DNA of 64,000 nt from Zymomonas mobilis (GTDB lineage Bacteria; Pseudomonadota; Alphaproteobacteria; Sphingomonadales; Sphingomonadaceae): NCBI RefSeq assembly GCF_006715975.1, contig NZ_VFOF01000001.1:1312001-1376000 (forward strand), read 5' to 3'. Positions 1 through 64,000 of the stretch are shown in pieces. A program made the translations under genes and the position numbers. The notes below the pieces were generated by a model, which saw nothing but the letters and a program-made list of their open reading frames with translations, had not been told where the DNA came from and searched no databases. Numbering within the stretch: position 1 is the stretch's first letter; each line of letters begins with the position of its first letter.

Positions 1-1271
1 CGATCATTGCCAGAAGCGTTGTCGTCGGCGCTTTCTTCGTAAAGAGTCAGGAAACCCGGGAAGAGAACGACCTGTCCCGTGACGCGGAGAACATTTTGTC
101 CCGTGCCGTCCGTCAGATCAACCGTCGTCCGTTCCAGCCGAGCCGAGGACATCTGACTGGCAAGAGCGCGTTTCCAGATCAGTTGATAAAGACGGGCGTG
201 ATCGCCGCTGGCAGCTTTATCACGAGAGAAATCGGTCGGACGAATGGCCTCATGCGCCTCTTGGGCGTTTTTGGCTTTGACCTGATATTGTCTAGGTTTT
301 TCAGGAATGAAGCCGCCGTCATACCGTTCGGTAATGGTTTTTCGGGCAGCGGCAATCGCGCCTTCATCCATCTGCACCCCGTCCGTCCGCATATAGGTAA
401 TCAGCCCTTCTTCATAAAGGCTTTGCGCGAGACGCATCGTATGACTGGCAGCGAAGCCAAGCTTGCGGGCGGCTTCCTGTTGCAGGGTTGAGGTCGTGAA
501 GGGTGGCTGCGGATTACGGGAAACCGGTTTGGTTTCGACCTGCGAAACCGTGAACTGTCCGGCCTCGACATCGGATTTGGCGGCTTCCGCTTGCGCTTTA
601 TCGGCAATCGACAGCTTTTCAAGTTTGTTACCGCGCCATTGGATAAGCCGCGAAGTGAAGCTGATGCTGTCCGCTTCCATATCGGCTTCAACCGACCAAT
701 ATTCTTGCGGTTTGAAGCCTTCTATTTCCTGTTCACGGTCAACGACCAGACGCAAAGCGACTGATTGCACCCGTCCGGCGGATTTGGCGCTGGGTAATTT
801 CCGCCATAAAATCGGGGATAAGGTAAAACCGACCAGATAATCCAAGGCGCGGCGGGCAAGATAGGCATTAATCAAGTCGTTATCGAGTTGACGTGGATGC
901 GCCATGGCATCGGTAACGGCGGGTTTGGTAATGGCGTTAAAGGTCACCCGTTCGACATGATCGGGTAATAATTTCCGCGTCTTTAACAATTCCATGACAT
1001 GCCAACTGATCGCTTCCCCTTCGCGGTCAGGGTCAGTGGCGAGGATCAGACTGTCAGATTCTTTGACGGCATCTTCAATGGCCTTCAGGCGGTGCGCCTT
1101 GTCAGGATAATTTTGCCATACCATGGAAAAGCCATTGTCGGGATCGACGGAGCCGTCTTTGGAAGGTAAATCCCGGATGTGACCATAGGAGGCCAGCACC
1201 TGATAGCCAGGTCCGAGATATTTTTCGATAGTTTTGGCCTTGGCCGGTGATTCGACAACAACGAGTTTCAT
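1..1271 (-). CDS. topA: DNA topoisomerase I, partial (C-terminus beyond window)
   Basis: Type IA topoisomerase that relaxes negatively supercoiled DNA by single-strand passage. About 423 codons are present; the frame is open to the left edge, so the rest of the core and the C-terminal zinc or repeat domains are outside the window. The N-terminus shows the TOPRIM motifs VVVESPAKAKTIEKYLG and ATDPDREGEAISWH. The active-site tyrosine lies in GLITYMRTDG, near residue 293. The ATG at 1269-1271 begins MKLVVVESPAK, the usual family start. It is the last of a plsY-dprA-topA series on one strand, a common alphaproteobacterial order. The 150 nt between it and dprA hold only a short A/T hairpin (about 1329-1349) and no convincing terminator, so co-transcription is possible. 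Confidence 0.97.
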   Translation of the reverse strand, partial: MKLVVVESPAKAKTIEKYLGPGYQVLASYGHIRDLPSKDGSVDPDNGFSMVWQNYPDKAHRLKAIEDAVKESDSLILATDPDREGEAISWHVMELLKTRKLLPDHVERVTFNAITKPAVTDAMAHPRQLDNDLINAYLARRALDYLVGFTLSPILWRKLPSAKSAGRVQSVALRLVVDREQEIEGFKPQEYWSVEADMEADSISFTSRLIQWRGNKLEKLSIADKAQAEAAKSDVEAGQFTVSQVETKPVSRNPQPPFTTSTLQQEAARKLGFAASHTMRLAQSLYEEGLITYMRTDGVQMDEGAIAAARKTITERYDGGFIPEKPRQYQVKAKNAQEAHEAIRPTDFSRDKAASGDHARLYQLIWKRALASQMSSARLERTTVDLTDGTGQNVLRVTGQVVLFPGFLTLYEESADDNASGND

Positions 1272-1421
1272 GATACTCCTGACCATTCCGCGCAATTTAC
1301 GTCGGAGAGTGAGCCTTTTTTTCCATTATCAAAGGAAAAAAACCTTTGAAAAAATTATTAAGAAACAATGTTTGATCTATTCTCTATTCGCGGGGCGGAG
1401 TTGAAAGCAACAAAAAATCAT

Positions 1422-2579
1422 TCAAAAAAGCAGACTTACCCGTCCGCCTGCATGACTTTCCAGCCGTCCCGCCAATTCCATTTCTAATAAGATGGTTTGG
1501 ATTATGGCATTTTCCAGACCCGACTGTCGGATAAGTTCGTTAATACCAATAGGCGCTGCCCCAATCAGATTGTGAATTTTTTCACGATCTTTGGAAGAGA
1601 CATCCGTGATAGAGGTAGAAGGCCGATAATTTATGGTGCCATTTTCGAGAGCAGAGAAGCGAGGTGAATCCAGCCTTCCTTCGGATGGCTTGTCGAAAAT
1701 TTCGGCCAGAATGGAAACCGATTCTATAATCTGGTCACTATTTTGGATGAGGGTTGCCCCTTCCCTGATAAGCTGGTTACAGCCTTGGCTGCGCGCATCC
1801 ATAGGGAAACCCGGAACAGCCATTACCTCTCGTCCGATCTCGGTTGCCAATTTAGCCGTAATAAGAGAGCCAGATTTTGGAGAGGCTTCCACCACCAAGA
1901 CACCAAGCGCGATACCAGCAATAATCCGGTTTCTGGCTGGGAAATGGCGCGCTTTGGGTTCGGTTCCCGGCGGCATTTCGCTGACCACCAGTCCTTTTTC
2001 CGAAATATCATGCTGTAATTGTTGATTTTCAGGCGGGTAAAAGCTGTCGAGGCCGCCGCCAATGACGGCGATGGTTTTATTCACCCCAGCGCCATTATGC
2101 GCTGCCGTATCAATGCCCCGCGCCAGACCGGAAATAACCGGATAGCCTTTGGCAACCAGTTCGGAGGCGAGATCATGGGCGAAGCGACAGGCAGCAGCAG
2201 AGGCATTCCGCGCCCCCACCATCGCTATTGCCGGTTTTTGGAATAAACGCGGATTGCCCTTTACCAAGAGAACCGGCGGTGCATTATCCAATTGATCGAG
2301 AAGTGGCGGATAATAGGGCGTATGTCGGAAAATATAGCGCGCGCCCAAGGCCTTTACCTGCGCGATTTCTGCATCGATGCTTTTTTCAGATATTATTTTA
2401 GGGGCTTGTCCCCCGCCCCGTTTTGCCAGAAGCGGCACGGCCTTTAACGCCTCTTGTGGGGAGCGGTAACGCGTAATGAGGCGGTTATAGGTCACCGCCC
2501 CGATGCGGGGCGTGCGGATAAGTCGGAGCGAGGCGCGATAATCTTCTTCTGTATAGGCAGCGGAATGGGAGCGGGTCAT
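1422..2579 (-). CDS. dprA: DNA-processing protein DprA (Smf)
   Basis: 385 aa. DprA binds incoming single-stranded DNA and loads RecA during natural transformation. The central Rossmann-like DprA domain is clear (MVGARNASAAACRFAHDLAS, then GLARGIDTAAHNGA, PPGTEPKARHFPARNRIIAG and EASPKSGSLITAKLA). An N-terminal helical region and a C-terminal winged-helix domain (around 320-385, IGINELIRQSG) flank it, which is the full architecture for the family. It starts 51 nt after the end of plsY on the same strand. Its presence does not by itself show that the organism is competent; the gene is kept in many non-competent bacteria. Confidence 0.95.
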   Translation of the reverse strand: MTRSHSAAYTEEDYRASLRLIRTPRIGAVTYNRLITRYRSPQEALKAVPLLAKRGGGQAPKIISEKSIDAEIAQVKALGARYIFRHTPYYPPLLDQLDNAPPVLLVKGNPRLFQKPAIAMVGARNASAAACRFAHDLASELVAKGYPVISGLARGIDTAAHNGAGVNKTIAVIGGGLDSFYPPENQQLQHDISEKGLVVSEMPPGTEPKARHFPARNRIIAGIALGVLVVEASPKSGSLITAKLATEIGREVMAVPGFPMDARSQGCNQLIREGATLIQNSDQIIESVSILAEIFDKPSEGRLDSPRFSALENGTINYRPSTSITDVSSKDREKIHNLIGAAPIGINELIRQSGLENAIIQTILLEMELAGRLESHAGGRVSLLF

Positions 2580-2630
2580 AGCCTTGGCCTGTTTTGTTGA
2601 AGGAGGCTTCCCGTATATTTAAGAAAAGCC

Positions 2631-3269
2631 TTATTTTTTTTCGCCGATACGGCTTTCCTGTCCTGATAACAGCCGTTTGATATTATCGCGATGCCGCCAT
2701 AATAATAAAACCGTCATGCAGCCAAATAGCGAAAGATAGGATTGTCGAATATCAGGTAAGGCACTGATAAAATAGATTGAAATGGTTGCCGCAATCGCGC
2801 CAGCCATACCGCCAACCGATGAATAACGGCTGATTTTTGCGGATAAAAGCCATGCAACCGCAAAGACAACACCGGATATCCACCATGTCGCAAAGGCAAC
2901 CCCCAACATGGTTGCGACGCCCTTTCCGCCTCGAAATTTGAGCCAGACTGGATAGCAGTGACCGATAAAGGCTGCGCCCCCTGCGATAGCAGTAAAATCA
3001 GGAATACCGCCCGTGTGGCTGTAAAGATAATGGGCGATGCAGCGAGCCAGAAGCACTGCGACTGCCCCTTTTCCGATATCGAAGAATAGCGTTAAGGCCG
3101 CCAAGTCTTTCCGGCCTGTCCTCAGCACATTAGTCGCACCGATATTACCAGATCCGACTTGGCGGACATCGACGGAGCCGAGAAGACGGGCAAAGATCAG
3201 GCCGAAAGGCACCGATCCCAACAGATAGCCCATCAGAAAAATCAGTAATGTAGTGACCCCGATCGACAT
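2631..3269 (-). CDS. plsY: glycerol-3-phosphate acyltransferase PlsY
   Basis: 212 aa inner-membrane enzyme that acylates sn-glycerol 3-phosphate with acyl-phosphate made by PlsX, the first step of phospholipid synthesis. The three conserved family motifs are visible: GSGNIGATNVLRTGRK, FFDIGKGAVAVLLA and GHCYPVWLKFRGGKGVATML. About five hydrophobic helices are present. The frame is open upstream to 3386, but the ATG at 3269 (MSIGVTTLLIFLMGYLLG) matches the normal family N-terminus and has a weak AAGG upstream, so I prefer it to the 39-residue extension. Confidence 0.95.
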   Translation of the reverse strand: MSIGVTTLLIFLMGYLLGSVPFGLIFARLLGSVDVRQVGSGNIGATNVLRTGRKDLAALTLFFDIGKGAVAVLLARCIAHYLYSHTGGIPDFTAIAGGAAFIGHCYPVWLKFRGGKGVATMLGVAFATWWISGVVFAVAWLLSAKISRYSSVGGMAGAIAATISIYFISALPDIRQSYLSLFGCMTVLLLWRHRDNIKRLLSGQESRIGEKK

Positions 3270-3478
3270 GGTTACGCCTTTATCATCCAAAATATGGTTC
3301 AAAATGGAAGCGTTAAAGCCGAATGAAAAAGGGAAAGCAAGGTCAATGATTTTTAGGCATGGCAACAAGCCTAATAAAAAAATCAAAAAAGCCCTTGATG
3401 TAAGACATGTATTTTAGATACCAATTAATTATCAAGATATTTTGATGATTTTTAAATTTACAACAAAGGATATTATTA

Positions 3479-3742
3479 ATGATTAATTATATAAATGAAG
3501 AATCATTGCCAAATGAAGTAGAAGATTTTTCGTATTTAAATAAATTATCCCCAGAAATAGCAGAAGTAATTCTTCGAATCTCAACAAAATTTTGCCCGAA
3601 TTGGTATCCGAATGTTGATAAAATAGCTATGTCGCCGGATTTATATGCAAATAAAATTATTCCAGCAGCATGGCGTATTGTTGATAGAAACGACAGGGAG
3701 GTTGAATTTCTCTTTTGGGGAGACAAAAAATTTTATCGTTAA
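3479..3742 (+). CDS. hypothetical protein
   Basis: 87 aa, not recognised. The ATG has a good ribosome binding site (AAAGGA, about 9 nt upstream). The protein is acidic, with a mixed composition that looks real (WYPNVDKIAMSPDLYANKI, then RIVDRNDREVEFLFWGDKKF). No signal peptide or membrane segment is seen. It is AT-rich compared with plsY and murI. It stands alone, divergent from plsY. Confidence 0.5.
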   Translation: MINYINEESLPNEVEDFSYLNKLSPEIAEVILRISTKFCPNWYPNVDKIAMSPDLYANKIIPAAWRIVDRNDREVEFLFWGDKKFYR

Positions 3743-4252
3743 GACTCTTAAAGTCGAATAGGCATTGGCCGGTATGGTAAGCCAACATAGGGAAATATTT
3801 GTGGCAAAAGATTTGAAGGCATAGATAATCTGATAAAAATATACGTCCTGTTCTATCTCTAATTTGGAGCGGCTTATGTCGAGCCTTGATGAGTATTTAT
3901 GATGCCTGACAATACGAAAAGCACAAGCGTTCTTCTCCCGTCGGGATCATAACGGCTTATCAAATGTTATAGCTGCAACGCTACACTTTTGCAGCCTAGC
4001 TCCTCGGTTATTTTGCCTTTCACCTCATTTTCGATCTGCTCTTTGGCAAGGTATTTATCCTCTCCGAAGCTGAGGAAAGAAGACATTCATCAAAAATTTA
4101 ATATTTGGCGCCCTGCGATTTTGTTTATTTTGGTTATTATTATCTGTTTTTAGACATTTTAGAATGTTATTATGTAATTATAGACAATATAAGAAAAAAT
4201 AAGAACCTTTTTAAGGGATTCCTCTTTAGCCAAATGACAAAGGAGTCAGGAC
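3743..4252. other. 510-nt intergenic stretch with a possible decayed ORF
   Basis: No convincing gene. On the minus strand a 39-codon ORF (4086 down to 3967) reads MSSFLSFGEDKYLAKEQ and continues in a plausible charged sequence, but it has no ribosome binding site and could be a fragment of a lost gene. The right end carries the ribosome binding site AAGGAG (about 4239-4244) for the next gene. Confidence 0.4.
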
Positions 4253-4852
4253 ATGCCATCGATTGCAACCGATTTATTCCGCAGCAAAATTTTTACCTTA
4301 TCGGTGGCGACTGCCTTTCTGGCTTTTATGGCAGCAGGTTTGATCTTTGCAGGGCTCCCCCTTCTTCTTTATGAAAAACTGGTATCCCATAGCGCTGCAT
4401 TGTTTTTTATCCCTTGGTCTGTCGCGGCCTTTTTGATGGCATTCTTTGCAGGAGATCTTCGTCGCTACTGTTCTGCCGCTATGCTGGAAAGCATCGGATT
4501 GGTTTGTTTGGGATGTGGTATAAGCCTTATTGCCTTTATCCCTACCCATGCGCAGCCGATTTATATTATTGTAGCCATGGCCATAGCAGGCGGTGGCTTT
4601 GGTCTTGCCCAGTATTCTAACCAACATATTTTGATAGAAAGCACGCCTGCTACGCGGAGTCAGGAAGCGCGCAGGATTTTAAAAATATCTCATCTTTTGG
4701 GGATGATTATAGGCGGTCTGTTGGTTTTTGCTTTTTATCTTTATATACCGACTAAGAATGGTGCCGAAATTGTCTTGTCTTTGGGTGCTTTGATGGCCTT
4801 TTTGGCCAGTGTTATGAGTTTTTCAAGATTGTTGAAACTTGCCCATTCTTGA
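4253..4852 (+). CDS. half-size MFS-type membrane protein
   Basis: 199 aa with about six hydrophobic helices (roughly 14-36, 46-66, 77-98, 103-125, 146-166 and 172-192). It resembles the C-terminal half of a 12- or 14-helix major facilitator transporter (LYEKLVSHSAALFFIPWS; GGGFGLAQYSNQHILIESTP). It has its own ATG and a strong AAGGAG about 9 nt upstream, so it is translated as a unit and not merely a remnant. Whether it works as a dimer or is a residue of a truncated transporter cannot be told from sequence. It lies 30-40 nt ahead of murI on the same strand. Confidence 0.65.
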   Translation: MPSIATDLFRSKIFTLSVATAFLAFMAAGLIFAGLPLLLYEKLVSHSAALFFIPWSVAAFLMAFFAGDLRRYCSAAMLESIGLVCLGCGISLIAFIPTHAQPIYIIVAMAIAGGGFGLAQYSNQHILIESTPATRSQEARRILKISHLLGMIIGGLLVFAFYLYIPTKNGAEIVLSLGALMAFLASVMSFSRLLKLAHS

Positions 4853-4891
4853 GGATAGAAGACCTTCATTTCAGGGATATAATTGGAAATT

Positions 4892-5728
4892 ATGGCTACA
4901 TCTCACCCTGTATTGGTTTTCGATTCCGGTATTGGCGGGTTGTCGGTTCTTTCTGCTTTGAGAAAAAGCTTGCCGGAAGCGCCTATCCTCTATGTGGCGG
5001 ATAATGGTGGATTTCCCTATGGCACCAAAAGTGAAGCCGAAATTGCGACCCGCGTCCCTGCTTTATTGGGGCGGTTGGTGGAGCGCTACGACCCTGCCCT
5101 GTTAGTGATTGCCTGTAATACCGCCTCGACGATAGCTTTGCCCTTTGTGCGGTCGGCTTTGCAATTACCGGTGGTTGGCACGGTGCCTGCGATTAAACCG
5201 GCGGCAAAATTGTCAAAAAGCCATGTCATCGGAGTGTTGGGGACAGAGGCGACCATTCGTCAGCCCTATGTCGATCATTTATCGGAAGAATTTGCCAGCG
5301 ATTGTAAGGTTATTCGGCAGGGTTCGGCCAATTTAGTGACCTTGGCAGAAGCCAAATTACGGGGCGAAAAGAGCAATCTGGCGCTTTATCAGCAGGAGCT
5401 GAACCGTCTATTGGAACAGCCGGAGGGCGGCCAGATTGATGTGGTTGTTTTGGCCTGCACCCATTTTCCTTTGGTCAAAGAAGAGTTGGAGGCGGTTGCG
5501 CCCCGCCCTCTTTTATTCATTGATGGCAGCGAAGGCATTGCGCGAAGAGCTCGATATCTGGCTGATGATTTGGCGAGTAAATGCGAATTAAAATCATTAT
5601 GGCCGTTAAATGAGAATGAAAAAAACCAGCCAAACAATAAATTGCTTTACACCGCACCGACTGAAATTCTTGGTTGTTTTAAAGAGAATATTAAAAAGCA
5701 GGGATTAAACGAAATTGTCTTTCTCTGA
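4892..5728 (+). CDS. murI: glutamate racemase
   Basis: 278 aa. Converts L-glutamate to D-glutamate for peptidoglycan. Both catalytic cysteines are present, in VIACNTASTIALP and VVLACTHFPLV. The N-terminal VFDSGIGGLSVL and the YVADNGGFPYGTKS motif are typical. The start is uncertain. A TTG at 4883, three codons upstream in frame, sits better with AGGGA (4873-4877, 5-nt spacing); the ATG at 4892 is the more usual codon. No clear terminator follows before hemA. Confidence 0.95.
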   Translation: MATSHPVLVFDSGIGGLSVLSALRKSLPEAPILYVADNGGFPYGTKSEAEIATRVPALLGRLVERYDPALLVIACNTASTIALPFVRSALQLPVVGTVPAIKPAAKLSKSHVIGVLGTEATIRQPYVDHLSEEFASDCKVIRQGSANLVTLAEAKLRGEKSNLALYQQELNRLLEQPEGGQIDVVVLACTHFPLVKEELEAVAPRPLLFIDGSEGIARRARYLADDLASKCELKSLWPLNENEKNQPNNKLLYTAPTEILGCFKENIKKQGLNEIVFL

Positions 5729-5860
5729 AATCGACCAGATTATTTTGTTTTTTTCGTTTTTTCCCTAGTCTGATCTTTTATAGAGCGCTAAAAGCTTTTT
5801 TATATTCCTTCTTATAGTCGGGCTGTTGTCCAAGCCTCTTTCGTCAAAAGGAGCTATCCT

Positions 5861-7075
5861 TTGGATTATAAACATATTTTCAGCCAAGCGATTGAGCGCC
5901 TGCATAAAGAAGGCCGCTATCGTGTGTTTATCGATATTTTGCGGAATAAAGGCCATTTTCCAAATGCCCGTTGTTTTGCCGGTCATAATGGCCCAACCCC
6001 GATAACGGTTTGGTGTTCCAATGACTATTTGTCGATGGGACAGAATCCCGAAGTTATTTCGGCGATGGAAGAGGCCTTGAATAACGTCGGTGCTGGTTCC
6101 GGTGGCACCCGCAATATCAGCGGCACGACCCATTATCATAGTGAGTTGGAAGCTGAATTAGCCGAATGGCACGGCAAAGAAGCGGCGTTGACCTTTACAT
6201 CTGGTTTCGTTTCCAATGAAGCGACACTATCTACGATTGCCAAGGTTTTACCCGGTTGCGTTATCTTTTCCGACGAATTGAACCATGCGTCTATGATCGC
6301 TGGTATCCGCAATTCACGCTGTGAAAAACGGATATATCGTCATAACGATCTGGCACATTTGGAAGAATTGCTGGCCGCAGAAAGCCCCGACGTTCCGAAA
6401 TTGATCGCTTTTGAAAGCGTCTATTCAATGGAAGGTGACGTGGCACCGATCGAGGCCATTTGTGACCTTGCCGATAAATATAATGCCCTCACCTATTTGG
6501 ATGAAGTCCATGCGGTTGGCATGTATGGCCCAAGAGGTGCTGGTATTGCTGATCGCGATGGCTTGGCCGACCGTTTGACCATTATCGAAGGCACTTTGGC
6601 AAAGGCCATTGGTGTTATGGGGGGATATATCGCCGCCGATCAGTTGATCGTCGATGTTATCCGTTCCTATGCACCGGGCTTTATTTTCTCGACATCATTG
6701 GCACCTGTTTTGGCCGCCGGTGCTTTGGCGAGTATTCGCCATTTGAAAATTTCTTCAGCCGAGCGTGATAGCCAGCAAAAGCATGCTGCCTTGTTAAAGC
6801 AGTTGTTTAAGGATGCCGGATTGCCGGTTATGTCGACGACGACCCATATCGTCCCGTTATTTGTTGGTGACGCGGTTAAGACCAAGCGGATTTCCGATAT
6901 TCTGTTGAATGAATATGGTGCCTATGTTCAGCCGATCAATTTCCCGACGGTTCCGCGTGGCACTGAACGGCTGCGTTTCACGCCTGGCCCGACCCATAGC
7001 GAGGCGATGTTGCGTGAATTAACACAATCTTTAGTCGCAATTTGGCATCGTCTTGATATGCGTTTTGCCGCATAA
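5861..7075 (+). CDS. hemA: 5-aminolevulinate synthase
   Basis: 404 aa PLP enzyme that condenses glycine and succinyl-CoA to 5-aminolevulinate (the Shemin route to heme typical of alphaproteobacteria). Visible family motifs are [49 protein letters not shown] and the PLP-lysine segment [14 protein letters not shown]. Translation appears to start at TTG 5861, with AAAAGGAG at 5846-5853 and 7 nt spacing; no in-frame ATG gives a full N-terminus. The gene is monocistronic by sequence, with a strong terminator right after it. The glycine-producing glyA lies 0.7 kb downstream. Confidence 0.97.
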
Positions 7076-7110
7076 TTTATTATTTTATTCTAATTTTTGT
7101 TAAAAATTAT

Positions 7111-7149
7111 AAAAAACCGGCCTGTTTTTTGCATTCAGGTCGGTTTTTT
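7111..7149 (+). terminator. Rho-independent terminator of hemA
   Basis: The arms AAAAAACCGGCCTG and CAGGTCGGTTTTTT form a stem with one G-T pair, an 11-nt loop and a U-run. It is placed 35 nt after the hemA stop. Confidence 0.85.
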
Positions 7150-7292
7150 ATGCTTTCGACTACGGCAAATGGTTTTCATTCTTGATTGAAGCGCTTAGAA
7201 AGAACGCGCTTGACTGCCTGAAAGGGCTTGCTTTCTGGAATTTTATCTTGCTGGATAAAAGAACAGACAAGGTTTGACTTGGGGAAAATTAG

Positions 7293-7766
7293 GTGACCTC
7301 TGCTGTGCCTTCAAATACGAAAAAAAAGCTGGTGATCGCGTCTGATCACGCAGCATTCGAATTCAAATCAACTTTGATCACCTGGCTGAAAGAGCTTGGT
7401 CATGAGGTCGAAGATTTGGGCCCTCATGAAAATCATTCAGTCGATTATCCCGATTACGGTTATAAGTTGGCTCAGGCTATTGCGGATAAAAAAGGCGATT
7501 TTGGTATTGCCTTATGTGGTTCCGGCATTGGTATTTCGATCGCCGTTAACCGTCATCCTGCCGCCCGTTGTGCTTTGATTACCGATAACCTTTCGGCGCG
7601 TTTGTCGAGAGAGCATAATAATGCCAATGTTATCGCTATGGGTGCCAGATTGACCGGTATTGAAACCGCTAAAGATTGTATTTTGGCCTTCCTTGCGACG
7701 CCGTTTGGTGGTGAACGCCATGTTCGCCGCATCGACAAACTTTCGAATCCTCAGTTCAATATCTAG
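7293..7766 (+). CDS. rpiB: ribose-5-phosphate isomerase B
   Basis: 157 aa. Interconverts ribose 5-phosphate and ribulose 5-phosphate. RpiB/LacA family motifs are clear: VIASDHAAFEFKS, DYPDYGYKLAQAI, the active-site loop GIALCGSGIGISIAVNRHP and REHNNANVIAMGARL. It starts at GTG 7293 with GGGGAAAA upstream. The first ten residues (TSAVPSNTKK) extend beyond the usual start, but no later start codon fits. It is 18 nt from glyA and probably co-transcribed with it. Confidence 0.95.
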   Translation: MTSAVPSNTKKKLVIASDHAAFEFKSTLITWLKELGHEVEDLGPHENHSVDYPDYGYKLAQAIADKKGDFGIALCGSGIGISIAVNRHPAARCALITDNLSARLSREHNNANVIAMGARLTGIETAKDCILAFLATPFGGERHVRRIDKLSNPQFNI

Positions 7767-7784
7767 TTTAAGGTTTTATCCTCT

Positions 7785-9074
7785 ATGACTAAAGAAACGG
7801 CATCTTTCTTCACGGATCGTTTGGCTGCGGCTGATCCGGATGTTTCAACCGCCATTGGGCATGAGCTGAACCGTCAGCGCAAGCAGATCGAATTGATCGC
7901 TTCTGAAAATATTGTCAGCCGCGCAGTTCTGGAAGCACAGGGTTCGGTTTTCACCAATAAATATGCTGAAGGCTATCCCGGCAAGCGTTACTATCAGGGC
8001 TGTGCGCCTTCTGATGAAATTGAATCGCTGGCGATTGATCGCGCCAAGAAATTATTCGGTAGCGAATTCGTCAATGTTCAGCCGCATTCCGGTGCGCAGG
8101 CTAATGGTGCTGTCCTTTTGGCCGTTGCCAAGCCCGGTGATACCATTATGGGTCTGTCTTTGGATGCCGGTGGACATTTGACCCATGGTGCCAAGGCTGC
8201 AATGTCTGGCAAGTGGTTCAATGCGGTTCAGTATGCGGTCGATCCTGAAACCCAGTTGATTGATTACGATCAGGTGCGTGATCTGGCTCTGAAAAACAAA
8301 CCGCGCGTTATTATCGCCGGTGGTTCTGCCTACCCCCGTCACATTGATTTTGCGTTCTTCCGTAAGGTGGCTGATGAAGTCGGCGCAACCTTTATGGTGG
8401 ATATGGCGCATTTTGCCGGTTTGGTTGCCGGTGGCATGCATCCGTCACCTGTGCCGCATGCGCATATCACGACGACAACCACGCATAAGACCTTGCGTGG
8501 CCCGCGCGGTGGTATGATTTTGACCGATGATCCGGCCTTGGCAAAGAAGATCAACTCTGCGGTATTTCCCGGAATGCAGGGTGGCCCTCTGATGCATGTT
8601 ATCGCAGCAAAAGCAGTTGCTTTTGGTGAAGCTTTGCAGCCTTCTTTCAAAGAATATGCAAAAGCCGTCGTAGAAAATGCTCAGGCATTGGCAGCTCGTT
8701 TGAAAGAACGGGGTAGCGATCTGGTTACAGGCGGCACCGATACGCATTTGGCTCTGGTTGATCTGCGTCCGTTGAACATTACTGGCCGCGATGCCGATTG
8801 TGCTTTGGAACGGGCAGGCATTACCTGCAATAAGAATGGTATTCCTTTTGATCCGTTACCGCCGGTTAAAACCTCTGGTATCCGTTTGGGTTCACCGGCC
8901 GCCACAACCCGTGGTTTCCGTAAAGCTGAATTCCTTCAGGTTGCCGATATGATCGCTGATGTGCTTGATGCTTTGAGCAGCAAGGGCGAAAATGGCGATC
9001 AGGCTGTCGAAGCCGCTGTCCGTCAGCGCGTCGAAGCTCTGTGCGATCGTTTCCCTCTTTATCCGGAACTTTAA
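7785..9074 (+). CDS. glyA: serine hydroxymethyltransferase
   Basis: 429 aa PLP enzyme; serine plus tetrahydrofolate gives glycine plus methylene-THF. The PLP-lysine motif is [17 protein letters not shown]; other conserved blocks are [34 protein letters not shown] and [13 protein letters not shown]. It is second in a compact plus-strand set rpiB-glyA-nrdR-trmJ. The nrdR start codon follows the glyA stop after only 4 nt, so the two are probably translationally coupled. The glycine product feeds 5-aminolevulinate synthesis by the upstream hemA. Confidence 0.98.
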
Positions 9075-9078
9075 TCTC

Positions 9079-9549
9079 TTGCGTTGTCCTTTTTGCTCTT
9101 GTGATAATAGCCAAGTAAAAGATAGTCGCCCTACTGAAGATGGGGCGGCTATCCGGCGGCGGCGTCAATGCGACCGTTGTGGTGCGCGTTTCACGACGTT
9201 TGAACGCATCCATATGCGGGATATTGTGGTTATTAAAAAAGATAACCACCGTCAGCCTTTCGATCGCAATAAGTTGATCCGATCGGTTTCGATTGCTTGT
9301 CGTAAACGGCCTATTTCGCCGGATCAGATTGAACTTTTGGTCAATACGATCCAGCACCAGATTGAGACATCTGGCGAGGGTGAAATTACCGCTGTTCGCT
9401 TGGGTGAAATGACGATGGAAGGATTGAGAACGCTTGATAGCGTTGCCTATATCCGCTTTGCCAGCGTCTATAAGGACTTTACCGAAGCGCGAGATTTTGA
9501 AGATTTTTCCCGATCTGTCCAATCCGTCATCAAAGCGGTGAAAGAATGA
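9079..9549 (+). CDS. nrdR: transcriptional repressor NrdR
   Basis: 156 aa. A nucleotide-sensing repressor of ribonucleotide reductase genes. The N-terminal zinc ribbon ([14 protein letters not shown], then [17 protein letters not shown]) and an ATP-cone domain ([20 protein letters not shown] onward) are complete. The frame is open further upstream inside glyA, but the family always begins M-R-C-P-F-C. That places the start at TTG 9079, the first residue before RCPFC. It overlaps trmJ by 4 nt (ATGA). Confidence 0.95.
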
Positions 9550-10295
9550 GCCAATCTGTGCCTGCTATTATCCTTGTCCGCCCTCAGCTTGGCGAAAATA
9601 TAGGCAAAGCGGCAAGAGCGATGCTCAATTTCGGGTTGGATGATCTGCGGCTGGTTGCGCCTCGCGATGGATGGCCTAATCCGTCGGCGGGGCCTGCTGC
9701 AAGTGGCGCAGATCGAGTGTTGCAACAGGCGCGGGTTTTCTCGACGGTTGCAGAAGCGGTCGCGGATTGCGCTCATGTCTATGCAACGACGGTTCGTAAG
9801 CGTGGCGTGACCAAGCCGGTTATGACGCCAGAAGTAGCAGCGCAGACTATCCATGGTCAAGAAGGCGGTGTTGGCATTCTATTTGGTCCCGAAAGAGCGG
9901 GTCTTGAAACCGACGATGTTGCCTTGGCGCGGACAATTATTACAGTTCCGGTTAATCCTGAATTTTCAAGTTTGAATTTGGCGCAGGCTGTTATTTTGGT
10001 CGCTTATGAGTGGTCAAAAGGCAAAACTTTGGCGCAACCGACCAAAGTTGAAATGGAGCCCCCTGCCCCGCAGGAAGAATTAGAAGGCATGATCGAGCAT
10101 CTTGAAATGTTGCTCGACAGAAATGGCTATTTTTTCCCGACGCCTCGTATTCCGACGATCAAGAGGACGTTGCGCACGCTTTTGACTAAGCCATCTTGGA
10201 ATAGCATGGAAATACGGACTTTGAGAGGCGTGTTATCGACTTTGGATAAGCCAAGACATAACGCTCATGTTGAAGAAGTTGAAAGCGAAAGTTAG
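9546..10295 (+). CDS. trmJ: tRNA (cytidine/uridine-2'-O-)-methyltransferase TrmJ-like
   Basis: 249 aa SPOUT-fold (TrmH family, group 1) RNA methyltransferase. Visible are [44 protein letters not shown] and the SAM-knot segment [23 protein letters not shown]. The C-terminal 80 residues carry the TrmJ-type helical extension. By homology it modifies the wobble-loop position 32 of tRNA; the exact substrate cannot be fixed from sequence. It overlaps nrdR by 4 nt and ends the plus-strand cluster. Confidence 0.9.
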
Positions 10296-10328
10296 ATTTT
10301 CTTGTAAGGTTGGGCTTTAACTTTAAGG

Positions 10329-10499
10329 TTATTTCTTTAGTCTTTTGAAAACAAAGTTAAAGGTGACGATACCTAAGGCCAAAAAGAACAATACGACAGA
10401 AGAGGTAGAAATATCTCGATGGGGCGCCGGATCAAAGGGATCTGGCTGTTCGGTCATATTGGTTTGATTTGATTGCGCAGGCATAGAGTTATCGGCCAA
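10329..10499 (-). CDS. small single-span membrane protein
   Basis: 56 aa, not recognised. The reading starts at TTG 10499, which has AGGA 9 nt upstream; an in-frame ATG at 10484 has no ribosome binding site. The polar N-terminus (TEQPDPFDPAPHRDIS) is followed by one hydrophobic helix (SSVVLFFLALGIVTFNFVF) and a basic end (KRLKK). This is the topology of a small inner-membrane protein with the N-terminus outside or a small respiratory-complex subunit; no function is claimed. It converges with trmJ. Confidence 0.55.
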   Translation of the reverse strand: MADNSMPAQSNQTNMTEQPDPFDPAPHRDISTSSVVLFFLALGIVTFNFVFKRLKK

Positions 10500-10576
10500 T
10501 TTCGATTTTCCTGATTGTCAAAAATGACCTGCCTTTACCATTTTTAGTAGAGAGAAGCTAATCCGGTGTTGGAAGA

Positions 10577-10894
10577 TTATTCCTCTACCGGAAGATTGTC
10601 AACGCGTTGAATCGCAAGACGGTAAGTCTCGTAGAAATATTCGCTGGTTTGGGTAATATCTTGGTAAAGGCGCACGGCTCTATCTTCTGCGCGGAAGAAT
10701 TCTTCTTCTGTCAGAAGGCCTTTTTCCCATGCTTCTTCGAGAAGCGCAAAATTCTGCATCAAGGCAGGTGGAAAATCAGAACTGTAGCAGTTCACGTCAT
10801 GCGGAATAACCGGCTGATTGAGAGGTGGTCTTTCCACAATATGTTTTTTCGTTTTCACACCTAAAAAATATAAAAGCTTCTGTATTAAATTCAT
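10577..10894 (-). CDS. hypothetical protein
   Basis: 105 aa, not recognised. The start is supported by GGGTGG about 4-8 nt upstream of the ATG. The protein is acidic and predicted helical at its C-terminal half (LLEEAWEKGLLTEEEFFRAE), with no cysteine-rich motif and no convincing signal peptide. The gap to the small membrane protein downstream on the same strand is 77 nt, so the two may share a transcript. Confidence 0.6.
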   Translation of the reverse strand: MNLIQKLLYFLGVKTKKHIVERPPLNQPVIPHDVNCYSSDFPPALMQNFALLEEAWEKGLLTEEEFFRAEDRAVRLYQDITQTSEYFYETYRLAIQRVDNLPVEE

Positions 10895-11430
10895 ATTTCC
10901 ACCCTTTTTTAAAAAATGATTTAAGGGATGATTAGTTGCTCTATATCCGAAATGGGTTACAGAAAAATGGCGATTATGGAGGTAAATGCAATTAAACTTT
11001 TAACGGCATTTATCACCAAGATGTGATGATAAATTATTTTTAGAACATTGTTTAAAAAATATCTCTCGCTGGCGGATTTATTCTTTTAGGAAAAAATCTA
11101 GCTAGAAGCATTTTTCAGAAATAGATTATTTTAAAATTTTATAATTAACAATGCATAAAAAATGGAATACTATTACCAATTATGGGAGTGGTAACATATC
11201 CGTTGTAAAATTCAGTTATCAAAGATGGCTTTATAGAGGTTAATACGGTGATGACTTCTCAAGTAATATCGCTGAAATTTGATGTTGTGGTAGCCTTTCT
11301 TGCGATTATACAAAATATATTTTTACTTTTTTAGATATAATCTAAATAAAATTGTCATAAAAATATAATTAATTAGGATATTATTAATATAATACTATTC
11401 AGTGTAAATATAAGGGTGGGGGATATTTTC
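10895..11430. other. AT-rich intergenic region, no gene seen
   Basis: 536 nt of AT-rich DNA between two divergent small genes. All frames are interrupted. I see no tRNA, strong hairpin with U-run or repeat. The right end supplies the AAGGGTGGGGG ribosome binding site of the next gene. Confidence 0.5.
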
Positions 11431-11814
11431 ATGAACAATTTTTTCATGAGTAGAATGAAAGAAAGGTTAAGTTTTTCCAGAGACTCTGTTCAGAAAATAG
11501 CGACCATTCTGCCCTATTTTATTTTTTTATTGTCGCTATACGTAACGGCTGCCGTGATATTAGATATCAACCCTAAAATGAGATATCCTTTATTGGGATC
11601 GAGACTATATATCGGTATTTTCGGTATCGCCGCAGACCTAACGGCTATTATTTTATTAGCAATGATATCAATATTTTTTTCGATATTCCAGTTTACCGGG
11701 AAAAATGTCTTAGATAATAGTGGTAATAATATGCAAAAATCTATTTTGCATATGCCTGCTTTTATGTTCTTTGGAATCGGTCAAATTTGTTTAGTTTTTC
11801 TTACATTCAAGTAA
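11431..11814 (+). CDS. hypothetical membrane protein
   Basis: 127 aa, not recognised. Three hydrophobic segments are visible (about 26-48, 62-90 and 104-125) after a basic N-terminus (MNNFFMSRMKERLSFSRD). An in-frame GTG lies 15 nt earlier, but the ATG at 11431 has GGGTGGGGG at an ideal distance (about 9 nt) and is preferred. The AT-rich composition differs from neighbouring housekeeping genes, hinting at a recent arrival or relaxed selection. Confidence 0.6.
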   Translation: MNNFFMSRMKERLSFSRDSVQKIATILPYFIFLLSLYVTAAVILDINPKMRYPLLGSRLYIGIFGIAADLTAIILLAMISIFFSIFQFTGKNVLDNSGNNMQKSILHMPAFMFFGIGQICLVFLTFK

Positions 11815-12235
11815 AATGATATTTTCATTTTTGAGTGAAAATACATTGTATAAAGACATGTAACGTCTGATGGCTTTTCGACATAAGCGCAAAGTTATTC
11901 GAGATAACGGCTTTCGATCATTAGAAAGTGGATTTTTAAGCCTGTCTGCTTTTGAAAATTTTGGCAGAGAGGGTGTCTTTCTAAAGTCATATTTTTTTCA
12001 GGCTGATTTTTTGGTTGTGATAGCGCGACTGTATGCTGCTTTGCTTCCCGACATTGAGAGGCCAATAGTCTTAAAAATAAGGTGATTTTCAGTTATTTTT
12101 TAAGACCATCTCTACGACTATTTCATTTTTTTGAGAAAGAAGGCAGGAAGAGTGTTTTTCTGCCGTTTTGATGGGCTGTTTAAATGTGGGTTGTCTTGAT
12201 GTTGCAGAGCGCAACCCAGCTTTCCCTAAAGAGAA
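11815..12235. other. intergenic region, weak hairpins only
   Basis: 421 nt. A short stem (ATTTTCA 11823-11829 with TGAAAAT 11838-11844) follows the membrane protein but lacks a U-run. A GGCAG/CTGCC hairpin near 12144-12170 is followed by GTTTT and could act as a weak terminator. A 71-codon ORF at 11870 has no ribosome binding site and is not believed. Confidence 0.4.
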
Positions 12236-13177
12236 TTAGGGATTTTCAGGTTGCGAGGAAAGCAATATGTTTTTTTGAATCGCAACAGCATTCTTTATAA
12301 TTTGCAGAAGCCATAAAAGCGCGGCATCACTTTTTGAAGTATGGCGCATGGTGGCGATGATCGGGTAGTTTCCTAGATCTAATGGGGCTTCGAATAATTT
12401 TAAGCCCGTATATCGAGCAATGCTGATCGCGGCATGGCTTGGAATAGTGGTTATTGTTTTTGCGCCCAACAAGAAAGGCGGCAAGGCGGCAAAATGGGTC
12501 AAGGCGGTCTGAACCTGTCGGGATAAGCCCAGAATTGACAGCGCTTCATCTACGAGGCCGTCACGCCCCGAATAAGAAACCAAAACATGCGGGAGTGAGA
12601 GATAGTCATCCAAACTGGGCTGTGTCGTAAAACCGCAAATTTCGGCATCACACAAGCAGGCATAGCCCCCTTCCCCGATGATTTCTTGTGATAGCCCACG
12701 ATGAGCAAGGGGTGCGGTGACAATAGCAAGGTCGATATCGCCATTTTCAAGCATCTGGCGGGCGATGTAACGGTTGGTTTGCCGATAAAGGATAGAGGCA
12801 TTGGGCGCTATTTCGCGCATTTTTTTAGAGATTTCCGCCCCAAGCGCTAATTGGAAATCATCAGACATACCGATAGAAAAATGGCGATTACATTGAGGCG
12901 GGTCGAAATGCTTTCCCGACGTAAAGGCTTGGTGAATGAGGGCAGCGCCATCCGATAGCGATTCAACCATATCTATCGCGCGTTGGGTGGGTTCCATCCC
13001 CTGCCTTGTTCGAACGAAGAGAACGTCACCGGCAGCTTGCCTTAAGCGGCTGAGAGCGGCGCTTACAGCGGATTGACTTAAAGAAAGACGTGTAGCCGCC
13101 TTGGTGACGCTTCTTTCATGCCACAGCGCCAAAAAGGTAATGATCAGATTAAAATCAAAGCGGGTAATATCAGTCAT
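12236..13177 (-). CDS. LysR-family transcriptional regulator
   Basis: 313 aa from ATG 13177. An N-terminal winged HTH (FDFNLIITFLALWHERSVTK, then ATRLSLSQSAVSAALSRLRQ) is followed by a LysR substrate-binding domain (from about residue 90: FSIGMSDDFQLALGAEI). Length and layout are normal for the family. Earlier in-frame ATGs exist up to 13231, but they would place coding sequence across the palindrome at 13194-13216, so the later start is preferred. It is divergent from the nitrilase gene, which is the usual sign that it controls that gene; the inducer is unknown. Confidence 0.88.
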   Translation of the reverse strand: MTDITRFDFNLIITFLALWHERSVTKAATRLSLSQSAVSAALSRLRQAAGDVLFVRTRQGMEPTQRAIDMVESLSDGAALIHQAFTSGKHFDPPQCNRHFSIGMSDDFQLALGAEISKKMREIAPNASILYRQTNRYIARQMLENGDIDLAIVTAPLAHRGLSQEIIGEGGYACLCDAEICGFTTQPSLDDYLSLPHVLVSYSGRDGLVDEALSILGLSRQVQTALTHFAALPPFLLGAKTITTIPSHAAISIARYTGLKLFEAPLDLGNYPIIATMRHTSKSDAALLWLLQIIKNAVAIQKNILLSSQPENP

Positions 13178-13193
13178 ATCGATTTTACGCATC

Positions 13194-13216
13194 ATATCAT
13201 TCAATTTGAATGATAT
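13194..13216. promoter_or_regulatory. palindromic operator candidate between lysR-type gene and nitrilase
   Basis: A 23-nt inverted repeat with half-site ATATCATTCAA, perfect around a single central base. It lies 17 nt upstream of the regulator start and 50 nt upstream of the nitrilase start. It contains the T-N11-A spacing typical of LysR-type binding boxes. A role in autoregulation and nitrilase control is inference. Confidence 0.55.
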
Positions 13217-13266
13217 CATTACCAAGCGCAATATTTTCGACAGCTTATATCAAGGAGATAAAGACA

Positions 13267-14256
13267 ATGAGCTGTCATCGCGTGGCGGTTATTCAAGCCG
13301 GAACAAGTCTGTTTGATACCGAGAAAACGTTAGATCGGATGGAGGCTTTGTGTGACCAAGCCGCTGAACAAAAGGTTGAGTTAGCGGTTTTTCCCGAAGC
13401 CTATATTGGCGGCTATCCCAAAGGATTGGATTTTGGTGCCAGAATGGGCACTCGAACCGAGGCAGGACGGATTGATTTTTTGCGTTATTGGCAATCCGCA
13501 ATTGATGTCCCAGGAAAAGAGACCGCCCGTATTGGTAGTTTCGCCGCCAAGATGAAAGCCTATTTGGTTGTTGGAGTTATCGAGCGCTCTGGAGCGACGC
13601 TTTATTGCACGGCCTTATTTTTTGCACCGGATGGATGTTTGATCGGGAAGCATCGGAAATTGATGCCAACGGCAACCGAACGCCTTGTTTGGGGACAAGG
13701 GGATGGTTCAACCATACCTGTTATTGATACCGAAGTCGGTAAGCTGGGCGCGGCAATTTGTTGGGAAAACTATATGCCTGCCCTGCGTCAGGTGATGTAT
13801 GCGGGCGGTGTTAATATTTGGTGCGCTCCGACCGTCGATCAGCGGGAAATATGGCAAATATCAATGCGGCATATCGCCTATGAAGGCAGATTATTCGTTT
13901 TGAGTGCTTGCCAATATATGACGCGGGCAGATGCGCCAGCGGACTATGATTGCATACAGGGCAATAATCCCGAAACCGAGCTGATTGGTGGCGGTAGCGT
14001 TATTATCGATCCGATGGGTAATATTGTGGCGGGCCCGTTATATGGGCAAGAAGGTGTATTGGTCGCGGATATTGATTTATCGGATATTATTAAGGCGCGT
14101 TATGATTTGGATGTATCCGGTCATTATGCCCGTCCCGATATTTTTGAAATCAAGGTAGATCGGCATTTTAAGCAAGCCATAAGCGATCAGACATCCGATG
14201 ATCGCGCCGTTAATCATTGTTCAAATGAAGAAGTTTTTAAATCCGATAAAAACTAG
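13267..14256 (+). CDS. nitrilase
   Basis: 329 aa. Carbon-nitrogen hydrolase superfamily, branch 1: hydrolyses a nitrile to the carboxylic acid and ammonia. The catalytic triad is visible: Glu in VFPEAYIGGYPKG, Lys in KHRKLMPTATER and Cys in GAAICWENYMPALR. The CWENYMP signature points to a true nitrilase and not an amidase. The ATG at 13267 has AAGGAG about 9 nt upstream; the longer frame from 13210 is not used. It is preceded by a divergent LysR regulator and followed by a terminator. The natural substrate is unknown. Confidence 0.92.
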   Translation: MSCHRVAVIQAGTSLFDTEKTLDRMEALCDQAAEQKVELAVFPEAYIGGYPKGLDFGARMGTRTEAGRIDFLRYWQSAIDVPGKETARIGSFAAKMKAYLVVGVIERSGATLYCTALFFAPDGCLIGKHRKLMPTATERLVWGQGDGSTIPVIDTEVGKLGAAICWENYMPALRQVMYAGGVNIWCAPTVDQREIWQISMRHIAYEGRLFVLSACQYMTRADAPADYDCIQGNNPETELIGGGSVIIDPMGNIVAGPLYGQEGVLVADIDLSDIIKARYDLDVSGHYARPDIFEIKVDRHFKQAISDQTSDDRAVNHCSNEEVFKSDKN

Positions 14257-14396
14257 ATTATTTTTATCAGATAATTGGCGGTTTATTTTTCTGTCTTTAT
14301 TTCGGTTTTTTATAGCGGAGATAAGGGCAGAAAAAGGCCAAAATAATTCTCTATTGAGAGAATAAATACGATTTTAATTTTCAAGGAAATTTGAAG

Positions 14397-14426
14397 GCCG
14401 ATGAGAGGAAAAGATCGGCTTTTTTA
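14397..14426 (+). terminator. terminator after nitrilase
   Basis: GCCGAT pairs with ATCGGC across an 11-nt loop and is followed by a run of six or more T. It lies just before tRNA-Met, which is on the other strand. Confidence 0.65.
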
Positions 14427-14427
14427 A

Positions 14428-14504
14428 TGGTAGCGGAGGAGGGACTTGAACCCCCGACACGCGGATTATGATTCCGCTGCTCTAACCAGCTGAGCTACTC
14501 CGCC
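14428..14504 (-). tRNA. tRNA-Met(CAU), elongator type
   Basis: 77 nt with encoded CCA. On the minus strand the acceptor arm is GGCGGAG with CTCCGCT. The D arm GCTCAGCTGGTTAGAGC, the anticodon loop ATCATAA (anticodon CAT) in stem GCGGA/TCCGC and the T arm GGGGGTTCAAGTCCC are all present. The first base pair is G-U, and the overall form is that of elongator tRNA-Met and not initiator. A CAU tRNA-Ile2 cannot be fully excluded by eye. Confidence 0.95.
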
Positions 14505-14851
14505 ATTATTTTGCGTCGCAAAAATAATTAGCTGACGAGGCGTGCGTATAAGAGGAAGCAGGCTATTTGGTCAACTGTTTTTTTTGCGATTTTGTGGTTT
14601 CTGTCTGTTTTTTCTGAAAAATTTATCATCTTAAGTGCTGAAAGCAGATTGAGGCCGGATAATCCCCTGTCATGCAGCCTACATTGGATGCCAAAAGAAG
14701 CAATTTTCAGCTCTTTTTGATTAGGCCAATTTAGGAAGAAGATATTCAATTTTAAAAAGAATTTGGGATTAAGAACAGGAAGGTTCTCACTTTGATGGGC
14801 GCTAGATAGAGAAAGCTGCAAAAAGCAGAAAAATTCGAGCGCAGATAAAGG
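14505..14851. other. intergenic region between tRNA-Met and the kup terminator, no gene seen
   Basis: About 350 nt. A 126-codon frame on the minus strand (14908-14528) runs through the kup terminator, has no ribosome binding site and a low-complexity Phe/Leu-rich translation, and is not believed. Otherwise nothing is recognised. Confidence 0.45.
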
Positions 14852-14889
14852 AAAAACGCTGTCCCAGAAAGACTGGAACAGCGTTTTTT
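14852..14889 (-). terminator. terminator of kup
   Basis: AAAACGCTGT-CCAG pairs with CTGG-ACAGCGTTTT with one mismatch around a 5-nt loop, flanked by A and T runs. It can therefore act in both directions; it lies 43 nt past the kup stop. Confidence 0.85.
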
Positions 14890-14932
14890 TAAACAACAAT
14901 ATAGCCATAAACCGATTGAAAATCGGAAAAGA

Positions 14933-16891
14933 TTATTTGTTGCCGACCAATTCTATTTGGCTACCCAATTCAACCACGCGGTTGCTAGGTAATTTAAAGA
15001 ATTCGGTCGCACTTTCAGAGTTACGCAGCATCCATGCAAAGAGCTTTTCACGCCAGATGGCCATACCCGTATGGGTGGAGGGTATCAGTGTCTGGCGAGA
15101 GATGAAGAAGCTGGTATCGTCCATCCGCAGCATAGGCCCTGACTGGTCGATTTTCTTCATTGCCAAAGGCACATCAGGTTCTTCCATAAAGCCATAGCGG
15201 ACAATTAAGCGATAGAAGCCGTCTTCAAGGCTGCTCATACTGGCGCGGTAATGCGGGTCCACATAAGGCACATCTTCGATTTTCACGGTTAGGAGAATAA
15301 CCCGTTCGTGAAGAATCTTGTTATGCTTTAAATTGTGAAGCAAGGCATGCGGCACGCCGTCATCTTCCGGTGTCAGGAAGATAGCCGTTCCCGGAATACG
15401 AACCGCCGAAGCCGCCGCAGAGCGGATGAAGAGCTGAATCGGCATAGCGACCTGCCGCATTCTTTCCGCCATAAGATGGCGACCCCGCGACCAAGTCATC
15501 AACATCGTGAAAACGACGAAGCCAACCAGAAGCGGGAACCAGCCCCCTTCGGGAATTTTCGTGACGTTGGACAGAAAGAAGGCCGCATCAATGAGCAGAA
15601 AGAAGGAAACCAGAGGAATGGCTTGCCATGCTTTCCAATGCCAGACCCGATGCACCAAAACACCCATCATACAAGAGGTGATGAACATCGTGCCGGTAAC
15701 GGCGATACCATACGCATTGGCGAGATTGGTCGAGGTTTTAAACATGGCGATCAAGACCATGACCATGACCATAAACATCAAGACCCAGTTGACCGAAGGG
15801 ATATAAATCTGACCGACGGTGCTGGCGCTGGTATGATTGACGCGCAGACGTGGGATATAGCCGAGCTGGATCGCTTGTTGGGTTACCGAGAAAGCGCCGG
15901 TGATGACGGCCTGACTGGCGATAACAGAAGCAAAAGTAGCCAGAATAATCAGCGGTATCCGCAAAAAGTCAGGCGCGAGGAAATAGAATGGATTGGCGAT
16001 AGCCTCGTGATCGGCGCTTAGCAACGCACATTGACCGAGGTAATTTAGGGTTAAGGCCGGAAAAACGACCCAATACCAACCCAGAGAAATAGGTTGCCGT
16101 CCGAAATGTCCCATATCGGCATAGAGCGCCTCGGCACCGGTGACCGAAAGGACAACCGAACCCAATGCCCAAAAACCTTGCATCGGATCCGATACGAAGA
16201 AATGGATAGCATAATAGGGATTGAGAGCGAGAAGGATGGCCGGACTGCGGGTGAAAATATTGAATACGCCCAAAATCGCCAATGTCGCAAAATAGAGCAT
16301 CATGACGGGCCCGAACAGCCGTCCGACGGATTCGGTACCCCTTGCCTGAATACAGAATAGTCCGATCAGGATAACGACCGAGACCGGAGGCACCCAACTA
16401 TCGAAGGAGGGTTCGATAACGGTTAGACCTTCTACCGCAGAAAGCACCGAAATAGCGGGTGTAATCATGCTGTCGCCGTAGAAAAGCGCCGTAGCAAAAA
16501 CACCCAGCACAATCAGCCATCGGCTGAGTTTCGGGCTGGCTCCACGGATAATAAGAGATAAAAGCGACATACTGCCGCCCTCGCCCTTATTATCGGCCTT
16601 CATAATAAACATGACATATTTAACGGTAACCACCAGCCCCATTGTCCAGAATATGAGACTGACTAGCCCGTATATATGGAAATCATCGACGGGTAGTTGA
16701 TGATGACCTTTAAAACATTCTTTGAGTGCATAGAGGGGACTGGTACCGATATCACCGAAAACAATACCGATTGCCCCAAGCGACAATTTCCAGAGGTCTT
16801 TGTCGCTGTGACTATGTCCGGGAACCCCATAAGAGGGATCTGAAGATTTTGCATCTACGGATATGGTCCCCGGGGAAGTATCGTTACTCAT
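14933..16891 (-). CDS. kup: potassium uptake protein Kup
   Basis: 652 aa inner-membrane K+/H+ symporter of the KUP/HAK/KT family. Twelve hydrophobic segments occupy roughly residues 30-460, and a hydrophilic C-terminal cytoplasmic domain follows. Motifs: [37 protein letters not shown] and NADKGEG-like [14 protein letters not shown]. The start MSNDTSPGT at 16891 has GGAG 6 nt upstream; an in-frame extension to 16963 is rejected. Monocistronic. Confidence 0.95.
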
Positions 16892-17108
16892 AACGATCTC
16901 CGTTTTGCCGATAAAAAAAAGGGTTTTTTGCGAAAAAGAGCTAAAAAACAATATTTTCCGCAAATGAACCGAAAGCAGAAAAAAGGATTATGACCTTCTG
17001 CTATACTTGCAACAATCACGATATGAGCCATTCTGCAAGTAAAATTATAATATTGCAGAATAAATTACATATAATCTGGCTCATTAAGGGATATTTTTTA
17101 AAGAAGAA

Positions 17109-17186
17109 TGGGGCGATCGACGGGAATTGAACCCGCAACCTCCGGTACCACAAACCGGCGCTCTAACCAATTGAGCTACGATCGCC
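17109..17186 (-). tRNA. tRNA-His(GUG)
   Basis: 78 nt with encoded CCA. The acceptor GCGATCG pairs with CGATCGC, with the extra G(-1) opposite C73 that is specific to tRNA-His. The anticodon loop TTGTGGT (anticodon GTG) sits in stem CCGGT/ACCGG, and the T arm GCGGGTTCAATTCCCGT is intact. Confidence 0.96.
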
Positions 17187-17364
17187 ATAATATCGAGCCG
17201 GACAGCGGAATAAATCGCAAAGCATGTCCGTGAATGTCCGGCTCAATTAAATTGTGTTTTCACTTTGGTCAAGAGAATTCAAAAGAAAGATGCATAAAAA
17301 AGATTATTTTTCCGGATTATAGCCGGTTTTAGGATAACTTTTGATCAGGAAGCCTGAAAAAACA

Positions 17365-18711
17365 TTATCGTAACAACACAAGCTCTTCCGCGCTGCTGGG
17401 ATGAAGGGCGACCGTATCGTTAAACGCCTGTTTTGTCAGACCAGCTTTGATTGCGACCGCAGCAAGCTGCACAATTTCAGGGGAATCCTGTCCAATCAGA
17501 TGGATGCCCAAGACTTTATCGCTGTCACCATCAACAATCATTTTATAAAGCGCACGATCAGGACTATCGATCAGAGCGTTCCGCATCGGTCGGAAATTCG
17601 ATTTATAGACTTTGATATTTTTATACTGTTTTTTGGCTTCTTCCTCGGTCAGGCCTGCGCTGGCAACCGGAGGATGAGAGAAGACCGCTGTTGGAATGGT
17701 GTCGTAATCGACCGAGGCGGCTTTGTGGCCAAAGACCCGATCAGCAAAGGCCTGCCCTTCCCGAATAGCAACCGGCGTTAACTGCACCCGATCTGTGACG
17801 TCACCAACGGCATAGATGGAAGGACAACTGCTCCGGTTCTCATGATCGACAAGGATGGCACCGCGATCATTGGTTTTGACATTGGCGGTTTCCAGACCGA
17901 GATTTCGGCTGTGGGCGACCCGTCCGATAGCAAATAAAACAAGATCGGTTTTTATTTCGCTGCCGTCTTTCAATTGGGCGGTCAGGCTGCCGTCTTTTTC
18001 TTTGTCGATGCGGGCGAGATTCGCATTAAAGCGGTAGTCGATGCCATGCCCCTGCCCTATTTCGACCAGCCTTTCGGCGATTTCATCGTCATAACCGCGT
18101 AAGATCCGGTCGCCATGGGTGACAATCGTAGTTTCGACATCGAAGCTATTCAAAATACCGGCAAATTCATTAGCGATATAGCCGCCGCCCACAACCAAAG
18201 CCCGTTTGGGTAAGGCTGGCAGCAAGAACATTTCATTGGAGGTAACCGCCAATTCGGCACCCGGAATATCGAGCCGTGCAGGTTCTGCCCCGACAGCGAC
18301 CAGAATATGACGTGCCGTAATAATTTTACCGCTAGCTAATTTAATTTGATTCGCGCCTTCGATAACGGCGCGTTCTTTGTAATGGGTGATGTGGTTATTA
18401 TCGAGCGTCTGGGTGTAGAGGCCTTCGAGCCGCGTAACGTCAGATAACACAACGTCGCGAAGCGTTGCCCAGTCGAATTTTTTATCAGGTAACGTCCAGC
18501 CGAAGCGCTGGGCTTTTTTCAGATCAGCCGCAAAATCAGCAGCGTAATAAAGCATTTTTTTGGGAACGCAGCCGCGAATAACGCAGGTGCCGCCGATACG
18601 ATATTCTTCGGCGATGGCAACGGATGCCCCATAAGAGGCGGCAATACGAGAGGCTCTGACACCACCCGAACCGGCACCGATCACAAAAAGATCGAAATCA
18701 TAATCTGTCAT
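17365..18711 (-). CDS. gor: glutathione-disulfide reductase
   Basis: 448 aa class I flavoprotein disulfide reductase. FAD site DLFVIGAGSGGVRASRIAA; redox-active disulfide GGTCVIRGCVPKKMLYY; NADPH site VVGGGYIANEFAGIL; second FAD motif YAVGDVTDRVQLTPVAIREG; C-terminal HPSSAEELV with the catalytic His-Glu. The short-spaced CVIRGCVPKK motif is that of the glutathione reductase group. The ATG at 18711 gives the normal N-terminus; the frame extends to 18777 but without family similarity. pgi lies 166 nt upstream on the same strand, in front of gor. Confidence 0.93.
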   Translation of the reverse strand: MTDYDFDLFVIGAGSGGVRASRIAASYGASVAIAEEYRIGGTCVIRGCVPKKMLYYAADFAADLKKAQRFGWTLPDKKFDWATLRDVVLSDVTRLEGLYTQTLDNNHITHYKERAVIEGANQIKLASGKIITARHILVAVGAEPARLDIPGAELAVTSNEMFLLPALPKRALVVGGGYIANEFAGILNSFDVETTIVTHGDRILRGYDDEIAERLVEIGQGHGIDYRFNANLARIDKEKDGSLTAQLKDGSEIKTDLVLFAIGRVAHSRNLGLETANVKTNDRGAILVDHENRSSCPSIYAVGDVTDRVQLTPVAIREGQAFADRVFGHKAASVDYDTIPTAVFSHPPVASAGLTEEEAKKQYKNIKVYKSNFRPMRNALIDSPDRALYKMIVDGDSDKVLGIHLIGQDSPEIVQLAAVAIKAGLTKQAFNDTVALHPSSAEELVLLR

Positions 18712-18876
18712 ATTCCAGTCTTTCCCTATCCAATCAGGCGCGGTTGGATACCGTCCCTGTTCAACCGATATCCGCAAAAAGCGAATATCGGTCGATGATA
18801 GGGGAAAGAATGGACATTTTAGATCGTAAAATCCAGCTAAGGATCACGATCAGAGCGATTGAATAAACCGGAAGGC

Positions 18877-20400
18877 TTATTTTAATGCAGCGGCAATCAA
18901 AGCCTTGGTTGACGGATCAAAGTCGGCATTTTCAGGATGATCAGCAATGGCATGTGCCATTTCTTTTCCGAGTTCGACGCCGAATTGGTCAAAGCTATTG
19001 ATGCCCAAAAGAACACCGTTCGTGAAAGTGCGATGTTCGTAGAATGCGATCAAGGCACCTAACTGAGCTGGTCGTAACTCATCCATAAGGATGGTGGTTG
19101 ACGGACGGTCACCCGGATAAGAACGAGCTGGATCTTTGTTGTCGCGGCCACTCATCAGGGCAGCACCCTGTGCAAAGGCGTTGGTCAACAAGGTCTGGTG
19201 ATGGACGGGATCCAAAGTATCGTCTGCTTTAATGGCAGCGATAAATTCGATCGGCACCAAACGCGTTCCCTGATGCAAAAGCTGGAACACAGCATGCTGT
19301 GCGTCGGTTCCGACACCGCCCCAAGTGATGAAAGCGCTGGGATGGGTAATCAGATTACCATCGAGGTCAACGCGTTTACCGTTGGATTCCATTTCCAGCT
19401 GCTGGAGATAGAAAGGCAGAAGCTGCAGACGTTCGTCATAAGCAAAGATGCCATGCGTCTGAGCGCCGCGCACTGCGCTGTAATACTGGTCAGCAAAAGC
19501 AGCCAGAACAGGCGCATTCTTTTCAGGAGCGGCTTCGATGAAATGGCGATCCATAGCGGCGCCACCGTCGAGAAGCTGTTGAAAGCCGTCCCAACCGAGA
19601 GCAAGTGCTGCTGGGAAACCAATGGAAGACCAAAGAGAATAACGACCGCCGATGCTTTCAGCGAAAGGCAGGATGCGCGTGTCATCAATGCCCATTTCGG
19701 AAGCTTTGGCCGGATTAGCGGTCAAGGCGATCATACGACCCTGTGGGTCTTCGACGCCATGCTTTTTCATCCATGTCATCGCTGATTCGGCGTTGAGCAT
19801 GGTTTCTGCGGTGGTGAAGGTCTTGGAAGCAACCGCAACCAGCGTTTTATGCGGGTTGAATTTCTTGAAGACCTCTTCGAGTGCCTGACCGTCCACATTC
19901 GAGACGACCGCGACATCATAACGACCGCTTTCACGAGTCAGAGCATCAATCAGCAATTTCGGTCCAAGAGCAGAACCACCGATGCCGATATGCAATAAAT
20001 GTTTTACTTCACCGAAGACGCCTGCATCAATCGCTTCGATAAGCGTTTTCATGCGGGCGTGATATTCTTTGGCACGGGCGACAGTGGCGGGAGCTCCCTG
20101 TCCACGTTCGGCCATATGCTCAACTGCGCGGTCTTCTGTTATATTGATTTTTTCACCGGCAAAGAGCGCTTTTCTTCTGGCGTCAAAGTCGCAGCTTTCC
20201 AACAGCGTTTTGAAGGCAGTCAGTTTTTGATTATCGAGGTGATTCTTGGAAAAGTCGAAACGCAGTTTCGCCGTATCCACAACCAGACTCGAAAGACGGT
20301 TACTGTCTTCTTCAAAAAGCTGTTTTAAAGTCTTCTCTGGGCAAGCACTAACTTGCTTCCATGCAGCATCTATGGCTGCTTTATTTGCGATTCTTGCCAT
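18877..20400 (-). CDS. pgi: glucose-6-phosphate isomerase
   Basis: 507 aa. Interconverts glucose 6-phosphate and fructose 6-phosphate. In an Entner-Doudoroff organism it mainly channels fructose into the pathway. PGI motifs visible: HIGIGGSALGPKLL, ASKTFTTAETMLNAE, GGRYSLWSSIGFP and the C-terminal INSFDQFGVELGKEMA. The ribosome binding site AGGAG lies 9 nt before ATG. The N-terminus is shorter than in E. coli Pgi (549 aa), which is normal for this lineage. Confidence 0.97.
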   Translation of the reverse strand: MARIANKAAIDAAWKQVSACPEKTLKQLFEEDSNRLSSLVVDTAKLRFDFSKNHLDNQKLTAFKTLLESCDFDARRKALFAGEKINITEDRAVEHMAERGQGAPATVARAKEYHARMKTLIEAIDAGVFGEVKHLLHIGIGGSALGPKLLIDALTRESGRYDVAVVSNVDGQALEEVFKKFNPHKTLVAVASKTFTTAETMLNAESAMTWMKKHGVEDPQGRMIALTANPAKASEMGIDDTRILPFAESIGGRYSLWSSIGFPAALALGWDGFQQLLDGGAAMDRHFIEAAPEKNAPVLAAFADQYYSAVRGAQTHGIFAYDERLQLLPFYLQQLEMESNGKRVDLDGNLITHPSAFITWGGVGTDAQHAVFQLLHQGTRLVPIEFIAAIKADDTLDPVHHQTLLTNAFAQGAALMSGRDNKDPARSYPGDRPSTTILMDELRPAQLGALIAFYEHRTFTNGVLLGINSFDQFGVELGKEMAHAIADHPENADFDPSTKALIAAALK

Positions 20401-20631
20401 AACAACGCTCTCCTAAATGAATATGGCTTTTAACTTTCTTTGCAAAGCGAGCTACTAGGTCTCGCTTTTGTCAAAGCGAAGATGATAGTAGGACGAATGA
20501 TAAGAACTGAAAAGAATAATTAAATAGAAACGGCTATTTCTATCTTGATAGATTTTATGGATTGAGCTCAATCAGATTCATCGGAAATTCATACTTTCTT
20601 TGCCATGCTTTCAGAGGAGATAAGGAGAGAT

Positions 20632-21162
20632 TTGCGGTCTTATGCCAAAATTATGTCATTTATAAAAAAGGGATGCGCATTTTTGCTTCTCCCCGTTGTC
20701 GGGGAATGTCTGTTTTTTTCCTTACCTTCGCTAGCGCCCGCTATGCCGCCCCGCCATTTTCCGCATTCCACCGTGATGGAAATCCATCTGAATGTGAGAA
20801 GTATCAATGGCCGCAATCAAAGACCGTTACCGCCTCCCCCTCCGCCACCGGATGCGCCTTTTAATACGCAGCCGCCGGAAGCTATTTGGCATGAGAAAAA
20901 AGGCCCGAGATGTATCTCCCCCGAATCTATCGGAGCGGCGGCTGTTTCGGAAAAGGATAGTGTCGATTTGATGCTGAAGGGCGGAAGCCGCATAAGAGCG
21001 CATCTTGAAAATTGCCCTGCGCTTGATTTTTATTCTGGATTTTACGTCCATGCAGGCCCTGATGGACAGATATGCGCCAAGCGTGACCCTGTTTATGCAA
21101 GATGGGGTGGAGAATGTCTCATTAACCGTTTCCGCGTGGTCGAAGGCGTCTTGAAACACTGA
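20632..21162 (+). CDS. conserved secreted protein, function unknown
   Basis: 176 aa. The start is taken as TTG 20632 because AAGGAG (20622-20627) lies just ahead of it. An ATG at 20653 and one at 20605 are in frame but lack a well-placed site. A signal peptide is clear (SFIKKGCAFLLLPVVGECLF, cleavage probably after SLAPA). A proline run (about 66-73, PLPPPPPPPD) precedes a cysteine-containing C-terminal domain (CISPESI, CPALDFYSGFYVH, DGQICAKRDP, GGECLINRF). I recall similar proteins in sphingomonads but know no function. Four or five cysteines suggest disulfides in the periplasm. Confidence 0.75.
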   Translation: MRSYAKIMSFIKKGCAFLLLPVVGECLFFSLPSLAPAMPPRHFPHSTVMEIHLNVRSINGRNQRPLPPPPPPPDAPFNTQPPEAIWHEKKGPRCISPESIGAAAVSEKDSVDLMLKGGSRIRAHLENCPALDFYSGFYVHAGPDGQICAKRDPVYARWGGECLINRFRVVEGVLKH

Positions 21163-21309
21163 CCTATAATTAAAATTCACTTTAATTTGCGGGGTTGGAT
21201 ATCCGTTGCTATAGCAGAAATTCGCCTGACTGGGTGCGACTACCGCGCCTTCTTTAATTTCATCCGCGATATTCTATAGGGATATCGCCAGTTTCTGGTC
21301 AGATATTTC

Positions 21310-22782
21310 ATGAGCTTTGCCGATCTTGGCCTTTCAAAAGAACTACTGCAAGCTGTTACCGAATTGGGGTATGAAGAGCCAACCCCCGTTCAGGCAGCAG
21401 CCATTCCGTCTGTTTTGATGATGCGTGACTTGATCGCGGTTGCCCAAACCGGCACCGGTAAGACAGCCAGCTTTGTTCTGCCGATGATTGATATTTTGGC
21501 GCATGGGCGTTGTCGTGCGCGGATGCCCCGTTCCTTAATTCTTGAACCTACGCGTGAATTGGCGGCGCAGGTTGCCGAAAATTTTGAAAAATATGGAAAA
21601 TACCACAAATTATCGATGTCTTTGCTGATCGGCGGCGTGCCGATGGCAGAACAACAGGCTGCCCTTGAAAAAGGCGTTGATGTTCTGATTGCGACCCCAG
21701 GGCGGTTGTTAGACCTATTTGAGCGGGGGAAAATCCTGCTTTCTAGCTGTGAAATGCTGGTGATTGATGAAGCGGATCGGATGCTGGATATGGGATTTAT
21801 TCCCGATATCGAAACGATTTGCACAAAATTGCCGACCAGTCGCCAGACTTTGCTTTTTTCAGCGACGATGCCGCCTGCCATTAAAAAGCTGGCTGATCGC
21901 TTCTTATCTAACCCGAAACAAATTGAAATTAGCCGTCCGGCTACTGCCAATATCTTGATCGACCAGCAGTTGATCGAAGTATCGCCACGCTCGAAGAAAA
22001 AGAAGCTATGCGATATGTTGCAGGCTGAGCAAGATCATACAGCGATTATCTTTTGTAACCGGAAAACGACCGTCCGGCAGTTGGCGAAAACCTTGCAGCA
22101 GCAGGGTTTCTCTGTTGGCCAGATTCATGGCGATATGAACCAGCCAGAGCGAATCAGCGAGCTTGACCGTTTTAAAAGCGGGCAAATTAGCGTTTTGGTC
22201 GCGTCTGATATCGCTGCAAGAGGGCTAGATGTTAAAGGCATTAGCCATGTATTTAACTTTGATGTCCCGACTCATCCGGATGATTATATTCATCGGATTG
22301 GTAGAACTGGTCGTGGTGGCGCAAGCGGCAAGGCCGTGACCTTTGTCTCGCCTGCCGATGAAGATGCCATAACGGCGATTGAAAAGCTGATGGGCGTCGA
22401 GATACCTCGATTCAATAAAGGCAAGAAAGCTGAACCGGAAGCAAAAGCGCCGGAAGCTAGCCCCAAAGCCAAAAGCGAGCAGCCTGTTGCAGCCTCTGCG
22501 CCAAGAAGAGCAAGAAGAGTTAGAAAAGCCCCCGTTGAAGAGGTGCAGCAAGCACAGGAAGCTGTATCAGAGCCAGTAAGAGAAGAGCCGATTAGAGAAA
22601 CGCCACCGGCGACAAGACCGGTTGGAAGAGCCAAAAGTCAGGAACAGGCGCTGCGTCCTGAAAATCTGCGTCGGGTTAAGCCCGTTGAAGGTTTGGAAAC
22701 GGCCATTGATTGGAATGGACCAATCCCGCCCTTCTTAAGATATTCAGTGCCTAAAACGACGGCAAGGACAGTCAAAAAATAG
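21310..22782 (+). CDS. rhlE: DEAD-box RNA helicase, RhlE type
   Basis: 490 aa ATP-dependent RNA helicase. Motifs in order: Q motif GYEEPTPVQAAAIP, Walker A AQTGTGKTASFVLP, PTRELAAQV, VLIATPGRLLDLF, Walker B VIDEADRMLDMGF, SAT in LLFSATMP, then DIAARGLDVKGISHV and HRIGRTGRGG. The last ~110 residues (from about 375) are a low-complexity Ala/Pro/Arg/Glu tail, as in other RhlE proteins. The tail may bind RNA or degradosome partners. No strong ribosome binding site is seen. Confidence 0.94.
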   Translation: MSFADLGLSKELLQAVTELGYEEPTPVQAAAIPSVLMMRDLIAVAQTGTGKTASFVLPMIDILAHGRCRARMPRSLILEPTRELAAQVAENFEKYGKYHKLSMSLLIGGVPMAEQQAALEKGVDVLIATPGRLLDLFERGKILLSSCEMLVIDEADRMLDMGFIPDIETICTKLPTSRQTLLFSATMPPAIKKLADRFLSNPKQIEISRPATANILIDQQLIEVSPRSKKKKLCDMLQAEQDHTAIIFCNRKTTVRQLAKTLQQQGFSVGQIHGDMNQPERISELDRFKSGQISVLVASDIAARGLDVKGISHVFNFDVPTHPDDYIHRIGRTGRGGASGKAVTFVSPADEDAITAIEKLMGVEIPRFNKGKKAEPEAKAPEASPKAKSEQPVAASAPRRARRVRKAPVEEVQQAQEAVSEPVREEPIRETPPATRPVGRAKSQEQALRPENLRRVKPVEGLETAIDWNGPIPPFLRYSVPKTTARTVKK

Positions 22783-22877
22783 AAATCTCGGTTAGCTTTT
22801 CCGTTTTTGAAGTAGCGATTTAATCGTTAAATTTTGAGAAAAAGAAAGGAAATGAGGGGTTTCTGCGACTAGCTACA
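22783..22877. other. spacer between rhlE and the nepR promoter region
   Basis: Nothing recognised. The whole gap from rhlE to nepR is about 350 nt. The rest is taken up by the EcfG-type promoter candidate and a long 5' leader of nepR that holds no ORF. Confidence 0.4.
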
Positions 22878-22902
22878 GGAACAAACCCTATAATATTTTG
22901 TT
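22878..22902 (+). promoter_or_regulatory. EcfG-type promoter candidate upstream of nepR
   Basis: GGAAC (22878-22882), a 17-nt spacer, then GTT (22900-22902). This fits the GGAAC-N16/17-(c)GTT pattern known for the alphaproteobacterial general stress sigma factor EcfG. It would give a leader of over 200 nt before nepR. Autoregulation of nepR by its own sigma factor is the known arrangement in the order. Confidence 0.55.
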
Positions 22903-23136
22903 TCTTTTATGAAGTCTGGCGTTTTCTAGAACGAAGCATCAGTCAAAAATTTGCAAAACGGATAAAAGGGAAAAGCTTTTCAGAGGTAAACCGCATTACA
23001 AAATTCTTATCAATTTCGCCATTTTATGGTGGAAATTTTATAATGATTCTGGACAGTGTGGATAGATCTTATAATAAGAAAAATGAAATACCTCGGTGAA
23101 ACTAAACCATATCCGACCCATTATAAAATAACTAAG

Positions 23137-23349
23137 ATGAATGGCAGCATGACAGCACATAACCATAAAAGGCCAGTATCCCAAGAATTACCGGCTTCTT
23201 CCGGAAATGCCGCACATGCTGGTGAAACGGCAAAGCCAGCGGAAGACCGGAAGAACGCTATCGGTTTTGCTTTGCGAAATGTCTATCAGCAGACGGTCGA
23301 GGAGGCCGTGCCTGATGATATTCTCGCCCTTCTTGCAAAACTAAACTAA
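23137..23349 (+). CDS. nepR: anti-sigma factor NepR
   Basis: 70 aa (66 if the ATG at 23149 is used; neither has a clear ribosome binding site). A disordered polar N-terminus precedes the NepR core IGFALRNVYQQTVEEAVPDD and LLAKLN, which matches the two helices that grip EcfG or its mimic PhyR. In the known system NepR sequesters EcfG until phosphorylated PhyR binds NepR. Unusually, neither ecfG nor phyR is adjacent; the next gene, 26 nt downstream, is a sensor-like protein. The frame is open to 23056 but without further similarity. Confidence 0.85.
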   Translation: MNGSMTAHNHKRPVSQELPASSGNAAHAGETAKPAEDRKNAIGFALRNVYQQTVEEAVPDDILALLAKLN

Positions 23350-23375
23350 TTGGTCGCGAGACGGATCGGCGCTTT

Positions 23376-25034
23376 ATGAAGGCATTTTACCCAAAGAAGC
23401 CTTCAAAGACCTTCCATAAAAAGCAGCTTTTAACCCGACGGTTATTTCTGCTCTTTGTGACTATGCCTACCTGGTTCAGGATGCTGGTCGTTTTAAGTCT
23501 GGCGCAGCTTCCTCCCAGTTTCATTGCCCTTGGCGCTTTTATCGCGTCGTCACATCAATATCGGCTCAATCATCAGAAAGAAGCGCAGCTTGTCGCTACG
23601 GAAAGCGCGCGCACGCTCGATGATTCGGTCGATATTTTGGCTTATGACGTCAGAAATATTCTTGATGAAGAAGGCAGCTATGATTTTTCCGATATCGGGG
23701 AATGTTCGCTGTTGATTAACCATATGCAAAGCCTTGGCTTTGTACCGGTTGATTATGCCTTGATGGATGTATCCGGCCATTTGCTTTGTAAGAGCGCCAA
23801 TTTCAAAGTGACGACGGCTTTGGCCTTGCCTTTTAAACCAGTGAGCGAGAATAATTTTTATAATGTCGATCTTTTGGGCAATGAAGGTCAGCTACAATTT
23901 TCTTTTCTGGGCGGGCATTATCCGCTCTCAAAATATATCGTTCTTGGACAGATAGGTCGGGAATCCTTGCTCAAAATTATTGAGCGTAAGGTTGTTTCCG
24001 ATGGTTCAGCCTTGTTTTTGGCGCAGAAGACGCGCTTTTTGCCGCTTATTTCGCCCAAGAAGCCTTTGTTAAAGCAAAGTCACCCTGTCGTTGTACCAAC
24101 CTTCGATAATGCCGTTAACCTGATTTACGATAACAACCTGCCGCCTTTTCGGAAAGTTGACCTGTTATTTGTTCTATTGCCGGTATTGATCTGGTTTATG
24201 ACAGCAACGATCGGATGGATCGTTGTGCATTATATGCTGTTGCGCCCATTACGGCGCACCCAGCGCGCTATCGTCGATTATGGTAAAACGGGCGATATCC
24301 AAATGGTAAAGCCCGCCTCGATTGGAGCGGCCAGAGAAATCAGACAGGTAAGTAAGGCATTTTATCATGTGGCGGTTCGGTTGGCGGCGCATGAACAGGC
24401 TTTGCGGAAAGCATTGCAGCATCAAAAAATGTTGACCCGAGAAGTGCATCATCGGGTTAAAAATAACCTTCAGGTGGTTTCTAGCCTGTTGAGCATCCAT
24501 AGCCGGAGAGCCGAAACTGCCAAAGAAAAATCTGCCTATGCGACTATCCAAAGGCGGGTCAATGCTTTGGCGATTGTTCAGCGCCAATATTATAACGAGC
24601 TGGATAAAGGCCAAGGGCTGGACTTGTCTCTATTAATCAAAGAATTGGTCAATGGGTTGCAAACAAGCTTGCAGTCTTTCGAAAAAAATTTCCAGATCGA
24701 GACAGAAATAGATCAGGTTTTTGTTCCACTCGAAAAAGCAATGCCGATTGCCTTTATTCTGGTTGAGATTGTCGATTTTTCTTTGGCGGTTGATCCGCTG
24801 TTACCGATTGTCATCATATTGCGCCGCCATAGAGCCGAGCTAGAAAATACGCCCGATCATGCTGGGTTGGAAATTAGAGCGGAAGCGTTGACACAGCTTT
24901 CTTCTCGTAAGGGTAATGAAGTTATCCGGCGGATTATTAGCGCCTTTGGCCGACAATTAGGCGGCAAATCGGTAGAGAGAGAAGATGAAGGATATTATTA
25001 TTACGATATAGATGTCTTGTCGGATCAAGGCTGA
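23376..25034 (+). CDS. PhyP-like membrane sensor, HisKA_2 with degenerate ATPase domain
   Basis: 552 aa. Two membrane spans (about 32-55 and 262-288) enclose a ~200-residue periplasmic sensor region. HAMP-like and coiled-coil sequence follows, then a HisKA_2 phosphotransfer helix TREVHHRVKNNLQVVSSLLS. The C-terminal ATPase region lacks the usual N-box asparagine (EIVDFSLAVDP where ELVTNALKHA is expected) and has no DNGxGxP box. It is therefore probably unable to autophosphorylate. The combination and the place next to nepR resemble PhyP of sphingomonads, described as a negative regulator of PhyR; that function is inferred here. Confidence 0.75.
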   Translation: MKAFYPKKPSKTFHKKQLLTRRLFLLFVTMPTWFRMLVVLSLAQLPPSFIALGAFIASSHQYRLNHQKEAQLVATESARTLDDSVDILAYDVRNILDEEGSYDFSDIGECSLLINHMQSLGFVPVDYALMDVSGHLLCKSANFKVTTALALPFKPVSENNFYNVDLLGNEGQLQFSFLGGHYPLSKYIVLGQIGRESLLKIIERKVVSDGSALFLAQKTRFLPLISPKKPLLKQSHPVVVPTFDNAVNLIYDNNLPPFRKVDLLFVLLPVLIWFMTATIGWIVVHYMLLRPLRRTQRAIVDYGKTGDIQMVKPASIGAAREIRQVSKAFYHVAVRLAAHEQALRKALQHQKMLTREVHHRVKNNLQVVSSLLSIHSRRAETAKEKSAYATIQRRVNALAIVQRQYYNELDKGQGLDLSLLIKELVNGLQTSLQSFEKNFQIETEIDQVFVPLEKAMPIAFILVEIVDFSLAVDPLLPIVIILRRHRAELENTPDHAGLEIRAEALTQLSSRKGNEVIRRIISAFGRQLGGKSVEREDEGYYYYDIDVLSDQG

Positions 25035-25163
25035 ATAAGTAGGGTTTTACGCTTTTAGCGTGGCCGCAAATAGAGGCTTTTTACGCAAGAACAAAGCGGT
25101 TTCAGAATGTTTCCAAGCGTTAAATTTCATTTTTAAAAATAAATGAAAAAAATTCAGAAGGTT

Positions 25164-25188
25164 GGAACTTTCTTTCAGACGGTCGGTT
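25164..25188 (+). promoter_or_regulatory. EcfG-type promoter candidate upstream of the small RNA
   Basis: GGAAC (25164-25168), 17-nt spacer, GTT (25186-25188): the same elements and spacing as the candidate upstream of nepR. No ORF follows it closely. A terminator-like hairpin begins about 60 nt downstream. Confidence 0.55.
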
Positions 25189-25195
25189 TTATTGG

Positions 25196-25301
25196 ACAAG
25201 ATGGTCTGTAGGCTTATCCCCCTTAGCCTGACTATTCTTACATTTTATGATCCGGAATGTTTCCCTCCTCCCCCCTCACTAACATTCCGGGTCATTTTTT
25301 T
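25196..25301 (+). ncRNA. candidate stress-induced small RNA with C-rich loops
   Basis: About 105 nt between the EcfG-type promoter and a U-run. Hairpin 1 is AGGCT/AGCCT (25210-25229) with loop TATCCCCCTT. Hairpin 2 is the terminator, TGATCCGGAATGT (25248-25260) with ACATTCCGGGTCA (25282-25294), followed by seven T. Its loop contains CCCTCCTCCCCCC, an anti-Shine-Dalgarno sequence. C-rich loops of this kind occur in alphaproteobacterial stress sRNAs such as the CcsR/CCUCCUCCC group and GsrN. The start site is guessed from the promoter; expression is not shown. Confidence 0.55.
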
Positions 25302-25424
25302 ATGTCTCTTTATTCTTCTGTGGTTCATATAAATTCGGTAAAAGCATTTTGCGATGAAGGCGATTTCTTCATGTACTAAAAAGCTCTAAAACAAGGTGCG
25401 GATGATACACCGGATGGGGGAACA

Positions 25425-25559
25425 ATGCGTATTTTGAAAAACTTTTTAATGGCTTCGGCTGTTTTGGCATTAGCGGCTTGCAACACGATGCAAGGATTTG
25501 GGCAGGATCTTTCCTCTGCCGGACAATCGATGTCGAATAGTGCAGAAAGAAACAAATAA
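25425..25559 (+). CDS. entericidin-like small lipoprotein
   Basis: 44 aa. The signal peptide RILKNFLMASAVLALAAC ends in a lipobox (LAAC), with mature residues CNTMQGFGQDLSSAGQSMSN. This is the EcnA/EcnB pattern (C-N-T-x-x-G-x-G-x-D). GGGGGAA lies just before ATG. These cell-envelope lipoproteins are often under general stress control; here the gene follows the stress locus, but no EcfG-type promoter is seen directly in front of it. Confidence 0.85.
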   Translation: MRILKNFLMASAVLALAACNTMQGFGQDLSSAGQSMSNSAERNK

Positions 25560-25563
25560 CAGA

Positions 25564-25598
25564 AAAGGTCGCTATCCCGATGGAAGCGGCCTTTTTTT
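25564..25598 (+). terminator. terminator of the entericidin gene
   Basis: AAGGTCGCT pairs with AGCGGCCTT (one G-T) around an 11-nt loop, followed by seven T. Confidence 0.75.
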
Positions 25599-26067
25599 AT
25601 GACCTTTTAGGGTTGAGTTGCGATTGCACGAGCAAGCGCCGTTATTTCAGGTTTCAAAGGCGGTTTTAATCCGTCATGAGGAAGCCTCACAAAGAATTAG
25701 CCTTAACTTTGTAAAAGCTCGGCATAAGCGGCAATCGCTGTTTCAGTTATATAATGCGTTTTCTGACACAAAGCCGAGTGTGTTCGTTCAGCGTTCAGAT
25801 TCTTTAGAGCTACACGGCCTTACTTCTTCGCCCCGATACACGATCACATAAAAATAACAGCATCCAATGAGTTGCATTTGAATCGGCTATGCAGAGCGTA
25901 AGCGTGACATTGCGAGCGATTGAGATTGTTTTGAGAGTATTGCCTCTTATACAATAATAGCCCCATAGAGGCTGTCTATAGGGCTATTGAATAGAGGTTA
26001 TCTCAAAATATCATGAGGCCTGTCGCCCTATTTTAGGGGATGTGCCGATATTTTGAAATTCAGATGA
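25599..26067. other. intergenic region with a possible tat terminator hairpin
   Basis: About 470 nt. The hairpin AATAGCCC/GGGCTATT (25956-25988, with an inner ATAGA/TCTAT) lies downstream of tatC on the minus strand and may end that transcript, but a clean U-run is missing. A 77-codon TTG-start frame at 25618 has no ribosome binding site and is not believed. Confidence 0.4.
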
Positions 26068-26856
26068 TTATTCTTCGGTTAAGGCGAGTTCTTTACTTTT
26101 TTGTCGCCGTTTTTCGCCAACGAGCATCGCGAGCAGTGCCATTTCATAAAGCAGGATAAGCGGAACGCCGAGCAACAGCTGAGAAACGATATCTGGCGGT
26201 GTTAAAACCGCTGCAACCGCAACAGCGGCTACGATAGCATAACGCCTGCCCGCGACAAGTTGTTTGCGGGTGACGAAACCAGAGCGTTCCAAAAGCAGCA
26301 GGAAGAGCGGTAACAGGAAAGCGACACCAAAGCCGAAGATGAATTTTGTAACAAAATTCAGATAATTGCCGACAGCGGGTAAAGCCGTTTGTTGCACGCC
26401 GCCGATATTGCCTTGATATCCCAACAGGAAATGAAGCGCGATAGGCATGGCAACATAATAAGCCATAGACGCCCCAAGCAAAAACAAAAGCGGCGTCATA
26501 ATCAGAAAAGGCAGGAATGCTTTTTTCTCATTAGCGTAAAGCCCCGGGGCAATGAAGCGCCAGATCTGCATCGCGACAATAGGGAAAGCGAGCATGATAG
26601 CCGCGAAAAAAGCGACTTTAATATCGACGAAAAAGGCTTCGAAAATATCAGTATAGATCAAGCGGCCTTGCCCTGCCCGAAGCAAAGGTTGCACCAGAAA
26701 AGCAAAGATAGAACGGGAAAAATGGAGGCAAAGCAGGAAGGCTATTCCCAAGGCAACCAAGCTGATCAGTAGTCTTTTACGTAATTCAAGCAGATGATCG
26801 AGCAGCGGGGCTGCGCTTTCATCGACTTCGTTGGGGGTATCATCCGTCTCGCTCAT
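26068..26856 (-). CDS. tatC: Sec-independent translocase protein TatC
   Basis: 262 aa, six membrane helices. It is the receptor that binds twin-arginine signal peptides together with TatB. Conserved features: HLLELRKRLLISL at the N-terminus, the FFVDIKVAFFAAIMLAFPI region, and APGLYANEKKAFLPF with the essential cytoplasmic-loop glutamate. Its start overlaps the tatB stop by 4 nt (ATGA). It is last of tatA-tatB-tatC. Confidence 0.96.
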   Translation of the reverse strand: MSETDDTPNEVDESAAPLLDHLLELRKRLLISLVALGIAFLLCLHFSRSIFAFLVQPLLRAGQGRLIYTDIFEAFFVDIKVAFFAAIMLAFPIVAMQIWRFIAPGLYANEKKAFLPFLIMTPLLFLLGASMAYYVAMPIALHFLLGYQGNIGGVQQTALPAVGNYLNFVTKFIFGFGVAFLLPLFLLLLERSGFVTRKQLVAGRRYAIVAAVAVAAVLTPPDIVSQLLLGVPLILLYEMALLAMLVGEKRRQKSKELALTEE

Positions 26857-27347
26857 GATTGTTTTTCCTGCTGATCCGGTTGTTTAGGCGTTGCCGGAGT
26901 CGAGGAGGCTGCCGCTTCGGTTATTTCATGGGAAGAGGACGACGTGGCCGTATCCGTAGAAGCGGTGACCGAAGCCGGTTCTATATCCGTATCGGGCTGC
27001 TTTACTTCTAGATCAGCGGGCGTTGTAAAAACGATATTCTGTTCCGCTGGATCATCAGAAAATTGGGCAGGTTGTGGAGAAGCCGAGGCTGAGGCCGTCT
27101 GGTTTTCTCCACCCTGATTTTCAGCGAGCAGCTTGGCATTTTCTTCCGCCCAGCGTTTTTCCATTTCTTCCATTTCGGATTGACGAATCATTTCGTCAAT
27201 ACCGGAACGGAAATGGCGGCTGAGGGTACGGGCTTTACCAAGCCATTTACCAACGACCCGCATTGCGCGAGGCAAATCTTTGGGGCCGATAACCACCAAG
27301 GCGACGACAGCAACAAGCAAAAGTTCTGAAGGGGCGACATCAAACAT
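26853..27347 (-). CDS. tatB: Sec-independent translocase protein TatB
   Basis: 164 aa. One N-terminal membrane helix (MFDVAPSELLLVAVVALVVI) with the hinge GPKDLPRAMRVVGKWLGK, an amphipathic helix, then a long acidic Ser/Ala/Thr/Pro-rich tail. The glutamate in the first helix (PSELL) and the GPKDLP hinge mark it as TatB and not TatA. It is 87 nt downstream of tatA and overlaps tatC by 4 nt. Confidence 0.94.
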   Translation of the reverse strand: MFDVAPSELLLVAVVALVVIGPKDLPRAMRVVGKWLGKARTLSRHFRSGIDEMIRQSEMEEMEKRWAEENAKLLAENQGGENQTASASASPQPAQFSDDPAEQNIVFTTPADLEVKQPDTDIEPASVTASTDTATSSSSHEITEAAASSTPATPKQPDQQEKQS

Positions 27348-27434
27348 TTAAAAATCCGCACGACCAGTCAAAAAGATAGAAAGCTGAAAACTTTCTGATC
27401 GTTTCAGACAATTAGTATCTGTTAAAACAATCGA

Positions 27435-27686
27435 TTATTGATTGTTTTTGATGTCATGTGCCACATTTTGCGTGGTGTTTTCTGGTGGAAGTGGCTGGTT
27501 TTCCAAACGTGGTGCCGGAGCCGGTGGGGCTGCCGGTGGCGGGGTATCGTCTTCAGTCATGCCTTTTTTAAAGCTTTTGATCCCTTTGGCGACGTCGCCC
27601 ATCATATCGGAAAAGCGTCCTTTACCGAAAAAGATCATAACCACGACCGCAACGACGATCCAATGTGTAATACTCATGCCGCCCAT
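27435..27686 (-). CDS. tatA: Sec-independent translocase protein TatA
   Basis: 83 aa pore-forming subunit. A short membrane helix ([20 protein letters not shown]), the FGKGR hinge, then the amphipathic helix [20 protein letters not shown] and a Pro-rich tail. The start MGGMSITHW at 27686 is used; the ATG three codons later is possible. It is first of the tat operon. Confidence 0.95.
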
Positions 27687-27839
27687 ATCGAAATCTCCCT
27701 AAACCCCGAAAAATGAAGGTCTATATTTCTATAATGACCAAAGTTGCGCTTCTCTACCAGAAGATAGCGCTTTTATCTGCCTAATTTTTTATTCTGGTCT
27801 CTTTAGACTAAAATTTCAGCCAATTTTTCTAAAATAATG

Positions 27840-28502
27840 TTACCGCGTGGCATTATAAGCCAGTTGGGGTTCTGTTAGCTGGAAACCGACCAACATTTCA
27901 AAGCTGGCTTCTTTCATCGCAGCCCTGACTTTCGGGTCACTGGTCGGATCAACAGACGCATCAACATCGGTAACAAGCCGTGTCCGATTAAGCTGTTTGA
28001 TGATATCCCGTGGCAAGGTTGCAGAATCATGGTCGATCGCAGAGGTTGCAGTAACCTCGGTATCCGTCGACATCTGCCCCGGTTCAAAATGAATTCGGAC
28101 GCTGCCCATTTCTTTTGAAAGAAGGCGCGTTCCTGCCCGCATCACCGTTACAAAATAGGGCAAGGTGACATCTCTGGCACCGCCGACATGGCGTCTTCTG
28201 GCCTGAACGGTGAAGGTGAGATGGGTCACGACGGGCCCTGCACTGCTGTCATCGCATTGTGGTCTGAGCCGTGTAATGACGGCTTCAATATCGATAGCGG
28301 CCGCCGTTTGTTTATCCGGTGGGTTAAAAAGTGTCATGTCGCCGGTATAATCAGGCACAGCGACAGCCGGACAACTGCTGCGCCGAACCGTCATTGACCC
28401 CATTTCGTCAAATTGGCCATGATGAACGACACAACCGCCGAGCAGAAGTGAAGCGAGCGACAGGGTAATGGCAGACGCATATCCGGACTTTAAAAGTGAC
28501 AA
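27840..28502 (-). CDS. putative lipoprotein, function unknown
   Basis: 220 aa. The start is TTG 28502 with AGGGGG about 5 nt upstream. That gives a proper lipoprotein signal (SLLKSGYASAITLSLASLLL) ending in the lipobox LGGC. The frame is open to 28619, but a start there would bury the signal 40 residues in. The mature part is soluble, with DIEAVITRLRPQCDD, VTHLTFTVQARR and TLPYFVTVM segments. I recall similar unannotated lipoproteins in sphingomonads. It lies between fabG and tatA on the same strand. Confidence 0.75.
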   Translation of the reverse strand: MSLLKSGYASAITLSLASLLLGGCVVHHGQFDEMGSMTVRRSSCPAVAVPDYTGDMTLFNPPDKQTAAAIDIEAVITRLRPQCDDSSAGPVVTHLTFTVQARRRHVGGARDVTLPYFVTVMRAGTRLLSKEMGSVRIHFEPGQMSTDTEVTATSAIDHDSATLPRDIIKQLNRTRLVTDVDASVDPTSDPKVRAAMKEASFEMLVGFQLTEPQLAYNATR

Positions 28503-28640
28503 GTGACCCCCTGAAAATAACGGGATGAAAAAAGAGCGCCATAAACGGGCATGATATAAAAATCTGGAACAGGATATTATTATATCCTGTCCCTGACAAC
28601 GCATTATAAAACCGGTCAATAAAATACCGTGTTTTATAGA

Positions 28641-29378
28641 TTAAAGCATAGCCATGCCGCCATTGACGCTGAGCGTTTGGCCGGTCATGTAGCCGGATTC
28701 TTTGGAAGCGAGATAAACGGCAGCCGCCGCGATATCCTGAATGTCACCGAAGCGACCTGCTGGAATCTGGCTTTTTGCGGCGTCTTTCTGTTGTTCGGAA
28801 AGAATGTCGGTCATTTTGGTTGCGATGAAACCCGGCGCAATGCAGTTAACGGTGATGCCACGGCTGGCAACTTCGCGTGCCAATGATTTTGACATGCCGA
28901 TCATACCGGCTTTGGCAGCGGCATAGTTAGCCTGTCCAGCATTACCAGTTTGGCCGACGACCGAGCTGATATTGATGATACGACCGAAGCGGGTTTTCAT
29001 CATCGGTCTGATAACGGCGCGGCTGAGACGGAAAATTGATTCAAGATTAAGGGCAATAACGTCAGCCCAATCATCATCTTTCATCCGCATCATTAAGCCA
29101 TCACGGGTAATGCCGGCGTTGTTAATCAAAATATCAATTTTACCGAGCTTTTCTAAAGCGCGCGGAACGAGTTGTTCCACCTCTTCTTTATTGCCAAGAT
29201 TGGCGGGCAGAATAATCGGATCATTCGGTAAGGTGGCTGCGACCTCGGCCAAAGCCGCTTCACGGGTGCCAGATAAGGCGACCTGTGCGCCCTGCTCTGC
29301 CAGACTTTTGGCGATAGCAGAACCGATTCCGCCAGAGGCACCGGTAACAACGGCAGTTAGCCCTTGAAGATCGAACAT
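28641..29378 (-). CDS. fabG: 3-oxoacyl-[acyl-carrier-protein] reductase
   Basis: 245 aa short-chain dehydrogenase. Reduces 3-oxoacyl-ACP with NADPH in fatty acid elongation. The cofactor motif is VTGASGGIGSAIAKSL; NNAGITRDGLMMRMKDDDW and the catalytic YAAAKAGMIGMSKSLARE follow, with Ser in IINISSVVGQTGN. GGAGAA lies 7 nt before ATG. fabD is 75 nt upstream on the same strand; acpP, often next in this order, is not in the window. Confidence 0.96.
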   Translation of the reverse strand: MFDLQGLTAVVTGASGGIGSAIAKSLAEQGAQVALSGTREAALAEVAATLPNDPIILPANLGNKEEVEQLVPRALEKLGKIDILINNAGITRDGLMMRMKDDDWADVIALNLESIFRLSRAVIRPMMKTRFGRIINISSVVGQTGNAGQANYAAAKAGMIGMSKSLAREVASRGITVNCIAPGFIATKMTDILSEQQKDAAKSQIPAGRFGDIQDIAAAAVYLASKESGYMTGQTLSVNGGMAML

Positions 29379-29453
29379 TGATTTTCTCCTGCCCCTGTCT
29401 GACCAGATTATACGGTTAGAACAGGGGATTATAAAGTCTATATGATGGCCGGA

Positions 29454-30389
29454 TTATAAGCTGGCGGCAAATTTTTCGATATCAGCCGGAGCGATCAGGC
29501 TAGTGGCTTTGGCTTCTGGTGCAATCCGTTTAATCATCGGGGTTAAGACCTTGCCGCCAAACTCAACGAATTCTTCCACACCGGCAGCAGCCATTGCGGC
29601 GATAGATTCGCGCCAGCGCACCCGTCCTGTAACCTGTTCAACCAATAAAGTGGCAATCTGCTGCGGATCTGTTTCAGGCTTGGCTGAAACATTCGCATAA
29701 AGCGGAACGATCGGCTGGCGAGGCTGATTTTCCTGTAAGGCGACGGCCATGACATCGGCGGCTGGTTGCATCAGGCTACAATGGAAAGGTGCCGAAACAT
29801 CGAGCATGACAGCGCGTCTGGCGCCTTTTCCTTTCGCAAGCGCCACGGCGCGTTCAATCGCGGCCAATGTGCCTGAAATAACAACCTGCCCCGGGGCATT
29901 ATCATTAGCAGCCTGACAGATGTCATTTTGTGCGGCTTCTTTGGCGATAGCTTCGACGGTTTCAAAATCGAGACCCAAGATAGCCGCCATGCCACCTTCA
30001 CCGACCGGAACAGCGGCCTGCATCGCTTGTCCGCGTTTTTTCAGCAAAAGAGCGGTGATTTTAAGGTCGAAAGCATCGGCTGCGGCCAAAGCGCTATATT
30101 CGCCCAAGCTGTGACCAGCGACAAAAGAAGCCGCATCGGTCAGCCGAACACCGCCTTCTTTTTCCAGCATCGCGAGAACCGCCATGGAATGCGCCATGAT
30201 AGCCGGTTGGGCATTTTCGGTTAACCGTAATTCTTCTTCGGGGCCTTGCGACATAAGGCGGAATAGATTTTGTTTGAGCGCCTCATCTACTTCTTCAAAA
30301 ACATGGCGGGCGGCCAAGCTGGCATCAGAGAGCGCCTGCCCCATGCCAACAGACTGGCTTCCTTGTCCGGGAAAGATAAAGGCACGCAT
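29454..30389 (-). CDS. fabD: malonyl-CoA:ACP transacylase
   Basis: 311 aa. Transfers malonate from CoA to ACP. FIFPGQGSQSVGMG at the N-terminus, active-site serine in VAGHSLGEYSALAAA, and catalytic histidine in DVSAPFHCSLM are present. AAAGGAA is upstream of ATG. It is divergent from the rpsF operon, an order common in alphaproteobacteria, and upstream of fabG. Confidence 0.96.
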   Translation of the reverse strand: MRAFIFPGQGSQSVGMGQALSDASLAARHVFEEVDEALKQNLFRLMSQGPEEELRLTENAQPAIMAHSMAVLAMLEKEGGVRLTDAASFVAGHSLGEYSALAAADAFDLKITALLLKKRGQAMQAAVPVGEGGMAAILGLDFETVEAIAKEAAQNDICQAANDNAPGQVVISGTLAAIERAVALAKGKGARRAVMLDVSAPFHCSLMQPAADVMAVALQENQPRQPIVPLYANVSAKPETDPQQIATLLVEQVTGRVRWRESIAAMAAAGVEEFVEFGGKVLTPMIKRIAPEAKATSLIAPADIEKFAASL

Positions 30390-30838
30390 GGATCAGATTC
30401 CTTTATAATATAATTTTTCTTTGAAACAGGTTGGCCGAATATCAGCCAAAAAAACAGTCGGTGACAAGAGCCGATATCCGATAAAAGGCAAAACTATCTG
30501 TCTTGATCGAACAAGGCTATTTTACCAGAATTTTGGAAGTAAGCTTTTATATCAGGCTTTCGGGACTGACAATATCGCTTTATTTTAATACGAAAAAGCT
30601 TTTTCAGAGGAAGAAAACGCCTTTTCGTCGGGATTGTGTTCGGTTTGGCTGTTTTTGAAAAGCGGGTAATGACCGTTATCTTTTTATGATAAACATCTTG
30701 CAAAAACAGACAAAATGCGGCATTGCCCCGAGCTATCAGACCTTATAACGTCTGGGCGTTTTTGGATGAAAGTTTTTATAGTGCTTTCTCCAATGATCTT
30801 TTAGTGATCGTCTTAGTTTGAGGCGGTTATTTTTTAAT
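30390..30838. other. intergenic region between fabD and the rpsF leader
   Basis: About 450 nt containing the divergent promoters, which I cannot place with confidence. A 69-codon minus-strand frame (30703-30494) is basic and low-complexity and is not believed. Confidence 0.4.
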
Positions 30839-30901
30839 GGCCCGAATTAAGTAAACGACAGCCGGAGGGGCGTTGGCATGGTGCCACGTCAGCGATCGGC
30901 C
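30839..30901 (+). promoter_or_regulatory. structured leader of rpsF, candidate S6:S18 autoregulatory site
   Basis: GGCC(C)GA at 30839-30845 can pair with TCGGCC at 30896-30901, enclosing a hairpin TGGCA/TGCCA (30874-30886) and the single-stranded CCGGAGGGGC. The element ends 20 nt before the rpsF start. Leaders that bind the S6:S18 complex and repress translation are known in front of rpsF in many bacteria. Whether this sequence has that binding site is inference. Confidence 0.4.
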
Positions 30902-30921
30902 AAAATATTTAAGGACAGACG

Positions 30922-31296
30922 ATGTCTCTTTACGAGCATGTGTTTCTTGCCCGTCAGGATCTGGCACAGACCCAGGTCGATGGGCTTGCCGCTACGGCAA
31001 CCTCTATTATCGAAGAAAAAGCGGGTAAGGTTGTAAAGACCGAAATCTGGGGTTTGCGTAACCTTGCTTATCGCATCCAGAAAAACCGCAAAGCTTATTA
31101 CATCATGCTGGAAATTGATGCTCCGGCTGATGCTATCCAAGAGCTGGAACGCCAGATGGCGTTGAATGAAGATGTCATCCGTTACATGACTGTCCGTGTC
31201 GATGCCCATGAACAGGGTCCTTCGGCTATGATGCGTCGGGGTGATCGCGACCGTTCCAATCGCAGCGATCGTCGCCGCGATCGTGACGCAGCATAA
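30922..31296 (+). CDS. rpsF: 30S ribosomal protein S6
   Basis: 124 aa. The S6 fold is recognisable: [36 protein letters not shown], the [17 protein letters not shown] strand, then a short Arg/Asp-rich tail typical of alphaproteobacteria. AAGGAC is 7 nt upstream. It is first of rpsF-rpsR-rplI. Confidence 0.97.
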
Positions 31297-31316
31297 GCCT
31301 GAAAGGAAAAAATACT

Positions 31317-31541
31317 ATGGCACGTCCTTTCTTCCGTCGTCGCAAGAGCTGCCCTTTCGCTGCTAAAGATGCGCCGAAGATCGACTACAAAGATGTTCGT
31401 TTGCTTCAGGGCTTTGTCTCTGAACGCGGCAAAATTGTTCCAAGTCGTATCACTGCTGTTTCTGCAAAAAAACAGCGCGAACTGGCTCGCGCAATCAAAC
31501 GCGCCCGTCACATCGGGCTTCTGCCCTTCATCGTTAAGTAA
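31317..31541 (+). CDS. rpsR: 30S ribosomal protein S18
   Basis: 74 aa basic protein that forms the S6:S18 platform heterodimer. [40 protein letters not shown] and [14 protein letters not shown] are the family signatures. AAAGGA precedes ATG. It lies 20 nt after rpsF and 14 nt before rplI. Confidence 0.97.
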
Positions 31542-31555
31542 GGAGCGCCCGATCC

Positions 31556-32185
31556 ATGGATGTTATCCTGCTCGAACGTATCGAGAAACTTGGTCATATC
31601 GGTGACGTTGTTGCCGTGAAAAACGGTTATGCCCGTAACTTCCTTCTTCCGCGGAAGAAAGCATTACGCGCTAACGAAGCTAACCGTAAGATCTTCGAAG
31701 CTAACCGCGCCCAGATCGAAGCCGATAATGCGGCTCGTCGTACGGATGCAGAAAAAGAAGCCGAAACCATTAACGGTCTGACCGTTACTTTGATTCGTCA
31801 GGCTTCTAACACCGGCCATCTTTATGGTTCCGTGTCTGCCCGTGATTTGGCCGAAGCTATTGTCGAAACCAAACCGGAAGCCAAAGTGGCTAGAAATCAT
31901 GTTGTTCTTGATCGCCCGATCAAGTCCATCGGTATTTCTGAAGTCCGCGTTGCTTTGCATCCGGAAGTTTCCGTCAAGATCAAAGTCAATGTTGCCCGTT
32001 CACCTGAAGAAGCTGAACTTCAGGCTGAAGGTGTTGACGTTATGAATCAAATGTTCGAACGTGATGGCGCAAGCTTCACCGAAGAATATGATGCAAACGC
32101 TGAACCGGGTCTGGCAACGGAAGCTGAAGAAGCTGTTGCTGATTCCGAAGAAACTGCAGAAACCAACAGCGAAGAATCTCTCTGA
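31556..32185 (+). CDS. rplI: 50S ribosomal protein L9
   Basis: 209 aa. The N-terminal domain (MDVILLERIEKLGHIGDVVA, then VKNGYARNFLLPRKKA), central helix and C-terminal domain are complete by about residue 150. The remaining ~55 residues are an acidic extension (DANAEPGLATEAEEAVADSE) absent from E. coli L9 but common in alphaproteobacteria. AAGGAG is upstream. It is last of the operon and followed by a strong terminator. Confidence 0.97.
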   Translation: MDVILLERIEKLGHIGDVVAVKNGYARNFLLPRKKALRANEANRKIFEANRAQIEADNAARRTDAEKEAETINGLTVTLIRQASNTGHLYGSVSARDLAEAIVETKPEAKVARNHVVLDRPIKSIGISEVRVALHPEVSVKIKVNVARSPEEAELQAEGVDVMNQMFERDGASFTEEYDANAEPGLATEAEEAVADSEETAETNSEESL

Positions 32186-32205
32186 TTTTTTGCCATTGTT
32201 TTTGT

Positions 32206-32239
32206 AAAAAAAGCCGCCTGTTTTCAGGCGGCTTTTTTA
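32206..32239 (+). terminator. terminator of the rpsF-rpsR-rplI operon
   Basis: AAAAAAGCCGCCTG pairs with CAGGCGGCTTTTTT around a TTTT loop. It is symmetrical, so it may also serve the converging epimerase gene. Confidence 0.93.
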
Positions 32240-32261
32240 TTGGGTTAAAGGTTTTTATAGA

Positions 32262-33257
32262 CTAGGGACCACCCCAAAAAGTCGGCGACGGTGGATGAAG
32301 AATCCCGTTATCGATTAGCATACCGTCATTCCGGTCATGTAGTAGCCAATCCGGCCCGTCGAGATCAACAAAATCAGCTTGTGCCGCCAGATGGAAAGCC
32401 GGTGCGATTGATAATGACGAACAAACCATACAACCGACCATCACACTGAGATTAAGGCTACGCGCCTGTTTCATAATGTCGATAGCAGCAGTCAGGCCGC
32501 CGGTTTTGTCGAGCTTGATATTGATGACCTGATAGCGGTCAGCGATATGATCAAGATCATCAGCGGAATGGAACACTTCGTCAGCGCAAATCGGAACAGA
32601 GGGCGAAAAGCCTTTCAATGCCTGATCGGCACCAGCGGCCAAAGGTTGTTCCAGCAAAGCAACACGCGCATCAGCCAGAAAATTTTGCATTTTTTCCAGC
32701 AATTCGAATGACCAACTTTCGTTAGGGTCAACGATCAATCGGGCTTTCGGTGCCTGATCCCGCACAGCTTTGATGCAGTCTTGCGGATTATTAGCATCCA
32801 CCTTGACTTTGATCACCGGACAATAGGCCAGCTTTGCCGCTGATTTTGCCATAATTTCGGGATCATCAAGGCTGACCGTCATCGCCGTTGCCAAAGGTTC
32901 CAGCTTCGGGATTCCCATCATGCTGGCAACACTTTGACCTGAAATGCGTGCCTCGATATCCCATAAGGCACAATCAAGCGAATTACGGGCAGGACCTGGG
33001 GGGAGCATGGTCAGCAACGCTTCTCGACCGTAATGTTCGGTGATTTTGCGTGTGACCGAGTTGGCCTCTATCAATGTGCTTTCGATCGTTTGGCCGTAAT
33101 GCGGGTAAGGAATCCCCTCACCTCGACCAGTGACGCCGCCTTCGCTGATATTAGCGACTATCGTATCGATGGTGCTTTTGACGCCCCGCGAGATCCTGAA
33201 AGGGGCTTTCAGGGGCAAGCTCTCACCCATGATAGTAAGGCTACGGGTCGCGGTCAT
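32262..33257 (-). CDS. dipeptide epimerase (L-Ala-D/L-Glu epimerase family)
   Basis: 331 aa, enolase superfamily, muconate-lactonizing subgroup. Catalytic lysines occur in VIKVKVDANN (KxK motif) and INIKLDKTGG. Metal-binding acids are in IVDPNESW, LLEQPLA and CADEVFHS. These are the marks of the Ala-Glu epimerases such as E. coli YcjG, which recycle murein peptides. Substrate preference within the family varies, so the exact dipeptide is inferred. It converges with rplI; folE lies 100 nt upstream on the same strand. Confidence 0.85.
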   Translation of the reverse strand: MTATRSLTIMGESLPLKAPFRISRGVKSTIDTIVANISEGGVTGRGEGIPYPHYGQTIESTLIEANSVTRKITEHYGREALLTMLPPGPARNSLDCALWDIEARISGQSVASMMGIPKLEPLATAMTVSLDDPEIMAKSAAKLAYCPVIKVKVDANNPQDCIKAVRDQAPKARLIVDPNESWSFELLEKMQNFLADARVALLEQPLAAGADQALKGFSPSVPICADEVFHSADDLDHIADRYQVINIKLDKTGGLTAAIDIMKQARSLNLSVMVGCMVCSSLSIAPAFHLAAQADFVDLDGPDWLLHDRNDGMLIDNGILHPPSPTFWGGP

Positions 33258-33357
33258 ACTCTGTTCCAGATAACTATTTTATGTTCTATCATAACACTAT
33301 TTCGACTGGAGGATGGTAAATTTTACCATTAACGTTCATCCGGATTAGTCTTTCAGA

Positions 33358-34020
33358 CTATACGCCCATCAAATTGAGAATCATTTTAGCCTGTTCGGGA
33401 TCATCGCGATAAATGCCCCGCATGGTCTTGGTTACGGTCAGGACATTCGCGGTTTCAACGCCCCGTGCAGCCATGCAGCTGTGGGTTGCGGAAATAACAA
33501 CGGCGACGCCACGCGGATTGAGATTGTTCCAGATACAATCTGCGACCTGAGCTGTTAGTCTTTCCTGTATTTGCAGTCGGTTTGCGTAGCCTTTCAGCAC
33601 GCGCGCCAGTTTTGACAAACCGACAACCTTTTTATCAGGCAAATAGGCGATATGCGCATGCCCCATGATTGGCGCCATGTGATGTTCGCAATGGGAATAA
33701 AAAGGAATGCCTTTCAGCAAAACGACGTCTTCATAGCCGCCGACCTCTTCAAATACTGTCTTCAGATGAATCTCAGGATTTTCCTGATAACCCCGACAGT
33801 AATATTTCCATGCCTTGGCTACCCGTTTAGGCGAGTCAATCAGGCCTTCCCGATCAGGATCATCGCCTGCCCAACGGATCAGGCTACGAATGGCTTCCTG
33901 TATTTCTTCCGGCACATTGATCTGATCCGAGTGCATGACAGCCAGATCTCGTATTTCTTCCATTGTAATATTTTGTCCTGTTTCGGGGTTATGGTCTAAT
34001 AATGTCTGTTGCGCTATCAT
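33358..34020 (-). CDS. folE: GTP cyclohydrolase I
   Basis: 220 aa. Converts GTP to 7,8-dihydroneopterin triphosphate, the first step of folate synthesis. The zinc ligands are in YSHCEHHMAPIMG (Cys, His) and SATHSCMAARGV (Cys); QIQERLTAQVAD is the conserved active-site helix. Start uncertain: ATG 34020 has no obvious ribosome binding site, and an in-frame ATG at 33963 would give 201 aa with AGGA further upstream. It is divergent from recJ. Confidence 0.95.
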   Translation of the reverse strand: MIAQQTLLDHNPETGQNITMEEIRDLAVMHSDQINVPEEIQEAIRSLIRWAGDDPDREGLIDSPKRVAKAWKYYCRGYQENPEIHLKTVFEEVGGYEDVVLLKGIPFYSHCEHHMAPIMGHAHIAYLPDKKVVGLSKLARVLKGYANRLQIQERLTAQVADCIWNNLNPRGVAVVISATHSCMAARGVETANVLTVTKTMRGIYRDDPEQAKMILNLMGV

Positions 34021-34111
34021 GTCAGGGATAGTGGAGCAATGATGGTTCTTTTGTTCTTTGTCTCTTCATTTCAAGCGAATTCTTTTTCTATTATGCGAAT
34101 TTGGGATATTT

Positions 34112-35872
34112 ATGGCAAATCTTGTCTGTGGCGTTTCTTCTTCGGCTTTAGGTCAGTCATGGCAATGGCGTGGCCAAAATTCGGGATTTAGTGGAGAAAA
34201 TCCGCTGGAAGATTTGGTTGACCGTATTCTGATTACCCGCGGCTGTCCTCGTGAGAACTTGTCTCTTTATCGTGATCCTAAAATCAAGCATTTTATGCCT
34301 GACCCATCGTTATTATGCGATATGGATCGGGCGGCCGAGCGTTTAGCGAAGGCTATCTATAACAAAGAATCTATCGTTATTTTCGGTGACTATGATGTGG
34401 ATGGTGCAACGTCATCCGCTTTGATGATTGATCTTCTGCGTCAATTGGGGGTGAATGCCGGTTATTATATTCCTGATCGTTTGGCAGAGGGCTATGGGCC
34501 AGCGGTTCAATCTATGCAGAAATTGGCCGAGGACGGTACTAATTTAGTCGTTACGGTTGATTGTGGCGCGCAAGCTTATGACGCGTTGGAGGCAGCGAAG
34601 GCCACAGGTTTGGACGTGGTAGTCGTTGATCATCATCAATGCCAACCGGAATTGCCACAAGCCTATGCGGTCGTAAATCCCAACCGTCTCGATGAAAATG
34701 AAGGCGCGCAATATGGTCATCTGGCAGCGGTCGGTGTCGCTTTTCTGTTGGGGGCGGCTCTGTTGCGGCATTTGCGGAAAGATAACTATTTTTCAGATAA
34801 GCCCGAACCTAAGCTGATGGCGATGCTGGATTTGGTCGCATTAGGCACGGTTGCCGATGTTGCTGCATTGCATGGCCTGAATAGAGCTTTTGTTGCCCAA
34901 GGGTTAAAGATTATGGCGACGCGGCATCGTCCTGGCATTGCGGCTTTGTTAGATATAGCCAGTGTATCCCGCCCTCCGACAACCTATGATCTTGGTTTTG
35001 TGTTGGGCCCGCGTATCAATGCCGGTGGACGAGTTGGGAAATCTGATCTTGGTGTTCGATTATTGACCAGCCTTGATAAGAATGAATGCGATAAATTGGC
35101 GCAGCAATTAAATCAGCTTAATCAAGAGCGGCGCGCGATCGAACAAGCCGTGACCGAAGCGGCTGAAGCTTTATGCGAAGAGCAGGTCGAGCAGCCTGTT
35201 ATGGTGGTGTCTGGTGGAGGGTGGCATCCCGGTGTGATCGGGATTGTGGCCGGTAGATTAAAACAAAAATATGGTTGTCCGGTTATCGTCATAGGGATCG
35301 ACGGAGAGGGGAATGGCAAAGGTTCTGGTCGTTCTTTGACTGGTGTTGATTTAGGAGCCGCTGTTTTATCGGCCAAGCAAGCGGGGCTTCTTGTGAATGG
35401 TGGTGGCCATGCAATGGCAGCCGGTCTGAGCATCAAGAAAGAGCAGATAGAAGATTTCACCTCTTTCTTGTCAGAAAAGCTGCGCAAGGATGTGGAAAAA
35501 GCGCGTGCCAATAAAGCCTTGCTTGTTGATGATGTTTTAAGCGCAGGTGGCGTTAATTTGGCCGTGATCGAAGCGTTGGAAGCTGGAGGCCCCTATGGTG
35601 CAGGATGGCCCTCGCCTCATATCGTCACGGGGCCTGTTCACGCTATCAAATGCAGTATTTTAAAAGAGAAGCATCTTTCTGTTATTTTTAAAGGGCAAGA
35701 TGGTCAGAGCTTTAAGGCCATCGCCTTTAATGCGGTTGAGACGCCTGTTGCCCAAACTGTGATGGCGGCTGGTCGAGATCGTGGCTTATGGGTGGCTGGA
35801 AAAATCCAATTAAATGAGTGGAATGGCCGAAAAGATGCCCAGCTTCATATCGAGGATCTGGCTTGGGCCTAG
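34112..35872 (+). CDS. recJ: single-stranded-DNA-specific exonuclease RecJ
   Basis: 586 aa 5'-3' ssDNA exonuclease of recombination and mismatch repair. DHH-family motifs: VIFGDYDVDGATSSALM (motif I), VVTVDCGAQ, VVVDHHQCQ (DHH), GTVADVAAL. The DHHA1 domain shows GWHPGVIGIVAGRLK, GSGRSLTGVDL and VNGGGHAMAAGLSI. The ATG at 34112 (MANLVCGVSSS) has GGGA upstream; an in-frame extension to 34058 is hydrophobic and not conserved in the family. Confidence 0.95.
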   Translation: MANLVCGVSSSALGQSWQWRGQNSGFSGENPLEDLVDRILITRGCPRENLSLYRDPKIKHFMPDPSLLCDMDRAAERLAKAIYNKESIVIFGDYDVDGATSSALMIDLLRQLGVNAGYYIPDRLAEGYGPAVQSMQKLAEDGTNLVVTVDCGAQAYDALEAAKATGLDVVVVDHHQCQPELPQAYAVVNPNRLDENEGAQYGHLAAVGVAFLLGAALLRHLRKDNYFSDKPEPKLMAMLDLVALGTVADVAALHGLNRAFVAQGLKIMATRHRPGIAALLDIASVSRPPTTYDLGFVLGPRINAGGRVGKSDLGVRLLTSLDKNECDKLAQQLNQLNQERRAIEQAVTEAAEALCEEQVEQPVMVVSGGGWHPGVIGIVAGRLKQKYGCPVIVIGIDGEGNGKGSGRSLTGVDLGAAVLSAKQAGLLVNGGGHAMAAGLSIKKEQIEDFTSFLSEKLRKDVEKARANKALLVDDVLSAGGVNLAVIEALEAGGPYGAGWPSPHIVTGPVHAIKCSILKEKHLSVIFKGQDGQSFKAIAFNAVETPVAQTVMAAGRDRGLWVAGKIQLNEWNGRKDAQLHIEDLAWA

Positions 35873-35987
35873 AGAAATGGGCTTTTTTCGGGAGGAATGC
35901 GAAGTTTTTGAAAAAAGTAGAAAAAATTTTAAAAAATCGCTTGACCTTATCGTGAAAAGTCCATATCTACCGCCTCACACCGCGAGC

Positions 35988-36063
35988 GACCCCATCGTCT
36001 AGCGGTCTAGGACATCGCCCTTTCACGGCGAAAACACGGGTTCGATTCCCGTTGGGGTCGCCA
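35988..36063 (+). tRNA. tRNA-Glu(UUC)
   Basis: 76 nt with encoded CCA. The acceptor GACCCCA pairs with TGGGGTC; the anticodon loop CTTTCAC (anticodon TTC) sits in stem TCGCC/GGCGA; the T arm ACGGGTTCGATTCCCGT is intact. It lies at the left edge of the AT-rich polysaccharide locus. Confidence 0.97.
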
Positions 36064-36101
36064 ATAAATTTAGCTTCGGTGTAAAATTTATTGGATGTTT
36101 T

Positions 36102-36126
36102 AAGCTGGCTTAGGCCGGCTTTTTTA
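36102..36126 (+). terminator. terminator of tRNA-Glu
   Basis: AAGCTGGC pairs with GCCGGCTT (G-T allowed) around TTAG, followed by TTTTT. Confidence 0.8.
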
Positions 36127-36192
36127 TTGCCTGTTTGGGAATCAAATATTTCGATATATTGTTGAAAATTATTTACATAAATATGCAGAATT

Positions 36193-36230
36193 AAAGGCAG
36201 TGATATTTGATGAAAAATATCACTGCCTTT
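36193..36230 (-). terminator. terminator of the large glycosyltransferase gene
   Basis: AAAGGCAGTGATATT pairs with AATATCACTGCCTTT around an 8-nt loop. It lies directly after the minus-strand gene end. The U-run is imperfect (TTTAATT). Confidence 0.65.
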
Positions 36231-36235
36231 AATTA

Positions 36236-39200
36236 TTAATTATTAATTATATTTCTATAAATAGAAATCAATTCTTCACTTTGTTCATCTGATTTTTTTA
36301 TTTGTTTTATTTCTTTTGGATGAGAAATATATTTTAGATGATTACAATCCACCTCTCTCAATATTTCAGAAAGACTTACTGAGTCATTAACATCTATTAT
36401 ATATCCATTTTCTCCATTTGTAATGTTATCTGAAATTGCTCCCCTATCAGAAGCAATGACCCAGCATTTATTAATTAAAGCTTCTCGAGTAACCAAACCA
36501 AAGCTTTCGGGCCATATCGAAGGGGCTATAACGATATCTATATTTTGATATAATTTCGCTATATCTTTCTGTTCTACTTTTCCTATAACAGAAACTGGCG
36601 TTGTTCCCCATATCTCTTCATGGGAATACTCACTCGATTTAGAATGATCGACTACTACAATGCGTATATTTTTGTATGTATGAGTTGAAACAGCACGTTT
36701 TAGAAGATCGAAGCCCTTATGCTTTACCATCCCACCAATGTGAGCGATTCTCACTAATCCATCCGATGATGGTATTTTTTCTAGCGAAATAATATTCGAA
36801 ACGCCATTCTCCACATCTTCAACATTTGGTATTCCGCACTGGCGATATAAATCACCGAATTTTTTTGATACCGGTAAAAGCTTTCTTGCAGCAAAAAGGG
36901 CAGGACGCAAAGCTTGCATTCGAGAAAAACTCTCACGCCCTAATCTATTTAGAGTACCAATAGGATCAGAGAAATTATATAAAACTTCGTTTCCAAATTC
37001 ATCAATTATGAATTGATTATCAGATATCCACCACCCATCATGAGCGGTTATAATATAGGGTATTTTTGCTTTAATCGTTTCATTTACAACGGATAGGGAC
37101 AGACGTTGTATGCAATGGAAATGGATTAAATCCGGTTTAAATCTTTTAACATGTTCACGAAAAATGTTGCCGATTACCTTATCTTCATAAGGTGTCATTT
37201 TTTCACCAGCGACTGAGCGAGAAACGCCTTTTACTAATATTCCATCTTGGCAATATATTTTAATTTTATAATCTTTATTATCTTCATCAACACAAGTGAA
37301 AACTTGTATATCAAACTCATCTTTATAATTACCTAAAATATAATTTACATTGTCATAAACTACTCTAGTCGCCCCCCCTATAGTCTGCGGTGCATAATAC
37401 ACATTTACAATCAAAATTTTCTTTTTAGCGCTAACATCGTTAGCAGGAATAGGGATATCGTTAAAAATATTTTTTAAATTATTTCCCATTTTTTTTATTG
37501 TATAATTTTTGCGGACATCTAATTGGGCATTTTTACCTATATAGTGTCTTAAAGCTTTATCTTTCACTAAAGAATCTAGTGTATTTTTCCAGTCATTTAC
37601 AGTGTCGCATAGAAAACCGTTGATGCCATGGTTAATCACTTCTTCATAAGTAGCAGTTCTACTTAAAACTGATGGAATGCCGAACATCGCAGCTTCCATC
37701 CATTTTATTTCGCTTTTGCAATCAACATTAAGTGATGACTTTAAAACAGCGATATTGATATCGGATTCTCTTAAAATTGACCAATATTCATGAACATCCC
37801 ATACGGGCTCAATAACGGTTAAATTCTCTCCTGCTGCTTTTTTGAGAGCATCCGTAATAGGTAGCCACCCCATTAAAACGAACTTTACCTTGTCTGGATA
37901 TTTTTCAGCAATATAAATTAATGCCGGTTCTAAAAGCTCTAAATAATCCTTTTTATGAGCCAGCGTCCCAGATCCATAAAATATTGTTATGTAAGGTTTT
38001 TCGTTAGTATCTTGTTGATACTGAAGATATCTTTCATGATCGCTTCCCATTCCGTTTCTATGTACATAAACCTTACCTTTTTTTACAAAAGGCTCCATTT
38101 GTCGAGCTAGAGACGGAGTTGATGCAATACCATAATCGCACATACTCATAGCATGCGCAAAGAGAGGCACTCCCATAGCTAGCATATTATATGTTTCGCG
38201 GTTTATTTGACCAGCATACCCGTCAAAAGGGCCAGGATATTCTTCTGGTAGAAACAAGAGGTCATCAATTTCATAGAATGTGGTAAGCCCCGCCCTTTTA
38301 GCTGCTTCGATAGCTAATATCACCGAAGGTAAAGGAGCTAGCCTATAAAATATAACTGCTTCAAAATGATCTGTAGACGCAGAAAATTTTTCTAAATCTG
38401 CATCAGGATTAAATAAAGTAACTTTAAATCCTGCTTTTTTTAACTGCTCAATTTTTTGGTCTATTCTGTAAAATTTACACTGCTTCAATTCCAAGAGACC
38501 ATACAAAGCAATAGATTTAATTTTTTTATTATTTTTATAACTTTCGTAGAATGGTTTCGTTACCAGTTGGCAATATTTACTTATCTCTTTTTGGCCCTCA
38601 GTTATTTTCCCAACTTTAGCCAGAAGTTCATAATTTTTAACGCTTTGATGAAAAAATTTCTCCATTATAGAATAACGTGTATTTTCCATCATGGGATATT
38701 GTGAATAACGCTGTACTGCTTCGGTTATAGTTTCATAAGATTTTTCATAGCAGCGCATTTGCATGTAACATTCGACTAAATTTTTAAAGGTCCATCGATT
38801 GTCTTTTTTTAATTCTATAACTTTTAAATAACACCAGATTGCATTTAAATATTTTTTTTCTTTGAAATAGCAATCTCCCAGCCCCTGGAGGGATTCACTA
38901 TCATCAGGTAGCCAAGATAATATATATTCAAATATTTTAATTCCTAAATTATTATCGCCTTTTAACGTAGCTCTATGAGCAGTAGCTTTAAATATTCTTG
39001 AATTGTAATAATCTGGTGATATTATTGATTCGCAATTCAGAAACCCACCACCTAAAAAATCATTAATTATTTGAAATTTATTATCTTTAGGTAAAACGCT
39101 TCCTCTCGCTTCTTTATAAAAATTATAATCAAACTTACTTAAAAATTCTTTACAGTATATATTATTATCATAAATTAAACCCGCCGTAGCATTAGGCGCA

Positions 39201-40000
39201 TGATTATTTTTAATGCCGTAGTTTAGCCAATAGCGATAAAGATCTGATGCATTAATATTATATTTGTAATCATAATTTTGTTCATAAAAACTAGGATCAA
39301 ACTCCATTTCAGAATTCAAAGGGGAAATGTTATCAATACCGTTGATAATGAAATGTAGTATACATAAATATCTTAAATCATCTTGATAAACCTCACCCAT
39401 GTTATTTAAATAAAAGTAGAATTTACTATCAAAATATGACAAAAACTCTGAGGACAAATGATTTTTAAAAAGCAAATCTTCTATATTTTCATAGTCATAT
39501 TTCTCTAAATTTTCTTTAATTTTTGGACCAAAAAAACTATAATATTCTTCATTATAAATATTTTTTCGAAAGAAACTGTCTTTTTTTGTATCGCTTATGG
39601 CTACTTTGGCTATGTTCTCATAGCCTAACTGACGAAATTCTGCTTTTGCTTCCGAATTTTCAGGAGAAATTTCTTTTGCACGTGCATATGATATGGCAGC
39701 CCGCTCGTTCAGACCAAGAAGTTTCAAACCATGGCCCAATTGAAGATAGACATCATAAGTTTGATTTAAACTTTCTGCGTATTCGTAAGCTTCAACTGCT
39801 TTTTTGATAAAGCCAGATTCTTTTAAAGCATGGCCATATTGAATCCAAATGTCTGGCAAGTTCTTATTGATTTTTAAAGCTTTTTTATACAAGCTAGATG
39901 CTTGTTCCCATTTTTTTTCATCTCGGTATCGATCTGCCGATCGGATTAGAAACTTTACTTGTTTTGAAAAGATGGTACCTAAATTTATATTGAATGCCAT
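36236..40000 (-). CDS. TPR protein with two GT-B glycosyltransferase domains
   Basis: 1254 aa, very AT-rich. TPR units at about 15-135 (WIQYGHALKESGFIKKAVEA; YLQLGHGLKLLGLNERAAIS) and again at about 340-440. A first glycosyltransferase-like domain spans about 490-850 (TFYEIDDLLFLPEEYPG; KSEIKWMEAAMFGIPSVLS). A second, GT4-type, spans about 870-1250 (NVYYAPQTIGGATRVVYDN; PDLIHFHCIQRLSLS; IAPSIWPESFGLVTREALI with the E-x7-E motif). Such proteins assemble surface polysaccharide or glycosylate proteins; the sugar is unknown. AGGA lies about 10 nt before ATG. It is divergent from another TPR-glycosyltransferase gene. Confidence 0.85.
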   Translation of the reverse strand: MAFNINLGTIFSKQVKFLIRSADRYRDEKKWEQASSLYKKALKINKNLPDIWIQYGHALKESGFIKKAVEAYEYAESLNQTYDVYLQLGHGLKLLGLNERAAISYARAKEISPENSEAKAEFRQLGYENIAKVAISDTKKDSFFRKNIYNEEYYSFFGPKIKENLEKYDYENIEDLLFKNHLSSEFLSYFDSKFYFYLNNMGEVYQDDLRYLCILHFIINGIDNISPLNSEMEFDPSFYEQNYDYKYNINASDLYRYWLNYGIKNNHAPNATAGLIYDNNIYCKEFLSKFDYNFYKEARGSVLPKDNKFQIINDFLGGGFLNCESIISPDYYNSRIFKATAHRATLKGDNNLGIKIFEYILSWLPDDSESLQGLGDCYFKEKKYLNAIWCYLKVIELKKDNRWTFKNLVECYMQMRCYEKSYETITEAVQRYSQYPMMENTRYSIMEKFFHQSVKNYELLAKVGKITEGQKEISKYCQLVTKPFYESYKNNKKIKSIALYGLLELKQCKFYRIDQKIEQLKKAGFKVTLFNPDADLEKFSASTDHFEAVIFYRLAPLPSVILAIEAAKRAGLTTFYEIDDLLFLPEEYPGPFDGYAGQINRETYNMLAMGVPLFAHAMSMCDYGIASTPSLARQMEPFVKKGKVYVHRNGMGSDHERYLQYQQDTNEKPYITIFYGSGTLAHKKDYLELLEPALIYIAEKYPDKVKFVLMGWLPITDALKKAAGENLTVIEPVWDVHEYWSILRESDINIAVLKSSLNVDCKSEIKWMEAAMFGIPSVLSRTATYEEVINHGINGFLCDTVNDWKNTLDSLVKDKALRHYIGKNAQLDVRKNYTIKKMGNNLKNIFNDIPIPANDVSAKKKILIVNVYYAPQTIGGATRVVYDNVNYILGNYKDEFDIQVFTCVDEDNKDYKIKIYCQDGILVKGVSRSVAGEKMTPYEDKVIGNIFREHVKRFKPDLIHFHCIQRLSLSVVNETIKAKIPYIITAHDGWWISDNQFIIDEFGNEVLYNFSDPIGTLNRLGRESFSRMQALRPALFAARKLLPVSKKFGDLYRQCGIPNVEDVENGVSNIISLEKIPSSDGLVRIAHIGGMVKHKGFDLLKRAVSTHTYKNIRIVVVDHSKSSEYSHEEIWGTTPVSVIGKVEQKDIAKLYQNIDIVIAPSIWPESFGLVTREALINKCWVIASDRGAISDNITNGENGYIIDVNDSVSLSEILREVDCNHLKYISHPKEIKQIKKSDEQSEELISIYRNIINN

Positions 40001-40106
40001 ATTAAAGTAATCCTAATATTTTAATTATTACAATAATAAATACTTTGGTATAATTAAATATACTAAATTAAATTTTTACTGTATTTTCAACCAAAGAGTA
40101 ATAATA

Positions 40107-40765
40107 ATGTTTTTTTTAGAAGAAAAAAAATAAAACTTTCAGTAAAAATTCCTAAAAAAAATAAAAATACTAACTTTTTTCAAAACGAAATTTTTTTTTC
40201 TAAAGCTATTGAAGCCTGTCTTTCCGAAGATTGGGCATCTATTCCTGGGATAAAAAAAGGCGAACTTAATAAGAATTTATGGAAAAGCAATCCAAAAGTT
40301 GCACTAAATTGGTTAGTAGCAATTTGCAATCAAGCAGATGCCGAAAGGGATAACCAAAATTGGGTGGTTGCATCATCGCTTTATGAAGCGGCTTACAAAT
40401 TAGCCCCATGGAGAATTGATCTAAAAATACAAATGGGCAACATGACAAAAGACAGCGGTTTTTTAGAAAAAGCTGAAAAAATTTATCGCTCTATTATAAC
40501 AGATTTCCCAGAAGAGCCTGAATCATACGTACAACTAGGACATGTTTATAAAATTTCAGGTCGTAGACAAGCGGCAATAAACTGCTATCAAAAAGCATTA
40601 AAATTAGACGAAAAATGCGAAGCTGCTTATAAAGAACTTTATCTAGCGGGTGAAACCGCCATCCAACAGACTACATTTACGCAAAAAAATATTTTTCTTG
40701 GCCTAGAAAAAACTTTAGAAATATCCAACCAAATTGACGCTTTAAAACAATCGGTTAAAAAATAG
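40107..40765 (+). pseudogene. 5' part of a frameshifted TPR-glycosyltransferase gene
   Basis: Coding sequence is readable from 40112 to the TAG at 40763-40765, with TPR units in its second half (LKIQMGNMTKDSGFLEKA; YVQLGHVYKISGRRQAAINC). The only GTG start in that frame, at 40364, would cut off a clearly protein-like upstream part (AIEACLSEDWASIPGIKKGE). The natural ATG at 40107 is out of frame; one extra A in the A8 run 40123-40130 joins it. At the other end, one extra A in the A6 run 40757-40762 joins it to the glycosyltransferase part downstream. So this is the N-terminal ~220 residues of a ~751-aa protein. Confidence 0.75.
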
Positions 40766-40917
40766 CTCAAAACATACCAGATATAAAAACTTTTAATGCT
40801 ATACCAAAAGATAATTACGACATTTTTAGAAAATTATTCCTTATTCCTTCCCCTAATACCCAGAGACACGTTTCTGTAACTTTTATTATAAAACAAGATA
40901 ATATTTCTCCAGAAACA

Positions 40918-42360
40918 TTGTATCGGCAAATAGCAGCATTCTCTAAGTTGGATTTTAATTTTTTTATCGTCACAGTCGATGCATCTGATCAAATAAGAGA
41001 AAATTGGAACAGATCACCTAATCTTTTAAATCGTATTGTACATGTGAGTAATATATACGATTTTTCTAAAATACCTAAGGCTGATGTCGTCGTATTGCTT
41101 GATAGTAAATGTGTGCCTCATCCTTTATTTATACCCTGGATATCGATGGCATTTTGCCAAAAGGTAGATATTGTTTATTGTGATCAAGAAATAATAAACG
41201 ATAACGGACAAAAAATTGTCACTCGCCCCAATATAGATAGAATATGGATCGAACAAGTAAATATTATAGGAAATTCATTATTTATTTCTTGGGACAAGTG
41301 GCGAAATAGTCCTCAAATAGAGGTAGATAAATTTATTAGTCATTTGTTAAAAATAGATGGAGATATACATATATCTCATATTCCTTATCCTTTATTGTCG
41401 ACTACAAAAGATTTTTTAGATCTTAAAATTAATTTTCAAACAAAAATCCCCCAATTTTTTGAAAAGAATTCAAAGAGCAATAGTTTTAGCATTATAATAT
41501 GTACTAAAAATAATTCTCAAGATTGTTTAAGAATGGTTAATAGTATTAATTGCAAGTCATCATCTAAAAATGAAATAGAAATTCTAGTCATAAGCAATAA
41601 TACTGATAACAATGAGGATATCGAAAATTTAAAAAAATTGAATAATATTAAAAATGTAAGATTATACCATGATAATGGTATTTTTAACTGGTCATATTTA
41701 AATAATAAATTTGCAAAAATGGCAAAAAATAAAATTTTACTATTTTGTAATGATGATATGGAAATACTAACTGAAAATTGGGACGAAATAATATCTCAAA
41801 TAATAAATTCATCTGACACTGGAATTATAGGTACCAAGTTAATTTATAAAAATAATACTATTCAGCATGGAGGAATACTATTCGGATGGCAAAATTCAGT
41901 AATTCATGACGGTCTGTTTGAGGATAAAAATAGTACCGAACAGTTTGCTCGATGGCAATGTACCAGAAAAGTATCTGCCGTAACTGGAGCATTTCTTGCA
42001 ATAAGAAAAGATATATTTTTTGAAGTAGGTGGTTTTGACGATAAAGAAATGCCTATTTCTTATAGTGACGTAGATTTATGTCTAAAAGTAAAAGAGAAAG
42101 GTCTTTCTGTTATTTGGACCCCTCTTATTGAGGTTCGGCACGATGAATCTGTCTCACGAGGATTAGATCATCTAAATAATTTCAAAGCTGAACGATGCAA
42201 TACTGAACGTCTAGCATTAGAAGCAAAATGGGGAAAAGATACTTTTTCTTCTGATTTCTCGGTTCATCCTATGTGGTTAGATGCCACATTGCCATTTAGA
42301 TTACTACAACCCGTTTCTTTAGAAAAAGCATTAAATTATATAAAAAGTTACAAATTATAA
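40918..42360 (+). CDS. GT2 glycosyltransferase, 3' part of the frameshifted TPR-GT gene
   Basis: 480 aa from TTG 40918. The frame is open and protein-like back to 40765 (PDIKTFNAIPKDNYDIFRKL), so the TTG is probably not a natural start. The GT-A domain of family 2 starts near residue 190 (FSIIICTKNNSQDCLRMVNS). The DxD-type motif is in LLFCNDDMEIL. The acceptor region shows AVTGAFLAIRKDIFFEVGGF and SYSDVDLCLKVKEKGLS. This is the rhamnosyl/O-antigen type of GT2 enzyme, consistent with rfbBACD nearby. AT-rich. It needs the upstream TPR part for a full protein. Confidence 0.75.
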   Translation: MYRQIAAFSKLDFNFFIVTVDASDQIRENWNRSPNLLNRIVHVSNIYDFSKIPKADVVVLLDSKCVPHPLFIPWISMAFCQKVDIVYCDQEIINDNGQKIVTRPNIDRIWIEQVNIIGNSLFISWDKWRNSPQIEVDKFISHLLKIDGDIHISHIPYPLLSTTKDFLDLKINFQTKIPQFFEKNSKSNSFSIIICTKNNSQDCLRMVNSINCKSSSKNEIEILVISNNTDNNEDIENLKKLNNIKNVRLYHDNGIFNWSYLNNKFAKMAKNKILLFCNDDMEILTENWDEIISQIINSSDTGIIGTKLIYKNNTIQHGGILFGWQNSVIHDGLFEDKNSTEQFARWQCTRKVSAVTGAFLAIRKDIFFEVGGFDDKEMPISYSDVDLCLKVKEKGLSVIWTPLIEVRHDESVSRGLDHLNNFKAERCNTERLALEAKWGKDTFSSDFSVHPMWLDATLPFRLLQPVSLEKALNYIKSYKL

Positions 42361-42366
42361 CTTAAT

Positions 42367-42401
42367 AGTTTACTTTCAGTAAAGTTTACTGAAAGTAAAC
42401 T
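42367..42401. repeat. 35-nt perfect inverted repeat between convergent genes
   Basis: The 17-nt arm AGTTTACTTTCAGTAAA is repeated in inverted form around a single central G. It sits between the stop codons of the GT2 gene and the ABC permease, so it probably acts as a bidirectional transcript end, although no U-run follows on either strand. Confidence 0.7.
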
Positions 42402-42407
42402 GCTCCA

Positions 42408-43247
42408 CTAATTTAGAGTAATATGGTGACGTACTATTCTTAAATATAAAAGACCAATCAGTGTTAAAATAGAGCAAACAAGGGAAAGATATCCAAAGCT
42501 GAAATAGTGGTTACTAGCAGCTTCAAATTGGCCATATCTGACTATTTCTGTGCATTGTGCCATGGGGACCCACTCCAGCCATGTTCTATATGGATTCGGA
42601 ACCCATTCTAGCATAAAGAACATAGCTGATATTGGAATTGCAAAGTATGTCATTGGATGAACAAGGCGCTCAGCGGTGGCATTTTCATATGTTCCTGCAC
42701 AGACAATTGCCGATACAGCAAAAGAGACCCAAGTCATATACAATTGCCCTAATATGACATAAATAGGCCTAGCAGGTAGATTCCCAATTCCAAGGCAATA
42801 CGATAAAAAAATTAATATATCGACGCTACACATAATACCTACAGCTTCGAGAATTGTCCGAGCAAATAGCATATCAAACAGGCTTACCATGCGGTGGTAA
42901 AGCAAAGGTGCATTGGCTTCTATGGTACCGCCAGATCTATTAACAATGTTCCGAAATATAATATAAGTCCCGTATCCAACAATCGCAAAAGGGACTGGCT
43001 TTATATCAGTCATAGCGAACTCAGAAGTGCCCGCACCAGCATGAAGAATACCAATTCCTGTAGCAAACAACATAGGCTCAAGAATTATCCATAGATATCC
43101 TACGTTCTCGCGACCATAACGTGTATGCAGCTCCCTTAGAATTAAGGCTCCAATTACACGTAACTGGATCCGAAAACCGTGAAGAAACTCATGCATTTTA
43201 TGCTTCTTTTTATTTTCGTTATATATAGTAATATTAATATTTTTCAT
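42408..43247 (-). CDS. ABC-2 type polysaccharide export permease (KpsM/Wzm-like)
   Basis: 279 aa, six hydrophobic segments between about 35 and 275. Typical of the family: LRVIGALILRELHTRYGREN ahead of the first helix, then GYLWIILEPMLFATGI, and FPAS-like segments with VSFAVSAIVCAGTYENATAE. Family members export capsule or O-antigen chains together with a KpsT/Wzt ATPase. No such ATPase is in the window, so the partner must be elsewhere or lost. Start uncertain: ATG 43247 has only AGG nearby and a later ATG (MHEFLHGF) is possible. Confidence 0.85.
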   Translation of the reverse strand: MKNINITIYNENKKKHKMHEFLHGFRIQLRVIGALILRELHTRYGRENVGYLWIILEPMLFATGIGILHAGAGTSEFAMTDIKPVPFAIVGYGTYIIFRNIVNRSGGTIEANAPLLYHRMVSLFDMLFARTILEAVGIMCSVDILIFLSYCLGIGNLPARPIYVILGQLYMTWVSFAVSAIVCAGTYENATAERLVHPMTYFAIPISAMFFMLEWVPNPYRTWLEWVPMAQCTEIVRYGQFEAASNHYFSFGYLSLVCSILTLIGLLYLRIVRHHITLN

Positions 43248-43374
43248 AAGACCTATTACTATGTCTAAAAATTTTATACATTTATTTAATTAGGGATAGA
43301 TTTTTTATCCGACAAAACATAATCCATGGTTAATTCATATACATTATAAAATAAAGAAATTAATAGGATTTGTA

Positions 43375-44430
43375 ATGAAAATACTACTAACTGGTGGATG
43401 TGGTTTTATAGGATCTGCAGTTGTACGACACTTGATAGAACACACAGATCACAATGTAGTTAATATTGATTGTATGACCTATGCTGCGTCACAAGCGTCA
43501 ACCGCAAAGGTTGCAAAAAGCAATCGATATAAACATATAAATACTAATATTAATAATACTGCAGAACTAAGTAAAATTTTTTTAGAATATCAACCTGATG
43601 CAGTAATGCATTTGGCTGCAGAAAGTCATGTTGATAGATCAATTGATGACTCTGGCATATTTATTCAAACAAATATATTAGGAACTTATAATCTTCTTGA
43701 AATTTCGCGGCGATATTGGAATCAGCTAAAATCTGATAAAAAAGATAGTTTTAGATTTCACCACATCTCAACAGATGAAGTTTTTGGGCATCTAGAATTA
43801 AATGATCCACCTTTTACAGAAAAAACAGCATATGATCCGCGAAGTCCATACTCGGCATCAAAAGCTTCATCAGATCATCTTGTTAGAGCATGGTACCAGA
43901 CGTATGGGATGCCTACATTTGTTACCAATACAACAAATAACTACGGGTTCTGGCATTTCCCCGAAAAGCTAATTCCTTTAATGATTATTAATGCCATTCG
44001 TGGTCAAAGACTTCCTATATATGGTAACGGCAAAAACATTCGAGATTGGCTGTTTGTTGAAGACCATGCAGAAGCGTTAGTTAAAGCTGTACAATTCGGA
44101 GTTCCTGGGGAGACTTATGCTATTGGTGCAAGTCAGCCACGATCAAACTTACACGTAGTCGAAACTATCTGTGATGTATTAGATGTATTGCGTCCAAATT
44201 CATCAGGATCACATAAAAAATTAATATATTATGTAACGGATCGGCCTGGACATGATTTCCGTTATCAAATTGATCCAAGTAATGCTGAAAAAAAACTAAA
44301 CTGGAAAGCAAAACATAATTTTGAATTGGGTATCAAAAAAACAATAGAATGGTACTTAAATAATAGCCAATGGTGGGAAAATATTTTAAGAATTCGATAT
44401 TCTGGAAAACGTTTAGGAACAAACATTTAA
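43375..44430 (+). CDS. rfbB: dTDP-glucose 4,6-dehydratase
   Basis: 351 aa extended SDR enzyme, second step of dTDP-L-rhamnose synthesis. NAD site ILLTGGCGFIGSAVVRHLI; MHLAAESHVDRSIDDS; catalytic STDEVFGHL and YSASKASSDHLVRAWYQTYG; NNYGFWHFPEKLIPL; DWLFVEDHAEAL. AGGA lies 9 nt before ATG. The stop codon overlaps the rfbA start (TAATG), so the two are translationally coupled. Order here is rfbB-A-C-D. Confidence 0.96.
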   Translation: MKILLTGGCGFIGSAVVRHLIEHTDHNVVNIDCMTYAASQASTAKVAKSNRYKHINTNINNTAELSKIFLEYQPDAVMHLAAESHVDRSIDDSGIFIQTNILGTYNLLEISRRYWNQLKSDKKDSFRFHHISTDEVFGHLELNDPPFTEKTAYDPRSPYSASKASSDHLVRAWYQTYGMPTFVTNTTNNYGFWHFPEKLIPLMIINAIRGQRLPIYGNGKNIRDWLFVEDHAEALVKAVQFGVPGETYAIGASQPRSNLHVVETICDVLDVLRPNSSGSHKKLIYYVTDRPGHDFRYQIDPSNAEKKLNWKAKHNFELGIKKTIEWYLNNSQWWENILRIRYSGKRLGTNI

Positions 44431-45323
44431 TGTCAAAAGATAATATAGAAACATCAAAAGGTATCATTTTAGCTGGCGGTTCGGGTACGAGACTCAATCC
44501 GATTACGTTTGCTTCATGCAAACAATTACTACCAGTTTACGATAAGCCAATGATATATTACCCTATTTCGACACTAATGCTTGCCGGAATACGTGAAATC
44601 ATGATTATTACGACCCCCCATGATATGGAGCAATTTCAACGTCTTCTAGGAGATGGTTCTCAATTCGGGGTACATTTTGAATATCGCCAACAGCCGTCAC
44701 CAGATGGATTAGCACAGGCATTTTTGATAGCAGAGGACTGGATAGATGATTCTTCTTGTGCCTTAGCACTTGGCGATAATCTGATATTTTCAGACCAACT
44801 TGGTGGACTTTTACGTAAAGCGGCTAAGCAGCACGAAGGAGCGACTGTTTTTGCTTATCAGGTAAGAGATCCAGAAAGATACGGCGTTGTTTCTTTTAAC
44901 GATTCTGGACGAGCTTTAGAAATTGTTGAAAAGCCGCAAGATCCTAAATCTAACTGGGCAGTAACAGGGTTATATTTTTATGATAAAAATGTAACTAAAT
45001 TGGCAAAAAAAGTAAAACCTAGCGCGCGCGGAGAGCTTGAAATTACGGATCTTAACCAGATGTATCTGGACTCAGAATTATTACATGTTGAACGCCTGGG
45101 TGCTGGCTGTGCCTGGTTAGATGCAGGAACACCAGATAGTTTGATGCAAGCCGGTAATTTTGTTCAAACAATTCAATCTCGCCAAGGCATGCTTGTTGGA
45201 TCCCCAGAAGAAGTAGCTTTTCGGATGGGATACATCAATGAAACTCAACTTCTAAAACAAGTGAATAAAGTCAAAAAGACAGAATTAGGTCGTATGTTAT
45301 CTTCTTTAGTGAAACATCAATAG
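44430..45323 (+). CDS. rfbA: glucose-1-phosphate thymidylyltransferase
   Basis: 297 aa. Makes dTDP-glucose from glucose 1-phosphate and dTTP, first step of the rhamnose pathway. Signature KGIILAGGSGTRLNPITFAS; YDKPMIYYPISTLMLAGIRE; EYRQQPSPDGLAQAF; LALGDNLIF; IVEKPQDPKSNWAVTGLYFY. The ATG at 44430 overlaps the rfbB stop; the longer frame from 44370 lies inside rfbB and is not used. rfbC follows after 25 nt. Confidence 0.96.
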   Translation: MSKDNIETSKGIILAGGSGTRLNPITFASCKQLLPVYDKPMIYYPISTLMLAGIREIMIITTPHDMEQFQRLLGDGSQFGVHFEYRQQPSPDGLAQAFLIAEDWIDDSSCALALGDNLIFSDQLGGLLRKAAKQHEGATVFAYQVRDPERYGVVSFNDSGRALEIVEKPQDPKSNWAVTGLYFYDKNVTKLAKKVKPSARGELEITDLNQMYLDSELLHVERLGAGCAWLDAGTPDSLMQAGNFVQTIQSRQGMLVGSPEEVAFRMGYINETQLLKQVNKVKKTELGRMLSSLVKHQ

Positions 45324-45348
45324 GATTTTAAGATAGTTAAGGTGATAT

Positions 45349-45904
45349 ATGCATATAAAACAGCTTGAGATCCCTGAAGTATTTGTAATTACGCCGCCTC
45401 GATATCAAGACAATCGTGGTTTTTTTTCAGAAACTTACAATCAACAAACATTCAAAAAATTGGCATAGATCTACCTTTTGTTCAAGACAACCAAAGTCTC
45501 TCAAAGAAGAAGGGTATAGTTAGAGGTCTACATTGCCAGATTGCACCTTTCGTACAAGGAAAGTTAGTCCGCTGCACAAAGGGTGCAATCTGGGATGTTG
45601 CTGTTGATGCCCGTAAGGGTTCCTCTACTTATGGGAAATGGGCAGCAGCTGAAATCTCTGAAGAAAACTGGTCTCAAATATGGGTGCCGCCTGGTTTTTT
45701 GCATGGCTTTGTGACGCTGACAGACAATACAGAAGTTCAATATAAATGCACAAATGTCTATAATAAGGACAGTGAACGTTCTGTTATTTGGGATTGTGAA
45801 TTTTTGGATATTTTATGGCCAATCAAAAAGAAGAAATTATACTTTCTGAAAAAGATATACTTGCTCCATCCTTTATTGACGCAGCAGAAGAGCTCATATT
45901 CTGA
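45349..45904 (+). pseudogene. rfbC: dTDP-4-dehydrorhamnose 3,5-epimerase, frameshifted
   Basis: ATG 45349 has AAGGTGATAT upstream. It reads FVITPPRYQDNRGFFSETYN, then stops at TAG 45466-45468 after 39 codons. Adding one A to the A6 run 45454-45459 continues with GIDLPFVQDNQSLSKKKGIV, RGLHCQIAPFVQGKLVR and WVPPGFLHGFVTLTDNTEV. A second shift, repaired by one A in the A5 run 45825-45829, gives the normal family end IILSEKDILAPSFIDAAEE and a TGA at 45902-45904 overlapping the rfbD start. The repaired protein is 185 aa, the usual RmlC length. As written, no functional epimerase would be made without slippage. Confidence 0.85.
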
Positions 45905-46794
45905 TGAATAGTAAATTACAAAAACGCATTCTTGTTACCGGGGGATCTGGTCAATTAGCTACATCCCTTACTAAATTAGGTGGTGGAATTATATGTGTTG
46001 GACGGCCAGAGTTCGATTTAGATAAAGATGAAACAATACATAACTCGATAAACATCTATAATCCAGATATTGTTATAAATGCAGCAGCATGGACGGCCGT
46101 AGACCTCGCTGAAAAAAATATTATCGAGGCAAGAACTGCTAATGCTGTTGGCCCGGCAACATTAGCGAGCATTTGCGAAAAAAAAAACATAGCCCTCATT
46201 CATATATCAACGGATTATGTATATTCTGGAGATAAGGGGGTACCATATAAAGAAACTGATTTAGTAGATCCTAAGACTGTGTATGGGCATACAAAAGTAG
46301 AAGGTGAAAAAGCCATTATAGCGAAAAATCCAGATGCTATAATATTGCGAACTTCATGGGTATATGCTCCGCATGGCAAAAATTTTGTAAAAACTATCAT
46401 TAATGCGGGTGCTAAAAATTCAAAACTTAAAGTTGTAAATGACCAATATGGCAACCCAACCAATGCAGACGATTTAGCTATTGCAATAAAATCACTAGTT
46501 GACCAATTAAATATACAGAAAAATGCTGCAGGAATTTATCATGTTACGGGTAAAGGTAGTACAAGTTGGTATAAATTTGCTACTTTTATCTTAAAAGAAG
46601 CTCAAAAATACGGACAACCTATGCCTAACATCGTTCCTATTCAAACTGATGAATGGCCAACGGCAGCTAAGCGCCCTAAAGATTCTCGATTAGATTGCGT
46701 TAAAATCAAGCAATCATTTGGAATAGAGTTGCCGACTTGGCAATCGAGTGTTGCTCGCACAGTGCAACAGATTTTTCAGCAAAAGACTGTTTGA
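45904..46794 (+). CDS. rfbD: dTDP-4-dehydrorhamnose reductase
   Basis: 296 aa SDR enzyme, last step to dTDP-L-rhamnose. RILVTGGSGQLATSLTKLGG; DIVINAAAWTAVDLAE; LIHISTDYVYSGDKGVPYKE; DPKTVYGHTKVEGEKAI; ILRTSWVYAPHGKNFVKTI. Its ATG shares a base with the rfbC stop (TGATG), which fits coupling if rfbC is read through. Composition is AT-rich like the rest of the locus. Confidence 0.95.
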   Translation: MNSKLQKRILVTGGSGQLATSLTKLGGGIICVGRPEFDLDKDETIHNSINIYNPDIVINAAAWTAVDLAEKNIIEARTANAVGPATLASICEKKNIALIHISTDYVYSGDKGVPYKETDLVDPKTVYGHTKVEGEKAIIAKNPDAIILRTSWVYAPHGKNFVKTIINAGAKNSKLKVVNDQYGNPTNADDLAIAIKSLVDQLNIQKNAAGIYHVTGKGSTSWYKFATFILKEAQKYGQPMPNIVPIQTDEWPTAAKRPKDSRLDCVKIKQSFGIELPTWQSSVARTVQQIFQQKTV

Positions 46795-46837
46795 TAGTTA
46801 TTCTTCTAACATAACTATTATGAAAGATTTTCACTAG

Positions 46838-48142
46838 ATGCATTATAAAATTTTTGTCGATGGGCTTAACCTCGCATTACCTTACGGCACAGGAATAGCT
46901 ACATATGCTCGTTCCCTAGTTAACGCTTGTAAGGGTATGAGCTACGAATCTGGTGTTGTTTATGGGCGGAATGTAGGCAATTCAGACAATCCGGCATTGA
47001 AAGAAGTATTGTTTTTTTGTGAGGAAACGAATCCGCCTAGAGTAAAAAAAATATTTTTCACAATTAATAAATTAATCTCGCAGTATAAAAAAAATAATTT
47101 AGCGCCATATAAAATAAAAAACAATAATTTTATTGATAAAGGTAATTTAAAAAAATTAACTGACAATATAGATTATATATACAATTATCCAAATATTTTT
47201 AATTTTTCAAAAACTTATTATAAATCTTGTAACAGTTTTTTAAATATTGACATTAAAGACAAGCCAGAAATTATGCATTGGACACATCTAATTCCGATTA
47301 GATCTGTTGGAAGTGTTAATTTCTATACTATTCATGATCTGGTACCTTTTACGCATCCCTATGCGGATAAAAGCGACAAAGTCATGAATTGGAATATGAT
47401 TTTAAAAATAATAGAAAATGGAGATCATATTCTAACAGTTTCAGAGGCATCTAAGCGGGATATTATCCGCCTGTTTAATGCACCAGAGAGTCAGGTTACC
47501 AATTTATATCAAGCTGTTGATTTCGAGGAATCTTTAAAAAATCGCCCGAAACATCTGGTTGAACGGGATGTAAATGGCTTATTTGGTTTGGAATATGGGC
47601 ATTATTTCCTGTTTTATGGTGCGATAGAGCCTAAGAAAAACGTAAAGCGTTTAATTGAAGCCTATATGGCGGCTGATTGCCCCGATTATCCTTTGGTTAT
47701 TGTCAGCAGCAGAAGTTGGAGCGCGGAACAAGACCACGCCTTGCTAGAGCAATTAAAAGGGCGGGATTTACCGGGGAAAAAGAAAATCATCCAATTGGAT
47801 TATATGTCCCGTTCCCAGCTTGTCAGTGCAGTAAAGGGTGCGCGGGCTTTGGTATTTCCTTCTATCGCAGAAGGCTTTGGCTTACCTGTTGCAGAAGCTA
47901 TGTGTTTGGGCACGGCGGTTATCAGTTCGACACATCCAGCTATTCAGGAAATCGCTGGGGATGCGGCTGTTTTGGTAGATCCCTATGATGTTGATGCCTT
48001 GTCAGAAGCGATCAGCGCCATGGCCGAAGATGATAATCTTGTGAAAACGCTGCAGGAACGCGGCCCTATTCAAGCAGAGAAATTCTCGATGAAGAATTAC
48101 CAAGCGCGATTAAAAGCGTTTTATCAAAAATTTGGTTTTTAA
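46838..48142 (+). CDS. GT4 family glycosyltransferase
   Basis: 434 aa GT-B enzyme. The C-terminal nucleotide-sugar domain is clear (YFLFYGAIEPKKNVKRLIEA; SRSQLVSAVKGARALVFPSI; AEGFGLPVAEAMCLGTAVIS, E-x7-E motif). The N-terminal half contains an Asn/Lys/Ile/Tyr-rich insert (about 75-150, KKNNLAPYKIKNNN) before PEIMHWTHLIPIRS. Codon and base usage change inside the gene: strongly AT-rich to about 47.48 kb, ordinary Zymomonas-like after it. It ends the polysaccharide locus. Donor sugar is unknown; mannose or rhamnose would suit the neighbours. Confidence 0.88.
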   Translation: MHYKIFVDGLNLALPYGTGIATYARSLVNACKGMSYESGVVYGRNVGNSDNPALKEVLFFCEETNPPRVKKIFFTINKLISQYKKNNLAPYKIKNNNFIDKGNLKKLTDNIDYIYNYPNIFNFSKTYYKSCNSFLNIDIKDKPEIMHWTHLIPIRSVGSVNFYTIHDLVPFTHPYADKSDKVMNWNMILKIIENGDHILTVSEASKRDIIRLFNAPESQVTNLYQAVDFEESLKNRPKHLVERDVNGLFGLEYGHYFLFYGAIEPKKNVKRLIEAYMAADCPDYPLVIVSSRSWSAEQDHALLEQLKGRDLPGKKKIIQLDYMSRSQLVSAVKGARALVFPSIAEGFGLPVAEAMCLGTAVISSTHPAIQEIAGDAAVLVDPYDVDALSEAISAMAEDDNLVKTLQERGPIQAEKFSMKNYQARLKAFYQKFGF

Positions 48143-48154
48143 GAGACAAAGATT

Positions 48155-48193
48155 AAAAAAGAGGCTTCCGGGAAAAGGAAGCCTCTTTTTTTT
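48155..48193. terminator. bidirectional terminator between the GT4 gene and manC
   Basis: AAAAAAGAGGCTTCC pairs with GGAAGCCTCTTTTTT around a 7-nt loop, with T and A runs on both sides. It lies between convergent genes. Confidence 0.92.
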
Positions 48194-48198
48194 ATAGG

Positions 48199-49617
48199 TT
48201 ATAATTCGCGTTTGTAATCGTCTTCAAGGCGGACAATGTCATCTTCGCCCAGATAACAGCCCGTCTGAATTTCGATAAGCAACAAATCGACTTTACCCGG
48301 ATTATCGAGGCGATGAACTTCGCCCATCGGAATATAGATGGATTCATTTTCACGGATAAGATCGACGTGATCACCGACAGTGACCCGTGCGGTGCCTTGA
48401 GTAACCACCCAATGTTCGGCACGATTGAAATGTTTTTGTAAGGAAAGCCTGTGCCCCGGCTTCACCATGATTTGTTTGACCTGAAAACGGGGCCCTGTGG
48501 CAATAGATTCATACCAACCCCACGGGCGGGCAACTTGTCTTGGATTTAATGGTTCTAAACGCCCTTCCCTGATCATTTTTTTGACCAAGTTACCGACTTC
48601 TTGGGATTGATCTTGTTTAACGACTAAAGTGACGTCCGAGGTATTGATAATCGTTAGATCTTTAACGCCCAGAGTAGCGACAAGTCCGTTTTCAGAACGG
48701 ATAAGGCAGTTAGAAGAATCTTCGGCGACGACATCGCCCATTAGAACATTACCGTTATCGTCATGGTCACTGATTTCCCAGAGGGATGACCAAGAACCAA
48801 CATCGCTCCAACCGATATCAACCGGCACAACAGCCCGATTATGTGCGGGTTCCATAATGGCATAGTCAATAGAAATAGAGGGGGCGGTCCCAAAAGATTC
48901 TGCATCCAGACGCATAAAATCAAGATCGGTCTGGCTTTTAGTCAAAGAAATTTTGACCGCATTAAGAATGTCAGGCTGGTAGGCAGCAAAGTCTTCTAAA
49001 ATACGCGCTACCGGAAAAAGGAACATACCGCTGTTCCATAGGAAGCGACCACTTGCGAGATATTCTTTGGCTGTTTTAATATCCGGTTTTTCTCGGAAAC
49101 GATCAATATGATAGCCGCCCCCGATGGGAAGCGCTTCACCTAGCTCTATATATCCATAGCCTGTTTCAGGAGAAGTCGGACGAATTCCGAAAGTAACCAG
49201 AGCATTTTCTTTGCGGGCAATAATTTCTGCTTCTTTGATAGCTTCATGGAAAGCAGTGACATTACGGATAACATGATCAGATGGCAAAACGAGGATACAA
49301 CCATCGGGATCTTTTTCCGCGATAATGGCGGCCGCTAATGCGATTGCGGGTGCAGTATTTCGACCTTCGGGTTCCAAGACAATATCTTGTGCTTTGATAC
49401 CCATATTTTGAAGCTGTTCCGCAATGGTGAAACGATATTCATCGTTACAGATCACAAGCGGATTAGAGAACATCGCCGGATCGGTTACACGGGCAACAGC
49501 ATCCTGAAATAGGCTATTTTCACCGATCAAACTTAACAGTTGTTTGGGATGGCTCCGGCGGGATAACGGGAAAAGGCGCGTTCCTGAACCACCACACAAA
49601 ACAACCGGATGCAGCAT
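48199..49617 (-). CDS. manC: mannose-1-phosphate guanylyltransferase / mannose-6-phosphate isomerase
   Basis: 472 aa bifunctional type II enzyme making GDP-mannose. N-terminal nucleotidyltransferase: PVVLCGGSGTRLFPLSRRSH and PKQLLSL; VLPSDHVI; FREKPDIKTAKEYL. The C-terminal cupin isomerase domain (from about 350): RPWGWYESIATGPRFQVKQI, MVKPGHRLSLQKHFNRAEHW, IYIPMGEVHRLDNPG. Composition is normal, so it sits outside the AT-rich block, but its product may feed the glycosyltransferases next door. Confidence 0.95.
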   Translation of the reverse strand: MLHPVVLCGGSGTRLFPLSRRSHPKQLLSLIGENSLFQDAVARVTDPAMFSNPLVICNDEYRFTIAEQLQNMGIKAQDIVLEPEGRNTAPAIALAAAIIAEKDPDGCILVLPSDHVIRNVTAFHEAIKEAEIIARKENALVTFGIRPTSPETGYGYIELGEALPIGGGYHIDRFREKPDIKTAKEYLASGRFLWNSGMFLFPVARILEDFAAYQPDILNAVKISLTKSQTDLDFMRLDAESFGTAPSISIDYAIMEPAHNRAVVPVDIGWSDVGSWSSLWEISDHDDNGNVLMGDVVAEDSSNCLIRSENGLVATLGVKDLTIINTSDVTLVVKQDQSQEVGNLVKKMIREGRLEPLNPRQVARPWGWYESIATGPRFQVKQIMVKPGHRLSLQKHFNRAEHWVVTQGTARVTVGDHVDLIRENESIYIPMGEVHRLDNPGKVDLLLIEIQTGCYLGEDDIVRLEDDYKREL

Positions 49618-49668
49618 TATATAATTATCTCTTTACTATTATTGGGAGCGAGGCCCCCTAATAGCAAA

Positions 49669-51618
49669 TTAAGCGCGAGCGATGCTACCCATATTCGCCA
49701 TTTCAACGACTTCTACGGGTTTAGAATTGCGGTGCAAAGCAGAGATAACCGTGGCAACAATACCATCAGCATCCAGACCGGCTTCGGCATATTGCCGTTC
49801 GGGCTTGTCCTGTGGCTGGAAACGGTCGGGCAGACGCAATGTCCGGATCTTCAAGCCGTCATCCATCAAGCCTTCATCCGAAGCCATGGTAAGAACTTGG
49901 GTTGCAAAACCACCCAAAGCGCCTTCTTCAATCGTGATAATAACCTGATGACTTTTCAGAAGCTGACGCGTCAGATTTTCATCCAAAGGTTTGGCAAAAC
50001 GCATATCAGCCACCGAAGTGGATAGGCCTTGCGCATCCAGACGATCAGCCGCTTTCAGTGACTCTTCCAAACGGGTGCCGAGAGAAAGAATAGCAACCTT
50101 TTTACCGCGACGAACCAGACGACCTTTACCGATCGGCAAAATTTCTTTTTCGCCTTCCAAAGAAACGCCAACACCATTGCCACGGGGATAGCGCACCGAG
50201 ATTGGCCCTTGGTCATAATGCACCATCGTGTGCACCATATTGGCCAATTCCTTTTCATCGGAAGGCGCCATAACGACCATATTAGGAAGATTGACCATGA
50301 AAGCGACGTCAAAGCTGCCCGCATGGGTGGCACCATCAGAACCAACTAAACCGGCGCGGTCGACTGCGAAGCGCACCGGCAAATTCTGAATGGCGACATC
50401 ATGCACTAATTGGTCATAACCACGTTGCAAGAAGGTCGAATAGAGACAACAGAAAGGTTTGTAACCGGCGGCAGCCATACCGGCCGCAAAGGTTACCGCA
50501 TGCTGTTCGGCAATACCGACATCAAACATTCTTTCGGGAAAATATTGCTGGAAGCGGTCAAGGCCCGTGCCGGTTGGCATCGCGGCCGTGATCGTGACGA
50601 TCTTGTCGTCTTTTTTTGCTTCCTTGATCAGCTGTTCCGAGAAAACTGACGTATAGCTGGGGGGACCTGGGGGCGCTTTTGCCTGCTTGCCGGAGACAAC
50701 ATCCAACCGCTGAACCGCATGATATTTATCTTTGGCTGCTTCTGCTGGTGCGTAACCTTGGCCCTTACGGGTGACGACATGCACCAGAATAGGCCCGTCT
50801 TTGGCATCGCGGACATTTTCAAGAACCGGAATTAACTGGTCAAGATTGTGACCATCAACAGGCCCGACATAATAAAAACCAAGTTCTTCGAAGAAGGTGC
50901 CGCCCGTTGCCATGCCGCGCGCATATTCATCGGCTTTGCGGGCTGCGGTTGCCAAACTTTTGGGCATCCGGTTGACAACACCGCGCATCATATCGCGCAA
51001 ATTCATGAAAGGACGGGATGAAATAAGGCGACTTAAATAAGAAGATAGCGCCCCGACCGGAGGCGAGATAGACATTTCATTATCGTTCAGAATGACGATC
51101 AGCCGCTCTCCAGCGGCTTTGGCATTATTCATGGCTTCGTAGGCCATACCTGCCGTCATTGAACCATCACCAATAATGGCGACGGCTTTTTCTTTTTTAC
51201 CTGATAATTTGCTGGCCATAGCAAACCCGAGTGCTGCCGATATCGAAGTCGAACTATGTGCCGCACCAAAGGCATCATATTCGCTTTCAGCGCGCTGCGT
51301 GAAGCCAGACAAGCCGTCCCGTTGCCGCAAAGTACGGATACGGTCACGGCGACCAGTTAAAATTTTATGGGGGTAGGTTTGATGGCCAACATCCCAGATC
51401 AAAGCATCATTGGGCGTATCAAAAACGTAATGGAGTGCTACCGTTAATTCGATAACGCCGAGACCGGAACCGAGATGGCCGCCAGTCACCCCCACCGCCG
51501 AGATGGTTTCTTTCCGTAATTCATCCGCCAATTGCCGGAGGCTGTTGCGATCTAATTGACGCAATTCTGCCGGTGTCTTTATTTTGTCTAACAACGGCGT
51601 CTTTTCATTCGGAAACAT
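49669..51618 (-). CDS. dxs: 1-deoxy-D-xylulose-5-phosphate synthase
   Basis: 649 aa thiamine-diphosphate enzyme, first step of the MEP isoprenoid pathway (in this organism, the route to abundant hopanoids). [40 protein letters not shown] motif [32 protein letters not shown]; transketolase central region [21 protein letters not shown]-terminal [20 protein letters not shown]. Length is normal. manC begins 51 nt downstream on the same strand. Confidence 0.97.
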
Positions 51619-51795
51619 AAGCTTAAGGCCTTAAATCAAACCGAAATTTAAGCCTGTTTAGTAAATCAATTTACCCAAAAGGTGAACAGGGCGATCCTAA
51701 ATTGGCCAAGATAGCCCCTGACTGCGACATAAAAGTTACAAAATCATGGCAGGTAATAGAGTCATTGCAACAGGTTAATCTGAGGTACATTTAGG

Positions 51796-52281
51796 TTAAC
51801 TTGCGAGACAATGAGAACATTTCCCGCGTATTTCAAGAACAGATCTTTCGACAGCGAAATCGTTTTTCTGTGCAGATTCTTTAAGAAAATTACTGATCTT
51901 GTCATCATCTATATGAATGACATCGCCGCATTGATCGCACACAAGAAAAAGGCAGTCATGTCGGCATTCTGGGTGGGCATTAACGATATAAGCATTAGCG
52001 CTTTCGACCCGATGAGCGAGGTTGCTGCTGACGAAAATATCAAGAATACGATACACGCTATTGGCGGCGACCCTGCGTCCTTCTGACTGAGAAACCAGAT
52101 CCGCAATATCATAAGCCGAAGTCGGTTTATTGGTTTGAGCTAAGGCCTTGTAAACGGAAGCCCGCATGGCCGTCCATTGCTCACCAGACTTCAGTAAAGC
52201 GGCTTTGGCGGCCTCCAGTAGATCGGAACCGCTATGCTGGACATGGGCGTGTAAAGCTTGCTGGAGGGGTTTATCACCCAA
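51796..52281 (-). CDS. Fur-family regulator, Zur-like
   Basis: 161 aa. Starts at TTG 52281 with AAGGAAA about 9 nt upstream. Winged-helix part: QWTAMRASVYKALAQTNKPT, SAYDIADLVSQSEGRRVAAN, SVYRILDIFVSSNLAHRVES. The metal-binding half has HPECRHDCLFLVCDQCGDV and a C-terminal CSHC, i.e. two CxxC pairs for the structural zinc. The spacing and the short HPECRHD segment look more like Zur than Fur, but the assignment is by eye. No zinc transporter is adjacent in the window. Confidence 0.82.
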   Translation of the reverse strand: MGDKPLQQALHAHVQHSGSDLLEAAKAALLKSGEQWTAMRASVYKALAQTNKPTSAYDIADLVSQSEGRRVAANSVYRILDIFVSSNLAHRVESANAYIVNAHPECRHDCLFLVCDQCGDVIHIDDDKISNFLKESAQKNDFAVERSVLEIRGKCSHCLAS

Positions 52282-52496
52282 GACGAGGTTTCCTTATGAG
52301 TATTTTAGACGTGTATTTTTATATAGGAGTGCATTCCCTATAAAAACAGTTTTAAATTACGATCACAAAAAGAGATGTTTCCTGAGCGCGGACAACAAGG
52401 AAAGCCAAAAAAGAGAGTAAAAGATTGGGATTGCCATTTTTTAGGTAGCCATCACGCTGCGCCTATTTTTTATAAAATTTTTATTAAGAGAAAACA

Positions 52497-52527
52497 AAAA
52501 AGCCTCCCTCGTGAGAGAAAGGCTTTT
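52497..52527 (-). terminator. terminator of adhA
   Basis: AAAAGCCT pairs with AGGCTTTT with an inner CTCGTGAG stem. On the minus strand it is followed by TTTTTTGTTTT. It lies 24 nt past the adhA stop. Confidence 0.85.
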
Positions 52528-52550
52528 CTGGTTGCAAGAGTTAATCGAAC

Positions 52551-53564
52551 TTAGTGGTGCGTAAAATCGACGACCATGCGGCCAGTGAATTTACCATGTT
52601 CCATTTCGTCGAAAATTTCGTTGATTTCTTCGACTTTCCGTTTGGTAACTTTCGGTTTGACCTTGCCTTCGGCTGCGAACTGGAAGGATTCTTTCAAATC
52701 TTCCCGCGTTCCGACCAAGGAACCGAGTACTTCGATACCATCAAGAACTAAGCGAGGGATGCTCAAATCCATATTTTCAGGAGGCAAACCAACGGCAACA
52801 ACACGGCCGCCAGCGCGAACGGCTTCAACAGCGGAGTTAAAGGCTGATTTGGCAACAGCGGTCACTACGGTTGCGTGAGCGCCGCCGACTTTTTCCTGAA
52901 TAACCTTGGCAGCATCTTCGTTTTTCGGATTGATAATGAGGTCAGCGCCTAATTCTTTTGCAAAGGCAAGCTGTTCGTCATTGACGTCAATCGCGATCAC
53001 TTTGGCATTGAAGACATTCTTGGCATATTGCAGTGCCAAATTGCCTAAGCCGCCCAAGCCGTAAATCGCCAGCCATTGTCCCGGTTCGATTTTGGAAACT
53101 TTGACTGCTTTATAGGTTGTGACACCAGCGCAAGTAATGCTGCTTGCAATAGCGGGATCAAGGCCGTCAGGTACTTTGACGGAGTAATCGGCAACAACAA
53201 TACATTGTTCGGCCATAGCGCCGTCCACTGTATAGCCGGCATTTTCAACATTACGGCACAGGGTTTCATTGCCGCTTACGCAATATTCGCAATGACCGCA
53301 GCCTTTAAAGAACCATGCGACGCTGGCACGATCACCGACTTTTAGAGAAGTAACCCCTTCCCCGATTTCTTTGACAATACCGATACCTTCATGACCGGTA
53401 ATTCTGCCCGTTTCATCCCCGAAGTCGCCGTTTTTAACATGGAGATCGGTGTGGCAAACACCGCAATATTCCATTTCCAACAGGGCTTCGCCATATTTCA
53501 GGGGACGTAGTTTTGTGTCTTTAACTTCGATCTTATGATCTTTTGTTATGACAGCTGCCTTCAT
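52551..53564 (-). CDS. adhA: zinc-dependent alcohol dehydrogenase I
   Basis: 337 aa NAD-dependent medium-chain dehydrogenase; reduces acetaldehyde to ethanol, one of the two ethanol-forming ADHs of Zymomonas. Catalytic zinc ligands in [15 protein letters not shown] and GHEGIGIV; structural zinc cysteines in [16 protein letters not shown]; nucleotide fold [18 protein letters not shown]. The start [11 protein letters not shown] at 53564, with AAGGTGGT upstream, matches the known N-terminus; the three-residue extension to 53573 is rejected. ldhA lies upstream on the same strand, separated by a terminator. Confidence 0.97.
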
Positions 53565-53977
53565 GATGACCACCTTCTTGTTAGCGTATCTCGGAGAGAT
53601 AGAGGTCAGTCGGCTGATATTCGGCTGACATGCATTTTTTTAACAAGAGAAAAACGATTGAAGGCGGGTTGTGATCCCAAAAGGCATAAAAACATTTATA
53701 GATATGGGTTATATCAATAAATAAATCTAAAATAATTAAAGTGCGATTATTTAAATTTTCTTTACAAAAAGAATGACAGAAAAATATTAAAATTAGAATT
53801 TTTAACAGTAGCGATCACCTGTGAACGGGGTTGCGAAAGCCCTGCCCTCTGATCAGTTTAAAAAGCCAAAAAATAGAAAAAATATCGGGAACGAAATGTT
53901 ATCACCGCCGGAGCTAGGAGCTGCAACGCACGGCCTTGCTTTGAAGAAGGCAAAAGCAAATGGCAGGCGGTAAAAAG
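53565..53977. other. adhA upstream region with a weak 50-codon ORF
   Basis: About 410 nt between the adhA start and the ldhA terminator, expected to hold the adhA promoter. On the plus strand a GTG at 53821 opens a 50-codon frame to TAA 53971-53973 (VNGVAKALPSDQFKKPKNRK onward). It has no ribosome binding site and is probably chance or a remnant. Confidence 0.4.
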
Positions 53978-54005
53978 ACATAGCCGGAACCCTGTCCGGC
54001 TATGT
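53978..54005 (-). terminator. terminator of ldhA
   Basis: ACATAGCCGGA pairs perfectly with TCCGGCTATGT around a 6-nt loop. On the minus strand CTTTTTA follows. It starts 14 nt past the ldhA stop. Confidence 0.9.
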
Positions 54006-54018
54006 TTGATTTCAGCCT

Positions 54019-55014
54019 TTAGACTAAGGCGTCAGGTATTTCTTTTCCGGCCTCCGCATCGCTAATATCCTGTAAAATACTATGGGCGATGTTGGAGAGT
54101 GCTTCTTTCGTTAAAAAGGCCTGATGACCCGTGAAAATGACATTCGGGAAAGCAATCAGTCTTTCCAAGATATCATCATCAATAATATCATCCGCATGGT
54201 TTTCGAAGAATAAGGGACCTTCTTCTTCATATACATCAGCTGCATAGCCGCCAAGATGTTTGGCCTTCAGGGATTTGATGACCGCCTTGGTATCCACCAA
54301 TCCGCCGCGACTGGTATTGATGAGGTAGAATCCCTTTTTTGCCCGTGCGAGCGTTTCTTCATTGATCATGTGATGATTTTCATGGGTCAATGGGCAATGA
54401 AGCGAAATGATGTCGCTGGTTTCGATAACTTCATCGAGAGAAGTAAAACGGAAACCAACCTTTTTCGCCAGTTCAGGATCTGGATGGGGTTTATAGGCAA
54501 TCACATTGGCACCAAAGCCATGGGTCATAATATGAGCAAAGACGCTACCGATATGGCCGACCCCGATAATGCCCACTGTTTTTTTATGGACATCATGGCC
54601 GATGAGGCCTTCGAGAGAGAAGTTATTTTCCCGAACCCGCTTTAAGCCGCGCGAAATCTGGCGGTTAAGCGTGAGAAGCATCCCAACCGCATATTCTGCC
54701 ACAGAATAAGGCGAATAGGCAGGGACGCGTACAACCTTGATATTAAGCTTTTTAGCGACATCAAGATCGACGTTATTATAACCAGCACAGCGGAGAGCAA
54801 CGAGTTTGATGCCTAATCCGGCCAGAATTTCCAGCACTTCCGCATCAGCTTCGTCATTCACAAAAATACAGACAGCTTCTGCGCCTTTGGCTTTTTCTGC
54901 TGTTTCTTTTGTGAGCCGTTCATTCAGAAAAACAAGATCATGCCCATAATGCTCATTTTCTTTTTCAATAGAATGATGGTCATAATTTTTGGAACTGAAT
55001 ATTGCGACGCGCAT
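54019..55014 (-). CDS. ldhA: D-lactate dehydrogenase
   Basis: 331 aa NAD-dependent 2-hydroxyacid dehydrogenase that reduces pyruvate to D-lactate. LVALRCAGYNNVDLDVAKKL; NAD fold TVGIIGVGHIGSVFAHIM; catalytic Arg in INTSRGGLVDTKAV, Glu in DVYEEEGPLFF and His in TGHQAFLTKEAL. Two ATGs are close together: 55020 lies directly against GAGAGG, whereas 55014 has 6 nt spacing, so MRVAIFSSKNYD is chosen. Confidence 0.96.
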   Translation of the reverse strand: MRVAIFSSKNYDHHSIEKENEHYGHDLVFLNERLTKETAEKAKGAEAVCIFVNDEADAEVLEILAGLGIKLVALRCAGYNNVDLDVAKKLNIKVVRVPAYSPYSVAEYAVGMLLTLNRQISRGLKRVRENNFSLEGLIGHDVHKKTVGIIGVGHIGSVFAHIMTHGFGANVIAYKPHPDPELAKKVGFRFTSLDEVIETSDIISLHCPLTHENHHMINEETLARAKKGFYLINTSRGGLVDTKAVIKSLKAKHLGGYAADVYEEEGPLFFENHADDIIDDDILERLIAFPNVIFTGHQAFLTKEALSNIAHSILQDISDAEAGKEIPDALV

Positions 55015-55478
55015 AGACATCCTCTCGAAAAGCTTTTTTAAGAAAAACGATTAAAATTTCCGTTTAAAAACAACGGTATTATTCTTTGTGAAATCGTAGA
55101 GTGAACTTTTATAAAACGGATGGCGTCTTTATTTGTTCCAACGGCAAGGTAATATATTACCCAAATAAGGTAATTTGTTGTTTTTTGTAGATAGAAAGAA
55201 AAATGGGATGCTTTTTCTTTATGACCAGTCAAGCGAAGAAGGCATCAGAAACATAAAGGCTGTTTCTGGGTCAGAAATCGGCAGAATAATGGCTACCGGA
55301 ATAGCGGATCGGCATAGAGGCATCGATCAAGAATAGAGATCAGAGTTAGGAAAAGTAGGACAAAGAAGAAAAGCTTAAAGGAAAAGAAAGAAGAGAAAAA
55401 TAAAGAAGAAGATTGCACATACATTTTCGGCCAGAGAAAACCCTGGCCGAAAAAAAGCTGTTAAAAACAGAACTGTTA
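55015..55478. other. ldhA upstream region with a purine-rich tract and gpmA 3' hairpin
   Basis: About 460 nt. The segment 55345-55412 on the plus strand is almost pure A/G. A strong hairpin TTTTCGGCCAG/CTGGCCGAAAA (55424-55434 with 55443-55453) follows the gpmA stop on the minus strand but has no U-run after it. A 64-codon minus-strand frame (55232-55038) overlaps the ldhA leader and is not believed. Confidence 0.5.
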
Positions 55479-56165
55479 TTAACGCTCGTTAAGGAAGTAA
55501 CGATCTTTCGGAGTCAGATCATCATTCAATTCGTAGACCAACGGCTGACCGGTGGGCAATTCGAATTTAACAATTTCTTCGTCAGAAAGCTTCGACAGAT
55601 GCTTAACGAGGGCACGCAGTGAGTTACCATGCGCACCGATCAGGACGCGCTTGCCGGCTTTCAGTTCAGGCGCAATGCGTTCTTCCCAGTAAGGCAGCAC
55701 GCGAGCGACGGTGTCTTTCAGGCTTTCCGTTTCAGGAATTTTAACGCCTGCATAACGACGATCGCCGGAAAGGTCGAACTTGTCGCCTTTTTCCATCGGG
55801 GGCGGCGGAACGTCATAAGAACGACGCCAAATATGAACCTGTTCTTCACCATGCTTGGCAGCAGTTTCGGCTTTGTTAAGGCCGGTCAGACCACCATAAT
55901 GACGTTCGTTCAAACGCCAGTCTTTTTCAGTCGGAACCCAAAGGGTTTTTCCGGCTTCAAGAATAAGATTGGTGGTTTTGATTGCGCGGGTCAAAACGCT
56001 GGTGAAAGCGATATCGAATTCAAAACCCTTTTCAGCCAGTGCTTTACCGCCAGCTGTAGCTTCCTGAACACCCTGTTCAGTCAGGTTAACGTCCCACCAA
56101 CCGGTGAAACGGTTTTCAAGGTTCCATTCGGACTGTCCGTGACGGGACAAAACGAGCGTTGGCAT
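55479..56165 (-). CDS. gpmA: 2,3-bisphosphoglycerate-dependent phosphoglycerate mutase
   Basis: 228 aa. Interconverts 3- and 2-phosphoglycerate. Catalytic histidine in [39 protein letters not shown]; second catalytic histidine in [17 protein letters not shown]. The ATG at 56165 has AAGGAG 6 nt upstream. The frame continues to 56246, but the extension is not part of the family. This 228-residue form is the glycolytic enzyme known from Zymomonas. Confidence 0.97.
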
Positions 56166-56374
56166 ATTCCACTCCTTTTCAATATCTCTTCGTTTATTGT
56201 TCATTCGGTAAACCGTTAGATTTCCCGAATCAACAAAAGAAGTCATGCATAATTAACGCTGACAATCTTTTCGGTCAGCAAAAATAGCTGTCCGTCTTTC
56301 AGGAAAATTATTCCCCGCGAGATTATGCAGACCTACGATGTTTAGCAATAGCGGTTATAGCCTTTATGAAAAAG

Positions 56375-56409
56375 GCTATCAGGCGCAAAATTACGATTGC
56401 GCCTGATAG
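56375..56409 (-). terminator. terminator of the M14 carboxypeptidase gene
   Basis: CTATCAGGCGCAA pairs perfectly with TTGCGCCTGATAG around a 9-nt loop. On the minus strand CCTTTTT follows. It lies just beyond the gene end. Confidence 0.9.
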
Positions 56410-56414
56410 TTTTA

Positions 56415-57557
56415 TTAGCCGAGTTCTTTTCCAGATACCGGCAGCTGATCAATCATTTCAGCCAAGATCGCCAGACAATCATGGGCGAGATGTTTTGATC
56501 TTTCCGGTGACCAAGCCCGTTTAAAATCAGGCATATCGTCATGATCTTTGAATGGCATTTCAAGCGTCATTGAAACCGCTTTGTAGCGATAGGCCAACTG
56601 ATTGGTGGCTAGAGCCAGATTGGCCTGCCCCGGTTCGTCATTTTCATAACCCTCGCTCCGTTGGAAGTCGGGTGAATATTTGGCGAGTTTGTTTCTGAAA
56701 CGACGGAAGAGTTTATCCTGTGCCTTATCGAGGTCTGGGATACCTTCAAATCCGGCAAGGAAAACATGCGGGATAGCTTCATCACCATGCACATCCATGA
56801 CGAAATCAACGCCGATTTTGTCCATATGGTTACGAACGGCAAGCACTTCGGGGCTGCGGCTGGCCGTGGGTTCAGCCCATTCGCGGTTGAGATTGGCACC
56901 ACAGGCATTTGTCCGCAGATGGCCGCGGCAAGAACCGTCAGGATTCATATTCGGCACAATATGGAAACGAGCCTTTTGACGGAGGAGACGCGCGACCGAG
57001 TCATTTTCATCGGTCAGTCTTTCCAAGGCACCTTCCATCCACCATTCGGCCATGGTTTCGCCCGGATGTTGTCTGGCGATCAGCCAGATAGAGCGTTTAC
57101 CTTCCCCCATCGTCAGGCAATCCATCGTCTGACCATCAAGGGTTTTGCCCAATTCTTCGTAGCCAACGCCTTCTTTGCCAGAGATACGCGCGATCAGATC
57201 GTGATGCCGTTCCATAGAATATGGGGCGAAATAAGCGAAATAGGCGATATTGCTGCGCGGCTGATAACGGATCGTCAGCATGCCATCGCGGTAATCGGTT
57301 TCGGTTACCTGCCAGTCTTTACGGTCTTCTGATACGCGTGCCTGATAATCAGGCCAGCCAGCCGGAAAAGCGGAATCGCTGGCATTGGTGATGACGATTT
57401 CCAAAGCTTGGTCTTTGGCACCCGTTACCTTGAAATAGAACCATTGGAAAAAATCGGACTGATTATCTTTGATTATTTCAAGATAAAGCCGGTTTCCGTC
57501 CTGTTCAACGACGTGGATATTTCCGCCATCAAAGGCGGCATTGATTTGAATGGTCAT
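56415..57557 (-). CDS. M14-family zinc carboxypeptidase
   Basis: 380 aa. An N-terminal beta-sandwich domain (about 1-120: FFQWFYFKVTGAKDQ) precedes an M14 peptidase domain. Zinc ligands are in ARQHPGETMAEWWMEG (HxxE) and MDVHGDEAIPHVF (His); the catalytic glutamate is in SMTLEMPFKDHDD. NMNPDGSCRGHLRTNACGAN and LNREWAEP are typical of the cytosolic carboxypeptidase subgroup (M14_6, related to CCP). No signal peptide is seen, so it acts in the cytoplasm. The substrate is unknown. Its start overlaps the stop of the upstream gene by 4 nt. Confidence 0.9.
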   Translation of the reverse strand: MTIQINAAFDGGNIHVVEQDGNRLYLEIIKDNQSDFFQWFYFKVTGAKDQALEIVITNASDSAFPAGWPDYQARVSEDRKDWQVTETDYRDGMLTIRYQPRSNIAYFAYFAPYSMERHHDLIARISGKEGVGYEELGKTLDGQTMDCLTMGEGKRSIWLIARQHPGETMAEWWMEGALERLTDENDSVARLLRQKARFHIVPNMNPDGSCRGHLRTNACGANLNREWAEPTASRSPEVLAVRNHMDKIGVDFVMDVHGDEAIPHVFLAGFEGIPDLDKAQDKLFRRFRNKLAKYSPDFQRSEGYENDEPGQANLALATNQLAYRYKAVSMTLEMPFKDHDDMPDFKRAWSPERSKHLAHDCLAILAEMIDQLPVSGKELG

Positions 57558-58342
57558 TTTACTTTTTCCGTTTCGCCTGATTCACCGGGGAAATTGCCGA
57601 ACATGGCAGTCGCTAATCTTTCTACAGCGACGTCGGGAGTGCTTTCTGGTTTATTGCTTTTCGCTTCGGTTCGGGCGCGCCCTTCCCAAATGGCCTGATG
57701 CGTATCTCTTCGGCTGAGTTGTGCCGTCAGGATCGTTTCGACTTTGTTGCTGGTGCGATAGTTACCGACAGGAAGAGAAACACCTGCGCTGATACCACCA
57801 CCGCCGCCTCCAAAGCCACGGCCTCCGCTTCCGCCACCGCCGTAGCCCATACCGCCGCCCCCGAAGCCGTAACCACCACCGCCGCCATAGCCGCCGCCCA
57901 GACTGATGCCGCCATGGGGTCGATTATCTCCGGGATTGCTTTGGACATTATCGCGATAATGGGTTCCCCGCATGACATCATACATCATCGTGTATTCAGC
58001 CTGTTGCGGGTTATCGGTCACCTGAAAACCAATCCGCGTCAGATTGCGGGCGATGCTGGCTGTATAACGTTGATATTCCAGCGTATTTCGTAAGGTTGGA
58101 TCATGAGGCATGATGTTGACTATGCCGGTTGTCGCCATATCGCTTTTATGAAAGCGGGTGATTTCGACTGGTTGGCTGGCAAAGGATGGACAAGCCGAGA
58201 AGAAAAATCCGCTGGATATCGCCAAGGCCTTCCCAAGCTTTTGTATTTTTTTGCGGTAAGAGCCGCGTTTTTCCTCTGGTATGCCTCGGTCAGCCGCGCT
58301 TTGTGGTGCCGGTTGCCGGAATATCGTGATGAGATGCCTCAA
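57554..58342 (-). CDS. DUF4136-family protein with glycine-rich insert
   Basis: 262 aa. Starts at TTG 58342 with GGAGA 6 nt upstream. A long basic N-terminus is followed by a hydrophobic segment GKALAISSGFFFSACPSFAS that may be a lipoprotein signal (FSAC) or a cleaved one. The DUF4136 body shows YQRYTASIARNLTRIGFQVT, QAEYTMMYDVMRGTHYRD and the C-terminal QAIWEGRARTEA. Between them lies a ~45-residue run of mostly Gly with Tyr/Phe (about 148-192). It overlaps the carboxypeptidase by 4 nt, so the two are coupled. Probably envelope-located; function unknown. Confidence 0.8.
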   Translation of the reverse strand: MRHLITIFRQPAPQSAADRGIPEEKRGSYRKKIQKLGKALAISSGFFFSACPSFASQPVEITRFHKSDMATTGIVNIMPHDPTLRNTLEYQRYTASIARNLTRIGFQVTDNPQQAEYTMMYDVMRGTHYRDNVQSNPGDNRPHGGISLGGGYGGGGGYGFGGGGMGYGGGGSGGRGFGGGGGGISAGVSLPVGNYRTSNKVETILTAQLSRRDTHQAIWEGRARTEAKSNKPESTPDVAVERLATAMFGNFPGESGETEKVK

Positions 58343-58637
58343 AATAGTCTCCGTTAAGCCATCCGGTTATAGGGAGGCGGTTGTTATGGCTAAGATATTT
58401 AACGGATATCATAATATTTCAAAAAAGAATTATCGCGTTTTTTTGATATATTGAAAAAAGACACGGAGAAAGGGTCAGATAGCGGTTATTTGGCGATTTT
58501 GATGAAGACATATCGGATTTTTCTTTCAACTATCTGTGCGATATATCGGAATTTTCCTTGACTTATAATAATTCAGCGCATAGGCAGGTGCCTCATTTTC
58601 TTTCCCAATTTTTAAGATGAAGGCAGGTAGTCCGGCC

Positions 58638-58763
58638 ATGAAAATCCGCAACTCGCTCAAATCCTTAAAGGGGCGCCATCGCGACAATCGGGTGATTCGC
58701 CGGCGTGGCCGCACTTATATCATCAATAAAACGGTTCGCCGCTTTAAAGCCCGTCAGGGTTAA
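58638..58763 (+). CDS. rpmJ: 50S ribosomal protein L36, alternative (YkgO type)
   Basis: 41 aa. [20 protein letters not shown], then [20 protein letters not shown]: the zinc-ligand cysteines of canonical L36 are absent, as in the C-minus YkgO paralogue. In many bacteria this form is made under zinc limitation, but in alphaproteobacteria it is often the only L36. The neighbouring Zur-like gene, 6 kb away, is not obviously connected. It is monocistronic, with a terminator after it. Confidence 0.93.
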
Positions 58764-58806
58764 TAAGTGTATCCGGTTTTAACTGGATCCTTTACCTGAG
58801 ATACAT

Positions 58807-58841
58807 AAAAAAGGCCTAATGGTTTTCCATTGGCCTTTTTT
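58807..58841 (+). terminator. terminator of rpmJ
   Basis: AAAAAAGGCC-AATGG pairs with CCATT-GGCCTTTTTT around TTTT. Confidence 0.9.
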
Positions 58842-58842
58842 A

Positions 58843-59296
58843 GTATGTCCCTATGCCCATGATGATGAGGCATAGGGAAAAGAACGCCTATCCGACGAGA
58901 TAGGAAGCCGGTGTGCTTTTGGCGGCAGGAGACGATTGTCTTTTTTCTGGCAGGGCATGCATGGCAAACATTTTGACAGAATAGAGTTCTGTCACGAGAT
59001 CTGCGAAGATAAGCGCAGAAAAACCCGTTGACCTTCTTACGTAAGGTTAAGGCAAATTTTATTAAAATTTAGAGAATATTAGGCCAGCTTTTGAAAAGGA
59101 AGCTTGGCATTGTTGCGCCTATGATCAGGGATTTAGGGGCTGAAGGATGGGTTTAGGCCGTCTTTTTCAAGATTGAATTTTGTTTTCTATAGCTAGCCAC
59201 AGATATGGCAGGCGAGATTCCGATAAGTTTGTAATAGAAGTTGGTTAAAGACAGCCTTTCCGGCTGTTCAGGCTGTGATTAACCAACAAAAATTCG
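58843..59296. other. intergenic region, no gene seen
   Basis: 454 nt. All frames are interrupted. A small hairpin ACAGCC/GGCTGT (about 59250-59267) lies past the end of the DUF3617 gene on the minus strand and may be its transcript end. A 66-codon minus-strand frame (59445-59245) only shadows the DUF3617 gene. Confidence 0.4.
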
Positions 59297-59788
59297 CTAA
59301 TTTTTCTTATGATCGAGTGTGATGTCACCGGAATTGCTGTCTTTGCCAGGGCATAGACCGACATAATGACCGTCCATATGACCGCGAATTTCCAGCTTTT
59401 GGCCGTTTTCATTACTCTGCATGACATATGCCATCGAATAATCACGTAAGTGATAGCTTCCCCGTGCTTGGATGGTGGTTAAATGCGTGCCGTTTTTCTG
59501 ACAAACACCAGACATTGTCACCTGCCCTTTGCCTGCATTCAGAGACAAGGTCTGACATTCAGGATCTTCTGAATAAGCAAAGAAGGCCATTGGCTTGTTT
59601 TCAGTATTTTTAACGCAGCGTGGCTGCTGCAAAACGGGTCGTTCCACCACCGGGAGTGCTTTCCCGTCAACGCTGGCCGCTTCAATATGAATAGACGACT
59701 GCCACTGGCCAGCGGCGAGGTAATCGGTATCGGCCGATGGTGCCGCCGCCAATAGCAAAGGGCATGAGAGCAGCCAAAGTCTTTTCAC
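59297..59788 (-). CDS. DUF3617 protein, paralogue 1
   Basis: 163 aa. A clear signal peptide (KRLWLLSCPLLLAAAPS). The mature part begins AGQWQSSIHIEAASVDGK and has paired cysteines (PRCVKNTENKP, PECQTLSL, SGVCQKNG, VGLCPGKD), expected to form disulfides in the periplasm. The GxW...C...C layout is that of DUF3617, a family common in sphingomonads with no established role. First of three related genes in a row. Confidence 0.8.
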   Translation of the reverse strand: MKRLWLLSCPLLLAAAPSADTDYLAAGQWQSSIHIEAASVDGKALPVVERPVLQQPRCVKNTENKPMAFFAYSEDPECQTLSLNAGKGQVTMSGVCQKNGTHLTTIQARGSYHLRDYSMAYVMQSNENGQKLEIRGHMDGHYVGLCPGKDSNSGDITLDHKKN

Positions 59789-59966
59789 GTGATATGTCCT
59801 TTACCGTTTTTCACCTGCCCCGTTTAAAGGACAGCCGGATAATATCATAAAATATAGAATATTTTGGATAGGAATCCTGCCCTAATAGACGGGGCTTTTT
59901 TTAGCAAGTTTGCGGGTTTGGTCTGTGGCGTGAAAGGGTGGGCGCTATTTCTGTTTGATAGAGACT

Positions 59967-60404
59967 TTAGAATATATCAAAAGTATTGCATTCGCCTTTA
60001 TAATCGCCGGTAATATGGCCTTTGACGGCGACTTTGCTGTCATGCATCGAAAAAGCCAGAGAATAATGATGCTGATCGTAGCGCCCTTTGGCTTCAATGA
60101 TGGAAGGCGGAACATCGGACGGAGTGCATAGGACAGATAGGGTGACCTTCCCCTTTTTGGCTTTCAATGAATCGACCTTGCATTCTCGATCAGCAGAATA
60201 AGAGAAAAAGGTCATTGGGGCGGAGTCTGCCTCTTTGACACAGCGGGTCTGATAGACAGGTTTCGATTTATCATGGTGTTTTTTGATGTCGGTAGAAGAA
60301 GACTCTATCTGAAAAATCGATTGCCATCGCCCTGCTGCTAGATAATCCGTGTTTGCAGGTTTGGCCGCGATTAAGAAAGGCGCAAAAAGTAGAAGTCTTT
60401 TCAT
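59967..60404 (-). CDS. DUF3617 protein, paralogue 2
   Basis: 145 aa. Signal peptide KRLLLFAPFLIAAKPA; then DYLAAGRWQSIFQIESSSTD, closely parallel to paralogue 1. The same cysteine pattern follows: TRCVKEADSAPMTFFSYS, ECKVDSLKAKKG, VLCTPSD, and GECNTF at the C-terminus. It is 178 nt upstream of paralogue 1 on the same strand. Function unknown. Confidence 0.8.
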   Translation of the reverse strand: MKRLLLFAPFLIAAKPANTDYLAAGRWQSIFQIESSSTDIKKHHDKSKPVYQTRCVKEADSAPMTFFSYSADRECKVDSLKAKKGKVTLSVLCTPSDVPPSIIEAKGRYDQHHYSLAFSMHDSKVAVKGHITGDYKGECNTFDIF

Positions 60405-60729
60405 GCGAGATGTCCCGTGAATATAGCTAGATTATATTTTGAAGATTTTAGGCATGTTGCCGCCTGCCTAGAGGCATAAGTTAGCCATCAATGACGCGGT
60501 AGCTATCAGGCGGGTAAATGTGGAATGGGCGCGGTTCACATGAGGATTGTGAACGGATTTACAGGCGCGGCGTATAGACTTTTGAGATCCCGCCATTGCT
60601 CCCATTTATTGTCGGTATCGACAGACAAGAAGAGCAATGGCTGCAAGGATCAATTTTAGGTGTCAGGCCGCCAGAATATGACGGCCTTTTCGGCTTTGTT
60701 ATTACAAAGACCCAATCAAGAAATGTGTT
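60405..60729. other. intergenic region with structured element
   Basis: 325 nt. CCATTGCTC (60593-60601) pairs with GAGCAATGG (60632-60640) and encloses TGTCG-GTAT-CGACA. A second hairpin AGGCCG/CGGCCT (60665-60687) is followed by TTTT on the plus strand. It may be the 3' end structure of paralogue 3 or an independent plus-strand RNA. Confidence 0.4.
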
Positions 60730-61218
60730 TTATTTAGGGGATTGCGGGGTAGCCGACGGCGTTGCATCGGGGGATTCAGTTGGAACCGGGCAAGCACCGA
60801 CATAATGAGCCGTGGTGTCGGCTGAAATCGTCATCGGATGTTCGGCAGGCCCAGCCATGATGCTATAGGACATTTTATAGTTTGTCGGGGTATAGCTGCC
60901 TTTGACGGTCATTTGATGGAAAGGCACTTTGGCTTCGGGGGAGCATTCCTGCTTGACGGTGAAGTTGCCACCTTTGATCTCAAGCTGGGAATTTTTGCAA
61001 TGATCTGGCGTCTTAGCAAAAACGACCCGTGGATCATTGTCTTCTTCCGTCACGCAATGCAAAACGCTTTTCGTTTTGCTGTCAGTTGGCGTGTTTTTGC
61101 CATCTATTTGCATGACCATATTCTGGACAGTTTCTTCCCACTGACCGGTTTTCAGTTTGTCCGATGATGGTGCAGCAGCGACCAGAAGCGGCAGGCAGCA
61201 GATAAGATATTTTTTCAT
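60730..61218 (-). CDS. DUF3617 protein, paralogue 3
   Basis: 162 aa. ATG 61218 has AGGGGGATTAC upstream; an in-frame extension to 61251 is not used. Signal peptide KKYLICCLPLLVAAAPS, then KLKTGQWEETVQNMVMQIDG. Cysteines in LHCVTEEDNDP, HCKNSQL, QECSPEA and VGACPVPTE follow the same layout as paralogues 1 and 2, and the C-terminus is Pro/Thr-rich. It begins 41 nt after ccmI on the same strand and could be co-transcribed with the ccm genes. Confidence 0.8.
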   Translation of the reverse strand: MKKYLICCLPLLVAAAPSSDKLKTGQWEETVQNMVMQIDGKNTPTDSKTKSVLHCVTEEDNDPRVVFAKTPDHCKNSQLEIKGGNFTVKQECSPEAKVPFHQMTVKGSYTPTNYKMSYSIMAGPAEHPMTISADTTAHYVGACPVPTESPDATPSATPQSPK

Positions 61219-61259
61219 GTAATCCCCCTCAAAAAAAACAAGATAGTTCATATTATTAT

Positions 61260-61901
61260 TTAATGACTTTCATCGGACAGGCTGTTTTTCAGCCCTTCGA
61301 GAATGGCCATTCTTTCTTCTATATTATGACGCCAAGCCGCTTTTTCTGGCGCTTGCGTCAGAAGACGCCGCCAGATAGCCAGCGTTTCGTCCAGATGGCC
61401 TTCTCCTAGTAAGGCAACGGCGTGAAAATAAGCAGGGCCTGCGGCTTGAGGTGCCAGTTTTTCGCCCTGCTCGAAGGATAGTTGCGCTGCTGGAACTAGA
61501 TGTCCGTCAGAAGCCTGAACAAGGGCATCCCCGAGAGCAGTCCAGAGCATAGCGCTATCCGGTCGGTGGCTGAGTTCACTTTTCAACCAGCCAACCGCAT
61601 AGGCATATTCACCCTGTTTAATGAAGGCATCGGAAGTAATCAAGGCGCGGGCATCGTCCCCATAGCGGGAAAAGAACATTCCACGGTCAGTAATGAACGG
61701 GTCGTCTTTTTGTCCGCTTTGTTCAGGGGCTTCTGCTGGGTGGCCTTTTAAGAAGGGCTGCCCCTGCCATGCGTAACCGGCGAGGCCAAAACATAAGGCG
61801 GCGGCGATAGCCTGTAACGCCATTGAAGAGAAACGGCCTATTTTCCAGCAGAGAAGAAAAACCAGAGCCGAGAGAGAAAAGGCAATGATCCAGCCATTCA
61901 T
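61260..61901 (-). CDS. ccmI: cytochrome c maturation protein CcmI (TPR)
   Basis: 213 aa. Two N-terminal membrane helices (about 4-20 and 28-46), then a periplasmic TPR domain (EYAYAVGWLKSELSHRPDSA; MLWTALGDALVQ; AYFHAVALLGEGHLDETLAI). CcmI holds apocytochrome c for haem ligation by CcmF/CcmH. It is shorter than many CcmI proteins. Its start overlaps the ccmH stop by 4 nt. Last of ccmF-G-H-I. Confidence 0.88.
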   Translation of the reverse strand: MNGWIIAFSLSALVFLLCWKIGRFSSMALQAIAAALCFGLAGYAWQGQPFLKGHPAEAPEQSGQKDDPFITDRGMFFSRYGDDARALITSDAFIKQGEYAYAVGWLKSELSHRPDSAMLWTALGDALVQASDGHLVPAAQLSFEQGEKLAPQAAGPAYFHAVALLGEGHLDETLAIWRRLLTQAPEKAAWRHNIEERMAILEGLKNSLSDESH

Positions 61902-62326
61902 GGTTTTTCTTCCCTTTTAAATAAACGCGTGATGAGGAAAATACCGCCGGACAGGATAACAAGGGGCAATATCCACAATGGCCAGCTTCGTTTTGACCAT
62001 GTGGGTTTATAGCTGACCCAATCACCATAGCGATCGATAAACCAACGGCGGACTTGTTCGGGTGACCAGCCTTTTTCGATGTCATGGCGAACGATTGCCC
62101 GCATATCGGCCGCCATAGCCGCGTTGGAATCGGCAATCGATTGGCCTTGGCAAACAAGGCAACGCAGCGTGTGCATTAAATCCTGTGCCTGATTTTCCTG
62201 TGCTGGGTTTTTGAGCGGTTGTTCCGCATAGGGGTCATAGGGCTGCTCGGCGACACCATAGGAAATCAGCTGAAAAGAAAAGACGGCAAAGGCCAGCAAG
62301 GCCAAGCCTGTTTTGAGCCATGTCAT
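61898..62326 (-). CDS. ccmH: cytochrome c maturation protein CcmH
   Basis: 142 aa. Signal or anchor helix at 5-24. The redox motif is LRCLVCQGQSIADSNAAMAA, then DMRAIVRHDIEKGWSPEQVR and RWFIDRYGDWVSYKP, then a C-terminal membrane helix (about 112-132). It reduces the apocytochrome CXXCH disulfide. Overlaps ccmG upstream and ccmI downstream by 4 nt each. Confidence 0.95.
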   Translation of the reverse strand: MTWLKTGLALLAFAVFSFQLISYGVAEQPYDPYAEQPLKNPAQENQAQDLMHTLRCLVCQGQSIADSNAAMAADMRAIVRHDIEKGWSPEQVRRWFIDRYGDWVSYKPTWSKRSWPLWILPLVILSGGIFLITRLFKREEKP

Positions 62327-62853
62327 GCCGTTATTTGCCTCCAGATAGTCATCAACTGTGGCAGGTCGCTTTCAGTAACCGCGCCGATATGTTGGTAGCG
62401 AATGACCCCCTGCCCGTCGATCAGGAAGCTTTCTGGCACGCCAGAGGAACCGATCGCGAGTTGCACCTGACTGCCTTGATCGACGCCGATCGCCTGATAA
62501 GGATTGCCATAGCGGTTTAGAAAACGGGTGATATCCGCAGGTTTATCACGGATCGCAATCGCCATAATCGGAATACCGGCATCATGCATAGCCATTAAAG
62601 CCCCGCTTTCCTGTGCGCAGGGCACGCACCAACTGGCAAAGATATTAAGGAAATGAGGCTTGCCGTCTTTCATCTGGCGCGTTTCAACGCCTGCCATATC
62701 AGGCAAGGCCGCAGGAAGATGAAATTCGGGTAGCGGTTTACCTATCTGTTTTGAAGGCACGACCGGATTTTCAGGATGCGACAGCGCCAAGCGAAAGAGC
62801 ACAAAGCATAGTGCAAAGGCGACCAAAGGCAGCCATTTTAGCCATGGTTTCAT
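62323..62853 (-). CDS. ccmG: thiol:disulfide interchange protein CcmG (DsbE)
   Basis: 176 aa membrane-anchored thioredoxin-fold protein. N-terminal helix WLPLVAFALCFVLFRLAL; KQIGKPLPEFHLPAAL; active site NIFASWCVPCAQESGALMAM (WCxPC); GVPESFLIDGQGVIRYQHIG with the cis-Pro region. It passes reductant to CcmH. Overlaps ccmF and ccmH by 4 nt. Confidence 0.95.
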   Translation of the reverse strand: MKPWLKWLPLVAFALCFVLFRLALSHPENPVVPSKQIGKPLPEFHLPAALPDMAGVETRQMKDGKPHFLNIFASWCVPCAQESGALMAMHDAGIPIMAIAIRDKPADITRFLNRYGNPYQAIGVDQGSQVQLAIGSSGVPESFLIDGQGVIRYQHIGAVTESDLPQLMTIWRQITA

Positions 62854-64000
62854 AAGAACAGCCTCTGTCTTTCATCGGGGCGGCTTTTGCGGCGGCGTTT
62901 TTGGAGATGTTCCCATAATCGGTCGAGCAAGATCAGAATGCCACCGAATGCCGTCAGGAAGCCACCACCCCAGATGAAGGTAACCAAAGGTTTCCACCAA
63001 CCGCGAATTTGCCAGCGCCCATCATCGGCCTGTTGTCCCAAGACCAGATAGAGTTGCCCCGCTTCTGTTGTTTTGAGTGCCGTTTCGCTGGTATCCGTTA
63101 CAGGATTAGTGAAATGGCGAAGAGCTGGATGCAATGTGAAGGAATGTCCCCATCTTTCGACGCGGATATCGGAGACAATCGCTGTCCAATCAGAACCCAT
63201 ATCAGGCATCACCCTGTCAAAATGCACACGCCAAGACCCCATATTGGCCTGTTGCCCCGGTTTAAGTGCGGTGAGCAGCTCTTTTGAGAAAAGTTCAGTC
63301 GAGGCAATGCCGCATAAGGTCACCGCAATTCCGAGATGTGCCAAGACCATACCCCAGACATTCAGCCGGATACGCCACAATTTCTTCTTCTGTAGAAAAA
63401 GCGGCCAGATACAAAGGACAGCGACCGCAACGGCTACCCCGAAGGCAAGGGAAGCCATCGGTGCGGTTGCCCATTTTCCTTTAAGATAGAGAGCATATTC
63501 TATGATGATGAAGAAATAAGCGCTTATCTGAATTGGCCATTTGAGGGTCATCCAATTATCTTGTTTCCAGCGGAGTAATGCCCCCAAAGGCATCAGCACG
63601 CAGAGCAACAAGGCCAAAGGCGTGATAATCAGATTAAAATAAGGTGCGCCTACCGATAATTTTTCACCACTGATGAGTTCGGCCAACAAAGGATAAAGCG
63701 TACCGATCAAGACAATCGCCAAGATAACGCCAAGGAAAAGATTATTGAGCACCAATCCGGCTTCACGGCTGGGAAGAACGAAGTGATTACCTTGGTGAAT
63801 TTTGCCAATTTTGAGGGCGAAAAGAGCCAGAGCTCCGCCGATATAGAGACCAAGCAAGCCTAGAATGAAGCTGCCCCGCCAAGGATCAACCGCAAAAGCA
63901 TGAACGCTGACTAAGATACCGGAACGCACCAGAAATGTGCCGATCATGCTCATTGAAAAGGCGGTAACCGCCAAGACCAGCGTCCAAACGCGAAGCGCAT
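62850..64000 (-). CDS. ccmF: cytochrome c-type biogenesis protein CcmF, partial (N-terminus beyond window)
   Basis: The last ~383 residues of the haem lyase subunit. The frame stays open to the right edge (ALRVWTLVLAVTAFSMSMIG), so any start inside the window is internal. GTFLVRSGILVSVHAFAVDP and the WWKPLVTFIWGGGFLTAFGG end are typical of CcmF, with multiple membrane helices between. First visible gene of a ccmF-G-H-I operon with 4-nt overlaps throughout. Confidence 0.96.
   Translation of the reverse strand, partial: ALRVWTLVLAVTAFSMSMIGTFLVRSGILVSVHAFAVDPWRGSFILGLLGLYIGGALALFALKIGKIHQGNHFVLPSREAGLVLNNLFLGVILAIVLIGTLYPLLAELISGEKLSVGAPYFNLIITPLALLLCVLMPLGALLRWKQDNWMTLKWPIQISAYFFIIIEYALYLKGKWATAPMASLAFGVAVAVAVLCIWPLFLQKKKLWRIRLNVWGMVLAHLGIAVTLCGIASTELFSKELLTALKPGQQANMGSWRVHFDRVMPDMGSDWTAIVSDIRVERWGHSFTLHPALRHFTNPVTDTSETALKTTEAGQLYLVLGQQADDGRWQIRGWWKPLVTFIWGGGFLTAFGGILILLDRLWEHLQKRRRKSRPDERQRLFL

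Follow-up and report, generated by a model that had tools for sequence, protein, structure and literature searches.

A conserved family of candidate EcfG-driven small RNAs with C-rich loops beside the nepR-phyT genes of Zymomonas mobilis and other Sphingomonadaceae

Does the gap downstream of the phyT-like gene of Zymomonas mobilis encode a small RNA which takes part in the general stress response? An earlier note on the window (the whole stretch of 64,000 nucleotides analysed here) had pointed to a promoter, two hairpins with C-rich loops and a U-run at 25164–25301, all of which we could confirm in the sequence. An EcfG-type promoter, GGAAC-N17-GTT, is located on the forward strand at 25164–25188 (GGAAC at 25164–25168, GTT at 25186–25188, spacer of 17 nt) and is present in all four Zymomonas genomes. 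It would drive a small RNA of about 108 nt on the same strand (25194–25301), the start being estimated from promoter spacing and the end from the U-run. Folding of the RNA from 25190 predicts two hairpins, with seven U behind the second. Hairpin 1 (25200–25236, forward strand) has an inner stem, 25210–25214 paired with 25225–25229, and the loop UAUCCCCCUU (25215–25224). Hairpin 2, with the features of an intrinsic terminator (25247–25301, forward strand), consists of a stem (25247–25261 with 25281–25295), the C-rich loop UCCCUCCUCCCCCCUCACU (25262–25280) and the U-run (25295–25301). The minimum free energy was −35.2 kcal/mol as compared with a mean of −19.6 for shuffled sequences (z = −5.1; none of 200 shuffles was as good).

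The promoter pattern GGAAC-N17-GTT occurs five times in the window versus 1.55 expected, more often than in every one of 100 shuffles. Genome-wide, GGAAC-N16..18-GTT is found at 129 sites versus 330 for the reversed control; as it is not over-represented there, the promoter motif alone is weak evidence. The case for the putative element is made by conservation and not by the promoter motif alone. A search with Rfam 15 at the gathering score revealed three tRNAs in the window and nothing else. No Rfam match was obtained over 25100–25420 at E ≤ 1, nor at the gathering score in eight homologous loci.

Immediately upstream of the element, a gene at 23376–25034 (forward strand) encodes a phyT/phyP-like HisKA_2/HWE protein (PF07568 and PF07536). 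It had been called PhyP-like, a name now superseded by PhyT, a phosphotransferase, in the relevant passages of PMC5898713; the HisKA_2/HWE protein, in which no HATPase domain was detected at E ≤ 0.001, matches the description of PhyT given there. It is preceded by nepR, the gene for the anti-sigma factor (listed ORF 23056–23349, forward strand; PF18557, E = 7.6e-8), the true start of which is probably the ATG at 23138 or 23150. A second GGAAC-N17-GTT lies upstream of nepR at 22878–22902 on the forward strand, and it is also found upstream of nepR in both other Zymomonas loci checked (L055, L056). Downstream of the element follows ecn (25425–25559, forward strand), which encodes an entericidin-like lipoprotein (PF08085, E = 2.7e-8). 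Its ribosome-binding site contains GGGGG at 25416–25420, the sole G5 run on the forward strand of 22801–25600, and GGGGGA precedes the ecn ATG in three of the four Zymomonas genomes, the exception being G109. The ORF at 26068–26856 on the reverse strand, which we take to be tatC, served as syntenic marker and was traced in relatives by tblastn.

The element had been placed inside the general stress locus. This holds for nepR and phyT, which adjoin it, but phyR and the gene for an EcfG-like sigma factor are located about 172 kb away in this genome (G000:C1:1,508,759–1,509,913, G000 being the genome of the window). The phyR-ecfG region contains one GGAAC-N16..18-GTT, about 2.8 kb from phyR and within another ORF, and none adjoining the gene pair. 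The gene order in relatives is ecfG(−) phyR(−), nepR(+) phyT(+) [promoter-sRNA](+) ecn(+) tatC(−) tatB(−). Among 160 oriented loci, many of them truncated, tblastn detected PhyT in 136, TatC in 131, PhyR in 112, EcfG in 76 and NepR in 34; a motif search of the 160 found ecn in 101 and NepR in 106. In the other sphingomonad loci read, the phyR-ecfG pair stands together with nepR-phyT-sRNA; in Zymomonas it is separate, and by this comparison Zymomonas has lost the phyR-ecfG neighbourhood and retained the rest of the locus.

The element was found in all four Zymomonas genomes. The promoter boxes and loop 1 are kept, G024 having one additional C in this loop, and of loop 2 the stretch CCCCCUCACU is retained. 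Three stem pairs are altered on both sides and still paired among these genomes; the compensatory changes include alignment columns 61–97 and 56–102 of hairpin 2. The second loop had been described as complementary to ribosome-binding sites. A C-run is conserved in both loops, but the exact anti-Shine-Dalgarno string is not: the loop reads CCCUCCCCC in G109, and UCCCCCC-like second loops are found in many other genera.

A nucleotide search (BLAST) of 149 genomes of the family with the Zymomonas DNA gave no convincing relative beyond the genus. At E ≤ 1, 34 of these genomes matched, all non-Zymomonas ones weakly, and several matches at query segment 44–59 resemble one conserved coding stretch. 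A covariance model built from the four Zymomonas RNAs alone (R1) detected full-length relatives in other genera; 37 of 397 genomes matched at E ≤ 1, including the four of Zymomonas. The promoter was present upstream in 15 of the 26 non-Zymomonas R1 loci inspected and absent in 11. A second model, R2, was built from the 15 promoter-bearing loci and three Zymomonas sequences; the 11 promoter-less loci and L059 were left out. As this training set was chosen by promoter, only matches outside it were used as evidence. R2 had matches at E ≤ 0.01 in 160 of the 397 genomes of Sphingomonadaceae and in 48 of 96 genera, and 144 of the 160 (counted from the table) matched at E ≤ 1e-6; the E-values of R1 and R2 are rough.

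Across 385 genomes of the class, R2 matched ten. Two of these matches are strong, and both belong to Sphingomonadaceae; the other eight, weak and from outside the family, were not counted as members, the EcfG promoter being found in none of the eight. Two of the weak matches, L112 (G619) and L113 (G516), adjoin additional short hairpins whose loops are C-rich (CUCCUCCCC-like). Neither has an EcfG promoter, and as judged by eye their surroundings resemble the multi-hairpin anti-Shine-Dalgarno RNAs of Rhizobiales. The exact core pattern was found in at least 120 stretches of named genomes. The titles among the matches listed belong to Sphingomonadales genera (Sphingomonas, Sphingomicrobium, Sphingosinicella, Stakelama and Allosphingosinicella are among them) or to unplaced sphingomonad or alphaproteobacterial MAGs. 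Some genomes contain a second R2 match. The two fetched, L151 (G216) and L153 (G012), each have their own GGAAC..GTT promoter, and no stress-locus markers were found at either.

As the promoter is not part of the covariance model, it provides an independent check on matches outside the training set. G[GC]AAC-N16..18-GTT was present upstream of 20 of 21 further top R2 matches, lying 28–33 nt ahead of the model start in each of the 20; the 21 remained from 24 new loci after three re-hits of training genomes. The sole miss, L091, is a truncated locus in which the expected promoter position was unread. Another 40 matches were fetched from 38 genomes, which were picked to span genera and are not a random sample. 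With a pattern one base looser than for the 21, the promoter was found in 36 of them; L150 and L156 have near-consensus forms, and L129 and L133 have none. In named loci the promoter was present in 117 of 119, at one of two adjacent distances, while the background in the same loci was 175 of 181,941 5-nt windows (about 0.001 per window). The spacing agrees with the sphingomonad EcfG motifs as worded in the published sections concerned, GGAAC-N16-CGTT (PMC7083833) and GGAAC-N17-20-GTT (PMC6599016). In GC-rich genomes, inspection by eye often shows A/T tracts (AAAAAATTTTT-like) ahead of the −35 box of the sRNA promoter. The locus sets overlap partly (for example L130 and L167; 99 of 106 nepR leaders are distinct), so that the counts for promoter, synteny and nepR are not fully independent. 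Conservation of promoter and loops in related genomes, set beforehand as a test that could refute the proposal, was observed in four of four Zymomonas genomes and far beyond the genus.

The predicted structure was analysed with 60 matches, 59 of them distinct and 57 non-Zymomonas (L129 and L133 were left out). In the 59 distinct sequences, 97.3% of stem cells were paired, and changes on both sides occurred at all 20 pairs. Double-change cells numbered 178 versus 37.6 in shuffles and at most 40 with the partner slid; the alignment was fitted to the model and leans towards the structure, shuffles and slides being nonetheless far off. In the helix homologous to hairpin 1, 98.3% of cells were paired, with both-side changes at all seven pairs, and in that homologous to hairpin 2, 96.4%. 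The C-runs of both loops are nearly invariant and among the most conserved alignment columns (1.9–2.0 bits).

The earlier note had taken the element for a stress-controlled post-transcriptional regulator. Conserved promoter, paired stems, loop C-runs and locus, as observed in the sequences, support this reading, and we consider it likely that the element encodes an EcfG-dependent, trans-acting small RNA of the general stress response which acts by base pairing. We infer transcription and its EcfG dependence, base pairing, a target and the direction of the effect along the following lines. Upon stress, PhyR would free EcfG from NepR. EcfG would then transcribe the RNA from GGAAC-N17-GTT, and transcription would end at hairpin 2. 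The C-runs in the loops would base-pair with G-runs at mRNA leaders or ribosome-binding sites and alter translation, as GsrN does in Caulobacter.

Which mRNAs might be paired? In loci anchored at the NepR motif, two bins, located at −150 and −100, contained runs of five or more G (G5+) in 51% and 30% of loci, as compared with a median of 1.6% over 112 sense-strand bins. These two bins at the ribosome-binding region of nepR are the only ones of the 112 that stand out. On the opposite strand, the C-runs of the sRNA gene itself dominate, and G5+ occurs in 17% of loci at the presumed phyR start region. A run of four or more G (G4+) at the nepR ribosome-binding region is present in 103 of 105 sRNA-bearing loci versus 11 of 24 loci without a detected sRNA; where the NepR motif pattern gave no match, the match position served as anchor (five of the 24), and one of the 24 falls short of the family cut-off. 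In a genus-spanning set (20 loci from 17 genera), the frequency was 18 of 20 for G4+ (versus 11 of 24; Fisher p = 0.003) and 10 of 20 for G5+ (versus 4 of 24; p = 0.025), related genomes not being independent and phylogeny confounding this comparison. Background levels of G4+ are similar in both groups (21% and 18%, counted in windows of 104 nt). Presence of the sRNA is thus associated with a G-run in the ribosome-binding site of nepR, the anti-sigma factor gene.

The nepR runs stand in front of a TTG or GTG start, an example being AGGGGGACGAGAGG-TTG. Starts were called as TTG in 51, GTG in 38 and ATG in 13 of 102 cases by a caller which favours G-rich sites. Its results are biased for this reason (a median of 3.5% of background windows were as strong, and 57 of 100 loci were within 5%), and the NepR-anchored bins were relied on instead. 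In the nepR leaders L119–L278, a TTG or GTG start seems mostly to stand behind a run of four to six G, an unusual ribosome-binding site.

These data suggest that the sRNA may repress nepR, the best-supported direct target in many Sphingomonadaceae. Pairing of the RNA with the G-run ribosome-binding region would lower NepR and lead to a stronger or longer stress response. That nepR is a target in many Sphingomonadaceae is put forward tentatively. The same reserve applies to its consequence, a positive feedback loop in which the RNA reinforces the PhyR-NepR-EcfG switch and the unusual nepR G-run has been kept because of the pairing, to which we give somewhat less than an even chance. For Zymomonas itself the nepR target does not hold, because nepR there lacks the G-run in the three of four genomes examined: no G4+ run was found in the nepR leader of the window, and in L055 and L056 the 250 nt that precede the NepR motif were also free of one. 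Within the locus, ecn with its GGGGG ribosome-binding site would be the first candidate there. As 9-mer complements of loop 1 in the stress loci showed no pile-up at nepR, the pairing would rest on the G-run itself.

Other candidates were sought among mRNAs outside the locus. Matches of the katG type were found at 29 loci in 26 of 30 sRNA-bearing genomes. In the 200 nt before the match, G5+ occurred in 5 of 29 loci versus 37 of 348 control stretches, which is no clear enrichment, and three of the five runs seem to lie at or within the coding start; katG as a conserved target is not supported. Complements of loop 1 of Zymomonas (AAGGGGGATAAG, at most one mismatch) were found at 44 places in the four genomes together versus 45 for the reversed control, and at 16 versus 6 in G109 alone. 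A 12-nt complement before an ATG (G000:C1:918325, and also in G024) looked like a chance match and was rejected, the ORF in G024 (L402) comprising just 23 residues. Duplex energies, which ignore the folding of the sRNA, were not used.

The sRNA might be real and EcfG-driven and yet act on other mRNAs, the nepR G-run being merely a strong ribosome-binding site. We rate this variant at about even. It would account for the retention of the sRNA in Zymomonas, where nepR has no G-run in the genomes examined. In G000, moreover, GGGGGA stands 2–8 nt before an ATG 64 times versus 29 for the reversed pattern, so that many mRNAs could pair with the sRNA. A match to G-rich ribosome-binding sites is to be expected of any C-run. 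ORFs which start behind GGGGGA in both G000 and G024 include ones presumed to be guaB, pstB, anmK and the genes for a purine-type permease and a TonB-type receptor. What speaks against action on other mRNAs alone is that just the nepR ribosome-binding bins are conspicuous in the anchored analysis and that the G-run tracks the presence of the sRNA.

An unlikely alternative to a free sRNA is that the element forms the 5′ leader or attenuator of ecn, with partial read-through of hairpin 2 from the EcfG promoter. It would fit that ecn lies some 120 nt further on in the same orientation and that many relatives show this order, but hairpin 2, followed by its U-run, resembles a strong terminator. Furthermore, ecn was not found in several loci, where tatC is directly next (for example L159, L176 and L178), and in other genera ecn has its own GGAAC-N16..17-ATT-like element as judged by eye. 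The ecn leaders of many sphingomonads (L063, L170, L188 and others) show an upstream GGAAC of their own followed by a CATT-like −10 box. The comparison suggests that ecn may be EcfG-driven too in many sphingomonads.

It is very improbable that the element serves to terminate phyT, or to bind a protein or a further RNA, the promoter match being fortuitous. It does follow phyT directly, and hairpin 2 is terminator-shaped; a terminator, however, needs no promoter, which is found at a near-fixed distance in 90–98% of the further matches, and no additional conserved hairpin in which the C-run hardly varies. The second copies L151 and L153, which lack stress-locus markers, carry the promoter as well. 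A small protein gene, finally, is next to impossible: the region had been described as free of ORFs and does contain a TTG ORF of 56 residues, open in G000 at 25162–25332 on the forward strand, but in the other Zymomonas genomes its frame is shifted by indels, a stop interrupts it in G109 and the stems are still paired, so that there is probably no protein gene.

We return to the trans-acting, base-pairing sRNA and its relation to known RNAs. The earlier note had compared it with GsrN of Caulobacter crescentus, an RNA of about 100 nt driven by sigma-T, the 5′ loop of which contains six C and pairs with G-tracts, including one in the katG leader (PMC5869019). According to the passages on GsrN in that paper, the RNA co-purified with nepR mRNA, with a predicted site GGGGGGCG; it is processed to a stable 5′ isoform, and the full-length RNA is stabilised by Hfq. 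In the survey reported there, candidates beyond Caulobacteraceae come from rhizobia and bradyrhizobia, and no apparent gsrN-like gene was seen in the out-group Erythrobacter litoralis (PMC5869019). Measured against those passages, the analogy is apt: both RNAs are about 100 nt long and have a promoter for the general stress sigma factor (here by sequence), an exposed C-tract loop in the 5′ part and an intrinsic terminator. Both map near ecfG, nepR and phyR, which applies to the relatives and in the window to nepR-phyT only. Unlike in GsrN, the terminator loop of the Zymomonas-type sRNA carries a second conserved C-run. A G-tract in the katG leader, the pairing site of GsrN, is not clearly enriched here; katG is a Caulobacter target and not a condition for every GsrN-like RNA. 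As to homology, R2 gave no strong match outside Sphingomonadaceae among the 385 class genomes. By analogy we infer that the sRNA may work like GsrN.

C-rich loops are also a feature of the CCUCCUCCC-motif sRNAs of Rhodobacter; a literature search for this motif together with Rhodobacter returned a Rhizobiales paper only. For Sinorhizobium meliloti, the pertinent section of PMC3927594 describes SmelA075 and SmelA099, with three and four hairpins, respectively, and CCUCCUCCC-like anti-Shine-Dalgarno loops. The sRNA of the window shares with them a C-rich anti-Shine-Dalgarno loop, and CCUCCUCCC occurs in its loop 2. It differs in having two hairpins, with CCUCCUCCC in loop 2 only, and the motif is missing in G109 and many other genera. 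In Z. mobilis itself, Zms sRNAs have been linked to ethanol stress; the parts of the reports that concern them (PMC6970203, PMC7064620) tabulate coordinates for ten sRNAs, give those of Zms1 in the text and count 679 candidate regions (PMC6970203). The sRNA of the window may possibly be identical with one of the Zms sRNAs or be listed among these 679. At the words searched, the EcfG papers on Sphingomonas melonis and Sphingopyxis granuli mention no small RNA of the regulon. No description of the sRNA was found in open-access literature at the level of PubMed Central listings and the starts of abstracts. As judged from these sequences, the sRNA family is widely conserved and, as far as the literature search reached, undescribed.

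If this reading is true, a large bacterial family has an RNA layer at the core of its general stress response. To this family belong an ethanol producer used in industry and model strains associated with plants, with well-studied PhyR, NepR, EcfG and PhyT, to which no such RNA has been linked in the literature searched. The ribosome-binding site of nepR offers a concrete and easily tested target. The findings suggest that sRNAs with C-rich loops may be a general companion of the stress locus across Alphaproteobacteria, GsrN being one case. If the nepR reading is true as well, an RNA-based positive feedback would be closed around the PhyR-NepR-EcfG switch.
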